Position numbers and translations under genes: made by a program. The notes under the pieces are model-generated. The model ran no database searches. It was given only the letters and a program-made list of their open reading frames with translations, and had not been told where the DNA came from. A stretch of DNA of 64,000 bases from the NCBI RefSeq assembly GCF_000310205.1, contig NZ_AMXE01000001.1, positions 62,001 through 126,000 on the forward strand, in the 5' to 3' direction. The DNA is from Thauera linaloolentis 47Lol = DSM 12138. GTDB taxonomy: Bacteria; Pseudomonadota; Gammaproteobacteria; Burkholderiales; Rhodocyclaceae. The stretch's first letter is position 1. Each line of letters opens with the position of its first letter. Positions 1 to 64,000 of this stretch are shown one piece after another.

Positions 1-266
1 ACCGCCACCGGCAAACCGGGCAGGTGCTTCTGGATGTATTCGACCAGTTCGAAGCCATCGCCGTCGGGCAGGCGCATGTCGGTCAGGCACAGGCGGTAGC
101 GCTGGCTCTCCAGGCAGGCGCGCGCCTCGGCGACCGAGCCGGCGGTATCGCAGCCGAGCCCCATGCGCAGCAGCGACAGTTCGAGCAATTCGCGGATGTC
201 GTCCTCATCGTCCACCACGAGGACATCGACGGACTCGGGGCGATTGCGGCGTTCTTGGAGAGTCAT
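1..266 (-). CDS. pilR: Type IV pilus response regulator PilR, N-terminal part (runs off left edge)
   Basis: Only the first 88 codons lie in the window, and they form a receiver domain. An acidic VVDDEDD pocket sits at about residues 17-23, and the phospho-acceptor Asp lies in the stretch LCLTDMRLPDGDGFELV, which closely matches PilR-type NtrC regulators. The sigma-54 AAA+ and Fis domains expected of PilR would lie to the left of base 1 and are not seen. The ATG overlaps the stop codon of the upstream kinase gene in an ATGA arrangement, so the two are translationally coupled and form a cognate pair. In the family, phosphorylated PilR activates pilin transcription with sigma-54. The PilR assignment rests on the receiver motif and the partner, since the output domain is out of view. 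Confidence 0.8.
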   Translation of the reverse strand, partial: MTLQERRNRPESVDVLVVDDEDDIRELLELSLLRMGLGCDTAGSVAEARACLESQRYRLCLTDMRLPDGDGFELVEYIQKHLPGLPVA

Positions 267-1831
267 GGTTTCTGGCGCCCGCTGAGGATGAAATCCGCGC
301 CCGGACCGGCCATCGCGAGTTCGAGCGTGGCATCGTTGGCTTCGGCCAGCTCGCGCGCGATGTAGAGCCCCAGGCCGGTGCCCTTGGCATGCGTCGTGAA
401 GAAGGGTTCGAACAGGTGGAGACGCGTGGCCTCGTCCAGTCCGGGGCCATCGTCGCGCACGTGCAGGGCAATGCGCTCGCCGGCCAGCGGCACCGCATTC
501 AGCGCCACCGCCGATGGTCTGCCCGAGCAATAGCGCCGCGCATTGGCCAGCAGATTATCCAGGATCTGGTGCAGGTGGGCGCGATCGATGGCGAAACTCA
601 GCGACGGGTCGATGTCGACGGCGTACAGATCGCGCTCGACCGGATCGCTGAACACGCGCGCATCGATCACCTCGGCCACGAATTGCGCCAGCGGCAGCGC
701 CTCGGGCAAGGCCTGTTCGCGCCGCCCCAGCGCCAGCACGTCGCGGATCATGCGTTCGATGCGCTGGGCATTGTCGTTGATGATGCGCGCCAACCGGGCC
801 TGCATCTCGCCGCGCTTCTCCTCGCGCAGCAGTTCCGCCGCCTGGGACACGGCGGACAGCGGATTGCGGATCTCGTGCGCCATGCTGGCCGTCAGCCGGC
901 CGAGCGCAGCCAGCTTGACCTGCTGCAGGTTGCGCTGGATGTCCTCGAAATCGGTCAGGTAGATCAGCGTGTCGCCCGCCGCCGCGCTGCCGGGCTCGCC
1001 GCACACCACGCGGCAACGCAGCAACCGGCCACCCGGACCGATGCGCAGCAGGCGATCGTCGATGCCGTGCTGGTACAGGACCTCGTCGAAGGCGGGATCG
1101 ATGTCGGCCAGGCGCAGGCCCTCGAGCAGGCCAGAACCGCAGCCATCCATGCCCAGCAGCACCGCGGCCTGTGGATTGGACTGCAGCACGAAGCCATTGC
1201 CGCTGGCGACGATGACGCCATCCTGCATGTCCCGGATGATGCGCTCGTTGACCGCCTGCTGCTTGGCCAGCGCCTCGCCCCGCTCCGCCGCCAGCGACGC
1301 ATTCGCCTGCGCCCGCGAGGCCAGCAAGCGGGCGACGAGCGCAATGCCGAAGAAGCCGGTGCAGAAGATGCCGACCTGCAGGAAATCGACCGGCAAGCCC
1401 CCCACCGCCAGCCGCCAGACGTTCTCGATCAGCACGGCGATGGTCGCCAGCGCAGCGAAGAACAGCACCATGCGCCCCTCGGCGACCAGGCCGGCCCCGG
1501 CCAGCATCACCATGATCAGAACCGGGATGCCGCTGCTGTAGCCGCCGCTCGCCCACATCATCAGCGACAGCGCGGCCACGTCGATGACGACCTGCAGCGC
1601 GGTCACCCGGGACTCGCCCAGGTACCCGGCCACCTCCTGGAAGCCGAGCCCGAGCGCGCCTGCCAGATAGGCAAAGGCGACGAAGCGGAACACCACCGGC
1701 GCCTCGTCGCCCAGGCCGAGTTCGCGCCCGGCAACGACGAACAGGCCTGCCAGCACGAGCCGGAACAGGTTGAAGAAGCGCAGCGAAGCGCGGCGCGAGC
1801 GCTCGCTGGCGATCGACGCGGCGGCGCTCAT
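263..1831 (-). CDS. pilS: Sensor histidine kinase PilS
   Basis: This 522-residue membrane kinase has about six hydrophobic segments in residues 17-170 and then a PAS-like segment (about 195-300). The HisKA motif SMAHEIRNPLSAVSQAAELL carries the phospho-accepting His at about residue 319. The ATPase domain shows an N-box (NLLANA, about 426-431), G1 (DDGPG, about 460) and G2 (GTGLGL, about 484). Six membrane segments followed by PAS, HisKA and HATPase is the PilS layout. The ATG at 1831 was chosen over an upstream in-frame start because the hydrophobic domain begins soon after it and the gene then starts just after the neighbouring small gene ends. It overlaps pilR by four bases. Its role is to sense pilin in the inner membrane and control PilR phosphorylation. 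Confidence 0.82.
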   Translation of the reverse strand: MSAAASIASERSRRASLRFFNLFRLVLAGLFVVAGRELGLGDEAPVVFRFVAFAYLAGALGLGFQEVAGYLGESRVTALQVVIDVAALSLMMWASGGYSSGIPVLIMVMLAGAGLVAEGRMVLFFAALATIAVLIENVWRLAVGGLPVDFLQVGIFCTGFFGIALVARLLASRAQANASLAAERGEALAKQQAVNERIIRDMQDGVIVASGNGFVLQSNPQAAVLLGMDGCGSGLLEGLRLADIDPAFDEVLYQHGIDDRLLRIGPGGRLLRCRVVCGEPGSAAAGDTLIYLTDFEDIQRNLQQVKLAALGRLTASMAHEIRNPLSAVSQAAELLREEKRGEMQARLARIINDNAQRIERMIRDVLALGRREQALPEALPLAQFVAEVIDARVFSDPVERDLYAVDIDPSLSFAIDRAHLHQILDNLLANARRYCSGRPSAVALNAVPLAGERIALHVRDDGPGLDEATRLHLFEPFFTTHAKGTGLGLYIARELAEANDATLELAMAGPGADFILSGRQKP

Positions 1832-1832
1832 T

Positions 1833-2084
1833 TCAATCCGCGCGCGGCCCGGCAAGCCGATGTGCAGCGCTGCAGTAGAAGCGCTCGCCGTCACGCACGC
1901 CATCGGACTCGGGCACGTTGACCCCGCAATGCGCGCATTCCAGCATGCGCTCAGGCGTGTCAGCCGCCTTGCCGCCCTTACCCTTGCCCCTGCTGCGGGC
2001 GGACTTTTCCTTGATCCGCGCCATCACCCGCTGGATCCACCAGATGCCGGCCACGACGAGAATCAGGATCAACAGATTGCGCAC
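1833..2084 (-). CDS. PP0621 family small membrane/zinc-ribbon-like protein
   Basis: This 83-residue protein starts with one hydrophobic helix (residues 3-20), followed by a Lys/Arg-rich linker. The C-terminal segment has a CxxC pair (ECAHCGVNVPESDG) and then FYCSAAHR, which looks like a small metal-binding knuckle. The layout matches the conserved PP0621 family of unknown function found next to pilS/pilR in betaproteobacteria and pseudomonads. Its stop lies one base before the pilS start, so it is probably the first gene of a pilS-pilR operon. No function is claimed beyond this context. Confidence 0.7.
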   Translation of the reverse strand: MRNLLILILVVAGIWWIQRVMARIKEKSARSRGKGKGGKAADTPERMLECAHCGVNVPESDGVRDGERFYCSAAHRLAGPRAD

Positions 2085-2143
2085 GATGAGCGAGGCGAAA
2101 GGAAGTCGCCGGACAGGTGGAAGATGCGCCGGATTCTAGCATG

Positions 2144-2175
2144 TGGCCGGGCCCCGCCTTGCCGGGGCCCGGCCA
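2144..2175. repeat. 13-bp perfect GC-rich inverted repeat in a divergent promoter region
   Basis: The arms TGGCCGGGCCCCG (2144-2156) and CGGGGCCCGGCCA (2163-2175) are exact complements around a six-base loop. No T-run follows on either strand, so a simple intrinsic terminator is unlikely. It lies between the divergent PP0621 and aminotransferase genes. A minus-strand -10-like TAGAAT with an extended TG (2133-2138) lies next to it. Confidence 0.6.
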
Positions 2176-2246
2176 CCCTGGCGGACGGCTGCCATCGCGG
2201 CACACTCTTTGCGACAATGGCGATCCAGCCCGCATCCACGCCAGCC

Positions 2247-3404
2247 ATGCCGCACTTCCCCGCCCCCCTCTCCTCGCGCCTGCCCACGGTCGGCACCACG
2301 ATCTTCACCGTCATGTCACGCCTGGCGCAGGAGTGCGGAGCGATCAATCTGTCGCAGGGCTTCCCGGACTTCAATGCCGAGGACGTCCTGTTCGAGCGCG
2401 CCGCCCACTGGATGCGTGCCGGCCACAACCAGTACGCACCGATGGCGGGCTGCCTGCCGCTGAGGGAACGCATCGCCGCCAAGCTCGATGCGCTGTACGG
2501 CGCGCACTACGACGTCGACACGGAAATCACCGTCACCGCCGGCGCCACCCAGGCGCTGTTCACCGCGGTGGCGGCCTGCGTGCATCCGGGCGACGAAGTG
2601 ATCGTGTTCGAGCCGGTCTACGACGCCTATGTACCGGCCATCGAACTGGCCGGCGGCAAGGCCGTCCGGCTGCGGCTGGCAGCGCCCGGCTACCGCCCGG
2701 ACTGGCGGGCGCTAGCCGCGGCGATCACCCCCCGCACGCGCATGATCATGATCAACACGCCGCACAATCCGACAGCGACCGTCTGGCACCGCGCCGACCT
2801 CGACCGCCTGGCGGCGCTCGTGCGCGATACCGGCATCATCATCGTCGCCGACGAAGTCTATGAGCACATCGTCTTCGACGGCGCCACACACGCCAGCTGC
2901 GCCGCCCACCCCGAACTGGCTGCCCGCAGCTTCATCGTGTCCAGCTTCGGCAAAACCTATCACATCACCGGCTGGAAGGTCGGCTACGTGGCTGCGCCGC
3001 GCGCGCTGATGGCGGAATTCCGCAAGGTCCATCAGTTCAACGTCTTCACCGTCAACACGCCGGTACAGCTGGCGCTCGCCGACTACCTGGCCGACACCTC
3101 GCGCCACGCCGAACTGGCCGCCTTCTACCAGGCCAAGCGTGACTTTTTCCGCGCCGGATTGGCCGGCTCGCGCTTCGAACTGCTGCCCTCGCACGGCACC
3201 TATTTCCAGCTCGCACGCTACGAAGCGATCTCAGACCTCGGCGATGCCGCGTTCTGCGAATATCTGACGCGTGACGCAGGCGTCGCCGCCATTCCCGTGT
3301 CGGCCTTCTTCGCCGACGGCCACGACGACAAGGTCGTGCGCTTCTGCTTCGCCAAGAACGAAGCCACGCTGGCCGCCGCCTGCGAAAAGCTCAATGCAAT
3401 CTGA
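2247..3404 (+). CDS. YbdL-like PLP-dependent methionine aminotransferase
   Basis: This is a 385-residue fold-type I aminotransferase. It closely resembles E. coli YbdL along its whole length: LPTVGTTIFTVM near the start, INLSQGFPDF, ITVTAGATQAL, INTPHNPTATVW and VSSFGKTYHITGWKVGY. The PLP-binding Lys is at about residue 236. YbdL-type enzymes prefer methionine and convert between 4-methylthio-2-oxobutyrate and methionine. The ATG at 2247 gives exactly the YbdL N-terminal spacing; an in-frame ATG at 2217 is possible and neither has a clear Shine-Dalgarno sequence. It is followed after 24 bases by mtnA, which supports a role in methylthio-compound salvage (the MtnE-like step). A general kynurenine/glutamine transaminase activity is the alternative. 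Confidence 0.85.
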   Translation: MPHFPAPLSSRLPTVGTTIFTVMSRLAQECGAINLSQGFPDFNAEDVLFERAAHWMRAGHNQYAPMAGCLPLRERIAAKLDALYGAHYDVDTEITVTAGATQALFTAVAACVHPGDEVIVFEPVYDAYVPAIELAGGKAVRLRLAAPGYRPDWRALAAAITPRTRMIMINTPHNPTATVWHRADLDRLAALVRDTGIIIVADEVYEHIVFDGATHASCAAHPELAARSFIVSSFGKTYHITGWKVGYVAAPRALMAEFRKVHQFNVFTVNTPVQLALADYLADTSRHAELAAFYQAKRDFFRAGLAGSRFELLPSHGTYFQLARYEAISDLGDAAFCEYLTRDAGVAAIPVSAFFADGHDDKVVRFCFAKNEATLAAACEKLNAI

Positions 3405-3428
3405 ACGGGACACCCGGAAGTCATCCAC

Positions 3429-4492
<1,064 letters not shown>

Positions 4493-4496
<4 letters not shown>

Positions 4497-5176
4497 ACCC
4501 GAAGTCCGTCCACCCGCCGGCGCACCCCGCCGATCATCCCGAACTACGCATAGCGCTGCTCGGCACGATGCATGCGATGGGTGCGGCACGGCTGAACGTC
4601 GGCACCGCGGGCAATGCCAGCGTGCGCCTGCCCGCGGCGGCGGGCATGCTGATCACGCCCAGCGGGCTCGCCGCCGAACACTGCCGTCCGGAGGACATGG
4701 CCGTCGTCGCAGCCGACGGCGGCTGGCGCGGGCCGGCCGCGCCGTCGTCGGAATGGCAGTTGCACCGCGACATCTACTCCGCCTTTGCCGAAGCCGGCGC
4801 CGTCCTCCACGCCCATGCGCCCTTTGCCACTGCGCTCGCCTGCCAGCGCCTCGGCATTCCGCCTTTCCACTACATGATCGCGCGCTTCGGCGGCAGCACG
4901 GTGCCCTGTGCGCGCTACGCCACCTTCGGCAGCCAGGCCTTGTCGGACGCCGCGCTGGCAGCCTTGCAGGGCCGCAACGCCTGCCTGCTGGCCAACCACG
5001 GCATGGTGGTGTTCGGCCGCGACCTGGCCCATGCGCTGGCACTGGCGATCGAGCTCGAAACCCTCTGCGAACAGTACTGGCGTACGCTGCAGATCGGCAC
5101 GCCAGTACTGCTGTCCGAACGAGAAATGGCAGAAGTCATCGAGCGCTTCCGCTGGTACGGCAAGCCCCGCACCTAG
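4493..5176 (+). CDS. Class II aldolase, fuculose-1-phosphate-aldolase-like (candidate Ald2 of the DHAP shunt)
   Basis: This 227-residue zinc aldolase/adducin-fold protein carries the FucA signature: NVGTAGNASVR, LITPSG, PSSEWQLHRDIY with the catalytic-type Glu, the zinc ligands HAHAPFATA, and a third ligand in LLANHGMVV. The SSEW motif is typical of true aldolases (FucA/Ald2) and not of MtnB dehydratase, where the region reads differently. Directly after mtnA it may cleave 5-methylthioribulose-1-phosphate or 5-deoxyribulose-1-phosphate into DHAP and an aldehyde, as described for Rhodospirillum rubrum and some E. coli. MtnB is the main alternative. The stop overlaps that of the convergent reductase through a shared CTAG. 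Confidence 0.72.
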
Positions 5177-6033
5177 GATTCGAGCACCCGCAGCAGGCTC
5201 GAACTGTCCTCTCGCCCCCAGCCCGCCCCCATCAAGGCATTGAGCTGCTGCCAGACTTGGGCGGCGACCGGCAGCGGCGCGCCGAGCCTCGCGGCCTCGT
5301 CCATCAGGATGGCAAAATCCTTGTGATGCAGGCGCGCCTCCACTCCCGCGGTGAAATCGCGCTCGACCATCTTCGCCCCCATCACCTCCAGCACACGCGA
5401 TCCGGCCGAACCGCCCATCAGCGCGGCCCGCACCGCCGCCGCGTCCACGCCATGCGCGTTGGCCAGGCGGAAGGCCTCGGCGCAGGCCTGGATCGCCGAC
5501 ACCATGATCATCTGGTTGCAGGCCTTGGCCACCTGCCCGGCACCGGGCGGACCGATATGCACGATGCGCTTGCCCATGGCTTCGAGCAGCGGGCGCACGC
5601 GGGCCAGCACCGGCGCCTCGGCACCGGCCATGATCGCCAGCGCCGCGTCGCGCGCGCCCTGGCCTCCGCCGGACACCGGCGCGTCGACGAAGCCGATGCC
5701 ATGCGCGGCATGGCGCTCGGCCAGCGAACGGGCCATGGCCGGCGCGATCGTGCTCATGTCGACGTGGACCGCGCCGGGCGCGAAGCCCTCGGCCAGCCCC
5801 TGCTCGCCGAAAGCCAGCGCATCCACGTCCGCGCTGCCGGTGACGATGGTGATCACCACTTCGCTGCGCGCCGCCAGTTCGGCAGGCGTCGCGCACACGG
5901 GCACACCCTCGGCGGCCAGTGCCCCGGCCGATCCCGGACGGCGCGCCCACACGGCCAGATCATGGCCCGCCACGCGCAGGTGGCGGGCCATCGGCTCACC
6001 CATCACGCCCAACCCGATGAAACCGACTTTCAT
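5173..6033 (-). CDS. 3-hydroxyisobutyrate dehydrogenase/tartronate semialdehyde reductase family protein, copy 1
   Basis: This 286-residue beta-hydroxyacid dehydrogenase has an N-terminal Rossmann motif GFIGLGVMG (residues 4-12), the substrate motif FVDAPVSGG (about 115) and the catalytic Lys in GAGQVAKACNQ (about 170), followed by the helical C-terminal domain. The family uses NAD(P) to oxidise or reduce small beta-hydroxyacids (3-hydroxyisobutyrate, tartronate semialdehyde, succinic semialdehyde), and the sequence does not decide which. ATG 6033 was chosen because the Rossmann strand begins right there; the longer frame adds only nine residues. A second paralogue lies ten bases upstream in the same direction, so the two form a likely operon. 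Confidence 0.85.
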   Translation of the reverse strand: MKVGFIGLGVMGEPMARHLRVAGHDLAVWARRPGSAGALAAEGVPVCATPAELAARSEVVITIVTGSADVDALAFGEQGLAEGFAPGAVHVDMSTIAPAMARSLAERHAAHGIGFVDAPVSGGGQGARDAALAIMAGAEAPVLARVRPLLEAMGKRIVHIGPPGAGQVAKACNQMIMVSAIQACAEAFRLANAHGVDAAAVRAALMGGSAGSRVLEVMGAKMVERDFTAGVEARLHHKDFAILMDEAARLGAPLPVAAQVWQQLNALMGAGWGREDSSSLLRVLES

Positions 6034-6043
6034 GGCTGCCTCC

Positions 6044-6925
6044 TCACGCATCCGGGCCACCGCTCATGTTCTCGAGCACCTTCAGCATCGCGACCGAATC
6101 ATCCTCGCCCAGGCCGCTGCCGACCATGGCGTTGAACATTTGCGCGGTCGCCGCCGCCGACGGCAAGGCCAGGCCGAGGCGGTGCGCCTCCCCCATGACG
6201 ATGCGCATGTCCTTGTGGTGCATCCAGGCCTTGAAGCCCGGCTTGAAGTTGCGCTCGAGCATGCGCTGGCCATGATTCTCGAGAATGCGCGAATAGGCGA
6301 ATCCGCCGAGCAGGGCCTCGCGCACCCTGGCAGCATCGACGCCGCTCTTGCGCGCGAAGTTGAATGCCTCGGCCACCGCCGCCACGCCGACGCCGGTCAG
6401 GATCTGGTTGCAGGCCTTGGCCACCTGGCCCGCACCGCTGCCGCCGATGCGGGTGACGGATTTGCCCATGGCCCGGAACAAGGGCAGCACACGTTCGAAA
6501 GCAGCCGCATCGCCACCGGCCATGATGGTCAGCGTGGCAGCGACGGCCCCCGGCTCGCCGCCGGACACGGGGGCGTCGACCAACGTCACGCCGCATTCGG
6601 CCAGGCGGGCGGCGATCGCCTGCGCGGCAGCCGGTGCGATGGTGCTCATGTCGACATGGATGTGTCCGGCAGCCGCGCCCGCCGCCACGCCGTCGGCGCC
6701 GAGCGTGACCTGCTCGACGTCCGGCGCATCGGCGACCATGCTGATGGTGACCGCAGCGCGGCGCGCGACCTCCGCCGCACTGGCGCAGTCGCCGGCGCCG
6801 GCCGCCAGCAGCGGCTGCATTGATTCGCGCCTGCGGCTCCACACATGCACGGCGTGGCCGGCCGCGATCAGGTTCAATGCCATGGGACGACCCATGAGGC
6901 CGAGCCCGATGAATCCGACGTCCAT
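6044..6925 (-). CDS. 3-hydroxyisobutyrate dehydrogenase/tartronate semialdehyde reductase family protein, copy 2
   Basis: This 293-residue paralogue of the next gene downstream has GFIGLGLMG at residues 4-12, DMSTIAP, LVDAPVSGG and the catalytic Lys in GAGQVAKACNQ. By eye roughly half of the residues match the other copy, so this is an old tandem duplication with separate substrates likely. A strong AGGAGACAAC ribosome site sits in front of ATG 6925; the frame is open further upstream but has no support there. It may reduce tartronate semialdehyde (GlxR-like) or a succinic/glyoxylic semialdehyde. It is divergent from the TrpD2 gene, with an 86-base gap that must hold both promoters. Confidence 0.85.
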   Translation of the reverse strand: MDVGFIGLGLMGRPMALNLIAAGHAVHVWSRRRESMQPLLAAGAGDCASAAEVARRAAVTISMVADAPDVEQVTLGADGVAAGAAAGHIHVDMSTIAPAAAQAIAARLAECGVTLVDAPVSGGEPGAVAATLTIMAGGDAAAFERVLPLFRAMGKSVTRIGGSGAGQVAKACNQILTGVGVAAVAEAFNFARKSGVDAARVREALLGGFAYSRILENHGQRMLERNFKPGFKAWMHHKDMRIVMGEAHRLGLALPSAAATAQMFNAMVGSGLGEDDSVAMLKVLENMSGGPDA

Positions 6926-7011
6926 CGTCTGTTGTCTCCTTGTGCGGGGCTTGCCTGTCGGCATGCGCGGCGGACTGGTGGGGCAATGCAAACATGCCCA
7001 TAATCGCCGCC

Positions 7012-7926
7012 ATGAACTACGGCCCAATCATCAAGGAAATCGGACGGGGCGCCAAGGGCGCGCGTTCTCTGGATAGCGCTGCCGCCGCCGGCCTGTTCGG
7101 CGACATGCTCGACGGCAAGGTGCCCGACATCGAGCTCGGCGCGATCCTGATCGCCTTCCGCATCAAGAGCGAATCGCTCGACGAACTCATCGGTTTCAAG
7201 CAGGCGATGGATGCGCGCACCGCGCAAGTGGCGGTGCCCGACGGCCCACGCTGCGTGGTGCTGCCCACCTACAACGGCGCGCGCCGCCAATCCAACCTGA
7301 TGCCGCTGGTGGCGATGCTGCTGGCGCGCGAAGGCGTGCCGGTGCTGATCCAGGGACGGCACGATTTCGACACCCGCGTGAGCCCCTTCGAGCTGCTTGC
7401 CGCGCTCGGCCTGCAGCCTGCGGCGAGCGCCGGGGAAGCGGCACGGCAACTGGCCGCCGGCCGCCTGGGCTGCATCGGCGCCGACAAGCTGCTGCCCGGT
7501 CTCGATGCCCTGCTGTCGCTGCGCACGCGCATGGGCGTGCGCGCCAGCGGCCACATCGTCGCCAAGCTGCTCGACCCCTGTCGCGGGCGCAGCGTACGCG
7601 TGGTGGCGGTCACCCACCCCGAATACCTCGAACGCATGGACGCCTTCCTGCGTGCTGATACCGGCCGCGCCATGCTGTTGCGCGGCACCGAAGGCGAAAT
7701 CTACGCCAACCCGCGGCGTTGCCCCGAGATGAAGGTATACATGGAAGGGCGGGCAGCGATCGGCGTGCCGGGTGAGGAAGGCGGCGCACCGCCGCTCGGC
7801 ACCCTGCCGGATGCCCCGTCGGTGGCGGAAAACGCAGCGCAGATCCGCGCCATGCTGGCCGGCGAACGGCCGATTCCCGCCCCGATCACAGCCCAGGTGG
7901 CCGCACTGAAGGCGCTCGCAGGCTGA
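7012..7926 (+). CDS. ybiB: TrpD2/YbiB family DNA-binding protein (phosphoribosyltransferase fold)
   Basis: The 304-residue protein has the anthranilate phosphoribosyltransferase-like fold: a helical N-terminal domain (IKEIGRGAKGARSLD, then LFGDMLDGKVPDIELGAILIAFRIKSES) and a glycosyltransferase-3 core with VVLPTYNGARRQSNLMPLVA. The last replaces the PRPP-binding loop of TrpD, which is the hallmark of the TrpD2/YbiB group. YbiB of E. coli binds nucleic acids and is LexA-controlled; no catalytic activity is established for the group. ATG 7012 matches the family N-terminus and was preferred to an upstream frame extension of 24 codons. No SOS box was recognised upstream. Its stop faces that of the pirin gene across 17 bases. 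Confidence 0.82.
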   Translation: MNYGPIIKEIGRGAKGARSLDSAAAAGLFGDMLDGKVPDIELGAILIAFRIKSESLDELIGFKQAMDARTAQVAVPDGPRCVVLPTYNGARRQSNLMPLVAMLLAREGVPVLIQGRHDFDTRVSPFELLAALGLQPAASAGEAARQLAAGRLGCIGADKLLPGLDALLSLRTRMGVRASGHIVAKLLDPCRGRSVRVVAVTHPEYLERMDAFLRADTGRAMLLRGTEGEIYANPRRCPEMKVYMEGRAAIGVPGEEGGAPPLGTLPDAPSVAENAAQIRAMLAGERPIPAPITAQVAALKALAG

Positions 7927-7943
7927 GTCGCGCGCCCTTCCGC

Positions 7944-8816
7944 TCAGGCGGCGGCGAGTGTGCCGGCACGATAGTCGGCCAGTGCCTGATAGATTTCCTG
8001 CTCGGTGTTCATCACGAAAGGCCCATATTGCGCAATCGGCTCGCCCAACGGTCGGCCGGCGATCAGCAGCGCACGCGTGTCCGGCCCGGCCTCGACGGCG
8101 ACTCCGTCACGGTCCTCGCCGTTGGCGAGGATCGCCATGCGCCCGGCGGGCACCGTCGTGCCAGCCACCTTCAGTTCGCCGCGATAGACGTACAGGAAGG
8201 CGTTGTGCGCGGCGGGTAGCGGCTGGCCGAAGCCCGCCCCCGCCGGCAGGTGCAGGTCGAGATACAGCGGTGCGGTGGCCTCGCGTGTCACCGCACCGGT
8301 GACACCATGGCTCTCGCCCGCGATCACGGTCACGCGCGCGCCGGCCGCGGTGGAAAAGCGTGGCAGTTCGGCGCTCGCGAAGTCGCGATACCAGGGCGTG
8401 CACAGCTTGTCCCGCGCCGGCAGGTTGAGCCACAGCTGGAAACCCTCCATCACGCCTTCTTCCTGCTGCGGGATTTCGGAATGGATCACGCCGCTGCCGG
8501 CAGTCATCCACTGCACGCCGCCGTTCTCCAGCAGGCCCTGATGGCCGGCGCTGTCGCGATGCAGCATGCGCCCGGCAATCATGTAGGTGACGGTCTCGAA
8601 GCCCCGGTGCGGATGATCGGGAAAACCGGCGATGTAGTCGTCGGCCTTGTCGCTGCCAAAGGCATCGAGCATCAGAAAGGGGTCGAGCCGGCGCTGCAGC
8701 GGCTGGGTCAGCACACGGTTGAGCTTGACCCCCGCACCATCGGAGGTCGCCAGGCCGGCGACCAGGCGCTCGACACTGCGCGGACGGGAAACGGTTTCGG
8801 CGGAGCGGACGGACAT
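7944..8816 (-). CDS. Pirin family bicupin protein
   Basis: The 290-residue bicupin has the pirin metal ligands in the N-terminal cupin: HPHRGFETVTY (His 68 and 70) and VIHSEIP (His 112, Glu 114). The C-terminal domain ends with LLIAGRPLGEPIAQYGPFVMNT, a standard pirin signature. Family members are iron-binding and include quercetin 2,3-dioxygenases (YhhW) and regulators, so the exact role is open. CAGGAG lies nine bases before the ATG. It is followed by the azoreductase gene on the same strand with a 78-base gap, and the pair could respond together to quinone or redox stress. Confidence 0.88.
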   Translation of the reverse strand: MSVRSAETVSRPRSVERLVAGLATSDGAGVKLNRVLTQPLQRRLDPFLMLDAFGSDKADDYIAGFPDHPHRGFETVTYMIAGRMLHRDSAGHQGLLENGGVQWMTAGSGVIHSEIPQQEEGVMEGFQLWLNLPARDKLCTPWYRDFASAELPRFSTAAGARVTVIAGESHGVTGAVTREATAPLYLDLHLPAGAGFGQPLPAAHNAFLYVYRGELKVAGTTVPAGRMAILANGEDRDGVAVEAGPDTRALLIAGRPLGEPIAQYGPFVMNTEQEIYQALADYRAGTLAAA

Positions 8817-8894
8817 GGCGGTACTCCTGAAAAATGCGCCGGAAATGCACGCGGGCGGGACGAGGCCGGGGCGGATCTCCCCTGCCCGCGGCGT

Positions 8895-9494
8895 TCAGCC
8901 GAGAACGGCCTCGATGTCGGCCTCGGCCTGGGCAAAGCCCTGCTGCACCGCCTCTTCACCCATGTTCAAGCCTTCGGCATAGACGAAACGGACGTCGGTG
9001 ATGCCGACGAAGCCGAGCACGGCCTGGAGATAGGGGGTCTGCGTGTCGGCCGGCGTACCACGGTAGCGTCCACCGCGGGCGAAGGCAACGAGCGCCTTCT
9101 TGCCTTTCAGCAGGCCTTCGGGACCATTCTCGGTGTAGCGGAAAGTCACGCCGGCACGGGCGATGGCGTCGATCCAGTTCTTGAGCTGGGACGAAATGCC
9201 GAAGTTGTACATCGGCACGCCCAGCACGATGACGTCGGCGGCCTGCACTTCGGCGATCAGCGCGTCGCTCTGGGCGACACGGGCGGCCTGCTCCGGCGTG
9301 CGTTGCTCGACCGGCGTGAACAAGGCGCCCAGCGCAGCCTCATCGATCACCGGGGCGGGGTTGCGTGCCAGATCGCGCAGCACGACGCGGGCCTGGGGCT
9401 CGGCCGCCAGCAGGCGGGCGACGATGCCGTTGGCGACACGGGTGGAATTGGCGCCTTCGCTGCGGGCGCTGCCGTTGATCTGCAGAATGTTCAT
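8895..9494 (-). CDS. azoR: FMN-dependent NADH-azoreductase/quinone reductase
   Basis: This 199-residue flavodoxin-fold protein starts [20 protein letters not shown], the FMN phosphate-binding strand of AzoR. It continues with [49 protein letters not shown], covering the flavin-binding loop, and ends near residue 199, the family length. AzoR reduces quinones and azo compounds with NADH by two-electron transfer in the cytosol. ATG 9494 is preceded by GGAGAG at good spacing and begins exactly at the first beta strand. The gene is divergent from a LysR regulator, the usual arrangement for AzoR/YwrO-type reductases under local control. Confidence 0.9.
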
Positions 9495-9585
9495 GAGTGC
9501 TCTCCGTGGATTTGGGGGATTGCTGGAATCTGTCGAAGCCGTGGTCTTGTTCGAAGACGGTGACGAGAGTCTAATCACGTCAGCT

Positions 9586-9596
9586 TTAATCATTAA
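9586..9596. promoter_or_regulatory. Palindromic AT-rich operator candidate between azoR and the LysR gene
   Basis: TTAATCATTAA is a perfect palindrome around a central C, in an otherwise GC-rich 132-base divergent region and 30 bases before the LysR start. LysR regulators commonly bind interrupted AT-rich dyads at this position. Binding is inferred, not shown. Confidence 0.4.
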
Positions 9597-9626
9597 TCCA
9601 GCGAAACGCACAACATTGTCCCTGCC

Positions 9627-10523
9627 ATGGAACAGTACGACCCCAACGATCTGTTGATCTTTGCCCGCGTGGCGGAAAGCGGAAGCTTCACCGCCGCGGC
9701 CGACCGGCTCGGCCTGCCGAAATCCACGGTTTCGCGGCGCATTTCGCAACTGGAAGACAAGCTGGGCGAGCGGCTGATGCTGCGCACCACGCGGCGCCTG
9801 ACGCTGACCGAATTCGGCGAGGCCCTGCTGGAACATGCGCGCCAGGTGGTCAACGAGATCGAAGCGGTGAAAGCGCTGGCCGAGAGCCGCCAGGCCCGCC
9901 CCAGCGGCCGTTTGCGGGTATCGATGCCGAGCGACTTCGCCGGCCTGCTGCTGACCGACATGCTCTCGGCCTTCTCGGCGATGCATCCGGCCGTATCACT
10001 GGAGCTGGATCTGTCGCCGCGCCGCGTAGATCTGCTGGGCGAGAACTTCGACATCGCCATCCGCATCGGCGAACTGCCCGACGACGCCCTGCTCGCTGCG
10101 CGCCGCCTCGCGGTCTTCCCCAGCGGGCTCTATGCTTCGCCGGACTACCTCGCCGAACATGGCGAGCCCGACCGTCCCGAGGTGCTGAACACGCACCGCG
10201 CGCTGCGTCTGCTGGCACGTACCGGCGAGGCGGTGGGCTGGACGCTGATGCGGGGAGATGCCCGCTGGCAGGGCACACCGCCGGGAAGCATCACGGCGAA
10301 CTCCCCCGAACTGCTGATCCAGTTCGCCCGCGGGGGCGCGGGCATCACCGCCGTGCCCGACTATTTCGCCGCGCCCTACGTGCGCCGCGGAGAATTGCGC
10401 CGTGTGCTGGCAGACTGGTGTTTGCCTTCGAACACGGCCTGGGCGGTATTCCCCGGGCGCAGGCTGATGCCGGCCAAGACACGGGCTTTTCTCGACATGC
10501 TGCAGGCGGCGCTGGGAACCTGA
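9627..10523 (+). CDS. LysR family transcriptional regulator
   Basis: This 298-residue protein has the LysR winged helix-turn-helix at the N-terminus ([40 protein letters not shown], residues 10-50) and then the two-lobe effector domain beginning about residue 90 ([16 protein letters not shown]). Loops such as [17 protein letters not shown] are typical of the CrgA/AaeR-like subgroup. It is transcribed divergently from azoR and most likely controls it together with itself; the pirin gene downstream of azoR could be a further target. Length is normal and no key region is missing. The inducer cannot be read from the sequence. Confidence 0.92.
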
Positions 10524-10589
10524 ACCCGCCCGGCACGCTCCGAGGAAACATCACCTACAATGGGCGCCCGCCCAGGAATGCGAAACACG

Positions 10590-11102
10590 ATGCCCCTGAT
10601 CCAGACCTTGCAGCGCCTGCCGGCGCGCTTGCTTTACCTCGCCCTGTTCGCCACCGCCATGGGCCTGCTCGGCTTTGGCCTTTATCTGCAGCATGCGAAA
10701 GGCCTCGAACCCTGCCCGATGTGCGTCATGCAGCGCTACGCCTTCCTTGCCGTGGCGCTGATCGCCCTCGTTGGCGGGCTGCACGGCCCGGCGCGCACGG
10801 GCAGCCGGATCTACGCCGCGCTGATCGGCCTGGGCGCCCTTGCCGGTGCCGGCATCGCCGCGCGCCAGACCTGGATGCAGATCGACCCGCCCGCAATTCC
10901 CGAATGCGGGCCAGGGCTGGAGTTCATGCTGGAGAGTTTTCCACTGGGCGAGGCACTGCCGATGATCTTCCGCGGGGCGGGCGACTGCGCCGCCGTGGAC
11001 TGGACTTTCCTCGGCCTGTCGATCGCCAACTGGTCTCTGATGAGCTTTGCCGCGACAGCCGTGTTCGCGCTGTGGATGCTCGTGCGCAGAGACGCACGCT
11101 AG
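10590..11102 (+). CDS. dsbB: Disulfide bond formation protein B
   Basis: This 170-residue inner-membrane protein has four hydrophobic helices. It re-oxidises periplasmic DsbA and passes the electrons to quinone. The first periplasmic loop has the CPMC active site (Cys 42 and 45), followed by the conserved QRY that contacts quinone. The second loop has the other redox pair, Cys 106 and Cys 133. ATG 10590 has AGGA twelve bases upstream; in-frame ATGs at 10578 and 10560 would add four or ten residues and are less likely. It lies 66 bases after the LysR gene but looks functionally unrelated to it. Confidence 0.93.
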   Translation: MPLIQTLQRLPARLLYLALFATAMGLLGFGLYLQHAKGLEPCPMCVMQRYAFLAVALIALVGGLHGPARTGSRIYAALIGLGALAGAGIAARQTWMQIDPPAIPECGPGLEFMLESFPLGEALPMIFRGAGDCAAVDWTFLGLSIANWSLMSFAATAVFALWMLVRRDAR

Positions 11103-11138
11103 ACGAGGCGGCGGCGAGCCCGGAGATGGCAGCCCGGC

Positions 11139-11459
11139 CTAATCGACCACCCGCAGGATACGGCCGCCGATTTCGTACAGCCCATCGCCGAGCGCGTTGC
11201 AGCGCGTGACCTCGAGCTTGCCGAGAAGCGGCGGCCTGCCAGGCGTAGGGGAGCCTTGTGGCCCGAGCACCGCGACGTCGATGACTTCGTTGCGTTCCGG
11301 CACGTAGGCGGCATGCAAGGTCATCCCTCCGACCCCGATCTCGACGCAGACCGCATCGATGCGCTCACCGCTGCGCAGCGCGATGAAGGCGGGGCAGCCC
11401 AGTGGCAGCCGCCGGTCGAGGCGCCGGTCCTGGTAAGGTGGTATGTCCTTCATGTTCAT
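11139..11459 (-). CDS. PilZ-domain protein with an altered c-di-GMP motif
   Basis: This 106-residue protein is a stand-alone PilZ beta barrel. The N-terminal RRLDRRLPLGCPAFI corresponds to the RxxxR arginine motif that contacts cyclic di-GMP. The second motif, normally (D/N)xSxxG, reads EIGVGGM, so the Asp/Asn and Ser positions are Glu and Gly. The protein could bind the dinucleotide weakly, or could be a degenerate adaptor like the founding PilZ of type IV pili. ATG 11459 or the second Met at 11453 could start it. Its 3' end faces dsbB; cbiX lies upstream on the same strand, behind a hairpin. Confidence 0.75.
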   Translation of the reverse strand: MNMKDIPPYQDRRLDRRLPLGCPAFIALRSGERIDAVCVEIGVGGMTLHAAYVPERNEVIDVAVLGPQGSPTPGRPPLLGKLEVTRCNALGDGLYEIGGRILRVVD

Positions 11460-11530
11460 GTCCGTGCGGCGGCGAATGAGGTTGCGCCGATTCTATCGCC
11501 CCTGCCCGTGCGGAGGCTTTTCGCGCGCGC

Positions 11531-11558
11531 GCCTGGCGTGCACAGGGTCACGCCAGGC
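11531..11558 (-). terminator. Hairpin downstream of cbiX, possible terminator without a strong T-run
   Basis: The arms GCCTGGCGTG (11531-11540) and CACGCCAGGC (11549-11558) are exact complements around an eight-base loop. It lies right after the cbiX stop on the minus strand, in a position to end that transcript. The following bases on that strand are not T-rich, so termination may be weak or Rho-assisted. Confidence 0.45.
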
Positions 11559-11566
11559 CGGAGCGT

Positions 11567-11956
11567 TCAGCCCACGCAGGCGCGTGCATAGCCGGCCATC
11601 GCCGCGATCACCGTGTCAGCCTCGCCCGCAGCGACTGCAAGACTGATCTCACAGGCCGGATGCGCTGCGCGCGCTTCATCGAGCAGCGCCGGCAAGTCGC
11701 GCTTGAGATGCCCGTTCTGGGCGAGAAAGATCGGGACGACCGCGATGCGCCGTACGCCCGTAGCCGCCAATGCGGCGATTGCCTCCGGCAGCCTTGGCTG
11801 CATGAATTCGAGAAAGGCCAGTTCCACCCGGGGAGCGCCGGGCTGGGCGAGCATGCACGCCCGGATTCGGCGCATCGGGCCGGCCCATTCGGGGTCCCGC
11901 GCGCCATGGCCGAACAGGACGACCGCAGCGGAGTCTTGGGATGCGGCATCACTCAT
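11567..11956 (-). CDS. cbiX: Short CbiX/SirB-type sirohydrochlorin chelatase
   Basis: This 129-residue class II chelatase inserts metal into sirohydrochlorin, cobalt for cobalamin or iron for siroheme. It has the N-terminal VVLFGHGARDPEWAGPM with the catalytic His, LAFLEFMQPRLPEAI, and the VVPIFLAQNGHLKRDLPALL segment holding the second metal-pocket His. Its length is that of a short CbiX that works as a homodimer. GGAG precedes the ATG at good spacing. It lies between tcdA and pilZ on the same strand with no other tetrapyrrole gene nearby, so siroheme and cobalamin roles cannot be told apart here. Confidence 0.85.
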   Translation of the reverse strand: MSDAASQDSAAVVLFGHGARDPEWAGPMRRIRACMLAQPGAPRVELAFLEFMQPRLPEAIAALAATGVRRIAVVPIFLAQNGHLKRDLPALLDEARAAHPACEISLAVAAGEADTVIAAMAGYARACVG

Positions 11957-12003
11957 GCTTCAGCTCCAGTCGGGGACACAGTGATTCGGAACGGGCGAGG
12001 CGT

Positions 12004-12858
12004 TCAGCCCTGCAGGCGCTCCCGCCCTGCGCGCAACAGATGCTCCAGGGCGCGCGAGGCGCAGAACAGGCCGATGCTGGCGGTCATCGCCATGCTCGAA
12101 CCATAGCCGGCGCAAGCCAGTCCCTGCAGCCCGTCCCGCCTGGCCGGCCCGCTTCCGCCCTCGTCTTCGCGGACATCACAGGCCGATGCCGGCGGATAGG
12201 ACAAGGGCTCGATCGAGAATACCGCCTCGATGCCGAATTTCTTTTTCGGATCACGCGTAAAGCCATGCTCCTTGCGCAAGCGGGCGCGAACCTTGGACAG
12301 CAGCGGATCCTGCAGGGTACGGGCCAGATCGTCGATGCGGATGCGGGCGGGATCGAGCTTTCCGCCCGCCCCTCCCGCCATCACCAGCGGCATGCGCCGC
12401 GCCCGGCAGCACGCAGCGATCGCCACCTTGGCACGCACGTTGTCGATCGCGTCGACGACGACATCGAAGCCTTCCAGCAAGGTTTCGGCGTTCTCCGGAA
12501 CCAGGAAGTCCTCGATCGTATCGACCTGGCAGTGCGGGCTGAAGGCAGCGACACGTTCGGCCATGGCCAGCACTTTCGCCTGGCCGAGGGTCGCATCGAG
12601 CGCATGGGCCTGGCGGTTGATGTTGGATTCCGCGACATGGTCGAGGTCGATCAGCGTCAGCCGGCCCACGCCGCTGCGCGCCAGCGCTTCGACGATCCAC
12701 GAACCGACGCCGCCGATGCCGATCACGCAGGCATGGGAAACCGCCAGCGCGCGTGCCGCGCCGGCGCCGTAAAGACGATCGATGCCGCCGAAGCGGCGCG
12801 CGCTATCGACCTCCACGTGTGCTGCGCCGGCGGGTGCGCCGATACAGGAAACGGCCAT
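12004..12858 (-). CDS. tcdA: tRNA threonylcarbamoyladenosine dehydratase
   Basis: This 284-residue E1-like ThiF-fold enzyme (TcdA/CsdL) uses ATP to cyclise t6A at position 37 of tRNAs into ct6A. It has RRFGGIDRLYG near the start, the nucleotide-binding loop VIGIGGVGSWIVEALARSG, the LIDLDHVAESNINRQ motif, and VVDAIDNVRAKV in the adenylation core. The late segment GSSMAMTASIGLFCASRALEHLL is the membrane-associating C-terminal helix of the family. ATG 12858 has GGAG eight bases upstream; a GTG nine bases earlier is a weaker option. It lies close to the MBL-fold gene on the same strand. Confidence 0.9.
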   Translation of the reverse strand: MAVSCIGAPAGAAHVEVDSARRFGGIDRLYGAGAARALAVSHACVIGIGGVGSWIVEALARSGVGRLTLIDLDHVAESNINRQAHALDATLGQAKVLAMAERVAAFSPHCQVDTIEDFLVPENAETLLEGFDVVVDAIDNVRAKVAIAACCRARRMPLVMAGGAGGKLDPARIRIDDLARTLQDPLLSKVRARLRKEHGFTRDPKKKFGIEAVFSIEPLSYPPASACDVREDEGGSGPARRDGLQGLACAGYGSSMAMTASIGLFCASRALEHLLRAGRERLQG

Positions 12859-12882
12859 CGGATCCACTCCGCCCTCGTCCCG

Positions 12883-13848
12883 TCAGGCAGGCTGTGGCTC
12901 GACCGCGCGCTGGCTGTCGAGCCAGACTCCCAGGCCCTGCGCGTTGAGTTCGAGGTCCATGCGCAGCAGTTCCAGCGTCTGCTCCTCGTCCAGCGCCCAG
13001 CCCTGGCGTCCCGCCTCTTCGCGGATCACCTGCTCGAGGCCGGCGAGGATCTCGACATGGCGCGCGACACCGTCGCCGCGAGCAGCCCGGGCCACGGCGA
13101 CCATTGCGTCGATCAGGCGATGCAGGTCGGCGCCCAGCCGCGATACGTCGGTGACGCGGCTGTAATGGGTCAGATACATCGCCTGCGGCTGCATGGCGAG
13201 CATCCGATCGATCGATTCGTGCATCGCTTCGGGCTCGAACTGCGTCGGCGTCGTCGTCGGCAGCACGAAGACGCGGCCATCGACATCGAGTTCGCGGTAC
13301 GACAGGCCGAAAGTGTCGCCGGTGAAAAAGACGCGGGCGCGGTCGTCCCAGATACAGATGTGGTGACGCGCATGCCCGGGCGTATCGAACAGGCGGAACA
13401 GGCGCTTGCCAAGGCGCACCTCGAGCCCTTCGGTGGCGGGCACGATGCGTTCGGGCGGAACCGGCACGAGCCGCCCGTAAAGTTCATAGGCGCGCTCGGC
13501 GCCATAGACGGCCGAGGTTCCCTCCCACAGCCTGCCTGGATCGATCATGTGCCGCAGGCCGCGCGGATGCACCAGCAGCTTCGCCTGCGGCAGCGCGCAC
13601 ATCAGGCTGCCCGCTCCACCGGCGTGATCGAGGTGAATGTGGGTCAGCATGACCCACTCCACGTTTTCGGGCGCGATACCCAGTACTGCCAGGGCGCTCA
13701 ACACCCGGGGCACGGAGTTGTTGCTGCCGGTATCGATGATCGCGGCGCGCCCTTCATCGACGACGATATGGATCGCCGCCAGCAGCGGCCGGCCATAGCC
13801 GGACTCCAGGGCGTGAATGCCGTCCGGGTAGCTGATGAGCTCGTTCAT
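12883..13848 (-). CDS. MBL-fold metallo-hydrolase
   Basis: This 321-residue metallo-beta-lactamase-fold protein has the metal motif THIHLDHAGG (HxHxDH) at about residue 89, then a later His in FDTPGHARHHICIW and an Asp in FFTGDTFGLSYREL. The C-terminal 110 residues are mostly helical and extend beyond the core. The overall type is the glyoxalase-II-like/teichoic-type branch found widely in betaproteobacteria, with substrate unknown. GGAGGGG precedes the ATG. It sits upstream of tcdA with a 24-base gap, so the two are probably cotranscribed; ssb lies upstream after 118 bases. Confidence 0.85.
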   Translation of the reverse strand: MNELISYPDGIHALESGYGRPLLAAIHIVVDEGRAAIIDTGSNNSVPRVLSALAVLGIAPENVEWVMLTHIHLDHAGGAGSLMCALPQAKLLVHPRGLRHMIDPGRLWEGTSAVYGAERAYELYGRLVPVPPERIVPATEGLEVRLGKRLFRLFDTPGHARHHICIWDDRARVFFTGDTFGLSYRELDVDGRVFVLPTTTPTQFEPEAMHESIDRMLAMQPQAMYLTHYSRVTDVSRLGADLHRLIDAMVAVARAARGDGVARHVEILAGLEQVIREEAGRQGWALDEEQTLELLRMDLELNAQGLGVWLDSQRAVEPQPA

Positions 13849-13966
13849 GGAAATCCCCTCCTCTCGTTGCTGCTCCGGGTTCGAACGCCCGAATGCAATA
13901 TTAGCGGTGATCCACGCCCGCAGCCGGGGCGCAGGTCACGCTGTACGAAGCCGTTACATCTATCTT

Positions 13967-14464
13967 TCAGAACGGGATGTCGTCGTCGAAATCGCCGAAG
14001 CCGGACGAGGACGATGCGGGCGGCTGCGACTGGGGGCGCGGCGCGGCGGCGGCCGGTGCCTGACGCGGCGCGGAAGCCGGAGCGTCGAAACCGCTGTCGG
14101 ACGGGCGCATCGGCGTGTCGCCACCGCCCTCGCGGCGGCCGAGCATTTTCATCTCGTCGCCGCGGATCTCGGTGGTATAGCGGTCCTGGCCATTCTGGTC
14201 CTGCCACTTGCGCGTCTGCAGACGGCCTTCGACGTAGATCTGGCTACCCTTGCGCAGGTACTGGGCGGCAACCTCGGCGACGCGGCCGAAGAACACGACC
14301 CGGTGCCATTCCGTGGCTTCCCGGCGCTCGCCGCTAGTCTTGTCCTTCCAGGTCTCGGTCGTCGCCAGCGTCAGGTTGCAGATCGCGTCGCCGCTCGGCG
14401 CATATCGCGTCTCGGGATCCCTGCCGAGGTTGCCGATGAGGATCACTTTGTTCAGGGATGCCAT
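13967..14464 (-). CDS. ssb: Single-stranded DNA-binding protein
   Basis: This 165-residue SSB has the OB fold at the N-terminus ([21 protein letters not shown], then [35 protein letters not shown]). A Gly/Pro/Gln-rich flexible linker runs from about residue 110, and the tip is the conserved acidic DFDDDIPF, which recruits repair and replication proteins. AAGGAG is well placed before the ATG. It lies downstream of an MFS gene and near uvrA, the usual order in this group of bacteria. No LexA box was identified in the 71-base gap upstream. Confidence 0.97.
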
Positions 14465-14535
14465 CCCGTTCTCCTTTTAGATCGAATGAAGTCGCCGGAT
14501 GGGGTCGCCATCGGGGGTGGATGCCGCGCAGTGGT

Positions 14536-15741
14536 TCATGCCTTCTCAGGCGCCGGCACCGCACGTACCGGAGGAGGGTTCACGCCGGACGACACGAGCA
14601 GCCAGGCAAGCGCCAGTGCGCCGCATACCAGGCTGACCGCGCCGGGCCCGAAACGCTGTCCGAGCCAGCCGCCGAGCAGGCCGCCGAGAAACAGCCCGAG
14701 CGACTGCAAGGTGTTGTAGACGCCGAGCGCCGTGCCCTTGGCGTATGCCGGAGCGATGCGCGAGATCCACGACGGCTGGGTGGCTTCGAGCACGTTGAAG
14801 GCCACGAAGAACATGGTCAGCAGCAAGGCCAGCGGAATCAGGCCTTCGCCGAACAGCCACAGGCCGAACTGCACCACGGCCAGCAGGCATACCGCGGCGT
14901 TGAACACCGGCTTCATCAGGTTTCGGCGCTCGGCGACGATCACGGCGGGCACCATGACGACGAAGGACAACAACACCGCGGGCAGGTAGACCTTCCAGTG
15001 CTCCGGCATCGGCAGGCCGCCGGCGACCAGTCCCGCCGGGACCATGACCCACATCGTGGTCTGGATGAGATGCAGCGCGAACACGCCGAAGTTCAGCCTC
15101 ATGAGCTGGCCATCGCGCAGCACGTCGATGAAACGGCCGCCATTGGCGCGCGGCACCGGCGGCGCCTCCGGCACCACCCACAGCACGACGCCGATGGCCG
15201 CACAGGCCAGCGCCGCGGTCAGCCAGAAGATGCCCGCCATGCCGATGGCCGCATAGAGTAAGGGCGCCGCCACCATCGACAGCGCGAATACCAGCCCGAT
15301 CGACGAGCCAATCATGGCCATGACCTTGGTGCGATGCTGGTCCCGGGTCAGATCGGCGGCCAGGGCGGTAACCGCGGCGGAGATCGCCCCCGCGCCCTGC
15401 AGTACGCGGCCGGCGATGACCCAGTGGATGCCGTCCGCGAGCGCGGCGACCACACTGCCGACGACGAACAGCACCAAGCCGAAGACGATCACAGGCTTGC
15501 GCCCGAAACGGTCGGATGCGGCACCGTAGGCAATCTGCAGGCAGGCCTGGGTCAGCCCGTAGGCGCCGATCGCCAGCCCGACCAGGGTCAGGTTGTCGCC
15601 GCCGGGGATGCCCTCCGCGTGGACCGCGAACACAGGCAGGATCAGGAACAGACCAAGCATGCGCAAAGCAAAGATTGCCGCCAGGCTCATGCCTGCGCGG
15701 CGTTCGGCGGGGGTCATCGGATCGCGCGACGTGACGGACAT
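14536..15741 (-). CDS. MFS transporter, drug-efflux type
   Basis: This 401-residue protein of the major facilitator superfamily has about twelve hydrophobic segments. The loop 2-3 motif (YGAASDRFGRKPVI) is the MFS motif A, and the late segment VYNTLQSLGLFLGGLLGGWLGQRFG is typical of the YajR-like efflux group. The substrate is not known. Unlike E. coli YajR it lacks an extra C-terminal domain. It sits between ssb and the divergently transcribed uvrA, a conserved betaproteobacterial arrangement, but there is no evidence of shared function. An internal Met at 15717 is an alternative start. Confidence 0.85.
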   Translation of the reverse strand: MSVTSRDPMTPAERRAGMSLAAIFALRMLGLFLILPVFAVHAEGIPGGDNLTLVGLAIGAYGLTQACLQIAYGAASDRFGRKPVIVFGLVLFVVGSVVAALADGIHWVIAGRVLQGAGAISAAVTALAADLTRDQHRTKVMAMIGSSIGLVFALSMVAAPLLYAAIGMAGIFWLTAALACAAIGVVLWVVPEAPPVPRANGGRFIDVLRDGQLMRLNFGVFALHLIQTTMWVMVPAGLVAGGLPMPEHWKVYLPAVLLSFVVMVPAVIVAERRNLMKPVFNAAVCLLAVVQFGLWLFGEGLIPLALLLTMFFVAFNVLEATQPSWISRIAPAYAKGTALGVYNTLQSLGLFLGGLLGGWLGQRFGPGAVSLVCGALALAWLLVSSGVNPPPVRAVPAPEKA

Positions 15742-15816
15742 GCGTAAGGGCCGCTTGAGGCCGGCTGCGGTAAAGCGGTGAATTCTAACATTGCCACCCC
15801 TGCCCTGACGTTTACG

Positions 15817-15846
15817 TTGGCCCGTGCCGGCGTTCTCTCTTATAGT
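15817..15846 (+). promoter_or_regulatory. Candidate sigma-70 promoter of uvrA
   Basis: A -35-like TTGGCC (15817-15822) is separated by 18 bases from TATAGT (15841-15846), 29 bases before the uvrA ATG. On the other strand TAGAAT (15782-15787) could serve the divergent MFS gene. No SOS box was seen in the shared 134-base region. Confidence 0.5.
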
Positions 15847-15875
15847 TTCAGGTTCCCTACCGCCAGCCAGCCGCC

Positions 15876-18707
<2,832 letters not shown>

Positions 18708-18750
18708 GGCGAGCGCACCACCGGAACAGCCTGGCTGGCTGCCCTGCCTG

Positions 18751-19770
18751 TCAGTTCCGGTAGCCCCGCGGGTTGGCGCTCTGCCAACGCCAGGCATCCT
18801 CGCACATCGTCGCGAGACCGCGTTCTGCCCGCCAGCCCAGCAGTTCCGCCGCCCGCGCGGGATCTGCCCAGCACGCCGCGACATCCCCCGACCGGCGCTC
18901 CACGATATCGAACGGCACCGGCCGCCCCGAGGCCTGCTCGAAGGCGCGCACCATTTCGAGGACGCTGTAGCCCCGCCCTGTTCCGAGATTGAGCGTGGTC
19001 ACCCCGGACAACGCCCCCATCCGCTCCAGCGCCTTCAGATGCCCCAGGGCGAGGTCGACGACGTGAATATAGTCTCGCACGCCGGTGCCATCGGGCGTCG
19101 GATAGTCGCCGCCAAAGACTTTCAGACGCGAAAGCCGGCCTACCGCAACCTGGCTGACGTAAGGCATGAGGTTGTTGGGAAGCCCGTCCGGATCTTCTCC
19201 AATCCGCCCGCTCGAATGGGCGCCAACGGGATTGAAATAACGCAGCAGCACCACGTTCCAACGCTCATCCGACGCTGCCAGGTCGCGCAGTATCTGCTCC
19301 CCCATCAGCTTGGTCCAGCCATAGGGATTCGTCGCTGTGGTCGGAAAGCTCTCGTCGATCGGAACCCGCGCGGGATCGCCGTAGACGGTCGCCGAGGAAC
19401 TGAACACGATCCGCCGGCAAGCCGCAGCATCCATCGCCTGGAGCAGGCGCATCAAGCCCTGGAGATTATTGTCATAGTAGGCAAGCGGTTGCGCGACGGA
19501 CTCTCCGACCGCCTTTTTCGCCGCAAAGTGGATGACGGACTCCACCGGATAGGTGCCGAACACCGTCTCCAGCAGCGACGCATCCCGCACATCTCCCTGC
19601 ACGAAGGCCCGCAACGGACGCCCAGCCAGCTCCTCGATCCGCCGCACCGCTTCCGGCGACGCATTCGACAAGTCGTCCAGGATGACGACATCGTGCCCCG
19701 CACCCAGCAGTTCGACGCAGGTATGCGAACCGATGTAGCCCGCTCCGCCCGTCACCAAGGTCACTCCCAT
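18751..19770 (-). CDS. galE: UDP-glucose 4-epimerase
   Basis: This 339-residue extended short-chain dehydrogenase interconverts UDP-glucose and UDP-galactose with bound NAD. It has the Rossmann motif TGGAGYIGSHTCVELL at residues 7-22, the catalytic Ser/Thr stretch VFSSSATVYG, the YxxxK motif in NPYGWTKLMGEQIL, and the family C-terminal NPRGY. It is a single gene with no galactose genes nearby, so it more likely supplies surface polysaccharide than galactose catabolism. It lies downstream of the ribosomal alpha operon on the same strand but behind a strong terminator. Confidence 0.96.
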   Translation of the reverse strand: MGVTLVTGGAGYIGSHTCVELLGAGHDVVILDDLSNASPEAVRRIEELAGRPLRAFVQGDVRDASLLETVFGTYPVESVIHFAAKKAVGESVAQPLAYYDNNLQGLMRLLQAMDAAACRRIVFSSSATVYGDPARVPIDESFPTTATNPYGWTKLMGEQILRDLAASDERWNVVLLRYFNPVGAHSSGRIGEDPDGLPNNLMPYVSQVAVGRLSRLKVFGGDYPTPDGTGVRDYIHVVDLALGHLKALERMGALSGVTTLNLGTGRGYSVLEMVRAFEQASGRPVPFDIVERRSGDVAACWADPARAAELLGWRAERGLATMCEDAWRWQSANPRGYRN

Positions 19771-19803
19771 GAGTCCGCTCTCCTCGTGTCATCAACATGG
19801 ACG

Positions 19804-19834
19804 AAAAAAAACCGGGCATTTGCCCGGCTTTTTT
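19804..19834 (-). terminator. Intrinsic terminator of the ribosomal alpha operon
   Basis: Read on the minus strand it has the stem CCGGGCA/TGCCCGG (19812-19818 and 19821-19827) followed by a run of eight T. It lies 17 bases after the rplQ stop. The A-run on the opposite side also gives a T-run for the plus strand, so it may work in both directions, although no plus-strand gene reaches it. Confidence 0.9.
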
Positions 19835-19850
19835 CACTAGGCGGCCACGA

Positions 19851-20240
19851 TCAAGCCGCTTCGCCTTCCACCGCATCACCTTCCGGACGGTCGAGCAATT
19901 CGACGAACGCCATCGGCGCGTTGTCGCCATCGCGGAAGCCGCATTTCAGGATACGCAGATAGCCGCCGTTGCGGGTAGCATAGCGCGGCCCCAGCTCGTC
20001 GAACAGCTTGACGACAATGTCGCGGTCGCGCAAGCGATTGAAAGCCAGACGGCGGTTAGACAGGCTGGGCTTCTTGCCCAGGGTGATCATCGGCTCAACG
20101 ACGCGGCGCAGTTCCTTTGCCTTCGGCAGAGTCGTCTTGATCACTTCGTGGCGCAGCAGCGAATTGGCCATGTTGCGGAACATCGCCTGGCGGTGGCTGC
20201 TGGTACGATTCAACTTGCGAAGACCATTGCGGTGACGCAT
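19851..20240 (-). CDS. rplQ: 50S ribosomal protein L17
   Basis: This 129-residue L17 begins [17 protein letters not shown], the standard start, and carries [29 protein letters not shown] in the middle. It binds 23S rRNA near the exit tunnel. It is the last gene of the alpha operon, after rpoA, with a 25-base gap and the terminator beyond it. The acidic C-terminal tail ([13 protein letters not shown]) is somewhat longer than in E. coli. Confidence 0.98.
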
Positions 20241-20265
20241 TTCAATTCCTCACTTACCCGGCGTC

Positions 20266-21246
20266 TCAACCGAGCTTTTCAAGCCCGGCCGGTGGCCAGT
20301 TTTCCAGTTTCATGCCAAGGGTCAGGCCGCGGGAGGCCAACACTTCCTTGATTTCGTTCAGCGACTTGCGGCCCAGGTTCGGGGTCTTCAGCAGCTCGGT
20401 TTCGGTCCGCTGGATCAGGTCGCCGATGTAGTAGATGTTCTCGGCCTTCAGGCAGTTGGCCGAGCGCACGGTCAGCTCGAGGTCATCGACCGGGCGCAGC
20501 AGCACCGGATCGATCGTCATCTGCTTCTCGATCGGGGCCGAAACCGGCGTACCTTCGAGTTCCGCGAACACCGACAGCTGATCCATCAGCACACGTGCTG
20601 CGTAGCGAATCGCCTGTTCAGGATCGACCGCGCCGTTGGTCTCGATATCGACCACCAGACGGTCCAGGTCGGTACGCTGTTCGACACGAGCGCTCTCGAC
20701 CAGGTAGCTGACGCGGCGCACCGGCCCGAACGACGCATCCAAAACGATGCGGCCGATCGTCTTGCTCTCGGCGTTTACCGGACGGACGTTGCCGGGCACA
20801 TAGCCACGGCCTTCCTCGACCTTGATCTGCATGTCGATCTTGCCGCCGGGCGCAATGTGCGCGATGACGTGATCGGGATTGATGATCTCGACGTCGTGGC
20901 CGACTTCGATATCCGCAGCCCTGACGACACCCTCACCCGATTTCGCCAGACGGAGCGTGACCTCGCTGCGATTATGCAGCTTGAACACGACGCCTTTGAG
21001 GTTGAGCAGAAGATCGACGATATCCTCGCGCACACCATCAAGCGTGGAGTATTCGTGCAGAACTCCTTCGATCGCCACTTCGGTCGCGGCGTGACCAGGC
21101 AGTGACGACAGGAGGATGCGCCGCAGCGCATTCCCCAGCGTATGGCCAAAGCCGCGCTCGAACGGCTCCATCGTCACTCTCGCCTGAACCGGCGAGCTGC
21201 TCTGGACGTCGATGATGCGCGGTTTCAGCAGTGCATTGCTTTGCAT
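20266..21246 (-). CDS. rpoA: DNA-directed RNA polymerase subunit alpha
   Basis: This 326-residue alpha subunit has the N-terminal assembly domain (residues 1-235, with [19 protein letters not shown]) and the C-terminal DNA- and activator-binding domain (about 250-315, with [22 protein letters not shown] and [12 protein letters not shown]). ATG 21246 (MQSNALLKP) was chosen over the ATG two codons earlier because GAGGG lies at proper spacing to it. It follows rpsD in the alpha operon, as in E. coli. Confidence 0.98.
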
Positions 21247-21285
21247 CAGCATTCCCTCGGAACTAGAAGAGGACCTACCCCCCGA

Positions 21286-21915
21286 TTAGCGGGAGTACAG
21301 TTCCACCACCAGGCCTTCATTGATCGTGGGGGGCAGTTCGGCACGTACCGGATAAGCCTTGAACACACCCTTGCCGGCTTTTGCGTCCACTTCCAGCCAC
21401 TCGGGGAAACCGCGCGACGAAGCGGCATCCAGCGCGGCCTTGACGCGAAGGTGGGCACGGGCACGCTCGGAAAGCTCCACCACGTCGCCCGGGCGCACGA
21501 CATACGACGGGATATTCACACGCTTGCCGTTGACCAGCACGCCATTGTGGCGCACGACCTGGCGCGCTTCGGCGCGCGAACCACCAAAGCCCATGCGATA
21601 CGCGACGGAGTCCAGACGACCCTCGAGCAGTTGCAGGAGGTTTTCGCCAGTCTGACCGCGGCGGCGATCCGCTTCGGCGTAGACCTTGCGGAACTGACGT
21701 TCCAGTACGCCGTAGAGGCGACGGATCTTCTGCTTTTCACGCAGCTGCACGCCATAACCCGACAGACGCTGACCAGAGCGCTGGCCGTGCTGGCCAGGCG
21801 CATAAGCGCGGCGCTCGATGGCGCACTTGTCGGTAAAACACTTTTCAGCCTTCAGAAACAGCTTTTCGCCTTCGCGACGGCACTGACGGCACTTGGGATC
21901 GAGATTACGAGCCAC
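21286..21915 (-). CDS. rpsD: 30S ribosomal protein S4
   Basis: This 209-residue primary 16S rRNA-binding protein has a C-terminal S4 domain (about residues 98-160). The N-terminus keeps four cysteines (9, 12, 26, 31), which marks the zinc-binding form; E. coli S4 has lost this set. In enterobacteria S4 represses its own operon through the rpsM leader, and the gene order here allows the same but no leader pseudoknot was examined. It lies between rpsK and rpoA. Confidence 0.98.
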
Positions 21916-21929
21916 TTATCAACTCCTTG

Positions 21930-22319
21930 TCAGATACGGCGCTTTTTCGGCGGACGGCAGCCGTTGTGCGGGATGGGGGTGATGTCCGTGATGCTGGAAA
22001 TCTTGATCCCCAGCGCGTTCAGCGCGCGAACGGAAGACTCGCGCCCCGGGCCAGGCCCTTTGATGCGCACTTCCAGATTCTTGATGCCGCACTCTTGTGC
22101 GACCTTGCCGGCAGCCTCGGCGGCAACCTGCGCAGCGAACGGCGTGCTCTTGCGCGAGCCCTTGAAGCCTGCGCCACCCGAGGTCGCCCACGACAGCGCA
22201 TTACCCTGACGGTCGGTGATGGTGATGATCGTATTGTTGAAGCTCGCGTGAATGTGGGCGATACCCTCGGCCACATTCTTCTTGACCTTCTTACGAACCT
22301 TCGTTCCAGTCTTAGCCAT
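21930..22319 (-). CDS. rpsK: 30S ribosomal protein S11
   Basis: This 129-residue S11 has the basic N-terminus [14 protein letters not shown] and the conserved core [19 protein letters not shown] and [14 protein letters not shown], and it ends with [12 protein letters not shown]. It lies on the small-subunit platform near the mRNA exit. It sits between rpsM and rpsD with gaps of 12 and 14 bases, as expected for the alpha operon. Confidence 0.98.
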
Positions 22320-22331
22320 TATCGGTTCCTA

Positions 22332-22694
22332 TTACTTCTTGCCGGCGATCGCCTTGCGGGGACCTTTGCGGGTGCGCGCATTGGTGCGCGTGCGCTGCCC
22401 CCGCAGCGGCAGACCACGACGATGGCGCACGCCGCGATAGCAGCCAAGGTCCATCAGTCGCTTGATGTTCATCGTCACTTCACGGCGCAGGTCGCCCTCG
22501 ACCACGAAGCGACCCACTTCGTCACGAAGCTTTTCCATGTCCGACTCGGTCAGATCCTTGATCTTGGTCGAGCGAACAACGCCTGCAGCGTCGCAAATCT
22601 TCTGAGCACGCGTACGGCCGATCCCAAAGATTGCGGTCAACGCGATCTCGGCGTGCTTGTGATTGGGAATGTTTACCCCAGCAATACGGGCCAT
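22332..22694 (-). CDS. rpsM: 30S ribosomal protein S13
   Basis: This 120-residue S13 starts [20 protein letters not shown] and has the conserved [19 protein letters not shown] with a basic C-terminal tail that reaches the P-site tRNA. It lies in the small-subunit head and contacts the large subunit. It is the first gene of the alpha operon and is preceded by rpmJ after a 53-base gap, a place where an alpha-operon leader could lie. Confidence 0.98.
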
Positions 22695-22747
22695 CCGTCT
22701 ACCCCAAAACGCTAAACATTAAATTTTAATACCTAGAGTCGACTTAA

Positions 22748-22861
22748 TCAACCCTGGCGCTGCTTGTGCCGCGGATCGGTGCAGATGACGCGCACGACAC
22801 CTTTGCGGCGGATGATCTTGCAATTGCGGCAAAGCCGCTTTACTGACGCCTGGACTCGCAT
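22748..22861 (-). CDS. rpmJ: 50S ribosomal protein L36
   Basis: This is a 37-residue gene. The protein reads [20 protein letters not shown] and then [17 protein letters not shown]. Cys 11, Cys 14, Cys 27 and His 32 form the zinc site of the C+ type of L36. It lies between infA and rpsM, the normal place, with a 24-base gap to infA. It is the last protein of the spc operon in the E. coli order. Confidence 0.96.
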
Positions 22862-22885
22862 GTTCCTGCTCCTGTTTCTCTATTC

Positions 22886-23104
22886 TCACTTGGTCCGGAA
22901 GACGATCCGGCCCTTTGTCAGGTCGTAAGGGGTGAGCTGCACCGTAACCTTGTCACCCGGAAGGATGCGGATGTAGTGCATCCGCATCTTGCCGGAGATG
23001 TGGCCGAGAACCATGTGTCCATTCTCGAGCCTGACGCGAAACGTTGCGTTGGGGAGGTTTTCCGTGACCTCGCCCTGCATCTCGATGACATCTTCCTTCG
23101 TCAT
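22886..23104 (-). CDS. infA: Translation initiation factor IF-1
   Basis: This 72-residue OB-fold protein ([20 protein letters not shown], then [21 protein letters not shown]) blocks the A site during initiation. Placement between secY and rpmJ is typical of betaproteobacteria, where infA is inside the spc cluster; in E. coli it is elsewhere. It starts four bases from the secY stop. Many relatives have a second infA copy elsewhere; none is in this window. Confidence 0.97.
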
Positions 23105-23107
23105 GTC

Positions 23108-24433
23108 TTACTTGGTCGGGAAACCCGCCCCTTTGAAGTTCGCCTTCTTCAGCAGACTCTCGTACTGGTGCGACATCACCGCTGCCTGAACCTGGGCCAT
23201 GAAGTCCATCGTGACCACCACGATGATCAGCAGCGAGGTGCCGCCAAAATAGAACGGAACGTTCCACTTCAGGATCAGGAACTCAGGCAACAGGCAGACC
23301 AGGGTGATATACACCGCGCCAGCCAGCGTCAGCCGCATGAGAATCTTGTCTATGTAACGCGCGGTCTGATCACCCGGCCGGATACCCGGAACGAACGCAC
23401 CGCTCTTTTTCAGGTTGTCTGCCGTCTCCCGCGCATTGAATACCAACGCGGTATAGAAAAAGCAGAAGAACACGATCGCCAGCGCATACAGCATCACGTA
23501 GATCGGCTGGCCAGGCGACAGCGTGGACGACAGATCACGCAGCCAGTACATCCCTTCCGACGAACCGAACCACTGCCCCAACGTTGCCGGGAAGAGGATG
23601 ATGCTCGACGCGAAGATCGGCGGAATCACCCCCGACATGTTCAGCTTCAGAGGCAGGTGGGAACTTTGCCCGCCATATACCTTGTTGCCGACCTGACGCT
23701 TGGCGTAATTGACCAGGATCTTCCGCTGCCCCCGCTCGACGAACACCACGAAGCCGGTGACGAGAACCACCAGAACGCAGATGAAGAGCGCCGTGAAGGG
23801 ATGCATCGACCCCGTACGCACCAACTCGAACAAACCGCCGATCGCACTGGGCAAGCCCGCGACGATACCGGCGAAGATAATGATCGAGATACCGTTACCG
23901 ATTCCGCGCTCCGTGATCTGCTCCCCCAGCCACATCAGGAACATGGTTCCGGTGACAAGTGTTGCAACGGTCACGAAACGGAACATCAGCCCCGGATCGA
24001 GCACCAGCCCCGGCTGCCCCTCGAGCGCGATCGCCATACCCAGCGACTGCGCAAAAGCGAGCACGAGCGTGCCGTAACGCGTGTACTGGGTGATCTTCCT
24101 GCGCCCGGCCTCGCCTTCTTTCTTGAGTGCCTCCAGAGTCGGCACCGCGACGGTCATCAACTGCATGATGATCGAAGCCGAAATGTAGGGCATGATACCC
24201 AGCGCGAAGATCGTGAAGCGCGAGAGCGCCCCACCCGAAAACAGGTTGAAGACGCCGAGGATACCGCCCGCCTGTGACTGGAACAGCTCAGCCAGTTGGT
24301 CCGGGTCGATGCCCGGGACGGGAATGTGCGCACCCAGTCGATAAACGATCAAAGCGCCAAGCAGGAACAGCAGGCGACGCTTGAGGTCGCCGAACCGCCC
24401 TGGATTGCCCAGCGTGGCAGAAGGATTAGCCAC
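23108..24433 (-). CDS. secY: Protein translocase subunit SecY
   Basis: This 441-residue ten-helix channel of the Sec translocon works with SecE and SecG in the inner membrane. The sequence has the plug-region start ([15 protein letters not shown]), the TM2 signature [26 protein letters not shown], and the cytosolic SecA/ribosome loop with [15 protein letters not shown]. The partner gene secE is not in the window, although it is normally next to tuf. It lies between rplO and infA as in other betaproteobacteria. Confidence 0.98.
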
Positions 24434-24447
24434 AGCCCGTCCCTTTA

Positions 24448-24885
24448 TTACTCAGCCGAAACGGAACCGCCGGCAGCTTCGATCGCTGCCTTGGCACCCT
24501 TGGTGGCCCCGATGCCGCGAAGCACGACCTTGCGGCCGATTTCGCCCGACAGCACCACCTTGGCGGACAGTGCATCGCTCGGAACCACGCCTGCCTGCTT
24601 CAGCGTCAGCAGATCGATCTCTTCGATCGGAACCACCGACAATTCGGACAGGCGCACCTCGACGTTGCGGGCACGCGTCAGCGACACGAAGCCACGCTTC
24701 GGCAAGCGGCGCTGCAAGGGCATCTGACCGCCCTCGAAACCGGTCTTGTGGAAACCGCCCGCACGCGACTTCTGGCCCTTGTGGCCGCGGCCGCAGGTCT
24801 TGCCCAGACCACTGCCCATGCCACGACCCACGCGCCTGGCAGCGCTCTTGGAGCCGGCACCCGGCTTGATGTTATTCAGGCGCAT
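24448..24885 (-). CDS. rplO: 50S ribosomal protein L15
   Basis: This 145-residue L15 starts [20 protein letters not shown], and has the Gly-rich, basic N-terminal extension ([22 protein letters not shown]) that threads into 23S rRNA. ATG 24885 is the family start; an upstream in-frame GTG would add four residues and overlap rpmD. It lies one base after the rpmD stop, so it is translationally coupled. Confidence 0.98.
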
Positions 24886-24886
24886 A

Positions 24887-25069
24887 TCAACCCTCACGCT
24901 TGAGCAGGTAGGACACCTTGTTGATCATGCCGCGCACTTCGGGCGTATCTGCCAGCTCAACCGTGTGATTGAGGCGGCGCAGACCCAGCCCGCGAACCGT
25001 TGCGCGGTGCGACTGTTTGGTGCCGATCACGCTCTTGACGAGCGTCACCTTGATTTTCTTGTCCGACAT
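24887..25069 (-). CDS. rpmD: 50S ribosomal protein L30
   Basis: This 60-residue L30 has [20 protein letters not shown] and the conserved [23 protein letters not shown], split by VR. It lies between rpsE and rplO in the spc operon. ATG 25069 was chosen over the GTG just upstream. Its start is four bases from the rpsE stop. Confidence 0.97.
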
Positions 25070-25072
25070 CAC

Positions 25073-25597
25073 TTACCCCAGGATCTCTTCGACGGTCTTG
25101 CCGCGCTTGGCTGCAATTTCCGCCGGAGTGTTGATCGCCATCAGGCCGTTGATGGTGGCACGCACGACGTTGTAAGGATTGGCGGAGCCAATGCACTTGC
25201 AGATGACGTCGGTGACACCCATCACCTCGAACACGGCACGCATCGGGCCGCCGGCGATGATGCCGGTACCAGCCGGAGCGGGCTGCATCAGCACCGAAGC
25301 GGCGCCATGCTTGCCAATCACGGTGTGCTGCAGGGTGCCGTTCTTGAGCGAGACCTTGCGCAACTTGCGGCGCGCTTCGTCCATCGCCTTTTGAACCGCA
25401 ACCGGCACTTCACGCGACTTGCCCTTGCCCATCCCGATAGCACCGTCGCCGTCACCGACCACGGTCAATGCTGCAAAACCGAGAATCCGGCCGCCCTTGA
25501 CGACCTTGGTCACGCGATTGATCGCGACCATCTTCTCCCGCAGGCCGTCATCGCGCTCGTCGGAGGCTTGCGCACGTTTGGTTTGCTGCTTAGCCAT
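25073..25597 (-). CDS. rpsE: 30S ribosomal protein S5
   Basis: This 174-residue S5 has the double-stranded RNA-binding domain ([20 protein letters not shown]) and the C-terminal domain with [20 protein letters not shown], and helps accuracy at the decoding site. The N-terminal basic stretch [16 protein letters not shown] is typical of betaproteobacteria. The start is 12 bases after the rplR stop. Confidence 0.98.
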
Positions 25598-25609
25598 TCG
25601 ATTCCTCGC

Positions 25610-25963
25610 TTAGAACTTGAGGCCGCCTTCGCGGGCGGCCTCGGCCAGCGCCTTGACGCGGCCGTGATACAGGAAGCCCGAGCGGTCGAATGCGACCTGC
25701 TCGACGCCAGCAGCCTTTGCACGCTCGGCAATCAGCTTGCCGACGAGTTCTGCGGCAGCCTTGTTGCCGCCGTTCGGCACCTGGGCACGAACGTCGGCCT
25801 CGACCGTCGAAGCGGCAGCGAGCACCTTCGAGCCGCAGCCCGAAATGACCTGGGCATAGATGTGGCAGTTGGACCGGAACACCGCGAGGCGAACCGCCTT
25901 GAGCTCCGCGAGTTTGGCGCGAGTTTTGCGCGCACGGCGAAGACGAGTTTCTTTCTTGTTCAT
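25610..25963 (-). CDS. rplR: 50S ribosomal protein L18
   Basis: This 117-residue L18 carries 5S rRNA into the large subunit. It starts [21 protein letters not shown] and ends with [26 protein letters not shown] (written in two parts), the standard 5S-binding C-terminus. It lies between rplF and rpsE, with 11 and 12 bases to its neighbours. Confidence 0.98.
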
Positions 25964-25974
25964 GACGAACCGCC

Positions 25975-26508
25975 TTACTTCTTCTTGGTTTCCTTGAGCA
26001 CCACCACTTCATCCGCATAGCGGACGCCCTTGCCCTTGTAGGGTTCGGGAGCGCGGTAGGCCCTCACCTCGGCCGCGACCTGGCCAACCTGCTGCTTGTC
26101 GACACCCTTGATCAGGATCTCGGTCTGCGTCGGCGTTTCGACCTTCACCCCTGCCGGCATCTGATGCACGACGGGATGCGAAAAACCGAGCGACAGATTG
26201 AGCTTGTCGCCTTGAGCCTGCGCACGGTAGCCCACGCCAACCAGGGTGAGCTTGCGCTCGAAGCCCTTGGTCACGCCAGTCACCATGTTATTCACCAGCG
26301 CGCGCACGGTACCCGACATCGCTCGCGAGTTCACGACGCCATCGAGTGCCTTGCAGACGATTGCATCGCCTTCGCGCTCAACGCTGACCTGACCCGTAAG
26401 CGGCTGGCGCAGCGTGCCCAGCGGCCCTTTGACGGCGATTTCGGCATCGGAGATAACAACTTCGACACCACTCGGAATCGCCACCGGATTCTTAGCTACA
26501 CGAGACAT
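25975..26508 (-). CDS. rplF: 50S ribosomal protein L6
   Basis: This 177-residue L6 has two repeated domains. It begins [20 protein letters not shown] and ends with the conserved [20 protein letters not shown] followed by a Lys-rich tail. It lies near the factor-binding site of the large subunit. It sits between rpsH and rplR in spc order. Confidence 0.98.
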
Positions 26509-26519
26509 GGCATCTCCCC

Positions 26520-26915
26520 TTAAGCGACCAGGCAGATGACTTCGCCGCCAACGCGATTGGCACGCGCACTGCGGTCGGTCATCACACCACGCGGCGTGGA
26601 GACGATCGCGACACCGAGGCCGTTCATCACGCGCGGCAGATCGTCGCTACCCTTGTAGATACGAAGCCCGGGGCGGCTCACACGCTCGATGCGCTCGATA
26701 ACCGGACGGCCCGCGTAGTACTTCAGCGTCACATCCAGCTTTGCCTTGCCAGCTTCGTCACTGACGGCGAAGCCGTCGATATAACCTTCGTCCTGCAGCA
26801 CTTTCGCGATCGCGACCTTCAGCTTCGACGAGGGCATCGACACCGATGCCTTCTGGGCCTGCTGGCCATTGCGGATGCGCGTCAGCATGTCGGCGATGGG
26901 ATCGGACATACTCAT
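26520..26915 (-). CDS. rpsH: 30S ribosomal protein S8
   Basis: This 131-residue S8 starts [18 protein letters not shown], matching the E. coli start, and ends with [20 protein letters not shown] lies nine bases before the first ATG. In E. coli S8 represses the spc operon by binding near rplE; the same target was not traced here. It lies between rpsN and rplF. Confidence 0.98.
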
Positions 26916-26928
26916 CTTCGAATTCTCC

Positions 26929-27234
26929 TTACCAGCTCGCCTTGGTCATACCAGGCACTTCGCCGCGGAAAGCGATCTCGCGCAGCTTGTTGCGGCACAG
27001 ACCGAACTTGCGGAACACACCACGCGGACGACCGGTCAGGGCGCAACGGTTGCGCTGACGCGTCGGGTTGGCATTGCGCGGCAGCTGCTGCAGCGCAAGA
27101 CGGGCCGTCATGCGTTCTTCTTCGGACAACTTGGTGTCTTCGATTTGCGCAACCAGTGCGGCGCGCTTGGCAGCAAACTTTGCCACCAGCTTCGCACGCT
27201 TGGCTTCGCGATTGATCAGAGCGAGTTTCGCCAT
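26929..27234 (-). CDS. rpsN: 30S ribosomal protein S14, zinc-free type
   Basis: This 101-residue long-form S14 starts [19 protein letters not shown] and ends with [20 protein letters not shown] and PGMTKASW. It lacks the CxxC pairs of the short zinc form. The frame is open upstream, but ATG 27234 is the family start and follows rplE by seven bases. Confidence 0.97.
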
Positions 27235-27241
27235 ATCACCC

Positions 27242-27781
27242 TCAATTCTTGAACGGGAACTTGAACGCACCCAGAAGCGCACGCGCCTCTTCGTCCGTCT
27301 TCGCCGTCGTCGTGATGCTGATGTTCATCCCGCGCAGAGCATCGATCTTGTCGTACTCGATTTCCGGGAAGATGATCTGTTCCTTGACACCGAGGTTGTA
27401 GTTGCCACGGCCGTCGAAACCCTTCGCCCCAATACCGCGGAAGTCGCGAACGCGCGGCAGCGCGATCGTCACCAGGCGATCCAGGAATTCGAACATGCGC
27501 GGACCGCGCAGCGTCACCATGCAGCCGATCGGATAACCATCGCGGATCTTGAAGCCAGCGATCGACTTGCGCGCCTTGGTGGCGACCGGCTTCTGGCCGG
27601 CGATCTTGGTCATGTCGCCGATGGCGTGTTCGAGAATCTTCTTGTCGCCGACAGCCTCACCGACACCCATGTTCAGGGTGATCTTGGTGATGCGGGGCAC
27701 TTCCATCACGGACTTGTAGCCGAACTGCTTCTGCAGAGCCGGAGCCACCTCATCCTTGTAAACCTGTTGCAAGCGAGCCAT
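27242..27781 (-). CDS. rplE: 50S ribosomal protein L5
   Basis: This 179-residue L5 contacts 5S rRNA and P-site tRNA. The start [16 protein letters not shown] at ATG 27781 has AAGGAG at good spacing; a GTG two codons upstream is also open but not favoured. The core [16 protein letters not shown] and the [21 protein letters not shown]-terminus are standard. It follows rplX by nine bases. Confidence 0.98.
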
Positions 27782-27790
27782 CGTCACTCC

Positions 27791-28108
27791 TTAGGCGTTC
27801 ACCAGCTCGCCGTTCGACTTGAAGAAACGGACCTTGCGGCCGTCCTCAAGCGTCTTGATCCCGATGCGATCACCCTTCTGGGTGGCGGGATTGAACAGCG
27901 CGACGTTCGAAACATGGATCGGCATCTCTTTCTCGACGATGCCACCCACTTCACCCTTCAGCGGATTCGGGCGCACATGCTTCTTGACCCGATTCACACC
28001 CTCGACCACGACGCGCTCGTCATCGACGCGGCGCAGCACGGTGCCGCGACGGCCGCGATCCTTGCCCGTCAGCACCACCACTTCATCACCCTTGCGGATC
28101 TTGTTCAT
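27791..28108 (-). CDS. rplX: 50S ribosomal protein L24
   Basis: This 105-residue L24 is an assembly initiator. It has the KOW motif near the start ([20 protein letters not shown]) and [18 protein letters not shown] in the middle. It lies between rplN and rplE with small gaps, in spc order. Confidence 0.98.
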
Positions 28109-28119
28109 CTAGCGACTCC

Positions 28120-28488
<369 letters not shown>

Positions 28489-28580
28489 GAAAATATCTCC
28501 AACTTATCCCGCGTTCGCGGACAGTCTTGGAACCCGTCAGGGTAGGATGCCCCGAGCGAGCCCCGGAGCAAAGAGGCAAA

Positions 28581-28609
28581 AGTATAACAGCTTGACACCC
28601 AGGCGCCAA
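28581..28609 (-). promoter_or_regulatory. Candidate spc-operon promoter inside an inverted repeat
   Basis: On the minus strand TTGGCG (28604-28609) and TATACT (28581-28586) are separated by 17 bases, 92 bases before the rplN start. It lies in the 152-base rpsQ-rplN gap, the S10/spc boundary of E. coli. The same DNA carries the inverted repeat AACAGCTTG/CAAGCTGTT (28586-28594 and 28607-28615). Confidence 0.6.
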
Positions 28610-28622
28610 GCTGTTTTTTTAT
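28586..28622 (+). terminator. Plus-strand terminator-shaped hairpin at the S10/spc junction
   Basis: The plus strand shows AACAGCTTG, a 12-base loop, CAAGCTGTT and then a T-run to about base 28620. No plus-strand gene is present here, so it may block antisense transcription of the ribosomal operon. It overlaps the minus-strand promoter candidate. Confidence 0.45.
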
Positions 28623-28640
28623 CTGCTACTTACTCGCTAC

Positions 28641-28910
28641 TTAGATGACACGCGCCTTCTCGAGCACCTTGGCAACTCGCCAGGTCTTGGTGCGCGAGAT
28701 CGGACGGCACTCCTCGATCTCGACCAGATCTCCCGCCGTTGCCGAACCATCTTCGACATGAGCGTGATACTTGGCGGAACGCGTGATGATCTTGCCGTAG
28801 AGCGGGTGCTTGACCCGGCTTTCGACGAGAACCGTCACCGTCTTCTGCATCTTGTCGCTCACCACACGCCCAACCAGCGCGCGACGAACCTTCTGAACTT
28901 GCTCGCTCAT
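28641..28910 (-). CDS. rpsQ: 30S ribosomal protein S17
   Basis: This 89-residue OB-fold primary 16S rRNA binder has [20 protein letters not shown], then [20 protein letters not shown] and [20 protein letters not shown]. Its ATG overlaps the rpmC stop (ATGA), so it is coupled. It is the last gene of the S10 part. Confidence 0.98.
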
Positions 28911-29101
28911 TGCTGACCCGCCTTTTCGCGCAGGATGGTACGAACGCGTGCGATGTCGCGACGGACCTTCCCAATCTGACTCGTATTGCCCAACTGCTGT
29001 GTCGCATGCTGCATGCGCAGCGAGAACTGCGCCTTCAGCAAATCGACAAGCTCCGTGTTCAACTCATCAGCGCTCTTGGCGCGGAGTTCACTCGCTTTCA
29101 T
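28907..29101 (-). CDS. rpmC: 50S ribosomal protein L29
   Basis: This 64-residue helical hairpin protein lies near the tunnel exit, where trigger factor and SRP dock. It starts [20 protein letters not shown] and has [20 protein letters not shown] in the second helix. ATG 29101 is the family start; the TTG two codons earlier overlaps the rplP stop. It lies between rplP and rpsQ. Confidence 0.97.
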
Positions 29102-29103
29102 GC

Positions 29104-29520
29104 TCAAGCCCCCACCATGCGAGTCACGAAAACAGTCTCGATCGGAAGCTTGGCGGCGGCGAGCCGGAATGCTTCACGGGCGAGCGCTTCGTCCACGCCA
29201 TCCATTTCATACAGCACCTTACCGGGCTGGATCTCGGCAACCCAGTACTCCGGGTTGCCCTTGCCGTTACCCATACGGACTTCGGCAGGCTTCCGCGAAA
29301 TCGGCTTGTCCGGGAAGATGCGAATCCAGATACGGCCACCGCGCTTGATGTGGCGCGTCATCGCACGACGCGCAGATTCGATCTGGCGCGCCGTCAGACG
29401 GCCGCGGCCAACCGCCTTGAGACCGTATTCACCGAAGGACACTTTCGCGCCACGGGTAGCGATACCCGTGTTGCGGCCCTTCTGCTCCTTGCGATACTTC
29501 CTTCTAGTCGGCTGCAGCAT
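29104..29520 (-). CDS. rplP: 50S ribosomal protein L16
   Basis: This 138-residue L16 starts [19 protein letters not shown], with an adjacent ATG one codon upstream as an alternative. It has [20 protein letters not shown] and [20 protein letters not shown] and lies at the A-site finger of the large subunit. It overlaps the rpsC stop, so is translationally coupled. Confidence 0.98.
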
Positions 29521-30290
29521 CATTCACCCCTGCTTTCTTCTTGCCGGCCTTCGCCACGGCGGGCGGGACGACGACCCGGACGGCCTTCGCCGTCACGCGG
29601 GGCGCCACGGCGGCCACGGCGGTTGTCGGCTTCCGGTTCGGCGGCGACCGGCTGTTCATTGCGGCCCAGCATCTCGCCCTTGAACACCCACACCTTGATG
29701 CCGATGATGCCGTAGGTGGTCTTCGCTTCCGAGACACCGTAGTCGATGTTGGCGCGCAGGGTGTGCAGCGGCACGCGACCTTCGCGATACCACTCGGTAC
29801 GGGCGATTTCAGCCCCGTTCAAACGCCCCGAGCTCATGATCTTGATGCCCTGGGCGCCGAGACGCATCGCGTTCTGCATCGCACGCTTCATTGCGCGACG
29901 GAACATGATGCGCTTCTCGAGCTGCTGCGCGATCGAGTCGGCAATCAGCTTGGCGTCGATTTCCGGCTTGCGCACTTCCTCGATGTTGACGTGGACCGGC
30001 ACACCGACGATCTTCTGCAGATCGCGCTTCAGTGCCTCGATGTCTTCACCTTTCTTGCCGATCACGACACCCGGACGGGCGCTGTACAAAGTGACGCGGG
30101 CGTTCTTGGCCGGGCGCTCGATGATGACGCGGCCAACCGACGCGTGCGACAGACGCTTCTTCAGGTACTCACGAACCTTCAGGTCCTCGTGCAGCATGCC
30201 TGCATAGTCGCGGCTGGAAGCGAACCAGCGCGAACCCCAGTCACGCGTGACGGCGAGGCGGAAGCCAGTGGGATTGATTTTCTGACCCAT
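29520..30290 (-). CDS. rpsC: 30S ribosomal protein S3 with an extended tail
   Basis: This 256-residue S3 has the KH domain (about residues 39-107, [20 protein letters not shown]) and the C-terminal domain with [20 protein letters not shown]. It forms part of the mRNA entry channel. E. coli S3 is about 233 residues; the extra length here is a Gly/Arg/Glu-rich disordered tail from about residue 213. It lies between rplV and rplP. Confidence 0.98.
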
Positions 30291-30299
30291 GATTACTCC

Positions 30300-30629
30300 T
30301 TACTCGCCGACGGTCACGTAGACGTGGCAGGTGGGCTTGAGGATGCGGTTGCCGCGACCCTTCGCACGCGCGGTGAAGCGCTTCAGCGTCATGCCTTCTT
30401 CCACGTGAATGGTCTTGACCTTCAGGACGTCGATGTCGGCGCCATCGTTGTGCTCGGCATTGGCAATGGCGGACTCGACCACCTTGCGGATGATCTTGGC
30501 ACCCTTCTTGGGTGAGAAAGCCAGGATGTTGAGCGCTTGCTCGACAGACTTGCCACGCACCAGGTCGGCGACCAAGCGGCCCTTCTGGGCCGACAGGCGT
30601 ACGCCACGGAGAATTGCTTTCGTTTCCAT
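30300..30629 (-). CDS. rplV: 50S ribosomal protein L22
   Basis: This 109-residue L22 has a long beta-hairpin that reaches the exit tunnel constriction. It starts [20 protein letters not shown] and ends with [22 protein letters not shown]. It lies between rpsS and rpsC with nine bases on each side. Confidence 0.98.
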
Positions 30630-30638
30630 GTCGTCCTC

Positions 30639-30914
30639 TTAGCGCTTGGCCTTCTTGCTGGCTGCGTGACCCTTGAAGGTACGCGTCAGCGCGAATTCAC
30701 CCAGCTTGTGGCCAACCATGTTCTCGGTCACGAACACCGGAATGTGCTGCTTGCCGTTATGAACGGCAATCGTCAGTCCGATGAAGTCGGGCAGAATCGT
30801 GGAGCGACGCGACCAAGTCTTGATCGGGCGCTTGTCGTTGCTGGTCCGTACCGCGTCGACCTTCTTCAGGAGGTGCGCGTCGATGAACGGGCCTTTCTTG
30901 ATAGAACGTGCCAT
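30639..30914 (-). CDS. rpsS: 30S ribosomal protein S19
   Basis: This 91-residue S19 of the small-subunit head starts [20 protein letters not shown] and has the conserved [20 protein letters not shown]. It follows rplB in S10 order and ends with a basic tail. Confidence 0.98.
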
Positions 30915-30924
30915 CTTTTACCCC

Positions 30925-31752
30925 TTAACGCTTGTGACGACGCTGCACGATCATGCTGTCGGTGCGCTTGTTGCTACGGGTGCGATAACCCTTCGCAGGC
31001 GTACCCCACGGGCTGACCGGCTCGCGAGCCTCTCCGGTACGGCCTTCGCCGCCACCATGCGGGTGATCCACCGGGTTCATCGCCACGCCGCGAACGGTGG
31101 GACGGATGCCACGCCAACGATTGGCGCCAGCCTTGCCGATCTTGCGCAGGCCATGCTCTCCATTGCCAACTTCGCCAATGGTGGCGCGGCACTCGACGTG
31201 CACACGACGAATTTCACCCGAACGCAGACGCAGCTGGGCGTAGGACCCTTCGCGCGCCAACAGCTGGACCGACGTACCCGCGGCACGGGCGATCTGGGCG
31301 CCCTTGCCCGGCGTCATCTCGATGCAGTGAATGGTCGAACCCACCGGAATGTTGCGGATCGGCAGGGCGTTGCCCGGCTTGATCGGAGCTTCGACACCGC
31401 TGATCAGTTGCTGGCCGACCTCGACGCCGCGCGGCGCGATGATGTAGCGGCGCTCGCCATCTGCGTAGCACAGCAATGCGATATGAGCCGAACGGTTCGG
31501 GTCATATTCGATGCGCTCGACCTTCGCGGGGATACCGTCCTTGTTGCGGCGGAAATCGACGAAGCGGTAGTGCTGCTTGTGACCGCCGCCTTGGTGGCGA
31601 ACGGTGATGCGGCCATTGTTGTTGCGGCCGGCATTCTTGCTCTGCTTCTCCACCAGGGAAGCAAGCGGGCGGCCCTTGTGCAGATCAGGATTGACCACCT
31701 TGACCTGGGCACGGCGGCCGGCCGAGGTAGGCTTGAGTTTTACGATTGCCAT
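30925..31752 (-). CDS. rplB: 50S ribosomal protein L2
   Basis: This 275-residue L2 is needed for peptidyl-transferase assembly. It starts [20 protein letters not shown] and has [19 protein letters not shown] and the C-terminal [20 protein letters not shown] with the key His. It lies between rplW and rpsS. Confidence 0.98.
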
Positions 31753-31758
31753 GATCTA

Positions 31759-32064
31759 TTACTCCCCGGCCGCAAAATTGATTTCCTGGCCAGGCTTCAA
31801 GCAAACAAAAGCCTTCTTCCAGTCTTTGCGGCGCCCCATGGTCTTGCCGAAACGCTTGGCCTTGCCCTTGACGTTCAGAACCTGAACCGACTTGACCTCG
31901 ACCTTGAACAGCGCCTCGACAGCCGCCTTCACTTCAGGCTTGGTGGCATCGGAAGCAACCTTGAATACCACCTGCTCGTTCTTGTCGGCGACGAAAGTCG
32001 CCTTTTCGGAGATCTGCGGGGCGAGCAGCACCTGCAGCAGACGTTCCTGACTGATCGCGCTCAT
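31759..32064 (-). CDS. rplW: 50S ribosomal protein L23
   Basis: This 101-residue L23 of the tunnel exit is the docking site for trigger factor and SRP. It starts [20 protein letters not shown] and has [23 protein letters not shown] 32064 overlaps the rplD stop in ATGA; an upstream GTG is less likely. Confidence 0.98.
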
Positions 32065-32681
32065 TGCCACGCCTCCTCCATCTTCGCCAGCGCACCCTTG
32101 GTGACCAGCACCTTCGGGAAGCGCACCAGCGACACCGGATCCGCTTCGCTGACCGACAGCACCAGAACCTGGTGCAGGTTGCGCGAAGACAGGAACAGGT
32201 TCTCGTCGATTTCGTCGGTAATGACCAGGACGGAATCCAGGCCCATACCCTTCAGTTTCTGCGACAGCAGACGCGTCTTCGGCGCCTCGACACTGAAGCT
32301 GTCAACCACAGCCAGGCGGTCTTCACGCGCCAACTGCGACAGGATCGCGGCTACGCCCGCACGGTACATCTTGCGGTTGACCTTCTGGCTGAAGTTCTCG
32401 TCCGGCGTATTCGGGAAGATCTTGCCGCCCCCGCGCCACAGCGGGCTCGACGCCATACCGGCGCGGGCGTTGCCCGTACCCTTCTGGCGGAAAGGCTTGC
32501 GGGTCGACTTGGCGATCTCGGAACGACCTTTCTGCTTACGATTGCCCGAACGCGCATTGGCGAGATAGGCCGTCACGACCTGGTGCACCAGCGCTTCGTT
32601 GTAGTCACGGCCGAACAGCACATCCGACGCCTGCAGCGTCGACGCGGTCTGACCCTGATCATTCAAGAGTTTCAGTTCCAT
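32061..32681 (-). CDS. rplD: 50S ribosomal protein L4
   Basis: This 206-residue L4 has a long loop that lines the exit tunnel ([20 protein letters not shown] and [20 protein letters not shown]). In E. coli L4 represses the S10 operon by attenuation. ATG 32681 ([11 protein letters not shown]) is the family start; the frame is open further upstream into the rplC end but without support. It lies 10 bases after rplC. Confidence 0.98.
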
Positions 32682-32691
32682 TCCGCGCTCC

Positions 32692-33330
32692 TTATGCCTT
32701 GACCGCCGGGCAGACGACAACGTCGCCACCCTTCGAGCCCGGCACCGCACCCTTCACCAGCAACAACTGGCGCTCGACATCCACGCGAACGACTTCCAGA
32801 CCCTGAGTCGTACGCTGAACATTGCCGTACTGACCGGCCATGCGCTTACCCGGGAAGACACGACCCGGATCCTGCGCCATACCGATCGAGCCCGGCGAAT
32901 TGTGCGAGATGGAGTTACCGTGGGAAGCACGGTTGGACGAGAAGTTGTGACGCTTGATCGGACCGGAAAAACCCTTACCGATCGTCACACCGGTCACATC
33001 GACCTTCTGGCCCACCTGGAACAGGTCGACACTGATCACGTCGCCGGCATTGAAGCCCGCCAACTGATCTTCAGCGACACGGAATTCTTTCATGCCACGG
33101 CAGGGCTCTACACCCGCCTTGGCCAGATGCCCCGCAACCGGCTTGGTGATCCGGCTGGCGCGACGCTTGCCATAAGCAACCTGAACCGCGGCATAGCCGT
33201 CGACTTCAGACGTCTTGATCTGGGACACACGATTATCCGACACGTCAAGCACCGTCACCGGGATGGACCTGCCATCCTCGGCGAAAATGCGAGTCATGCC
33301 GACCTTGCGTCCAACAAGGCCTAGACTCAT
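32692..33330 (-). CDS. rplC: 50S ribosomal protein L3
   Basis: This 212-residue L3 is an assembly initiator near the peptidyl-transferase centre. It starts [20 protein letters not shown] and has [20 protein letters not shown] with the Gln later methylated in many species ([20 protein letters not shown]). It is separated from rpsJ by a 112-base gap that carries its own promoter-like sequence. Confidence 0.98.
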
Positions 33331-33401
33331 ATTTTTCTCCTGAATCCCGGTTGCGATTGACCGGGGGTCACAATTAATGCGCCAAAAGGCACAAAGGCCG
33401 G

Positions 33402-33431
33402 ATTATACCGGCCTATTCCAAACTTCCGCAA
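33402..33431 (-). promoter_or_regulatory. Candidate promoter of rplC with the -10 in a hairpin loop
   Basis: On the minus strand a consensus TATAAT (33402-33407) lies 18 bases after TTGCGG (33426-33431). The TATAAT forms the centre of the inverted repeat AGGCCGG/CCGGCCT (33395-33401 and 33408-33414). It is 72 bases before the rplC start and lies after the rpsJ stop. Confidence 0.6.
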
Positions 33432-33442
33432 GCAGGGATTAC

Positions 33443-33754
33443 TTACTGGAGCTTGATCTCGACATCCACACCCGCCGGAAGATCCAGCTTCATCAGCGCA
33501 TCGACGGTCTTGTCGGTCGGATCGATGATGTCCATCAGACGCTGATGCGTGCGGATTTCCATCTGATCGCGCGAGGCCTTGTTCACGTGCGGCGAACGCA
33601 GCAGATCGAAACGTTCGATGCGGGTCGGCAGCGGAACCGGCCCACGGACGACAGCGCCCGTGCGCTTCGCGGTTTCGACGATTTCGAGCGCCGACTGATC
33701 GATCAGGCGGTAGTCGAAAGCTTTCAGGCGGATACGGATTTTCTGGTTTTGCAT
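33443..33754 (-). CDS. rpsJ: 30S ribosomal protein S10/NusE
   Basis: This 103-residue S10 also acts as NusE in antitermination with NusB. It starts [20 protein letters not shown] and has [21 protein letters not shown]. It lies 66 bases after tuf, with a hairpin in the gap, and is separated from rplC by a promoter-like element, so it may be expressed mainly with tuf. Confidence 0.98.
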
Positions 33755-33784
33755 GACATTTCCTAAAGAGCGAAAAGAGCGGGG

Positions 33785-33809
33785 GACGGAGCCCCCGAAG
33801 GGCTCCGTC
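33785..33809 (-). terminator. Hairpin with TTCGG loop between tuf and rpsJ (partial terminator or processing site)
   Basis: On the minus strand the arms GACGGAGCCC and GGGCTCCGTC enclose the loop TTCGG (33795-33799), a very stable ten-base-pair stem. It is followed by a C-run and then CTCTTTT rather than a clean T-run. It lies 11 bases after the tuf stop, so it could reduce read-through into rpsJ or protect the tuf mRNA end. Confidence 0.6.
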
Positions 33810-33820
33810 TGTACAGAGTC

Positions 33821-35011
33821 TTACTCGATGATCTTGGCAACGACGCCGGCACCGACGGTACGACCACCTTCGCGGATCGCGAAACGCAGACCTTCTTCCA
33901 TCGCGATCGGCGCGATCAGCTTCACCGTGATCGACACGTTGTCGCCCGGCATCACCATCTCCGTGCCTTCCGGCAGCTCGATCGAGCCCGTCACGTCCGT
34001 GGTACGGAAATAGAACTGCGGACGGTAGTTGTTGAAGAACGGCGTGTGACGACCGCCCTCTTCCTTCGACAGCACATACACTTCACCCGTGAAGTGCGTG
34101 TGCGGCGTGATCGAACCCGGCTTGGCCAGAACCTGGCCACGCTCGACGTCTTCACGCTTGGTGCCGCGCAGCAGCACACCCACGTTGTCGCCCGCTTGAC
34201 CTTGGTCCAGCAGCTTGCGGAACATTTCCACGCCCGTGCAGATGGTCTTGACCGTCGCCTTGATACCGACGATCTCGATTTCCTCGCCAACCTTGACGAC
34301 CCCGCGCTCGACACGGCCCGTCACCACGGTGCCGCGGCCCGAGATCGAGAACACGTCTTCGATCGGCAGCAGGAACGGACGGTCGATCGCACGCTCCGGC
34401 GTCGGAATGTAGCTGTCCAGCGCTTCGGCCAGGCGGAAGATCGCCGGCTCGCCGATGTCGGACTGATCGCCTTCCAGCGCCTTCAGCGCCGAACCCTTGA
34501 TGATCGGCACGTCGTCGCCCGGGAAGTCGTACTTCGACAGCAGCTCGCGCACTTCCATCTCGACCAGCTCGAGCAGCTCTTCGTCGTCGACCATGTCGCA
34601 CTTGTTCAGGAAGACGATGATGTACGGCACGCCCACCTGGCGCGCCAGCAGGATGTGCTCGCGCGTCTGCGGCATCGGGCCGTCAGCGGCCGAGCACACC
34701 AGGATCGCGCCGTCCATCTGCGCCGCACCGGTAATCATGTTCTTCACATAGTCCGCGTGGCCCGGGCAGTCAACGTGCGCGTAGTGGCGCGACTCCGTCT
34801 CGTACTCCACGTGCGCCGTGTTGATCGTGATCCCGCGCGCCTTCTCTTCCGGCGCCGCGTCGATCTGGTCGTACGCCTTCGCCTCGCCACCGAACTTCTT
34901 CGTCAGCACCGTCGTAATCGCGGCCGTCAGCGTGGTCTTGCCGTGGTCAACGTGACCGATCGTACCAACGTTGACGTGCGGCTTCGTCCGCTCAAACTTA
35001 CCCTTAGCCAT
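33821..35011 (-). CDS. tuf: Elongation factor Tu
   Basis: This 396-residue GTPase brings aminoacyl-tRNA to the ribosome. It starts [20 protein letters not shown] and has the G1 loop GHVDHGKT, the switch region with [23 protein letters not shown], and the NKCD specificity motif, followed by domains 2 and 3. Upstream lie three tRNA genes, the usual setting of a tufB copy, while downstream lies rpsJ, the usual neighbour of tufA. A hybrid context like this is discussed in the findings. Confidence 0.98.
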
Positions 35012-35113
35012 ATCGCTATCCTTAAAATCAGAACCAGAAAAACCAGAGCGGCGCCCAATCCCGACCGGAACCCCGATCTATTGGCCGCCGCGCCAGGCCA
35101 GGCAGAAAATGAG

Positions 35114-35188
<75 letters not shown>

Positions 35189-35205
35189 TCCGAAAACAGC
35201 ACATC

Positions 35206-35279
35206 TGGAGCGGGTGAAGGGAATCGAACCCTCGTCATAAGCTTGGAAGGCTTCTGCTCTACCATTGAGCTACACCCGC
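35206..35279 (-). tRNA. tRNA-Gly (anticodon TCC)
   Basis: On the minus strand it starts GCGGGTGTAGCTCAATGG and ends with the paired CACCCGC, discriminator T and an encoded CCA. The anticodon loop CTTCCAA gives TCC. The T loop is GTTCGATTC. It lies between tRNA-Tyr and tRNA-Thr. Confidence 0.97.
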
Positions 35280-35364
35280 GCCGCCACTGCAGAAAACTCG
35301 CAGCCGATTCACTTCAACCACCACGCCAAGCGCGATCAATCCGCCGCTCGACGCCATGTATTGC

Positions 35365-35449
35365 TGGTGGAGGGAGAAGGATTCGAACCTTCGAAGGCTG
35401 AGCCGTCAGATTTACAGTCTGATCCCGTTGACCGCTTGGGTATCCCTCC
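35365..35449 (-). tRNA. tRNA-Tyr (anticodon GTA)
   Basis: On the minus strand it starts GGAGGGATACCCAAGCGG and ends CTCCCTCCACCA with CCA encoded. The anticodon loop CTGTAAA gives GTA, and it has the long variable arm of a class II tRNA (85 bases in all). It is the first gene of the tRNA-tuf transcript. Confidence 0.97.
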
Positions 35450-35464
35450 ACGCGAGAGCCACGC

Positions 35465-35493
35465 ACTATAGGCGACCGGTTTATCGGTGTCAA
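35465..35493 (-). promoter_or_regulatory. Near-consensus promoter of the tRNA-tuf operon
   Basis: On the minus strand TTGACA (35488-35493) and TATAGT (35465-35470) are separated by exactly 17 bases, 15 bases before the tRNA-Tyr 5' end. The stretch after the -10 is GC-rich (GCGTGGCTCTCGCG), the kind of discriminator found in stable-RNA promoters under stringent control. Confidence 0.85.
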
Positions 35494-35587
35494 ACACTTT
35501 TTGGCGCCCGCCGGCAAACCGGGAAGAAGGGCCATCGAGGCCGCCGCAGGCCCCCTCGTATCTGCTTGGCGGCTTACAGCCGTTATT

Positions 35588-35606
35588 GATACTAAAACTC
35601 ATTATC
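35588..35606 (+). promoter_or_regulatory. Fur box upstream of the FecI-type sigma gene
   Basis: GATACTAAAACTCATTATC matches 15 of 19 positions of the classical Fur consensus, with the second half perfect. It lies 45 bases before the sigma-factor start and fits iron repression of the signalling genes. Confidence 0.75.
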
Positions 35607-35650
35607 ACCTAAAATCCGACGCTGGCCCCGTCACTCACTCCCATCCCGCC

Positions 35651-36235
35651 ATGGCGAAACCTCCCGCCGCGACGTATTTCGCCCTGGAAGCGCTCTACCT
35701 GCAGCATGAACCGTGGCTGAGAGCCCGCCTGCGGCGCAGGCTGTCCAACGCCGCGGATGCCGAGGATCTCGCCGCCGACACCTTCATGCAGATCATGCAC
35801 CGCCACGACCTGCACACCCTGCGCGAACCACGGGCCTTCCTCACCACCGTGGCCAAGCGCCTGCTCTTCCAGCTCTGGCAGCGCCGCGACCTCGAACAAA
35901 CCTACCTCGACCATCTCGCCCGGCAGCCCGAGACCGAAGCCCCATCGCCGGAAGAACTGCTCATGGCGCTGCAAAGCCTGCACGGCATCGCCCAGGCACT
36001 GGACGGCCTGAGCGAAAACGCCCGGCGCGCCTTCCTGTACAGCCAGATCGACGGTCTCGGCTACGCCGAAATCGCCCAGCGCCTCGGTGTCTCCACCGCC
36101 AGCGTGCGGCACTACATGGCGCAGGGCTTCCGCCAGTGCGCCCTGATGCTGGCCAGTCAGGCCACCCCGGGCCAGGCTCCGCCGGGGCCGCCCCGGCCCG
36201 GCCGGCCGCGCAAGACCGCGGCGGATGCGCCATGA
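35651..36235 (+). CDS. FecI-type ECF sigma factor for iron uptake
   Basis: This 194-residue ECF sigma factor has region 2 (about residues 15-80, with LRRRLSNAADAEDLAADTFM and REPRAFLTTVAKRLLFQLWQ) and region 4 (about 120-170, with LDGLSENARRAFLYSQIDGL and YAEIAQRLGVSTASVRHYMA). The short Pro/Arg-rich tail after it is disordered. ATG 35651 fits the FecI start; a longer upstream frame crosses the Fur box and is rejected. Its stop overlaps the fecR-like ATG (ATGA). It should direct transcription of the receptor gene when FecR signals. Confidence 0.92.
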   Translation: MAKPPAATYFALEALYLQHEPWLRARLRRRLSNAADAEDLAADTFMQIMHRHDLHTLREPRAFLTTVAKRLLFQLWQRRDLEQTYLDHLARQPETEAPSPEELLMALQSLHGIAQALDGLSENARRAFLYSQIDGLGYAEIAQRLGVSTASVRHYMAQGFRQCALMLASQATPGQAPPGPPRPGRPRKTAADAP

Positions 36236-37227
36236 CGCCGCCCGCCACGGCCGACAGCGCCATCGACTGGCTCGTCATCCTCCACTCCGGCGAAGTCAGC
36301 GCCGAAGAACAGCAAGCTTTCCAGCGCTGGCTTGCCGCCGACCCCCGCCACCATGAAGACTGGGCACGGCTCACCGGCAGCCTGGATACCGCCTTCGGCG
36401 GCGTGCGCCAGTTCAACCGCCGGAACCCCGGCCAGGCGGACACCATCGCCCACGCCCTGAACAGTGCCGAAACAAAGGGCAAACAGCGCCGCCGCCTGCT
36501 CCGGGGCGGCCTGGCCATCGCCGGAATCGGCGCGGGCACCGCCCTGCTCGCCCAGCGCCACACCCCGCTGACCAGCCTGACCGCCGACCTGCGCACCGCC
36601 ACCGCCGAACGCCGCCGGCACACCCTGGAAGACGGCAGCGTACTGACCCTCAACGCCCGCAGCGCGGCCGACATCGACTACCGCGCCGATGCGCGCCACA
36701 TCCACCTGCGCCAGGGCGCGCTGATTGCCGACGTGGCGGGCGGCCCGCCCCAGGCCGCCGCGCGGCCATTCATCGTCCATACCCGCAACGGCAGCGTGCG
36801 TGCGCTGGGCACCCGCTTTCTGGTGCACCAGCAGGACGGGCGCAGTTTCGTCAGCGTGCTCCGCCACCACGTCGAACTCCGCACCCCGCGGGGCTCTCCC
36901 GCAACCCTTGCCCAGGGCCAGGCTGCCTGGATAGATGCGGCGGGCATCATCACTCCGGCCGCCGCCCCCGCCCTCTCCGCCAGCGCTTGGGAACGCGGCC
37001 TGCTCGAAGTACACGACGCCCCACTGGTCGAGGTCATCGAACAGCTCCGCCCCTACCGCCACGGCTTCATCCGCCTTGCGCCCGGCGCCGCCCACCTGCG
37101 CGTGTTCGGCACCTATTCCCTCGACGACACCGATCAGGCGCTGGCCTCGCTGGCTCAGACCCTGCCCATCACCATCGCCACCCACGGCGGCGGCTGGCTG
37201 GTGCGCATCGAAGCGCAGCCCGCCTGA
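36232..37227 (+). CDS. FecR-type anti-sigma/signal transducer
   Basis: This 331-residue inner-membrane protein links the receptor to the sigma factor. The cytosolic N-terminus has DWLVILHSGEVSAEEQQAFQ and RWLAADPRHHEDWARL, the FecR start motif. One membrane helix lies at about 87-105 (GGLAIAGIGAGTALLAQR). The periplasmic FecR domain follows, with RRHTLEDGSVLTLNARSAAD and a C-terminal STN-like segment with VIEQLRPYRHGFI. It is translated with the sigma gene through an ATGA overlap and lies 133 bases before the receptor. Confidence 0.92.
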   Translation: MTPPATADSAIDWLVILHSGEVSAEEQQAFQRWLAADPRHHEDWARLTGSLDTAFGGVRQFNRRNPGQADTIAHALNSAETKGKQRRRLLRGGLAIAGIGAGTALLAQRHTPLTSLTADLRTATAERRRHTLEDGSVLTLNARSAADIDYRADARHIHLRQGALIADVAGGPPQAAARPFIVHTRNGSVRALGTRFLVHQQDGRSFVSVLRHHVELRTPRGSPATLAQGQAAWIDAAGIITPAAAPALSASAWERGLLEVHDAPLVEVIEQLRPYRHGFIRLAPGAAHLRVFGTYSLDDTDQALASLAQTLPITIATHGGGWLVRIEAQPA

Positions 37228-37360
37228 GCGCCACACCGTCGCCCGCACGGCGGCAAAGCCACGGCGCAAAAAAGCTGCGAAAACCTTTGGCGCTTTGCGC
37301 GCATCGTCACACATACCTCGGAGCAGTCGATTTTTCATCCACCGTCCTGAGGATTTCACG

Positions 37361-39787
37361 ATGTCCCCTTGCCCCGCTCCGGCACGCCGCCTGTCCATCC
37401 CGCTGCGCCCCACCCTGCTGGCCCTCGCGCTCGGCCTTTCGTTCGTCCCGGCACACGCCCAGCAGAACCCAAGCGCCCAGGTACAAACGCCCCGGCAATG
37501 GAGCCTGCCCGCCCAGCCGCTCGGCAGCACCCTGGCGCGCATCGCCAGCGAAGGCGGGCTGGCGCTTTCCATCGACGCCGAACTGGTGCGCGGCCTGACC
37601 GCCCCCGCGGTGCAAGGCCACTACAACGCCGCGCAGGCCGCGCGCGCGGCCCTGCAAGGCAGCGGCCTGGGGCTGACGCCCACCGCCAGCGGCGCGCTGA
37701 CACTGCGGCGCCTGCCCGTTTCAGGCGAGGCGGTTCTGGCGCCCGTTTCCGTAATCGCCCGCCCCGAGCGCAGCGCCATCACCGAAAACACCGGCAGCTA
37801 CACCACCGGCGTCACCAGCACCGCCACCAAGATGAATCTGTCGATCCGCGAAACGCCGCAATCGATCAGCGTTGTCACCCGTCAGCGCATGGACGATCAG
37901 GAGCTGACCAACATTACCAAAGTGCTGGAGCAAACCCCGGGCGTCACCATATCCCGAGATGTAGGAGAGCGTTTCAATATCTATTCGCGCGGTCGTGAAA
38001 TCAACAAATTCCAATATGACGGACTAACCACTCATGTGGAGAGCCAGACGCAAAACATGTCGCAGAACCTTGCCGACATGTCGATCTACGACAAGGTGGA
38101 AATCGTGCGTGGCGCCACGGGGCTGATGACTGGCGCTGGCTATCCAAGCGGCATGGTCAATATGGTGCGCAAACGGCCGACCAAGGAATTCCAGGCCAGC
38201 CTGACGGGCAGCATCGGCCGTTGGGATGATTATCGTGGTTCGGTGGATGTCTCAGGCCCATTGGTAGAAGGCGGCAGGCTGAGAGGGCGCCTGATTGGGG
38301 CCAAACAGGATAACAATAGCTTTACTGACTATTACAGCCAGAAGCGGGACGTTCTCTACGGTGTGGCAGAAGCGGATATCACCAATAGTACGACTCTTAG
38401 ACTCGGCATCGACTATCAGAGATATGAAGTAAATGGCGGGGCTGATGTACCAGCGATTTACACCGATGGAGGACAAACTAATTTCCCCCGCTCGACCACA
38501 GCTGTCTCCAAGCATCAAAATGAGAAATTCGAAACAACCAACTACTTCTTCAACATCGATCAGGCACTGGCAAACGACTGGAAGCTGGTCGTGAGCGGAA
38601 ACTATATGGATGCGGATCGAAAATTTAGTGGCAGTACATTTATGGAAAATTATACAGGCTCAGCCATGGATAGAGAAACAGGTCAGATGGATATAGCCAT
38701 AGTCGGCAAATTAACAAACCCAATAAACCAGAAATCCGCCGCCATCAACCTGCAAGGCCCATTCTCGTTGTTCGGCAGGGAACATCAGGCAATTGTTGGC
38801 TATGAGTTTAGTCGCTACAAGTCCAACTGGGTATCACCTTACAGCGCCATCTATACAACTGGCACCCTGTCCGACATACAGGAACTATCACCATCACTTA
38901 CCAAAAAACCAACACCCAGTATTCAGGACTTTTATAACATCCAACGCGGCTATTACGGAGTCCTGCGCCTGAACCCTGTCGATAAACTGCACGTCTTACT
39001 GGGTGCACGTGTTTCCGACTACATATATTACAGCGCCTGGAATGGTTCCAAAAGCGGCTATCAAAAATCTGGCGAAGTCACCCCTTATGCCGGGCTGGTG
39101 TATGACCTGACACCGGAACAGTCGGTTTATATCAGCTATACCGATATTTTCATGCCCAACACCGTTGTTGATATCAATCACAAGATCATCGATCCGCAGG
39201 TCGGCTCGAACTATGAAGCCGGCTGGAAAGGTGAGTTCTATGATGGCCGCCTGAATGCCAACGTGGCGATTTATCAATCAAAAGCAGACAACGCCACGGA
39301 GTTCGCCGGCCGCGATGATTCAGGCAGAGCTTATTACCGTGCCGTTGATGGTGTGAAAACCGAGGGCATCGACATTGAACTTGCCGGTGAAGTGCTGCCG
39401 GGCTGGAACGTCAGCGGCAGCTACAGCCACACGAAATCGGAGGATGCCGCTGGCGCTCGGCGGTTGCCAGAGCATCCGCTGGACACCGTGAAACTGTGGA
39501 ATACCTACAGTTTCTCAGGCAATTTTCAAGGGCTCACAATAGGCGGCGGCGCGCGTTGGATATCGAAGACCTCTGCAGACTATGCATCCCTTTCCAGCAA
39601 GACCAGGCAGGATGATTATGTGGTGGTTGACTTGATGGCCCGCTACAGAATCAATCAGCATCTTTCGGCAATGCTGAATATCAGCAATCTGTTCGACAAG
39701 AAATATTACACAGGCCTGGGGCAAACTGGCTTCAGCTTCTACGGCCAGCCACGTAACCTTACTTTAGGAGCTAGATACGACTTCTGA
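37361..39787 (+). CDS. TonB-dependent siderophore receptor with STN signalling domain
   Basis: This 808-residue outer-membrane receptor has a signal peptide ending about AHAQQ (residue 35), an STN domain (about 48-118) that contacts FecR, a plug (about 155-270, with IRETPQSISVVTRQRMDDQE), and a 22-strand-type barrel ending in ARYDF with a terminal Phe. It resembles the FhuE/FpvA/FoxA group for hydroxamate or mixed siderophores; the ligand is not known. GAGG lies seven bases before the ATG. A FecI-type promoter may lie in the 133-base gap upstream (around 37279-37308), but this is weak. Base composition falls sharply after about residue 195: 47 of 60 bases are G/C at 37501-37560, but only 24 of 60 at 38641-38700. 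Confidence 0.95.
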   Translation: MSPCPAPARRLSIPLRPTLLALALGLSFVPAHAQQNPSAQVQTPRQWSLPAQPLGSTLARIASEGGLALSIDAELVRGLTAPAVQGHYNAAQAARAALQGSGLGLTPTASGALTLRRLPVSGEAVLAPVSVIARPERSAITENTGSYTTGVTSTATKMNLSIRETPQSISVVTRQRMDDQELTNITKVLEQTPGVTISRDVGERFNIYSRGREINKFQYDGLTTHVESQTQNMSQNLADMSIYDKVEIVRGATGLMTGAGYPSGMVNMVRKRPTKEFQASLTGSIGRWDDYRGSVDVSGPLVEGGRLRGRLIGAKQDNNSFTDYYSQKRDVLYGVAEADITNSTTLRLGIDYQRYEVNGGADVPAIYTDGGQTNFPRSTTAVSKHQNEKFETTNYFFNIDQALANDWKLVVSGNYMDADRKFSGSTFMENYTGSAMDRETGQMDIAIVGKLTNPINQKSAAINLQGPFSLFGREHQAIVGYEFSRYKSNWVSPYSAIYTTGTLSDIQELSPSLTKKPTPSIQDFYNIQRGYYGVLRLNPVDKLHVLLGARVSDYIYYSAWNGSKSGYQKSGEVTPYAGLVYDLTPEQSVYISYTDIFMPNTVVDINHKIIDPQVGSNYEAGWKGEFYDGRLNANVAIYQSKADNATEFAGRDDSGRAYYRAVDGVKTEGIDIELAGEVLPGWNVSGSYSHTKSEDAAGARRLPEHPLDTVKLWNTYSFSGNFQGLTIGGGARWISKTSADYASLSSKTRQDDYVVVDLMARYRINQHLSAMLNISNLFDKKYYTGLGQTGFSFYGQPRNLTLGARYDF

Positions 39788-39883
39788 CCGACCGTCAAAC
39801 CTCAGCCCCCGCAGGGTAGCCGGGCCGTAGGGCGCGCTTCCTCCTTGGCGAGACGGGCTGAAGGCTTTTCAGCGCAAGGTCCG

Positions 39884-39917
39884 AGGCGGGGCATGCTTTT
39901 GGCTGCCCCGCCTTTTT
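39884..39917 (+). terminator. Intrinsic terminator after the receptor operon
   Basis: The stem AGGCGGGGC/GCCCCGCCT (39884-39892 and 39904-39912) is followed by a T-run. It lies about 100 bases after the receptor stop, inside a 251-base stretch (39788-40038) with no gene. Confidence 0.85.
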
Positions 39918-40038
39918 CATTGGACCTCCCCCATGTCCCCGCATGGCAGGCCAACGTGCACCGCTGGAGCCGGTGGTGAGGATCGATCTGTCGCAGCCGT
40001 AGCGCTTTGGCTCCGTTCGCCCCGAGCCTGCTGCGCCC

Positions 40039-40392
40039 TCAGTCCTGGGCGCGCAGCCGGCGCACTTCCTCTTCGCTCAATCCGGAAAGCTCCGCGACGG
40101 TGGCATCGTTGAAGCGCTTTGCTTCGATCATCTTCAGCGCCGCCTCGGTGTGGGCCGCCTGTCTGCCCCTGCGCTCGGCCGCATTCAACTCGCTGCGTCC
40201 GTTGATCAGCGCGCGTTCGCGCACGGAGGCGGCGCGCCGGCTTTCCTCGTCGCCGGACAGGCGCGTGAGTTCGTCCACCGCCTGCTCGACCGGCTCGTGC
40301 GTGATCGTAGCCATGGTGCCCTCCTCGTCCCAGCAGGTGAAAAACGCCACCCAGTCATCGAAGGCCGTGCGCAGCCCGCAACCTCCGCACCA
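40039..40392 (-). pseudogene. C-terminal remnant of an Rpn/PD-(D/E)XK-type nuclease-transposase
   Basis: The open frame has FDDWVAFFTCWDEE, then VEQAVDELTRLSGDEESRRA and ERALINGRSELNAAERRGRQ, and ends AELSGLSEEEVRRLRAQD. This is the tail of Rpn/PDDEXK-family transposases, which normally number near 300 residues. The nuclease domain is absent: a TAA at 40393-40395 stops the frame upstream. A 103-residue protein could start inside (GTG 40350 or ATG 40314), but the region is best read as a decayed fragment. It shows that a mobile gene once sat between the receptor operon and the ferredoxin oxidoreductase gene. Confidence 0.7.
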
Positions 40393-40486
40393 TTAGGGTA
40401 TCCAAGGATTGCCGCCCTCCGGCGGAGGGGACTAGGCTGACCCGACGGCATCATCCACGGAGCGCCCACAAGGCGTGCCAACGGGA

Positions 40487-40507
40487 CACAAAAAGACCTT
40501 TTTTGTG
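40487..40507 (+). promoter_or_regulatory. AT-rich hairpin just upstream of the ferredoxin oxidoreductase ribosome site
   Basis: CACAAAAA (40487-40494) pairs with TTTTTGTG (40500-40507) around a five-base loop, ending a few bases before GGAAGGAG and the ATG. It stands out in GC-rich DNA and could affect translation start; this is only a shape seen by eye. Confidence 0.3.
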
Positions 40508-40522
40508 GAAGGAGACCGTACC

Positions 40523-43500
40523 ATGGCCGAACGCGATCCGCGCCCGAAGGCGCCCAGCCTGGACGACAAGTACACCGCCGCAAGCGGCCGCGTCTATCTC
40601 ACCGGCTACCAGGCGCTGGTCCGCCTGCTGATGATCCAGAAGTCCCGCGACGAGGCTGCCGGCCTCGACACCGCCGGCTTCGTCTCGGGCTATCGCGGCT
40701 CGCCGCTGGGCGGCCTCGATCAGACGCTGTGGAAGGCGCGACGGCACCTCGAGGAACGCGGCATCGTCTTCCAGCCCGGCGTCAACGAGGACCTCGCGGC
40801 AACCGCGGTGTGGGGTAGCCAGCAGGTACAGTTGTCACCGGGCGCGCGCCACGACGGCGTGTTCGCGATGTGGTATGGGAAAGGGCCTGGCGTGGATCGC
40901 TGCGGAGACGTGTTCCGCCACGCCAATGCCGCCGGCAGCGCGCGCTTCGGCGGCGTGCTGGTGGTCGCGGGCGACGACCACGCGGCAAAGTCCTCGACGC
41001 TGCCGCACCAGACCGACCACTTCTTCAAATCGATGATGATGCCGGTGCTTGCGCCCGCGGGCGTGCAGCAGTACATCGACTTCGGCGTGCATGGCTACGC
41101 GCTATCGCGCTACTCGGGATGCTGGGTCGCGTTCAAGGCGCTCGCCGACACGGTCGAGACCTCCGCTTCGGTGGACGTCGATCCGCAACGCGTGCGGGTG
41201 GCGATGCCGACCGATTTCGCGCTGCCGGCCGACGGCCTCAACCTGCGCTGGCCCGACCCGCCGCTGGTGCAGGAGAAGCGCCTGTTGCACTACAAGCTCT
41301 ATGCCGCGCTCGCGTATGCCCGCGCCAACCACCTCAACCAGATCGTCATCGACTCCCCCGCCCCGCGGCTCGGCATCATCACCAGCGGCAAGAGCTATCT
41401 GGACGTGCGCCAGGCACTCGACGACCTCGGCATCGACGCCGCGCTGGCCGCGCAGATCGGGCTCCGCGTCTACAAGGTCGGCATGGTGTGGCCGCTCGAG
41501 GCCGACGGCGTGCGCAGCTTTGCCGAAGGGCTGGACGAGATCCTGGTGGTGGAGGAAAAGCGCCAGTTGCTCGAATACCAGCTCAAGGAAGAGCTCTACA
41601 ACTGGCGCGAGGACGTGCGCCCCCGCGTCGTCGGCAAGTTCGACGAAAAGGGGGAATGGGCGCACGTCCTACGCGCAGACGGCACGATAGACCACGGCGA
41701 CTGGCTGCTGCCCGCCGCGGGCGAGCTGACGCCGGCGATGATCGCGCGCGCCATCGCGCTGCGCATCGGCCGCTTCGTCACCTCGGAGCGCATCGAGGCC
41801 CGCGTCGCCTTCCTCCAGGCCAAGGAGCGCGCCCTGTCGCAGCGCAGCTTCGACGCCGACCGCATCCCCACGTTCTGCTCCGGCTGCCCGCACAACACCT
41901 CGACCCACGTTCCCGAAGGCAGTCGTGCGCTGGCCGGCATCGGCTGCCACTACATGGTCACCTGGATGCCCGAGCGCCGCACGGCCACCTTCACCCACAT
42001 GGGGGGAGAAGGCGTGCCCTGGGTCGGACAGGCTCCATTCACCGACGAGCGGCACGTCTTCGCCAACCTCGGCGACGGCACCTACTTCCATTCCGGCCTG
42101 ATGGCGATTCGCCAGTCGGTCGCCGCGCGGGTGAACATCACCTACAAGATCCTCTACAACGACGCCGTCGCGATGACGGGCGGCCAGCCCCATGACGGTC
42201 CGCTCGACGTGCCCACCATCGTGCGCCAGCTGCAGGCCGAAGGCGTGCATAACATCGTCGTCGTCACCGACGGCACCGAACGCGCCTACGGGCCGGCCGA
42301 CCTTCCCCACGTGCCGATCCGCCACCGCGACGAACTCGATGCCGTCCAGCGCGAGCTGCGCGCATCGGGCGGCGTCACGGCGCTGATCTACGACCAGACC
42401 TGCGCCGCCGAGAAGCGCCGCCGCCGCAAGCGCGGCACCTACCCCGACCCGGCACGGCGCGTGTTCATCAACGAAGCCGTGTGCGAAGGCTGCGGCGACT
42501 GCGGCGAGCAATCCAACTGCATGTCGATCCTGCCGGTCGAGACCGATCTGGGCCGCAAGCGCCGCATCGACCAGTCCTCGTGCAACAAGGACTACGCCTG
42601 TCTGAAGGGCTTCTGCCCCAGCTTCGTCACCATCGAAGGCGGCGGCCTGCGCAAGGGCCAGGCCCTCGCCGGCGACGAATCCCGCCTCCCGCCCCCGCCC
42701 GCACCGCACGTCCCGTCGACGGCCACGCCCTTCGGCATCCTCGTCACCGGCGTGGGCGGCACCGGCGTCGTCACCATCGGTGCGCTCATCGGCATGGCGG
42801 CCCACCTCGACGGCAAGGGCGTCACCGTGCTCGACATGACCGGGCTTGCCCAGAAGGGCGGCTCGGTCTTCAGCCACATCCGCATCGCCGATCGGCCCGA
42901 TGCGCTGCACGCGGTCCGGATCGCGGCCGGCGAAGCCGACGCGGTGATCGGCGGCGATCTCATCGTCAGCGCGAGCGTCGAGGCCCTCGCCAAGATGGCG
43001 GCCGGCCGCAGCCGCGCCGTCATCAACACGGCCGAGACTCCCACCGCCGCATTCGCGCACGATCCGGATTGGCGCTTCCCGCAGGAGCGGATGATCGCCA
43101 CCGTGCGCGGCGCCACCTCGCCGGACAGCGACTTCATCGATGCGCAGCGCCTGGCGCAGGCCTTGCTCGGCGAAGGCATCGCGGTCAATCCCCTGCTGCT
43201 CGGCTTTGCCTGGCAGCGCGGGCTGATTCCGGTCTCCGAAAGCGCCTTGATGCAGGCCATCGAGCTCAACGGCGCGGCGATCGACATGAACAAGCGCGCC
43301 TTCCTGTGGGGACGGCGGGCAGCGCACGACCTCGCGGCAGTGGAACGCTTCCTCGCCCCCGCCGGGACACCGGCCAGCGTCCCGGCGCCCGGGCTCGACG
43401 CCTTGGTCGAGCGCCGTGCCGCAATGCTGGCGGACTACCAGGACGCAGCCTACGCCGACCGCTACCGCAGCCTGGTTCAGCGCGTGCGCGAAGCCGAGAC

Positions 43501-44086
43501 GCACCGCGTCGGTGCCGGCAGCACCCGGCTGGCCGAAGCCGTCGCACGCAGCTACGCCAGACTGCTTGCCTATAAGGACGAATACGAAGTCGCCCGCCTC
43601 TACACCGACCCCGCCTTCTGGCGGCAACTGGAGTCGACGTTCGAAGGCGACTACACGGTCCGCTTCCACCTCGCCGTCCCCTTGCTGGCACGCCCCGACC
43701 CCGTCACCGGCCGTCGCGCCAAGCGCAGCTTCGGCCCGGGAATGCTGCGGATCTTCCGCCAACTGGCACGGTTCAAGGGATTGCGCGGCACGCGCTGGGA
43801 CCCCTTCGGCTATACGGCGGAGCGCCGTGCCGAGCGGGCGCTGATCGCGCAATTCGAAACCGATGTCGACGAACTGCTCTGCACCCTGAGTTTCGACCGC
43901 CTGCCGCTGGCCATCCAGATCGCGGCGTTGCCCGAGCGCATCCGCGGCTTCGGCCACGTCAAGGCGAGGAACATGGCATGGGCGGCCAAACAGCGCGGCG
44001 AACTGCTCGCGCAGTGGCGTGCCGCGCCTGCAAGTCCCCCGCCACGCGAGCCCGCCGGCATGCCGCCGCGCAAGGTCGCGGCATGA
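40523..44086 (+). CDS. Indolepyruvate ferredoxin oxidoreductase, single fused chain
   Basis: This 1187-residue enzyme decarboxylates aryl pyruvates (phenylpyruvate, indolepyruvate) to aryl-acetyl-CoA with ferredoxin. The N-terminal part (about 30-430) is the pyruvate-oxidoreductase core (YLTGYQALVRLLMIQKSRDE, then FVSGYRGSPLGGLDQTLW). The TPP domain follows (about 450-620, FCSGCPHNTSTHVPEGSRAL and DGTYFHSGLMAIRQS). A cysteine cluster at about 653-690 (CEGCGDCGEQSNC, later CNKDYACLKGFCPS) fits iron-sulfur binding. The gamma domain runs from about 735 (GILVTGVGGTGVVTIGALIG), with a C-terminal extension. GGAAGGAG precedes ATG 40523. In Thauera-like denitrifiers it feeds phenylalanine into phenylacetyl-CoA degradation. 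Confidence 0.93.
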   Translation: MAERDPRPKAPSLDDKYTAASGRVYLTGYQALVRLLMIQKSRDEAAGLDTAGFVSGYRGSPLGGLDQTLWKARRHLEERGIVFQPGVNEDLAATAVWGSQQVQLSPGARHDGVFAMWYGKGPGVDRCGDVFRHANAAGSARFGGVLVVAGDDHAAKSSTLPHQTDHFFKSMMMPVLAPAGVQQYIDFGVHGYALSRYSGCWVAFKALADTVETSASVDVDPQRVRVAMPTDFALPADGLNLRWPDPPLVQEKRLLHYKLYAALAYARANHLNQIVIDSPAPRLGIITSGKSYLDVRQALDDLGIDAALAAQIGLRVYKVGMVWPLEADGVRSFAEGLDEILVVEEKRQLLEYQLKEELYNWREDVRPRVVGKFDEKGEWAHVLRADGTIDHGDWLLPAAGELTPAMIARAIALRIGRFVTSERIEARVAFLQAKERALSQRSFDADRIPTFCSGCPHNTSTHVPEGSRALAGIGCHYMVTWMPERRTATFTHMGGEGVPWVGQAPFTDERHVFANLGDGTYFHSGLMAIRQSVAARVNITYKILYNDAVAMTGGQPHDGPLDVPTIVRQLQAEGVHNIVVVTDGTERAYGPADLPHVPIRHRDELDAVQRELRASGGVTALIYDQTCAAEKRRRRKRGTYPDPARRVFINEAVCEGCGDCGEQSNCMSILPVETDLGRKRRIDQSSCNKDYACLKGFCPSFVTIEGGGLRKGQALAGDESRLPPPPAPHVPSTATPFGILVTGVGGTGVVTIGALIGMAAHLDGKGVTVLDMTGLAQKGGSVFSHIRIADRPDALHAVRIAAGEADAVIGGDLIVSASVEALAKMAAGRSRAVINTAETPTAAFAHDPDWRFPQERMIATVRGATSPDSDFIDAQRLAQALLGEGIAVNPLLLGFAWQRGLIPVSESALMQAIELNGAAIDMNKRAFLWGRRAAHDLAAVERFLAPAGTPASVPAPGLDALVERRAAMLADYQDAAYADRYRSLVQRVREAETHRVGAGSTRLAEAVARSYARLLAYKDEYEVARLYTDPAFWRQLESTFEGDYTVRFHLAVPLLARPDPVTGRRAKRSFGPGMLRIFRQLARFKGLRGTRWDPFGYTAERRAERALIAQFETDVDELLCTLSFDRLPLAIQIAALPERIRGFGHVKARNMAWAAKQRGELLAQWRAAPASPPPREPAGMPPRKVAA

Positions 44087-44162
44087 AAAACGCAGCAGCC
44101 TCGTCGCCGCCAGGGCAGCCGGGCAGCTAATATCCGGGGGGTCGCACTCACCAGGCCACCCG

Positions 44163-44927
44163 ATGCCGCCAGCCCTCAAAGCCCTGCTCGCCCAGCTCAT
44201 GGGAACGGCGGGGGCTTTCGCCCTCGCCAGTTCCGGCGCGCTCGGCGGGCTGTGGCCGCTGGTCGCATCGCAGGCGGGCCTCGCCGCCGCCAGCGCCCTG
44301 GTGCTGCGCAGCGAGCGCTGGTGGCTCGCGATCCATCTCGGCTTCCTGCCCCTCGCAGTGCTTGCCCACGGCCTGAGCCGGGCGCTCGGCCTGCATCCGG
44401 GCTGGTATCTCGCCGGCTTCGTCCTGCTGCTGCTCGTCTACTGGACCAGCTTCCGCACCCAGGTCCCGCTCTACCTCAGCAATCGCGCCACCGCCGCGGC
44501 CGTCGGCCGCCTGCTGCCCGCCGCGCCGGCATGCGTGCTCGACATCGGCGCGGGCACGGGTTCGCTGCTGCGCCCGCTCGCCCGCATGCGCACGGACTGC
44601 CGCTTCACCGGAATCGAGCTGGCGCCCGCCCCCTGGCTGCTCGGCCGCCTGCTCGCGGTGCGCTTCCCCAACATCGAATGGCGGCGCGGCGACCTTTTCG
44701 CTCCCTCGTGGTCGGACTACGATGTGGTGTATGCCTTCCTGTCGCCGGTCCCGATGGCCGCTGTCTGGGCCAAGGCCTGCGCCGAGATGAAGCCGGGCAG
44801 CCTGCTCGTCAGCAACGGCTTCGTGGTGCCCGGCGCCGAACCGGAACGGATCGTCGAGGTCGCCGACCGGCGCGGGACACGGCTTCATGTCTATCGGATG
44901 GGCACGCATGGCGGCAGGCGCCGATAG
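44163..44927 (+). CDS. Membrane-anchored class I SAM-dependent methyltransferase
   Basis: This 254-residue protein has about four hydrophobic helices in the first 95 residues (for example GWYLAGFVLLLLVYW at about 81-95), followed by a Rossmann methyltransferase domain. Motif I reads CVLDIGAGTGSLLRPLARM at about 120, the acidic end of strand 2 is in FTGIELAPAPWL, and motif IV-like VVYAFLSPVPM follows. The membrane anchor suggests a lipid or membrane-quinone substrate, but none can be named. The gene starts 76 bases after the oxidoreductase, on the same strand. Confidence 0.75.
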   Translation: MPPALKALLAQLMGTAGAFALASSGALGGLWPLVASQAGLAAASALVLRSERWWLAIHLGFLPLAVLAHGLSRALGLHPGWYLAGFVLLLLVYWTSFRTQVPLYLSNRATAAAVGRLLPAAPACVLDIGAGTGSLLRPLARMRTDCRFTGIELAPAPWLLGRLLAVRFPNIEWRRGDLFAPSWSDYDVVYAFLSPVPMAAVWAKACAEMKPGSLLVSNGFVVPGAEPERIVEVADRRGTRLHVYRMGTHGGRRR

Positions 44928-45039
44928 ATGGAAATAGCGGGTCGAAGCCTTGCTTTTCCACCGCTTGCGCGGAACGCCGCCCCGGGATAATCCCGGTCAT
45001 GCGGTCGACCGTGGCCGCAAGCAAAGGATGGATGGATTC

Positions 45040-45747
45040 ATGGCTGAAATCATCTGCGTGATCGGCAACAAGGGCGGCACCGGCAAGACCACGCTGTCGC
45101 ACATGCTGTGCCAAGGCCTGGGGTTGCTCGGCCAGCGCGCCGCCTGCGTGCTCACCGACACCTCGCGCGAGCCCCTGTCGCCGGCCGGCCGGCGCTACGT
45201 CACGGCCGACGCCCGCACGCGCGACGCGCTGACCAAGGTCGTCGACAAACTGCGCGCGCTCGACAACTGGATCGGCGTCATCGACGGCGGCGGCAACCGC
45301 ACCGAGATGGACCGCAAGCTCTATGCGCTGTCGGACATCGTGCTGCTGCCCTTCCGCGAATCGCACGAAGACATCCGCACCGTGGTGCGCGACCTCGAAA
45401 TGTTTCCGCGCGCCTATGCAGTCCCGTCCCAATGGCCGACCAACGCCTGGCAGCGCGACGCGGCCGACCGCACGGTGGCGCAGTTGATGGGCGCCCACCG
45501 CCACCGCATCCTGCGCCCGGTCAATGCGCTGTCGTCATCGAAACTGCTGCTGCAGAAGCAGATCCCGGAACAACTGCCGACGCCACTGGCGAACGCCTGC
45601 CGCGCAGTCGCGCGCCAGGTGCTGCAGGTGCTCGAGATCGATTTTGCCGAGACGAGCCTCGACGACGAGCACCTCGACGACGTCGAACCGCTGCCCGCGA
45701 CCGAGATGCCCCTGCGCCTGGCCAGCGCGGCGCGGCGCTCCCACTGA
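45040..45747 (+). CDS. Orphan ParA/MinD-like P-loop ATPase
   Basis: This 235-residue protein has the deviant Walker A GNKGGTGKTT at residues 9-18, the mark of the ParA/MinD group. The usual DxD switch region reads TDTSREPLS and the Walker B end reads VIDGGGNRTEMD rather than the standard IDTPP. The C-terminus is Asp/Glu-rich. No parB, parS-like repeat, or min/chemoreceptor partner gene is next to it, so plasmid or chromosome partition is unlikely. ATG 45040 was chosen because AAGGAT lies upstream; ATG 45028 is possible. It might position a cellular complex or regulate a membrane process, but the function is unknown. Confidence 0.8.
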   Translation: MAEIICVIGNKGGTGKTTLSHMLCQGLGLLGQRAACVLTDTSREPLSPAGRRYVTADARTRDALTKVVDKLRALDNWIGVIDGGGNRTEMDRKLYALSDIVLLPFRESHEDIRTVVRDLEMFPRAYAVPSQWPTNAWQRDAADRTVAQLMGAHRHRILRPVNALSSSKLLLQKQIPEQLPTPLANACRAVARQVLQVLEIDFAETSLDDEHLDDVEPLPATEMPLRLASAARRSH

Positions 45748-45785
45748 GGCCCGGCGGCACGCAGCCGAAGCACGGCCGGACGCGC

Positions 45786-46430
45786 TCAGAGGCGCACGCC
45801 GCAGCGCGACATGACGACCAGGGCCTGGGCCCGGCTCGACACGTCGAGCGCACGGAAGATCGCGGTCATGTGCACCTTGACCGTCCCCTCCGAAACGCCG
45901 AGCAGGTCGGCGATCTCCCGGTTGGTCTTGCCCGCCGCGAGCAGTTCGAGCACGCGCCCCTGCGCGGCCGTCAACCCATAGCGCTCGCTCGCCGGCATCC
46001 TGGCGCGTCTTGCCGGCTGCGTGGCCGACTTGTCGTCGGGCAGATGCACCCCGCCGTCGAGCACGCCTCTCACGGCCTGCAGCAAGACCTCGCTGGAACT
46101 GGACTTCGAGACATAGCCCGACGCGCCCGCCTTGATCGCGCGCCGCACCGAAACCTCGTCATCGATCGCGGACACCACGACCGCCGGCACCTCGGGAAAG
46201 CGCTTCGCCAGCACGGCCAGCAGTGAAAAGCCATTCATGTCGGGCAGCATGAGATCGATCACCGCCAGATCGATGTCGCCATCGGCATCGAGGCAGGCCA
46301 GCGCCTGGTCGGCACTGCTCGCCTCGACGCATTCCAGCCCCGGCTGCAGCCGCGCCAGGCTTTGCGCCATGGCTTCGCGGACGAGGGCATGGTCTTCCAC
46401 GATGAGTATCCTGCTTACATGCCGTTCCAC
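45786..46430 (-). CDS. NarL/FixJ-type response regulator
   Basis: This 214-residue regulator has a receiver domain (residues 6-120, acidic EDH at 12-14, phospho-acceptor Asp 59 in VIDLMLP, and SKSSSSE after the conserved Lys) and a LuxR-type helix-turn-helix (about 150-205: LTAAQGRVLELLAAGKTNRE and IADLLGVSEGTVKVH). It is divergent from a substrate-binding protein and a hybrid kinase, which most likely feed it signal. The target genes are not known; its own flank is a reasonable guess. Confidence 0.92.
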   Translation of the reverse strand: MERHVSRILIVEDHALVREAMAQSLARLQPGLECVEASSADQALACLDADGDIDLAVIDLMLPDMNGFSLLAVLAKRFPEVPAVVVSAIDDEVSVRRAIKAGASGYVSKSSSSEVLLQAVRGVLDGGVHLPDDKSATQPARRARMPASERYGLTAAQGRVLELLAAGKTNREIADLLGVSEGTVKVHMTAIFRALDVSSRAQALVVMSRCGVRL

Positions 46431-46640
46431 CCGGAGTGCCGCCTCGATGTCTTATGCCGTGTGAAGCATAGCACGTGGCCTGGCACCGCTTTCACCCCGT
46501 CCGGGGGAAAGCGGAGACAATCGCCCATACGCCAGCCCGTCCGCAATGATCTGCCGTTTCCCGCCATGCTCCGCTCTCCGGTTCCTTCCCACTTCGCATA
46601 CGCGCCGCCATGGATCCGCGCCTGCCGCGGAGCACGGCCG

Positions 46641-47576
46641 ATGACGGGGGGCCGTGCCATCCGCGGCCTGCTGCGCGGCCTCGTGCTCGGGACGCTGCTC
46701 GCGGTGTCCGTCCTCACGAACGCCGCACCACGGGTGCTCATCCTCGGCCGCAGCGGCGACGGCGTGCAGGCGCAGGCCATGGCGGCGATGCGCGATGCGC
46801 TCGCGGATTCGATTCCGGAAGTGGAGATCGAGATCCTTCCGGCCACCCGCGAAAACCTGCAGCGCGCCGGGCAGGCCGCCGCGATCGTCACCCTGGGGCG
46901 CGAGGCAGCGTCGCTTGCCGCCGGCTTTCCCACCTCGACACCGATGGTGCACGCCATGCTGCCCGCCGCCGCGCTCGAAACGCTCCCCACGCAGCGTGGC
47001 GGGCCGGCCGCCGCGATCGTGCTCGACCAGCCGGCGCCCAGGCTCATCGCCCTGCTTGGCCTGGCCTTGCCCGCAACGCGCAACATCGCCCTGATCTCGA
47101 GCCCGGCCAGCAAGACCACGGTGGAAAATCTGCAGCGCGCGGCAAAAAGCGCAAACTTCGAGGTCATGCACGCACATCTCGCCAACGACGACGAACTGTT
47201 TCCGGCCCTGGAGCACGTCCTCTCGAGGCCGGGCGTACTCATCGCCACACCCGACCCTGTCGTGTTCAATCGCTACACGGTGCAGAACATCCTGCTCGCG
47301 ACCTTTCGCCGCCGCTCGCCGGTACTCGGCTTCTCCGACGCCTACGTCCGCGCCGGAGCGCTGCTCGGCCTCTACTCCACCCCGGCCCAGATCGGCGAGG
47401 ATGCGGCCGATGCGGTGCGCGGCATGCTGGCAGGCTCCCCGCCTTCGCCGGTGAGCGGCCCGAAGCGCTTCGAGGTCGGCGTCAATGACAGGGTCGCGCG
47501 CGCACTGGGCCTCAGCCTGCCGTCGGCCGATGCGCTGGCGCGCGAACTGCGCCGCCAGGAAGGCGCCGCGCCATGA
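46641..47576 (+). CDS. ABC-type substrate-binding protein, likely sensor partner of the kinase
   Basis: This 311-residue protein has a signal peptide (residues 4-26, GGRAIRGLLRGLVLGTLLAV) and a two-lobed periplasmic fold of the ABC_sub_bind/TrpX type (PRVLILGRSGDGVQAQAM; AAIVTLGREAASLAAGF; LSRPGVLIATPDPVVFN). No permease or ATPase gene is linked; the next gene is a sensor kinase that overlaps it by four bases. So it probably binds a ligand and presents it to the kinase instead of transporting it. ATG 46641 starts right at the signal peptide; in-frame ATGs further up (46566) are possible. Confidence 0.78.
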   Translation: MTGGRAIRGLLRGLVLGTLLAVSVLTNAAPRVLILGRSGDGVQAQAMAAMRDALADSIPEVEIEILPATRENLQRAGQAAAIVTLGREAASLAAGFPTSTPMVHAMLPAAALETLPTQRGGPAAAIVLDQPAPRLIALLGLALPATRNIALISSPASKTTVENLQRAAKSANFEVMHAHLANDDELFPALEHVLSRPGVLIATPDPVVFNRYTVQNILLATFRRRSPVLGFSDAYVRAGALLGLYSTPAQIGEDAADAVRGMLAGSPPSPVSGPKRFEVGVNDRVARALGLSLPSADALARELRRQEGAAP

Positions 47577-49513
47577 TCTCGGGCTGGGGTATCCGCGCGC
47601 GCGTCATGCTGGCGGCAGTGCTGCCCATGCTCGTCCTCGCCGCGATCATGACCACGGTGTTCACCGGCCTGCGGCTCTCGGACCTCGACGAAGCGCTCAG
47701 CGCGCGCGGCCGCGCGTTCGCTCGCCAGTTAGCGGCCGCGAGCGAGCAGGCGGTATTCGCGGGCAACACCGGCGCGCTGCACCAGGTCGCGTCATCCGCA
47801 ACCGGAGAAGACGACGTTCTGGCGGTACGCATCCTCGACCGCGACGGCCAGCTTCTGGCCGCGAGCAGAAGGCCCGGCGGCCCGCCGCCGGCACCCTTGC
47901 CAGGCCCCGCGTCGATGCTGCCCCTCGCCTCGAGCGCCACGCTGCTGCACGACGGCACCATGCTGCGGCTCGTCGAGCCGATCCGGCCGATGCCGATCGA
48001 GATCGACGACGGATTCCCGCTCGTTTCGAGCGGCACCGCGCGCATCGACCCGCCGCATCCGCAGGGCGCCGTGGTGCTCGACCTCTCGCTCGAACGCCTC
48101 AGCCAACGCCGTGCGCAACTGCTGCTGGCCGGCATCGGCTCGATGCTGGTCGTGCTGTTCGGCAGCCTGCTGCTGGCCGCGCGTCTGAGCCGTGGCGTCA
48201 GCGGGCCGATACGCGCGGTGGCGGACGTCGTGCTGCGCATCGGCCACGGCAAGCTGCACGAGCGCGCGGAGCAGCGCGGCGGTGGCAGCCTGCAGCGCCT
48301 GGCGCAGGGCGTCAACGAAATGGCCGAGCGCCTCGAACACGCGCACGACCACATGCGTCGCCAGATCGACGAGGCCACCGCCGAACTGCGCGCCCGCACG
48401 GCCGAGGCCGAGCACGCCAACGCGTCGAAATCCCACTTTCTCGCCGCCGCGAGCCACGATCTGCGCCAGCCGATGCACGCGCTCGGCCTCTTCATCTCGG
48501 AACTGTCGCAACAGGCGCTCGATGCGCGCAGCCGGCAGATCGTCGACCGCATCGCGGCCTCGGCCGATGCGATGGAGCAATTGCTCGACAGCCTGCTCGA
48601 CATCTCGCGCCTGGACGCCGGCGTGCTCGTTCCAGCCATCCGCAGCTTCGACCCCGTTCCCATCCTCGAACGCATCCGCGACGAACAGATGCCTGCCGCC
48701 CACGGGCGCGGCATCCGCTTGCGGCTGCGCACGATCCCCGCGCACGTGCGCAGCGATCCGATGCTGTTCGAACGCATCGTCGGCAACCTGGTCGGCAACG
48801 CCGTTCGCCACACCCGGGATGGAAGCATCCTGGTCGCATGCCGCAGCCGGGGCGACACGCTGCGGGTGGAGGTGCGCGACAACGGTCCCGGCATTCCCGC
48901 CGAATCCCAGCAAGCGATCTTTCAGGAGTTCGTCCAGCTCGGCAATCCCGAGCGCGCGCGTGACAAGGGGCTCGGGCTCGGGCTCGCGATCGTGCGCCGC
49001 CTGGTCGTGCTGCTCGGCCACCGCCTCGAACTGCGCTCGGCGCCTGGCCGGGGCTCGGTATTCGCCCTGGAGCTGCCGCTGAGCGCCGCCGAAGCCGAGG
49101 CGGCCACGACCGAGGACGCCCGCGCCCTCGGCAGCCTGAACGGCATCCGCGTCGCCGTGGTGGAAGACGACCCGCTGGTACGGGACGCGATGCTTGGCCT
49201 GCTCGCATCCTGGGGCTGCGAGCTGATCGTCGCCAACGATGCCGAGCACCTGCTCGAACAGCTCGAAGACGAAACCGAACCGCCCGAGGTGCTGATCACC
49301 GACCTGCGCCTGGGCGGCAGGCTCGACGGCATCGACCTCGCGCTGCGCCTGCGCCGTCCTCCCGGGCGCCCGCCGCACACGGTGCTCATCAGCGGCGACA
49401 CCGCGCCGGAAGCCCTCGCCCGCGCCCGCGCCGCCGGACTGCCGCTGCTGCACAAGCCGCTGCGCCCGGCAAAACTGCGCGCCCTGATGCACCGCATGCT
49501 CGGCGGGGCCTGA
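47573..49513 (+). CDS. Hybrid sensor histidine kinase with C-terminal receiver
   Basis: This 646-residue protein has two membrane helices (about 10-31 and 183-204) around a periplasmic domain of about 150 residues, then HAMP (about 205-258), a coiled helix, HisKA with ASHDLRQPMHALGLF (His about 295), an ATPase domain (NLVGNAVRHT about 405; DNGPG about 436; GLGLGLAIV about 466), and a receiver with VVEDDPL (about 529) and Asp about 577 in LITDLRLG. It overlaps the binding-protein gene (ATGA) and is divergent from a LuxR regulator. A histidine phosphotransfer domain would be expected for a full phosphorelay but none lies in this region. Confidence 0.92.
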   Translation: MISGWGIRARVMLAAVLPMLVLAAIMTTVFTGLRLSDLDEALSARGRAFARQLAAASEQAVFAGNTGALHQVASSATGEDDVLAVRILDRDGQLLAASRRPGGPPPAPLPGPASMLPLASSATLLHDGTMLRLVEPIRPMPIEIDDGFPLVSSGTARIDPPHPQGAVVLDLSLERLSQRRAQLLLAGIGSMLVVLFGSLLLAARLSRGVSGPIRAVADVVLRIGHGKLHERAEQRGGGSLQRLAQGVNEMAERLEHAHDHMRRQIDEATAELRARTAEAEHANASKSHFLAAASHDLRQPMHALGLFISELSQQALDARSRQIVDRIAASADAMEQLLDSLLDISRLDAGVLVPAIRSFDPVPILERIRDEQMPAAHGRGIRLRLRTIPAHVRSDPMLFERIVGNLVGNAVRHTRDGSILVACRSRGDTLRVEVRDNGPGIPAESQQAIFQEFVQLGNPERARDKGLGLGLAIVRRLVVLLGHRLELRSAPGRGSVFALELPLSAAEAEAATTEDARALGSLNGIRVAVVEDDPLVRDAMLGLLASWGCELIVANDAEHLLEQLEDETEPPEVLITDLRLGGRLDGIDLALRLRRPPGRPPHTVLISGDTAPEALARARAAGLPLLHKPLRPAKLRALMHRMLGGA

Positions 49514-49602
49514 GCCGGGAGCGCGCGGCGGATGCGGTTGCAGCGGCAAAGCAAGGCATCGGGTACTATTCAGTCATCACCACAACCCACCGGGAGTGTT
49601 CC

Positions 49603-50025
49603 ATGTCTCAGGATCAAAACGCGCAGGATCCGCTCGAATTCGTTCGCGGCATGTGGAACAGCATGGGTTTCTCGCTGCCCGGCATGGTCACGCCCACGCT
49701 CGATGTCGAAGAGCTCGACAAGCGCATCACCGACATGAAAGCGGTCGAGGGCTGGCTGAAGATGAACCTGAACATGCTGCAGATGAGCATCCAGGGCCTG
49801 GAGCTGCAGCGCGCCGCGATCGCCGCGGTGAAGGCGATGGGCTCGCGCGCGAATACCGACGAAGCCGCGTCGGAAGCCAGCCCCAACCCCTTTGCCGCAG
49901 CGGCGGCGATGTGGCCCTGGAACCTGATGAACCCCGAGCAGAATCAGGCCGACACCGCGAAGGCGGGCACCGAATCCAAGACGGCCGCGCGCAGCACGCG
50001 CCGCAAACCGGCCGACGACAAGTAG
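49603..50025 (+). CDS. phaM: PhaM-type polyhydroxyalkanoate granule protein
   Basis: This 140-residue protein has the PhaM core: DPLEFVRGMWNSMGFSLPGM, TLDVEELDKRITDMKAVEGW and KMNLNMLQMSIQGLELQRAA. A central segment PNPFAAAAAMWPWNLMNP follows, and the C-terminal tail is Lys/Arg/Ala-rich (SKTAARSTRRKPADDK), which in the family binds DNA. PhaM links PHB granules to the nucleoid and activates PHA synthase. GGGAG lies before the ATG. The PHA synthase genes are not in the window. It ends 50 bases from the convergent racemase-like gene. Confidence 0.82.
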   Translation: MSQDQNAQDPLEFVRGMWNSMGFSLPGMVTPTLDVEELDKRITDMKAVEGWLKMNLNMLQMSIQGLELQRAAIAAVKAMGSRANTDEAASEASPNPFAAAAAMWPWNLMNPEQNQADTAKAGTESKTAARSTRRKPADDK

Positions 50026-50075
50026 CGGCACGCCCCACCCGGCCCCGAAACGGGGCCATGGATGGAACACCCGCG

Positions 50076-51266
50076 CTAGATGACGCCCGCCTGGCGCAGG
50101 CGGGCGATCTCCGCCACATCCAGGCCCGCTTCGGCCAGCACCGCATCGCTGTCGGCCCCCGCAGCCACCGGCGCGGGACGGACCTCCGCCACGGGCATGC
50201 CCGACAGGCGCACCGGCGGACCGAACTGGCGCACCCCGCCCACCTCCGTCACCATGCCGCGCGCCTTCAACTGCGGGTTCTCGAGGCTTTCGTCCAGCGT
50301 CAGCACCGGCGTCACGCAACAATCGACACCGTCGAACACCGCCACCCATTCGGCCTGGGTCCGGGCGGCGAAGATGGCCGCCACCTCGGCCCGGCCCTTT
50401 TCCCCTGGCTCGCCCGTCGCCAGATGGAAAGGCTTCAGGTCCGGCCGCGCCAGGGTGTCGCACACCATGTTCCAGAATTTCTCTTCCAGCGCGCCGACCG
50501 CCATGTAGCGGCCGTCCGCCGTGCGGTACACCCCATAGCACGGCACCTGCCCGGTCAGCAGGTCCTCGCCGCGCGGCCGCACCCGGCCCCTGGCCAGTAC
50601 CTCGGTGAGCGGGAAGATGGCGTGGGCCATCACGCCGTCGGTCATCGACACATCGACCAGGCGCCCCTTGCCGCTCGCACGCGCATCGACCAGGGCCACC
50701 AGCACGCCGAACAGGGCTGTCATCGTGCCGCCGAGCAGATCGCCCAGCTGCAGGTTCGAGATCGCCGGCGCGCCGCCCGCAGTGCCGATCTGGTCGAGCA
50801 CCCCGGCATAGCCGATGTAGTTGATGTCGTGCCCGGCGCGCTGCGCGTACGGGCCGGTCTGGCCGTAGCCGGAGATGCTGCAGAACACCAGGCGCGGATT
50901 GATCCGCGCCAGCGCGGCGTAGCCGATGCCGAGCTTGTCCATCACGCCCGGGCGGAAGCCCTCGACGAGGATGTCGGCGCCCGCCACCAGCTTCTCGAAC
51001 ACGGCCTTGCCGTCCGGATGCTTGAGGTCCAGGCGCAGGCTGCGCTTGTTGCGATTGACCACCTGGTAGAAATAGCTGGTGTCGCCGCCCATCGCACCCA
51101 TGCCGCGCGCGTAGTCGCCGGCGCCGGTGTCCTCGATCTTGATGACGTCGGCGCCGTAGTCGGCCAGATGCTGCGTCGCCAGCGGGCCGGGCAGCAAGCG
51201 TGTCAGGTCGAGCACGCGCACGCCGGCCAGCGGCGCGCGTGCGGAATCACGGGGGGTTTCGGCCAT
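50076..51266 (-). CDS. CaiB/BaiF family protein, alpha-methylacyl-CoA racemase-like
   Basis: This 396-residue class III CoA-transferase-fold protein starts APLAGVRVLDLTRLLPGPLA and has IKIEDTGAGDYARGMGAM and the motif GHDINYIGYAGVL. The HD pair and a later Asp in LQLGDLLGGTMTALFGVLVA correspond to the catalytic His/Asp positions of alpha-methylacyl-CoA racemase, so racemase activity on 2-methyl-branched acyl-CoA is more likely than CoA transfer. GAGG lies six bases before ATG 51266. It is the last gene of the long minus-strand cluster with ABC transporter and CoA ligases. A formyl-CoA-transferase-like activity is the alternative. Confidence 0.82.
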   Translation of the reverse strand: MAETPRDSARAPLAGVRVLDLTRLLPGPLATQHLADYGADVIKIEDTGAGDYARGMGAMGGDTSYFYQVVNRNKRSLRLDLKHPDGKAVFEKLVAGADILVEGFRPGVMDKLGIGYAALARINPRLVFCSISGYGQTGPYAQRAGHDINYIGYAGVLDQIGTAGGAPAISNLQLGDLLGGTMTALFGVLVALVDARASGKGRLVDVSMTDGVMAHAIFPLTEVLARGRVRPRGEDLLTGQVPCYGVYRTADGRYMAVGALEEKFWNMVCDTLARPDLKPFHLATGEPGEKGRAEVAAIFAARTQAEWVAVFDGVDCCVTPVLTLDESLENPQLKARGMVTEVGGVRQFGPPVRLSGMPVAEVRPAPVAAGADSDAVLAEAGLDVAEIARLRQAGVI

Positions 51267-51328
51267 GGGCATCCTCACACGAGAACGGCGCCCGCAGGCG
51301 CCGCACGGTAAAACCGAACGGACGCAGC

Positions 51329-52564
51329 TTACGCGTAGGTCCGCACGTCGTCGATCACCTTGCCGTCGTTGGCGAGCGCCCCGCCCGGCAGGAAGGCGAC
51401 CTCGCCGCGCAGCTTGGTCAGCTCGCGCAGGCTGGCGGCGATCGCCGCCGCCAGCGCCTCGCTGCCGCCGCCTGCGGCCTCGCACATCAGCGTCATGCGG
51501 TCGTTGAGGCCGGGGTTGTCCACCACCAGCCGCGCCCGCGTGATCTCGGGATGGCGGCGGACGACCTGGGCGATCTGCCCCGGATGCACGAACATGCCCT
51601 TGACCTTGGTGGTCTGGTCGGCCCGCCCCATCCAGCCCTTGATGCGCAGATTGGTGCGCCCGCAGGGCGAGGTGCCGGGCAGCAGCGCCGACAGGTCGCC
51701 GGTGCCGAAGCGGACCAGCGGGTAATCGGGGTTGAAGGTGGTCACGACCACCTCTCCCACCTCGCCGGGCGCGACCGGATCGCCGGTGCCCGGACGGACG
51801 ATCTCGAGCACGACGTCCTCGTCGACCACCAGCCCTTCGCGCGCCTCGGTCTCGTAGGCGATAAGGCCGATGTCGGCGGTAGCATAGGCCTGGAAGGCCT
51901 GGATGCCACGCGCGGCGAAAACGTCGCGCAGGCTGGGCGGGAAGGCTTCACCGGACACGAAGGCCTTGGTGAAGGACGGTTTCACGCCGAATTCGTCCGC
52001 CTTGTCCAGCAGGATGCGCAGGAAGGACGGCGTGCCCACGTAGGCATCGGGCTGCAGATCGGCGATCGCCGCCAGTTGCTGCTCGGTCTGGCCGATGCCG
52101 GCCGGGAACACGGTGCAGCCGATGGCGTGCGCGGCGGTTTCCATCATCGAGCCGGCAGGCGTGAAGTGATACGAGAAGGTGTTGTGCACCAGGTCGCCGG
52201 CCCGGAAGCCGGCGGCGAACAGCGCGCGTGCGAGCCGATAGTAGTCGGGGTGCGCGCCCTCGGGCTCGTACAGCGGCCCGGGCGAGGCGAACACGCGCCG
52301 GCAGGCCGCCCCCCAACCCACGGCGGCAAAACCGCCGAAGGGCCGCGCCGCCTTCTGCATCTCGAGCAGTTCCGACTTGCGCGTGACCGGCAGGGCGGCG
52401 AGCGCGCCGCGGCTCGCCACCGCATCCGCGTCGACATCCGCCAGCAGCCTGGCGAAGGCCGTGGTGCTGGCGCGCGCATGGGCGATCTGCGCCGGCAGGC
52501 GCGCCATCAGGTCGCGCTCGCGGCTTTCGGGGTCGCGGTTTTCCCGCGCGTCGTAGAAATTCAT
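51329..52564 (-). CDS. PaaK-like phenylacetate/acyl-CoA ligase family protein
   Basis: This 411-residue AMP-forming ligase resembles PaaK: LPVTRKSELLEMQKAARPFG near the start, DYYRLARALFAAGFRAGDLV, HNTFSYHFTPAGSMMETAAH, VGTPSFLRILLDKADEFG and FGTGDLSALLPG. The P-loop that normally reads SSGTTG is altered here to FASPGPLYEP, seen in the PaaK-like branch that lacks the classic loop, so activity is not certain. The C-terminal domain GWMGRADQTTKVKGMFVHPG is intact. It lies 60 bases after livF. It may activate an aromatic or branched acid taken up by the adjacent transporter. Confidence 0.82.
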   Translation of the reverse strand: MNFYDARENRDPESRERDLMARLPAQIAHARASTTAFARLLADVDADAVASRGALAALPVTRKSELLEMQKAARPFGGFAAVGWGAACRRVFASPGPLYEPEGAHPDYYRLARALFAAGFRAGDLVHNTFSYHFTPAGSMMETAAHAIGCTVFPAGIGQTEQQLAAIADLQPDAYVGTPSFLRILLDKADEFGVKPSFTKAFVSGEAFPPSLRDVFAARGIQAFQAYATADIGLIAYETEAREGLVVDEDVVLEIVRPGTGDPVAPGEVGEVVVTTFNPDYPLVRFGTGDLSALLPGTSPCGRTNLRIKGWMGRADQTTKVKGMFVHPGQIAQVVRRHPEITRARLVVDNPGLNDRMTLMCEAAGGGSEALAAAIAASLRELTKLRGEVAFLPGGALANDGKVIDDVRTYA

Positions 52565-52624
52565 GTCGGCATCCCTGTCCGGTGCGTTGTGAGATTCACG
52601 CCGCGCGCAGCGGCGGCCCCGCTC

Positions 52625-53434
52625 TCAGCTCAGCCAGCGCTTGCGGCGGCGGTAGTGCTTGACTTCGCGGAAGCTCTTGCGCCCCTCGCCCGACAGGCCG
52701 AGGTAGAACTCCTTCACGTCTTCGTTGGTCGCCAGATCCTGGGCGGCGCCTTCCATGACGATGCGGCCGTTCTCGACGATGTAGCCGAAATCCGCATAGC
52801 GCAGGGCGACCATGGTGTTCTGTTCGGCGAGCAGGAAGCTCACCTTTTCCTTGGCGTTGAGGTCCTTCACGATCTCGAACACTTCCTCGACGATCTGCGG
52901 CGCCAGGCCCATCGAGGGCTCGTCCAGCAGCACCATGTTCGGGTTCGACATCAGCGCGCGGCCGATCGCGCACATCTGCTGCTCGCCGCCCGAGGTGTAG
53001 GCCGCCTGGCTGGTGCGGCGCGTCTTCAGGCGGGGAAAATAGGTGTAGACCTTGTCGAGGTTGGCGGCAATCTCGCCCTTGTCGCCGCGCGTGTAGGCGC
53101 CGGCGAGCAGGTTCTCCTCGATCGTCAGGTGGGCGAAGCAGTGGCGCCCTTCCATCACCTGCACGACGCCGCGGCGCACGAGGTCGGACGGCGACAGCGC
53201 TTCGACGCGCTCGCCGCGGTACTCGATCATGCCCTTGGTGACCTCGCCGCGCTCGCCCTTGAGCAGGTTCGAGATCGCCCGCAGCGTGGTGGTCTTGCCC
53301 GCGCCGTTGCCGCCGAGGATGGCGACGATGCCGCCCTCGGGCACCTGCAGCGAGACGCCCTTGAGCACCAGCGCGACGTGGTTGTAGATCACCTCGATGC
53401 CATTCACATTGAGAAGGAGATTCGGTGCGTTCAT
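52625..53434 (-). CDS. livF: Branched-chain-type ABC transporter ATP-binding protein LivF
   Basis: This 269-residue ATPase has Walker A GGNGAGKTT (about residue 41), the signature YTSGGEQQMCAIGRALM in place of the usual LSGGEQQ, and Walker B NMVLLDEPSMGLAPQ. It ends with a basic tail KHYRRRKRWLS. It pairs with LivG in the same cluster and drives import by LivHM. The Q/E changes in the signature are within the HAAT family range. A 114-base gap separates it from the binding protein gene. Confidence 0.93.
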   Translation of the reverse strand: MNAPNLLLNVNGIEVIYNHVALVLKGVSLQVPEGGIVAILGGNGAGKTTTLRAISNLLKGERGEVTKGMIEYRGERVEALSPSDLVRRGVVQVMEGRHCFAHLTIEENLLAGAYTRGDKGEIAANLDKVYTYFPRLKTRRTSQAAYTSGGEQQMCAIGRALMSNPNMVLLDEPSMGLAPQIVEEVFEIVKDLNAKEKVSFLLAEQNTMVALRYADFGYIVENGRIVMEGAAQDLATNEDVKEFYLGLSGEGRKSFREVKHYRRRKRWLS

Positions 53435-53548
53435 CGCTTCATCCGATCAGATCGGCGCCGCCGTGCAGCGGCGCCAGGAATGATTCACCCGCAGTGCTGC
53501 CGTATCTTTCCGGCACGATGTCCAAAAGATACGGCCATGCACGGCTCA

Positions 53549-54865
53549 TCAGGACTGGCAGTCGGCCGCATCGCGGCGCTTGATCTGCTTCTCGGCTGCG
53601 TAGCGGTCGGCGGCCTCCTTGATGAGCGGATCGAGGACGCTCTTGTCGGCCTCGTACCAGTCGGCGCCCATCACCCACTTGCCGCCATCCCATTGGTGGA
53701 TACGCGCCCACGACGAACCCATGTGGTCTTCGCAACTGGTCTTGATCGGGCGGATCACATCCTTCAGGCCCAGCTCCGCAAGGCGCTTGTCATCGATGTT
53801 CAGGTTCTCGAAGCCCCAGCGCACCTGCTCGCCGGTCATGACCTTGCCCTTGCCGAACTTCTCCTGCGCGGTCCGGATGGCCTCGACGCTCAGCATGGAA
53901 ATGAGCATGCCGCGGGTGTAGAGCACCGAGCCGACCTCGTCGCGCGGACCGGAACCCTGACCGGCGTCATGCACCTTCTTGAGGATGTCCTGCATCAGCG
54001 GGTAGCCGGTGCCGTTGGGGTTCAACGCCAGCGCGCTGTAGCCCTTGGCGTTGGCGCCCACGTCCTTGACGTCCGGCTCGGCGCCAGCCCACCACACGCC
54101 GAACAGCTTCTCGCGCGGGAAGCCGGTCGCCACCGCCTCCTTCAGCGCGGTGGAGTTCATCACGCCCCAGCCCCACAGCAGCACGTAGTCCGGGCGGTCG
54201 CGGCGCACCTGCAGCCAGGTTGCCTTCTGCTCGACGCCAGGTGCAGTCACCGGCAGCAGGTTGAGATCAAAGCCATGCATCTGCGCACGTTTCTGCAGCG
54301 CCGGAATCGGCTCCTTGCCGAACGGAGAATCGTGGTAGACGAGCGCGATCTTCTTGCCCTTGAGCTTGTCCAGCCCGCCTTCCTTCTTGCCCAGATGCTG
54401 GATCAGGATGTCGGCCGCGGTCCAGTAGCTGCCCATCAGCGGGAAGTTCCACTTGAACACGCCACCGTCCTGCGAGGCCGCCAGGCCATAGCCCAACGTG
54501 ATCAGCGGCACCTTGTCGACCGGCGCCTTGTCGGTCAGCGCGAAGGTGATACCGGTGGCCTGCGGGTCGAACACCGCGGCGCCCTTGCCTTTCAGGCGCT
54601 CATAGCATTCCACCCCCTTGTCGGTGGCATAGCCCGTTTCGCACTCGTCGAAGGCGATCTTGACGCCGTTGATGCCACCGTTGGCATTGATGTACTTGAC
54701 GTAGTCCTGTTTGCCGTTGGCCCAGGGGATACCGTTGGGCGCATAGGCGCCGGTACGGTAGGACAGCAGCGGAATGTACTGTTCCTGAGCCATGGCCGGC
54801 GTGGCGAAGGATGCCGCGCCCAGGGTGACGAGCGTCGCAGCGAGTGCCAGGGGCTTGAGTTTCAT
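53549..54865 (-). CDS. ABC transporter substrate-binding protein (HAAT/LivK type)
   Basis: This 438-residue periplasmic binding protein has a signal peptide MKLKPLALAATLVTLGAASF cleaved near AMA-QE (residues 26-27). The mature part has IPLLSYRTGAYAPNGIPWAN and GYATDKGVECYERLKGKGAA, typical of the larger binding proteins for aromatic or short acids and not of LivK for leucine, so the ligand is probably an organic acid. ATG 54865 has GGAGAC upstream. It lies 100 bases after livM, in a repeat-like spacer. Confidence 0.9.
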   Translation of the reverse strand: MKLKPLALAATLVTLGAASFATPAMAQEQYIPLLSYRTGAYAPNGIPWANGKQDYVKYINANGGINGVKIAFDECETGYATDKGVECYERLKGKGAAVFDPQATGITFALTDKAPVDKVPLITLGYGLAASQDGGVFKWNFPLMGSYWTAADILIQHLGKKEGGLDKLKGKKIALVYHDSPFGKEPIPALQKRAQMHGFDLNLLPVTAPGVEQKATWLQVRRDRPDYVLLWGWGVMNSTALKEAVATGFPREKLFGVWWAGAEPDVKDVGANAKGYSALALNPNGTGYPLMQDILKKVHDAGQGSGPRDEVGSVLYTRGMLISMLSVEAIRTAQEKFGKGKVMTGEQVRWGFENLNIDDKRLAELGLKDVIRPIKTSCEDHMGSSWARIHQWDGGKWVMGADWYEADKSVLDPLIKEAADRYAAEKQIKRRDAADCQS

Positions 54866-54965
54866 GGGTGTCTCCTCGTGTTTTTGGTGAGTGGTACGTA
54901 CCGCGTACCCGGAACCTGCAACAAGAACCCGGACCGTGAGCCGGACCGGGAACCGCACCGGGAAA
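54866..54965. repeat. Short degenerate CCGG-rich repeats between livM and the binding protein gene
   Basis: The 100-base gap has several close copies of CCGGAACC/CCGGACCG (about 54909-54963) and a GGTACGTACC palindrome at about 54892-54901. They could form alternate stems in the mRNA that raise expression of the binding protein over the permeases. Purpose not known. Confidence 0.35.
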
Positions 54966-56030
54966 TCAGTGCGGGAACGGCCACAGACGCATCTTCTGCT
55001 TGCCCACGCTCCACAGCTTGGCCAGGCCGTGCGGCTCGACGATCAGGAAGAACACGATCAGCGCGCCGAAAATCATGTGCACCAGGTGCGAGACGGTGGC
55101 CGTGGAGATGGGAATGCCCAGCCAGTGTGGCATCTGGTCCAGCACCACCGGCAGCAGCACCATGAAGGCGGCGCCCAGGAACGCGCCGGAGATCGAGCCC
55201 AGCCCGCCAATGATGACCATGAACAGCAGCTGGAACGAACGGTCGATGGAGAACGCCGCCGGCTCCCACGCACCGAGATGGACGAAGGCCCACAGCACGC
55301 CGGCCACGCCGACGATGAAGGAACTCACCGCGAAGGCGGTCAGCTTGGCATACACCGGGCGGATGCCGATCACCGCCGCCGCCACGTCCATGTCGCGGAT
55401 CGCCATCCACTGGCGGCCGATGGCGCTGCGCGTCAGGTTCTTGGCCATCAGCGCGAACACGCACACCACGCTCAGGCAGAACAGGTACTTGCTCACCGGC
55501 GAATCGAGGGCGATGCCGAACACGCTCAGGTTGCCCACGCTCACCGAACCCGAAGTGGAATTGTTGGTGAACCAGCCGATGCGCAGGAAAGCCCAGTCGG
55601 TGAAGAACTGCGCCGCCAGCGTCGCCACCGCCAGGTACAAGCCCTTGATGCGCAGCGACGGAATCCCGAACAGCACGCCGATCACCGTCGCCGACAGCCC
55701 GCCCAGCAGCATCGCCCCGATCAGCGGCATGCCGTCGATGCGCACCATGAAGTTGTAGGCGGCGTAGGCGCCCACCGCCATGAAGGCGCCGGTGCCCAGC
55801 GATATCTGGCCGCAGTAGCCGACCAGGATGTTGAGCCCCAGCGCCGCCAGCGCCAGGATCAGGAAGGGGATCAGGATGGCGCGGAAAAAGTATTCCGAGC
55901 CCAGCATCGGCATCGCCACGAAGGCGGCCAGCAGCAGCAGGCCGATGGCCCAGCGGTCCTGCAGGATGGGAAAGATCTGTTGGTCGGCCGCGTAGCTCGT
56001 CTTGAACTGGCCGTTTTCTCTGTACAGCAT
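54966..56030 (-). CDS. livM: Branched-chain-type ABC transporter permease LivM
   Basis: This 354-residue permease has about ten membrane helices and the family motif LALAALGLNILVGYCGQISL near residues 60-80, and the EAA-like loop GRQWMAIRDMDVAAAVIGI about residue 215. It is longer than some LivM but normal for the HAAT family. It follows livH by 30 bases and forms the inner-membrane channel with it. Confidence 0.93.
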   Translation of the reverse strand: MLYRENGQFKTSYAADQQIFPILQDRWAIGLLLLAAFVAMPMLGSEYFFRAILIPFLILALAALGLNILVGYCGQISLGTGAFMAVGAYAAYNFMVRIDGMPLIGAMLLGGLSATVIGVLFGIPSLRIKGLYLAVATLAAQFFTDWAFLRIGWFTNNSTSGSVSVGNLSVFGIALDSPVSKYLFCLSVVCVFALMAKNLTRSAIGRQWMAIRDMDVAAAVIGIRPVYAKLTAFAVSSFIVGVAGVLWAFVHLGAWEPAAFSIDRSFQLLFMVIIGGLGSISGAFLGAAFMVLLPVVLDQMPHWLGIPISTATVSHLVHMIFGALIVFFLIVEPHGLAKLWSVGKQKMRLWPFPH

Positions 56031-56060
56031 GCGGAGTGTCTCCCTGAATCAGTAGCGGCG

Positions 56061-56990
56061 TCAGACGCGGTCGATGATTTTTTCGCCGAACAGCCCTTGC
56101 GGCCGTACCAGCAGGAAGCCCAGCGCGAGCACGTAGGCGAACCAGATTTCGATGCCGCCGCCGAGCATCGGCCCGATGTAGATCTCCGACAACTTCTCGC
56201 CGACGCCGATGATCAGCCCGCCGATGATCGCCCCCGGCACCGAGGTCAGCCCGCCCAGGATCACCACCGGCAGCGCCTTCAGCGCGACCAGCGACAGCGT
56301 GAATTGCACGCCCAGCTTGGAGCCCCAGATGATGCCGGCGATCAGCGCGGCGAAGCCCGCCACCGACCACACGATGACCCAGATCTTGTTGAGCGGAATG
56401 CCGATCGACTGAGCTGCCTGGTGGTCGTCGGCCACCGCGCGCAGCGCGCGGCCGGTCTTGGTCTTCTGGAAGAACAGCGCCAGTACGACCACTAGCAGCG
56501 CGGCGATGACCGCGGCGACGAGGTCTTCCTTGCTCACCATGACGCCGCCCTCGAACATGCCTTCGAGGATGAAGGCCGGGTCCTTGGGCATGCCGACGTT
56601 GATGCTGTAGATGTCGCTGCCGAACAGGGTCTGGCCGAAGCCGTCGAGGAAGTAGGCGATGCCCAGCGTGGCCATCAACAGCGTGATGCCTTCCTGGTTC
56701 ACCAGCTTGGACAGGCACAGGCGCTCGATCGCCCACGCCAGCACCACCATCAGCGCCATCGCGGCGATGAAGGCGAGCAAGTTGGCCAGCAGCAGGCTCT
56801 CGAAGCCGAACCACTTCGGAAACCACTCGGCGAAGCGCGCCATCGCCAGCGCGGCGAATAGCACCATCGCCCCCTGGGCGAAGTTGAACACGCCCGAGGC
56901 CTTGTAGATCAGCACGAAGCCGAGCGCGATCAGCGAATACAACATGCCGGCCATCAAACCGCCGAACAAGGTTTCAAGAAAAAATCCCAT
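56061..56990 (-). CDS. livH: Branched-chain-type ABC transporter permease LivH
   Basis: This 309-residue permease has about eight membrane helices. It has MAGMLYSLIALGFVLIYKAS near the start, a loop with RALRAVADDHQAAQSIGI (about 180-197), and VILGGLTSVPGAIIGGLIIG near 240. It lies 14 bases after livG and 30 before livM, in the usual order of this transport family. Confidence 0.93.
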   Translation of the reverse strand: MGFFLETLFGGLMAGMLYSLIALGFVLIYKASGVFNFAQGAMVLFAALAMARFAEWFPKWFGFESLLLANLLAFIAAMALMVVLAWAIERLCLSKLVNQEGITLLMATLGIAYFLDGFGQTLFGSDIYSINVGMPKDPAFILEGMFEGGVMVSKEDLVAAVIAALLVVVLALFFQKTKTGRALRAVADDHQAAQSIGIPLNKIWVIVWSVAGFAALIAGIIWGSKLGVQFTLSLVALKALPVVILGGLTSVPGAIIGGLIIGVGEKLSEIYIGPMLGGGIEIWFAYVLALGFLLVRPQGLFGEKIIDRV

Positions 56991-57004
56991 GACTGTGTCC
57001 CCGC

Positions 57005-57832
57005 TCAGTGCGATGTGCCCAGATAGGCACGGATGACGTCTTCGTTGTTGCGCACCTCGTCTGGCGCACCGTCGCCGATCTTCTTGCCGTAGTCGAGCAC
57101 CACGACGCGGTCGGAAATGTCCATGACCACGCCCATGTCGTGCTCGATGAGCACGATGGTGGTGCCGAACTGGTCATTGACGTCGAGGATGAAGCGGCAC
57201 ATGTCCTGCTTCTCCTCCACGTTCATGCCCGCCATCGGCTCGTCGAGCAGCAGCATCGACGGCTCCGCGGCCAGCGCGCGGCCCAGCTCGACGCGCTTTT
57301 GCAAGCCATACGGAAGCTGCCCCACCGGCGTCTTGCGCACGTCCTGGATCTCGAGGAAATCGATGACCTCCTCCACCTTCTCGCGATGGGCGATCTCCTC
57401 CTTCTGCGCCGCACCCCAGTACAGCGCCATCTGCAGGATGTTGCTCTTCATCTTGAGGTTGCGCCCGGTCATGATGTTGTCGAGCACGCTCATGCCCTTG
57501 AACAGCGCGATGTTCTGGAAGGTGCGGGCGATGCCCTGGCGCGCCGCCATGTAGGGTTCGAGCCGTTTGCGCTCCTGGCCGTGGTGCAGGATCTTGCCTT
57601 CCTGCGGGTGGTACACGCCGTTGATGACGTTGAGCATGGAGCTCTTGCCCGCGCCGTTGGGGCCGATGATCGAACGGATCTCGTGCTCGCGCACATTGAA
57701 GCTGATGTCGGTCAGCGCCTTCACGCCGCCGAAGCGCAGCGAGATGTTCTGCAGGTCGAGGATCACCTCGCCGAAGCGGCGGCCCGGTCCCGCGGCGGCG
57801 GAGGCGGCGGAGTTGATATCGTTCATGTCCAT
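57005..57832 (-). CDS. livG: Branched-chain-type ABC transporter ATP-binding protein LivG
   Basis: This 275-residue ATPase has Walker A GPNGAGKSS (about residue 58), the LivG-type segment GIARTFQNIALFKGMSVLDN, a signature region LPYGLQKRVELGRALAAEP, Walker B MLLLDEPMAGMN and an H-loop IEHDMGVVMDIS. It starts 11 bases after the acyl-CoA synthetase stop and is cotranscribed with it. Confidence 0.93.
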   Translation of the reverse strand: MDMNDINSAASAAAGPGRRFGEVILDLQNISLRFGGVKALTDISFNVREHEIRSIIGPNGAGKSSMLNVINGVYHPQEGKILHHGQERKRLEPYMAARQGIARTFQNIALFKGMSVLDNIMTGRNLKMKSNILQMALYWGAAQKEEIAHREKVEEVIDFLEIQDVRKTPVGQLPYGLQKRVELGRALAAEPSMLLLDEPMAGMNVEEKQDMCRFILDVNDQFGTTIVLIEHDMGVVMDISDRVVVLDYGKKIGDGAPDEVRNNEDVIRAYLGTSH

Positions 57833-57843
57833 TCCTCGTCTCC

Positions 57844-59838
57844 TCAGGCAGCGCGCTGGCCGGCCTGCGGCGCAAAAGTCTTCGCTTCCTCGATGCGCAG
57901 GTCGGCCGACACCTTGCCGACGCGGCCATCCTCGTAGGTGACCTGGGTTTCGATGAACTGGCGCGCGCGGCCCTCGAACATCGCATCGACCAGCACGGCG
58001 TACTTCTCGGCGATGAAGTTGCGGCGCACCTTGCGCGTGCGGGTCAGTTCGCCGTCGTCGGCGTCCAACTCCTTGTGCAGCACCAGGAAACGCTTGATCT
58101 GCGCGCCGCTCATCTTCGGGTCGGCGGCGAGGTCGGCATTGACCTTCTCCACGCAGTCGCGGATCAGCGCATACACGGCATCCTGCGAAGCGAGATCGGT
58201 ATAGCCGGAATAGGCCATGCCCTTCTTCTCGGCCCAGTTGCCCACGGCCTCGAGGTCGATGTTGATGAAGGCGGTGGCGAAATCCCTGCCGCTGCCGAAG
58301 GTCACCGCCTCCTTGATGTGCTGGAAGAACTTGAGCTTGTTCTCGATGTAGTTGGGCGCGAACATCGAGCCGTCGGCCATCTTGCCGACGTCCTTGGCAC
58401 GGTCGATGATCTTCAGGTGGCCGTCCTCGTCGAAGTAGCCCGCGTCGCCGGTCATGAAATAGCCGTCGGCGTTGATCGACTCGGCGGTGGCGTCGGGGCG
58501 CTTGTAGTAGGCCTTTAGCAGCATCGGCCCCTTGACCAGGATCTCGCCGTTGTCGGCGAGCTTGACCTCGACGAAGGGCGCGGGCTTGCCCACCGAATCC
58601 AGCTTGATCTGGCCGTCGGGCTGCAGGCAGACGTAGGCGCAGGTCTCAGTCTGGCCGTACAACTGCTTGAGGTTGATGCCGATCGAGCGGTAGAAGCGGA
58701 ACAGGTCCGGACCGATCGCCGCGCCGGCGGTGTAGGCCACGCGGATGCGACTCATGCCGAGCACGTTCTTGAGCGGGCCGTACACCAGCAGCTTGCCCAG
58801 CCAGTACTGGAAGCGGTCGCCGCCGGACACCGGCTTGCCATCGAGGATGTCGGCGCCGCAGCGGCGGGGGACGTCCATGAAATGGTGGAACATGCCGCGC
58901 TTGAGCGCACCGGCATCCTCCATGCGGATCATGACCTGTGTCAGCAGGTTCTCGAACACCCGCGGCGGTGCGAAGTAATAGGTGGGGCCGATCTCGCGCA
59001 GGTCGGTCATCACCGTCTCGCCAGACTCCGGGCAGTTGATCGTGAAGCCGGCCACCGTCGCCTGGGCGAAGGAGAACAGGTGGTCGCCCACCCAGGCCAT
59101 CGGCAGGTAGGACAGGATGTCCTCGCCCTCGGTCAGGCCATCGAACTGGATGGCGCCGCGCGCCGCCGAAATGAAAGCCTCGTGCGTCTGGCACACGCCC
59201 TTGGGCTTGCCGGTCGTCCCCGAGGTATACAGCATCACCGAGATGTCGTCGGGCGCGCCCTTGGCGATCTCGCCGTCGAGGAAGTCCGGCTGGGCGCGCT
59301 CATGGGCCCGGCCCGTTTCCTGCAGCGCATCCAGCCCCAGCAGCAAGGACTGGCCGTAGTGGCGCATGCCGCGCGGATCGTCGTAGATCACGTGCTGCAG
59401 CAGTGGCGCCTCGCCCGCGATCTCGAGCATCTTGTCGACCTGCTCCTGGTCCTCGACGACGGCGAACTTGACCTCGGCATCCTGCAGCACGTAGATCATT
59501 TCCTGCGCCACGGCATCCTGGTACATCATCACCGGAATGCCGCCGAGGCACTGGCAGGCCATCACCGACCAGTACAGCCGCGGCCGGTTGTCGCCGACCA
59601 CGGCCAGCCGGTCGCCGCGCCGGAAGCCCAGTTGCGCCAGGCCGCAGGCGATCGCCCGCACGTTCTCGGCGACCTGACCCCAGTCGTAGGTCTGCCAGAT
59701 ACCGTATTTCTTCTCGCGCATGGCGGGCCGCTGCGGCCTTTGCCTGGCGTGGTGCATCAGGTAGCGCGGAAAGGTATCCAGCCCGCTTGCATCCAACCCG
59801 CCCGCCTGCCCCGCATCCCGCCGATGATTGTCGGACAT
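57844..59838 (-). CDS. AMP-dependent long-chain-type acyl-CoA synthetase
   Basis: This 664-residue ligase joins an acid to CoA with ATP. It has the P-loop VMLYTSGTTGKPKGVCQTHE, then LSYLPMAWVGDHLF, the adenine region YGQTETCAYVC, and YFMTGDAGYFDEDGHLKIID with the C-terminal TRTRKVRRNFI and the hinge-Lys region. The build is the bacterial FadD/FAA1-like branch that often sits next to HAAT transporters. ATG 59838 (MSDNHRRDAG) was chosen over an upstream frame extension because GGAGACAGG lies upstream of it. It is the first gene of a cluster with livGHMKF, a PaaK-like ligase and a racemase-like gene. Confidence 0.88.
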   Translation of the reverse strand: MSDNHRRDAGQAGGLDASGLDTFPRYLMHHARQRPQRPAMREKKYGIWQTYDWGQVAENVRAIACGLAQLGFRRGDRLAVVGDNRPRLYWSVMACQCLGGIPVMMYQDAVAQEMIYVLQDAEVKFAVVEDQEQVDKMLEIAGEAPLLQHVIYDDPRGMRHYGQSLLLGLDALQETGRAHERAQPDFLDGEIAKGAPDDISVMLYTSGTTGKPKGVCQTHEAFISAARGAIQFDGLTEGEDILSYLPMAWVGDHLFSFAQATVAGFTINCPESGETVMTDLREIGPTYYFAPPRVFENLLTQVMIRMEDAGALKRGMFHHFMDVPRRCGADILDGKPVSGGDRFQYWLGKLLVYGPLKNVLGMSRIRVAYTAGAAIGPDLFRFYRSIGINLKQLYGQTETCAYVCLQPDGQIKLDSVGKPAPFVEVKLADNGEILVKGPMLLKAYYKRPDATAESINADGYFMTGDAGYFDEDGHLKIIDRAKDVGKMADGSMFAPNYIENKLKFFQHIKEAVTFGSGRDFATAFINIDLEAVGNWAEKKGMAYSGYTDLASQDAVYALIRDCVEKVNADLAADPKMSGAQIKRFLVLHKELDADDGELTRTRKVRRNFIAEKYAVLVDAMFEGRARQFIETQVTYEDGRVGKVSADLRIEEAKTFAPQAGQRAA

Positions 59839-60156
59839 GCCCCTGTCTCCTTCGGTGTCGTACTGCCTGTCTCCCCGCCCGGCGCTTTCGACTCGTTGTG
59901 CGGTCCGGGTACGGCACGGCATGCTGCCCGTGTCGATTCAGGCTGCAGTCTCGCAAGGCATGTTTGCGCAACTGTTTGCGGAATGTACTGAATTGTTGCA
60001 ATCGCCCGGAGGTGCAAAGAAACGGTAGCGGAGCGCGCGCACGATCCAGGCGCGCGCCGTCCCCGGCCCCGGATTCGCGCTAGACTTCGACGGCACGGAA
60101 AATTCCCCCACGACAGGCGCGCCCGCACCGCGCCCCGCGATGAGGATGTTTCATCC
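59839..60156. other. 318-base divergent regulatory region with TTGC-NNAA half-sites
   Basis: No gene is seen here. It holds the promoters of the acyl-CoA synthetase operon (minus) and the stator-like pair (plus). Three related elements cluster in it: TTGCGCAA (59964-59971, a perfect palindrome), TTGCGGAA (59976-59983) and TTGCAA (59996-60001). They may be operator sites for a TetR- or GntR-type regulator of the acyl-CoA operon. A plus-strand TAGACT (about 60082) could be a weak -10. Confidence 0.4.
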
Positions 60157-61224
60157 ATGGAACACAAGGTCTTCACCAAGCCGGTCCACGTCACGACCTG
60201 GATGGGCGTCTTCCTGGCGCTGGTGGCGCTGCTCGCCGCGGTGCTGGTACCCCAGCTCAAGCACGCCTTCCTCGCCAATCCGGGCTTCAATGGCGTGATC
60301 ATTTTCGTGCTGGCGATCGGCATCGCGGTCAACCTGCGCCAGGTCTGGCGGCTGCAGCGCGAAGTGCTGTGGATCGAAGCCTTCCAGCGCCACCCGGACG
60401 CCGCCCCGGATTCGCTGCGGCCCGCCTTGCTGGCGCCGATGGCGCGGCTGCTGTCGAGCCGCAGGCGCGGCGAGACCCATCTGTCGCCGGCCTCGATGCG
60501 CAGCCTGCTCGACGGCGTGCAGATCCGGTTGGAGGAACAGCGCGACCTGTCGCGCTACCTCATCGGCCTGCTGATCTTCCTCGGCCTGCTCGGCACCTTC
60601 TGGGGCCTGCTCATTACCATCCGCTCGATCAGCGAGATCATCGGCAACCTGAGCGTCGGCACCGACCCGGTGGCGATGTTCGAGGAACTCAAGTCCCACC
60701 TCGACGAGCCGCTCGGCGGCATGGCGACCAGCTTCTCGACCTCGCTGTTCGGGCTCTCGGGCTCGCTCATCGTCGGCTTTCTCGACCTGCAGTCCGGGCA
60801 TGCGCAGAACCGCTTCTACAACGAGCTGGAAGAATGGCTGTCGCACATCACCCGCCTGCCGTCGGCCGCCGGTATCGAAGGCGAGGCGAGCGTGCCGGCC
60901 TACGTGCAGGCCCTGCTGGAACAGACCGCCGAGGGCATGGACCGCATGCAGCGCTCGGCCGCCGAATCCGAACGCGAGCGCCGCAGCACCGCCGACCACC
61001 TCGCCGAGCTCAACACCCAGATCGGCCGCCTGACCGAACTCATCGGCCGCGAATCGCGCGATCTGTCGGCACTGTCCTCGTCGCAGGAAGACCTGCGCGG
61101 CCTGATCCGCCAGATCGCCCAGCAGCCGGCTCAGAACGCGCAGTTCTCCGAAGATCTGCGCGCCGAGCTGCGCCTGCTGTCGCGCACCATCGCCGCAGCG
61201 CTCGGCGGGCAGAAGGCGGACTGA
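60157..61224 (+). CDS. MotA/TolQ/ExbB-like proton-channel protein with long helical tail
   Basis: This 355-residue inner-membrane protein has helices at about 14-33, 45-62, 133-155 and 189-210. The last two are the ExbB/MotA-type pair: LIFLGLLGTFWGLLITIRSI and MATSFSTSLFGLSGSLIVGF, with the small and polar residues typical of the ion path. After about residue 212 it has a Glu/Arg-rich helical tail of about 140 residues, longer than in ExbB. The next gene, three bases downstream, encodes a MotB/OmpA-type partner. Together they look like a force-generating stator. No flagellar, Tol or Exb gene is nearby. GAGGA precedes the ATG. Confidence 0.82.
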   Translation: MEHKVFTKPVHVTTWMGVFLALVALLAAVLVPQLKHAFLANPGFNGVIIFVLAIGIAVNLRQVWRLQREVLWIEAFQRHPDAAPDSLRPALLAPMARLLSSRRRGETHLSPASMRSLLDGVQIRLEEQRDLSRYLIGLLIFLGLLGTFWGLLITIRSISEIIGNLSVGTDPVAMFEELKSHLDEPLGGMATSFSTSLFGLSGSLIVGFLDLQSGHAQNRFYNELEEWLSHITRLPSAAGIEGEASVPAYVQALLEQTAEGMDRMQRSAAESERERRSTADHLAELNTQIGRLTELIGRESRDLSALSSSQEDLRGLIRQIAQQPAQNAQFSEDLRAELRLLSRTIAAALGGQKAD

Positions 61225-61227
61225 GCC

Positions 61228-62352
61228 ATGGCCCGCCTGACCCACCGCCGCGCGCTGGACTTCTGGCCCGGCTTCGTCGACGCCCTGGCCTCGCTGCTGA
61301 TGGTGCTGGTATTCGTCATCCTGATCTTCGTCATCGGCCAGTTCGTACTCGCCGACGCGGTCAGTGGACGCGACCGCGCGCTGGCGAGCCTCAACGCCGA
61401 GCTGGCCGCGCTGGCACAGACGCTGAGCCTGGAACGGTCGGCGCGCGAACAGGCCGATACCCGCGTCGGCGAGCTCAGCGCCTCGCTGACGGGCGCCGAG
61501 CGAGAGCGCGACGCGCTGTCCACCGAACTGCTCAGCGCCCGCAGCGAACTGCACGCCGCGCAGGACGAAGCGCGCGCGCAGCGCGAGGAAGCCGCCCGGC
61601 TGGGCGCCGACATCGCCGCGCTCGAACGCCTGAAGGCCGAGCTCGAAGCCGAGGCCGCGCGCCTCGCCAGCGCCCTCGACACCAGCGAACGCGGCCTCAA
61701 GGAGCAAACCGCGATGTCCGAGCAGGCCATCGCCCAGGTCGAACTGCTCAACCGCCAGTTGGCCGCGGTGCGCACCCAGCTCGAACAGCTCAACGCCGCA
61801 CTGGCGGCCGCCGAGACCGCCGCGCGCGACAAGGATCTCAAGATCGAGGAACTGGGGCGCGAGCTGAACCTGGCGCTGGCCGCCCGCGTGCAGGAGCTGG
61901 CCCGCTACCGCTCGGAATTCTTCGGTCGCCTGCGCGCGGTGCTGGGCGAGCGCAAGGACATCCAGATCGTCGGCGACCGCTTCGTGTTCTCGAGCGAGGT
62001 GCTGTTCCCGACCGCGTCCGACGAGGTCAGCGCCGAAGGCATGATCCAGCTCACCCGCCTTGCCGAAACGCTGAAGGCCCTGGCCGCCGAGATTCCGGCC
62101 GACCTGCCCTGGGTGCTGCAGGTCGACGGCCATACCGACCGCCGGCCCATCGCCACCGCGCGCTTCCCGTCCAACTGGGAGCTATCCACCGCGCGCGCGC
62201 TGGCCATCGTCAAGTTCCTGCGCAGCCAGGGCATCGCGCCGCAGCGCCTGGCCGCCACCGGCTACGGCGAGTTCCACCCGCTGGATGCACGCGCGAGCGA
62301 CGAGGCCTATGCCCGCAACCGCCGCATCGAACTCAAGCTCACGAACCGCTGA
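61228..62352 (+). CDS. MotB/OmpA-like peptidoglycan-binding stator partner with coiled coil
   Basis: This 374-residue protein has one membrane helix at about 17-40 (GFVDALASLLMVLVFVILIF), with Asp 18 at the place of the proton-binding Asp of MotB. A long coiled coil (about 43-230, Ala/Glu/Leu-rich heptads) follows, and an OmpA/MotB C-terminal domain (about 240-374: VLQVDGHTDRRPI, NWELSTARALAIVKFLRSQG, RLAATGYGEFHP) would hold peptidoglycan. It starts three bases after the MotA-like gene. Such pairs occur in alpha- and betaproteobacteria without a known task. Its 3' end overlaps that of the convergent DUF2721 gene by 14 bases. Confidence 0.85.
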   Translation: MARLTHRRALDFWPGFVDALASLLMVLVFVILIFVIGQFVLADAVSGRDRALASLNAELAALAQTLSLERSAREQADTRVGELSASLTGAERERDALSTELLSARSELHAAQDEARAQREEAARLGADIAALERLKAELEAEAARLASALDTSERGLKEQTAMSEQAIAQVELLNRQLAAVRTQLEQLNAALAAAETAARDKDLKIEELGRELNLALAARVQELARYRSEFFGRLRAVLGERKDIQIVGDRFVFSSEVLFPTASDEVSAEGMIQLTRLAETLKALAAEIPADLPWVLQVDGHTDRRPIATARFPSNWELSTARALAIVKFLRSQGIAPQRLAATGYGEFHPLDARASDEAYARNRRIELKLTNR

Positions 62353-62737
62353 TCCGCGCCGACTCCAGGTCCTTGACCACCAGCGACAAGGCCTCGGTCG
62401 ACAGCAGCACTTCGACCAGCGACAGCACCAGGGACAGCGCCAGCGTCAGGATGCTGGCGCCGAACAGCAGCTTGCCCGGCAGCTCGGCCTGCAGGAAGAG
62501 CGCGAACATCGACAGCGCGCACAGCAGGAAGCTGAGCACGCCGAAGCCTTGCATGTACTTGGTCAGCAGGATGCGGCGCTTGAGCCCCGGCAACTGCCGC
62601 TGCACCAGCGCCGCCCCCCGGTCGGTGGACGCGTTCAACTGGCGGATGATCTGCGCCAGCGTGAGAAAGCGATTGGTATAGGCGAGCAGCAACAGCGAAA
62701 TCGCCGGGAACAGCAGTGCGGGGGTGGTCAGGTTCAT
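62339..62737 (-). CDS. DUF2721 family membrane protein
   Basis: This 132-residue protein has three hydrophobic helices (about 5-24, 62-82 and 88-112), with the family stretch FPAISLLLLAYTNRFLTLAQ and QLPGLKRRILLTKYMQGFGV between them. The DUF2721 family has no known function. ATG 62737 was chosen because the hydrophobic start begins right after it; the frame is open further upstream into the chemoreceptor end. It is convergent with the stator-like pair and overlaps it by 14 bases. Confidence 0.78.
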   Translation of the reverse strand: MNLTTPALLFPAISLLLLAYTNRFLTLAQIIRQLNASTDRGAALVQRQLPGLKRRILLTKYMQGFGVLSFLLCALSMFALFLQAELPGKLLFGASILTLALSLVLSLVEVLLSTEALSLVVKDLESARISGS

Positions 62738-62768
62738 CATGGCCGCAAGTTTAACCGCCTCGCCGGCC

Positions 62769-64000
62769 TCAGACCCGCATCCGCGCCAGCGCGGCGTCGA
62801 GCGCACACGACACGTCGGCCAGGCCATGCGAGGCATCGGCAATCCCGCTCACGGCGATGGCGGAATGCTCGGCACGGCGCGCGATGTCCTCGACGCTGGT
62901 GGCGATCGCGGTCACGGCGGCGGACTGCTCGCGCGTGGCCAGCTCGATGCCGCCGATCAGATCGAGGCTGTTCTCGGCAGACGCGCGGATCGCCGTCAGC
63001 GCCGCCTGGGTCTGCCCGATCAGTTCCACGCTGAACTGCACGCGCGCGCTGCCGGACTCAGCATTGCCGACCGCGGTCAGGGTCTCGCTGTGCAGCGAAC
63101 CGATGATCACGCCGATCTCGATCGTCGCCGAAGTCGTGCGCTCGGCAAGCTTGCGCACCTCGTCCGCCACCACCGCGAAGCCGCGCCCCTGCTCGCCGGC
63201 CCGCGCCGCCTCGATGGCGGCATTGAGCGCCAGCAGGTTGGTCTGATCGGCGATCTCCTTGATCACGATGGCGATCTTGCCGATTTCATCCGATGCCGCG
63301 CGCAGCCTGTGCATGCTCGCGGCCGTCTCGCTCACGGCCTGCGCCAGATGCCCGACCTCGCTCGCCGCCAGCCCCGCCTGCGCCATGCCTTCGGCCGCCA
63401 CGCGCTGCGTTTCGTGCGCGGCTTCGGCGGAAGCGACCGCGTGCTCCGCGACCTCGCCGACCGCCACCGTCACCTGCTCGACGGCCGCGGCGGTGGTGGA
63501 GGCCGAATCGCTCATCCCGGCGACCCCGCCCGACACCTGGCCGCTCGACTGCTTCAGGGTGTCGGACTCCATCACGATCTGAGCGGCCGCCTCGCGGACG
63601 TTGATCATGACCGCCTGCAGGTTGGCCATCATCGCGTTGAAGGCATCCCCGATTGCACGGACTTCGCCACTGCCCCTGATGCGGGCGACACGGCGCAGGT
63701 CGCCATCCCGCTGGGTGGCGGACATCGTCTCGCGCAGGCGCGACAGATCGGCCAGCATGCCGCGCAGCACGCCGAACTGCAGCCAGCCCATGGCCGCCAG
63801 CACCACCGCCAGCACGCCCCAGAGCCAGGCTTCGGACACGGCCCAACGGCCCTGCGCCGCCGCGGCCAGCACCATCGCGCCCACCGCCGCGACCCCCAGC
63901 CCGAAGCCGAAACGCGCCGCCAGTGACCAGTCCGACAAGCGCCCCAGCACGCCGGTGCGGACCACGCGCCCGTCGCGGACATCGAAGCGACCAGGGTGCG
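62769..64000 (-). CDS. Methyl-accepting chemotaxis protein (5' end beyond the right edge)
   Basis: At least 410 residues are in view and the frame is open to base 64000. Near the edge it reads [15 protein letters not shown], which looks like a linker behind a missing sensor (perhaps PAS) domain and not a start. Two hydrophobic segments follow ([18 protein letters not shown] and [19 protein letters not shown]), then a HAMP-like region, and the signalling hairpin with [20 protein letters not shown], the CheA/CheW-contact tip. There are no che genes in the window. An internal GTG at 63965 could serve as a start but is less likely. Confidence 0.88.

Follow-up and report, generated by a model that had tools for sequence, protein, structure and literature searches.

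A gene for a protein of the MotA, TolQ and ExbB kind is followed by a gene for a MotB-like protein in a 64,000-nucleotide stretch of the Thauera linaloolentis 47Lol genome (NZ_AMXE01000001.1; the whole stretch is referred to as the window), and the locus raises the question of what kind of machine such a pair forms when it stands apart from the gene clusters in which ion-driven stators are expected. Gene A (355 aa; 60157..61224, plus strand) is identified by its open reading frame, alignment, AlphaFold2 model and fold matches as a MotA/TolQ/ExbB-type membrane subunit, while gene B (374 aa; 61228..62352), which lies downstream on the same strand after a gap of 3 nt, encodes a MotB-like member of family NF006543 (PRK09039). 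Both reading frames had been proposed in an earlier, sequence-only reading of this DNA, and both were confirmed.

Genes surrounding the pair

Upstream of A, on the other strand, Pfam identifies a divergent AMP-binding ligase together with genes for branched-chain amino-acid transport, and downstream of B, also on the other strand, a DUF2721 gene and a chemoreceptor (MCP) gene about 0.4 kb away. The 14 kb that follow on the contig contain a methylmalonyl-CoA-mutase-type fusion enzyme, a set comprising an ECF sigma factor, FecR and a TonB-type receptor, and a sensor kinase. A single reading frame of 1120 aa (L182:882-4244) fuses B12-binding, MeaB-like GTPase and methylmalonyl-CoA-mutase domains.

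No flagellar, Tol or Exb genes were found among the neighbours scanned with Pfam, which serve transport, chemoreception and metabolism, and none of nine proteins adjoining the pair matches a defence family of PADLOC at E 1e-5; the Zorya effectors ZorC, ZorD and ZorE were thus not found alongside. Among the neighbours scanned, this agrees with the earlier description of a stator-type layout lacking flagellar, Tol, Exb or defence genes. A functional tie between the pair and its neighbours in the window was considered and rejected, because these are not kept in 16 pair loci of the window's own GTDB family: within flanks of about 1.5 kb, the AMP ligase adjoins the pair in one locus and the DUF2721 gene in three, all from the same genus.

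Predicted architecture of the two proteins

The AlphaFold2 monomer model of A (pLDDT 87.2, pTM 0.64) contains helices at residues 10-29, 31-40, 42-78, 93-102, 111-164 and 171-232, which are compatible with four membrane crossings. On the plus strand, these are assigned to residues 16-34 (60202..60258; from hydropathy and the points at which structural alignments start), 42-60 (60280..60336; model and hydropathy), 131-155 (60547..60621; alignment, model and hydropathy), which carry the motif GLLGTFWGL and the invariant Thr147, and 186-209 (60712..60783; alignment and model), which carry the invariant Ser196. A hydropathy scan with a cut-off of 1.5 marks crossings one to three, whereas the fourth, rich in Ser, Thr and Gly, stays under it. 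The model continues into a predicted cytosolic tail, residues 249-354 (60901..61218, plus strand), formed by helices 249-322 and 328-354. The Pfam MotA_ExbB score of A is 19.6 bits, below the model's cut-off of 22.9. Thr147 and Ser196 are both invariant in a 46-row alignment of A proteins, and in a 39-row alignment they fall in register with the TolQ threonines of GTVWG and of TxxG. When structures were compared with VIA, the TolQ, ExbB and ZorA chains aligned from model residue 28-37, and six of nine MotA/PomA chains aligned from residue 8-13, the other three starting at 22, 34 and 41. These start points fit the presence in A, as in MotA, of an extra first membrane helix relative to TolQ, ExbB and ZorA.

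The corresponding model of B (pLDDT 82.8, pTM 0.47) consists of helices 16-161 and 166-239 and an OmpA fold from residue 245. Its membrane helix is placed at residues 17-42 (61276..61353, plus strand) by the model and hydropathy, the sole strong membrane segment by hydropathy being residues 23-41, and no separate plug helix is visible in the monomer model. A predicted periplasmic helical spacer, residues 43-239 (61354..61944, plus strand), with a break near residues 160-165, leads to an OmpA-type peptidoglycan-binding domain, residues 245-373 (61960..62346, plus strand), which is recognized by Pfam (E 2.7e-14) and the model, and which in a structure search matches the periplasmic domains of MotB and MotS. 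A helix rises 0.15 nm per residue, and the spacer, if straight, would span roughly 29 nm.

These models bear out most of what had been read from the letters. Four membrane helices with a long cytosolic tail had been proposed for A, and the model helices fit this; one membrane helix, Asp18, a long coiled coil and an OmpA domain had been proposed for B, and model, hydropathy and Pfam agree, with about 197 residues of helix. Asp18 (codon 61279..61281, plus strand, from translation and alignment), the conservation of which had been suggested as a check, does not vary among the aligned sequences (24 of 24), and an Asp occupies the position in 80 of 80 loci (the best 80 of 571 found). The label 'proton-type' was an over-reading, as the ion-carrying Asp is common to sodium and proton motors, as is reported for the two Zorya types (PMC11890865), so that the ion of A-B cannot be named from it.

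A catalogued and widespread family

Against NF006543 (PRK09039.1-2, 'peptidoglycan -binding protein'), B scores 421.9 bits over residues 3-374, compared with a cut-off of 305. Six other family members all exceed this cut-off as well, and all match the four sister models too (the set being NF006542-NF006546). The matches place A-B in a catalogued, widespread family, to which the window adds a further member; scores above the NF006543 cut-off occur in 87 of 398 Pseudomonadota genomes, among them that of the window. The closest relatives of B among the best 80 of 571 loci are from a Thauera MAG (84% identical in the best segment) and Denitromonas (74%).

The survey of orthologue neighbourhoods that the sequence-only reading had called for found the pairing to be strongly conserved. 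In 79 of 80 loci (the best 80 of 571 found), A precedes B on a common strand, the remaining locus, L061, starting inside B at a contig end; A also adjoins B in 30 of 30 NF006543-positive loci read in Pseudomonadota genomes and, within the window's GTDB family, in 16 of 16 other loci, of which two have A or B broken or partial. This conservation excludes a chance pairing. A was missed by the choice of reading frame in 9 of the 80 loci, and tblastn recovered eight of the nine, one as only 93 residues at a contig end. Among the best 80 of 571 loci, the distance from the stop codon of A to the codon for Trp13 of B was measured in 78; it is 32-97 nt in 76 of them, the two exceptions having 196 and 351 nt. 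In S. meliloti, as an example of a PRK09039 pair, the gene order and close spacing are the same and the partner is annotated 'MotA/TolQ/ExbB proton channel family protein'; the window copy differs in being without the alphaproteobacterial neighbours and in the length of B, 374 aa compared with about 343 aa in Rhizobium-type members.

Nearer to the window, eight genomes in a sample of 120 from the order match A at E 0.001, namely the window's own, one with a clear relative (G010, 2e-94) and six with weak matches. A viral or mobile origin is unsupported, as no relative was found in a viral contig collection (with a single A protein as query, which detects close relatives only) and the plasmid collection yielded five records with relatives, all of them Rhizobiaceae replicons of 3.5-4.6 Mb.

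Probable orthologues in Komagataeibacter hansenii

K. hansenii, which belongs to a genus without flagella, is described as having adjacent motA (348 aa, four transmembrane helices) and motB (321 aa, OmpA domain) genes, the MotB protein being 46-48% identical over 95-99% to proteins of Rhizobium, Rhodospirillum and Magnetospirillum (Jacek et al., PMC6570709). Full-length identities inside the family are 42-53%, whereas those with flagellar MotB are 25-29% over 98-215 residues. Because the published values fit the in-family range and exceed that of flagellar MotB, the K. hansenii genes are probably orthologues of A-B, as judged from published sizes, layout and identities. Identity over partial length says little, since the OmpA domain of the family also matches a MotD-type protein of the window's own genome, at 39-42% over 76-79 residues. 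The two pairs are alike in size, in the arrangement of four membrane helices in one subunit and one helix with an OmpA domain in the other, in adjacency and in being non-flagellar; they differ in that K. hansenii is an alphaproteobacterial host with a cellulose context, and the likeness is drawn from the published description.

Overexpression of motA/motB in K. hansenii was reported to cause longer, chained cells, altered cellulose and a threefold increase in the speed of colony spreading, and GFP fusions were located at the pole, or at both poles in long cells; when the genes were placed in E. coli, cell shape was unchanged (PMC6570709). Disruption mutants make denser cellulose, according to a review (PMC7347698). 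Outer-membrane invagination was among the options considered by the authors, who keep motility, division and transport as options (PMC6315621). Beyond the Komagataeibacter work, no functional paper on the pair was found in a literature search whose matches were followed in part. The pair had been called undescribed, which does not hold for a locus with a full-score member of NF006543 and probable orthologues with published phenotypes; with regard to prior characterization of close orthologues, named earlier as grounds for refutation, these probable orthologues have phenotypes but no settled task.

A proposed motor of the pole and septum

We favour, with a probability of about one half, the interpretation that A-B is a non-flagellar A5B2 ion-driven motor of the pole-and-septum envelope. 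Five A subunits would surround two B helices in the inner membrane, as in stators of the 5:2 type; ions would pass by way of Asp18 of B and a ring of Thr147 and Ser196 of A, and their passage would move A around B. B would cross the periplasm by means of its long helical spacer and be fixed to peptidoglycan through its OmpA domain, with the tails of A projecting into the cytosol. The task would most likely lie in the envelope at poles and septa, in late division or pole remodelling, parallel to Tol-Pal. A polar site and an effect on cell separation may be ascribed to A-B by analogy with the probable K. hansenii orthologues. The data establish the genes, their domains, the fold class of the single chains, the conservation of the Asp and of the pairing, the family and its distribution; stoichiometry, ion flow and rotation are inferred, as scores of monomer models do not demonstrate an assembly.

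The family score, the adjacency of A and B, the Asp found in 80 of 80 loci (best 80 of 571), the fold matches and the K. hansenii phenotypes all argue for the pole-and-septum motor, the phenotypes more weakly because an overexpressed membrane channel may act indirectly. Counted against it are the unchanged shape of E. coli carrying the K. hansenii genes, the co-occurrence with flagellar genes that is described below, and the scarcity of A in the window's GTDB family, where just 17 of 150 genomes, the window's own among them, were found to have it, so that A is dispensable there.

Gene context elsewhere and a candidate third component

The annotated order in S. meliloti is thiamine phosphate synthase, Sel1-repeat protein, inositol monophosphatase, A and B, followed past B by an ABC exporter on the other strand and then rpmE and DUF1465. 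In Alphaproteobacteria, the pair often stands in such a recurrent block: among 83 loci, made up of the best 80 of 571, the window and two loci of the plasmid collection, Sel1 was counted in 42, the monophosphatase in 61, rpmE in 46 and DUF1465 in 42, in a coarse clustering in which many loci end at contig ends and the monophosphatase group combines proteins of two sizes, about 190 and 267 aa. From its description and its place in the locus order, we infer that the S. meliloti Sel1 gene is that of RgsF (SMc03995), a periplasmic protein of the growing pole and septum that is essential (PMC7327166, PMC5929573), although synteny by itself is no proof of common function. A fragment bound by ChvI in a DNA-binding screen, F10, lies inside S. 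meliloti SMc03993 (PMC3687685), a gene that, by locus order, would be near the A-B pair of locus L051.

Of 111 pair loci, 99 extend for 300 nt or more upstream of A, and a profile search of these found a reading frame with an OmpA-like domain, here designated X, immediately before A and in the same orientation in 18 (for example, L058:7135-8694); ten of the 18 built the profile, some are near-copies of one another (e.g., L022 and L120), and X was not found in the remaining 81. The Pfam OmpA model matches all six X proteins scanned. Thirteen X loci are Rhodospirillales-type records or unplaced alphaproteobacterial or proteobacterial MAGs, and the Defluviicoccus locus (L065) is without X. Complete X proteins have, as judged by eye and with some starts uncertain, a hydrophobic N-terminus, mostly a Pro-rich middle, and AYAG or similar in place of the GHTD motif that is usual in the domain, the Asp of that motif being missing. 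X is absent beside the window pair, and the window's own genome yields only short, weak matches to the OmpA domain (best E 1e-8). X is put forward as a new observation and a candidate third component.

Such a component would be in keeping with a doubtful but possible alternative, in which A-B acts in the manner of ExbBD or TolQR on a periplasmic or outer-membrane partner, perhaps X in Rhodospirillales, and serves energised transport or outer-membrane maintenance. The location of X next to A, the Pro-rich character of X together with its C-terminal OmpA domain, and a GLLGTxWG-type motif common to the cores of A, TolQ and ExbB are consistent with this; however, X is found in a minority of the loci, its place upstream of A is taken in the window by the divergent AMP ligase, its matches in the own genome are short and weak, and B has an OmpA anchor of its own, unlike TolR and ExbD. 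A differs further in its four membrane helices, rather than three, and B in its long spacer. Membership of A-B in TolQR/ExbBD itself was rejected on account of the OmpA domain of B, with its MotB/MotS fold.

A motor for surface spreading or for polysaccharide ribbons, as proposed for K. hansenii, is an unlikely explanation of the pair. The faster spreading and altered cellulose on overexpression and the denser cellulose on disruption speak for it, but longer, chained cells account equally well for the spreading and cellulose effects, and many hosts of the pair form no cellulose pellicle.

Relation to flagellar stators and Zorya

Foldseek searches with A returned ZorAB, ExbB and TolQ at the top with a probability of 1.00, but at E 2e-3 or worse, none reaching 1e-3. 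VIA Z-scores were 12.0 for TolQ, 11.7 for ExbB, 10.2 for ZorA and 9.8 for MotA, and since unrelated helical entries score up to 10.9, they are not decisive alone. Profile comparison gave a probability of 94% with ZorA (E 1e-7, from only three ZorA rows), 74% with TolQ (E 3e-5) and, in hhalign, 44% with MotA, out of register; judged by sequence profile, the core of A is closest to ZorA, ahead of TolQ and MotA. A 39-row tree places A with ZorA and two further groups, split from MotA and TolQ/ExbB with support of 98/96, which is the only split used from a tree with long branches, possible false joins and support of 65/79 for the clade of A's own family.

With flagellar MotAB and PomAB, the pair shares a four-helix A, an OmpA-type B and a conserved Asp, but the sequence core of A differs and the family also occurs in genomes without FlhA. 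Of the 87 B-positive genomes, 80 were tested for FlhA; it is present in 70, the window's own included, which counts against the favoured non-flagellar reading; it is absent from the other ten, which have a listed completeness of 100, and A was read beside B in four of these (G500, G268, G123 and G177). The FlhA-less genomes indicate that the family is not a flagellar one, and membership in flagellar MotAB was rejected on this distribution and on a core unlike that of MotA. That A-B is an auxiliary flagellar stator exchanging with MotAB, as the MotB-type architecture of B, the common co-occurrence with FlhA and the nearby MCP gene might suggest, is rendered very improbable by the FlhA-less genomes, the place of A apart from MotA in the tree, the weak and out-of-register profile comparison and the absence of flagellar genes from the neighbourhood as scanned or annotated.

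The PADLOC models ZorA1 (E 4.9e-14) and ZorB3 (E 1.9e-21) match the pair, as they do other family members, while the NCBIfam ZorA models give A 17.9 bits against a cut-off of 100 (NF033915) and 13.6 against 500 (NF033917). A search for ZorA1 at E 1e-15, a threshold stricter than A's own score, was positive for 4 of 388 genomes, and the window's own is not one of them. A-B resembles ZorA/ZorB in the profile of the A core, the peptidoglycan-binding B and the cytosolic tail, and is unlike them in the extra N-terminal membrane helix of A and the 197-residue spacer of B; about 145 residues follow helix 4 in A, compared with an extension at residues 236-696 described for type I ZorA (PMC11890865). 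Membership in Zorya was rejected because the ZorA scores are far under cut-off and effectors do not lie alongside, and of the likeness suggested by the sequence-only reading, the ZorA-like core and the missing effectors stand, whereas the pair is not a Zorya member. An anti-phage motor of ZorAB type with effectors lost or distant, for which the PADLOC and profile matches and the patchy presence in the window's GTDB family might be cited, is scarcely probable given the 17.9-bit score, the nine neighbouring proteins free of PADLOC matches and the recurrent housekeeping location in many Alphaproteobacteria.

Implications for the classification of stators

In a 2025 classification of 379 stator-type proteins, non-flagellar B subunits are described as having neither an OmpA-type domain nor a long linker, and the tree presented there does not include ZorAB (PMC12505986). 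With a non-flagellar A and an OmpA-anchored, long-spacer B, the PRK09039 family is a case for which the published restriction of OmpA domains to flagellar stators fails. We suggest, tentatively, that PRK09039 pairs constitute a widespread class of their own among peptidoglycan-anchored, ion-driven motors, to be set next to Mot, Tol, Ton, Agl/Gld and Zor. Such a motor would act at pole and septum, would combine the core of ZorA with the topology of MotA and the anchor of MotB, and in Rhodospirillales would drive X as a dedicated exported partner. If this is true, many Alphaproteobacteria and some Beta- and Gammaproteobacteria hold an unassigned energy-converting machine that is apt to be annotated 'MotA', 'MotB' or 'ExbB'; it could help to account for the transmission of force to the wall at poles and septa alongside Tol-Pal. 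The pair would also be a test case for the kinship of flagellar stators, Tol/Ton motors and Zorya, as it mixes features held diagnostic of each.

Other stator-like genes

Several further genes of this kind were observed. A DUF802 protein of the window's own genome (L019, G000:C44:893-4357) matches A weakly (E 4e-8) and adjoins a DUF3348 gene, making it a second stator-like gene in that genome; similar matches occur in L015, L016 and L018. MotA/ExbB-like proteins of about 450 aa are encoded after what, by eye, is a secretion membrane-fusion-like gene in two short loci (L013:1447-2781 and L014:805-2169), within which no MotB-like gene was seen. The protein list of Bartonella includes a MotA/TolQ/ExbB entry of 235 aa. 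Finally, a genome of the same order encodes a 607-aa protein (L017:1258-3081) that is weakly A/ZorA-like, has no Pfam MotA_ExbB match and is followed just downstream by a MotB-like gene, and the two may constitute a Zorya-type pair.
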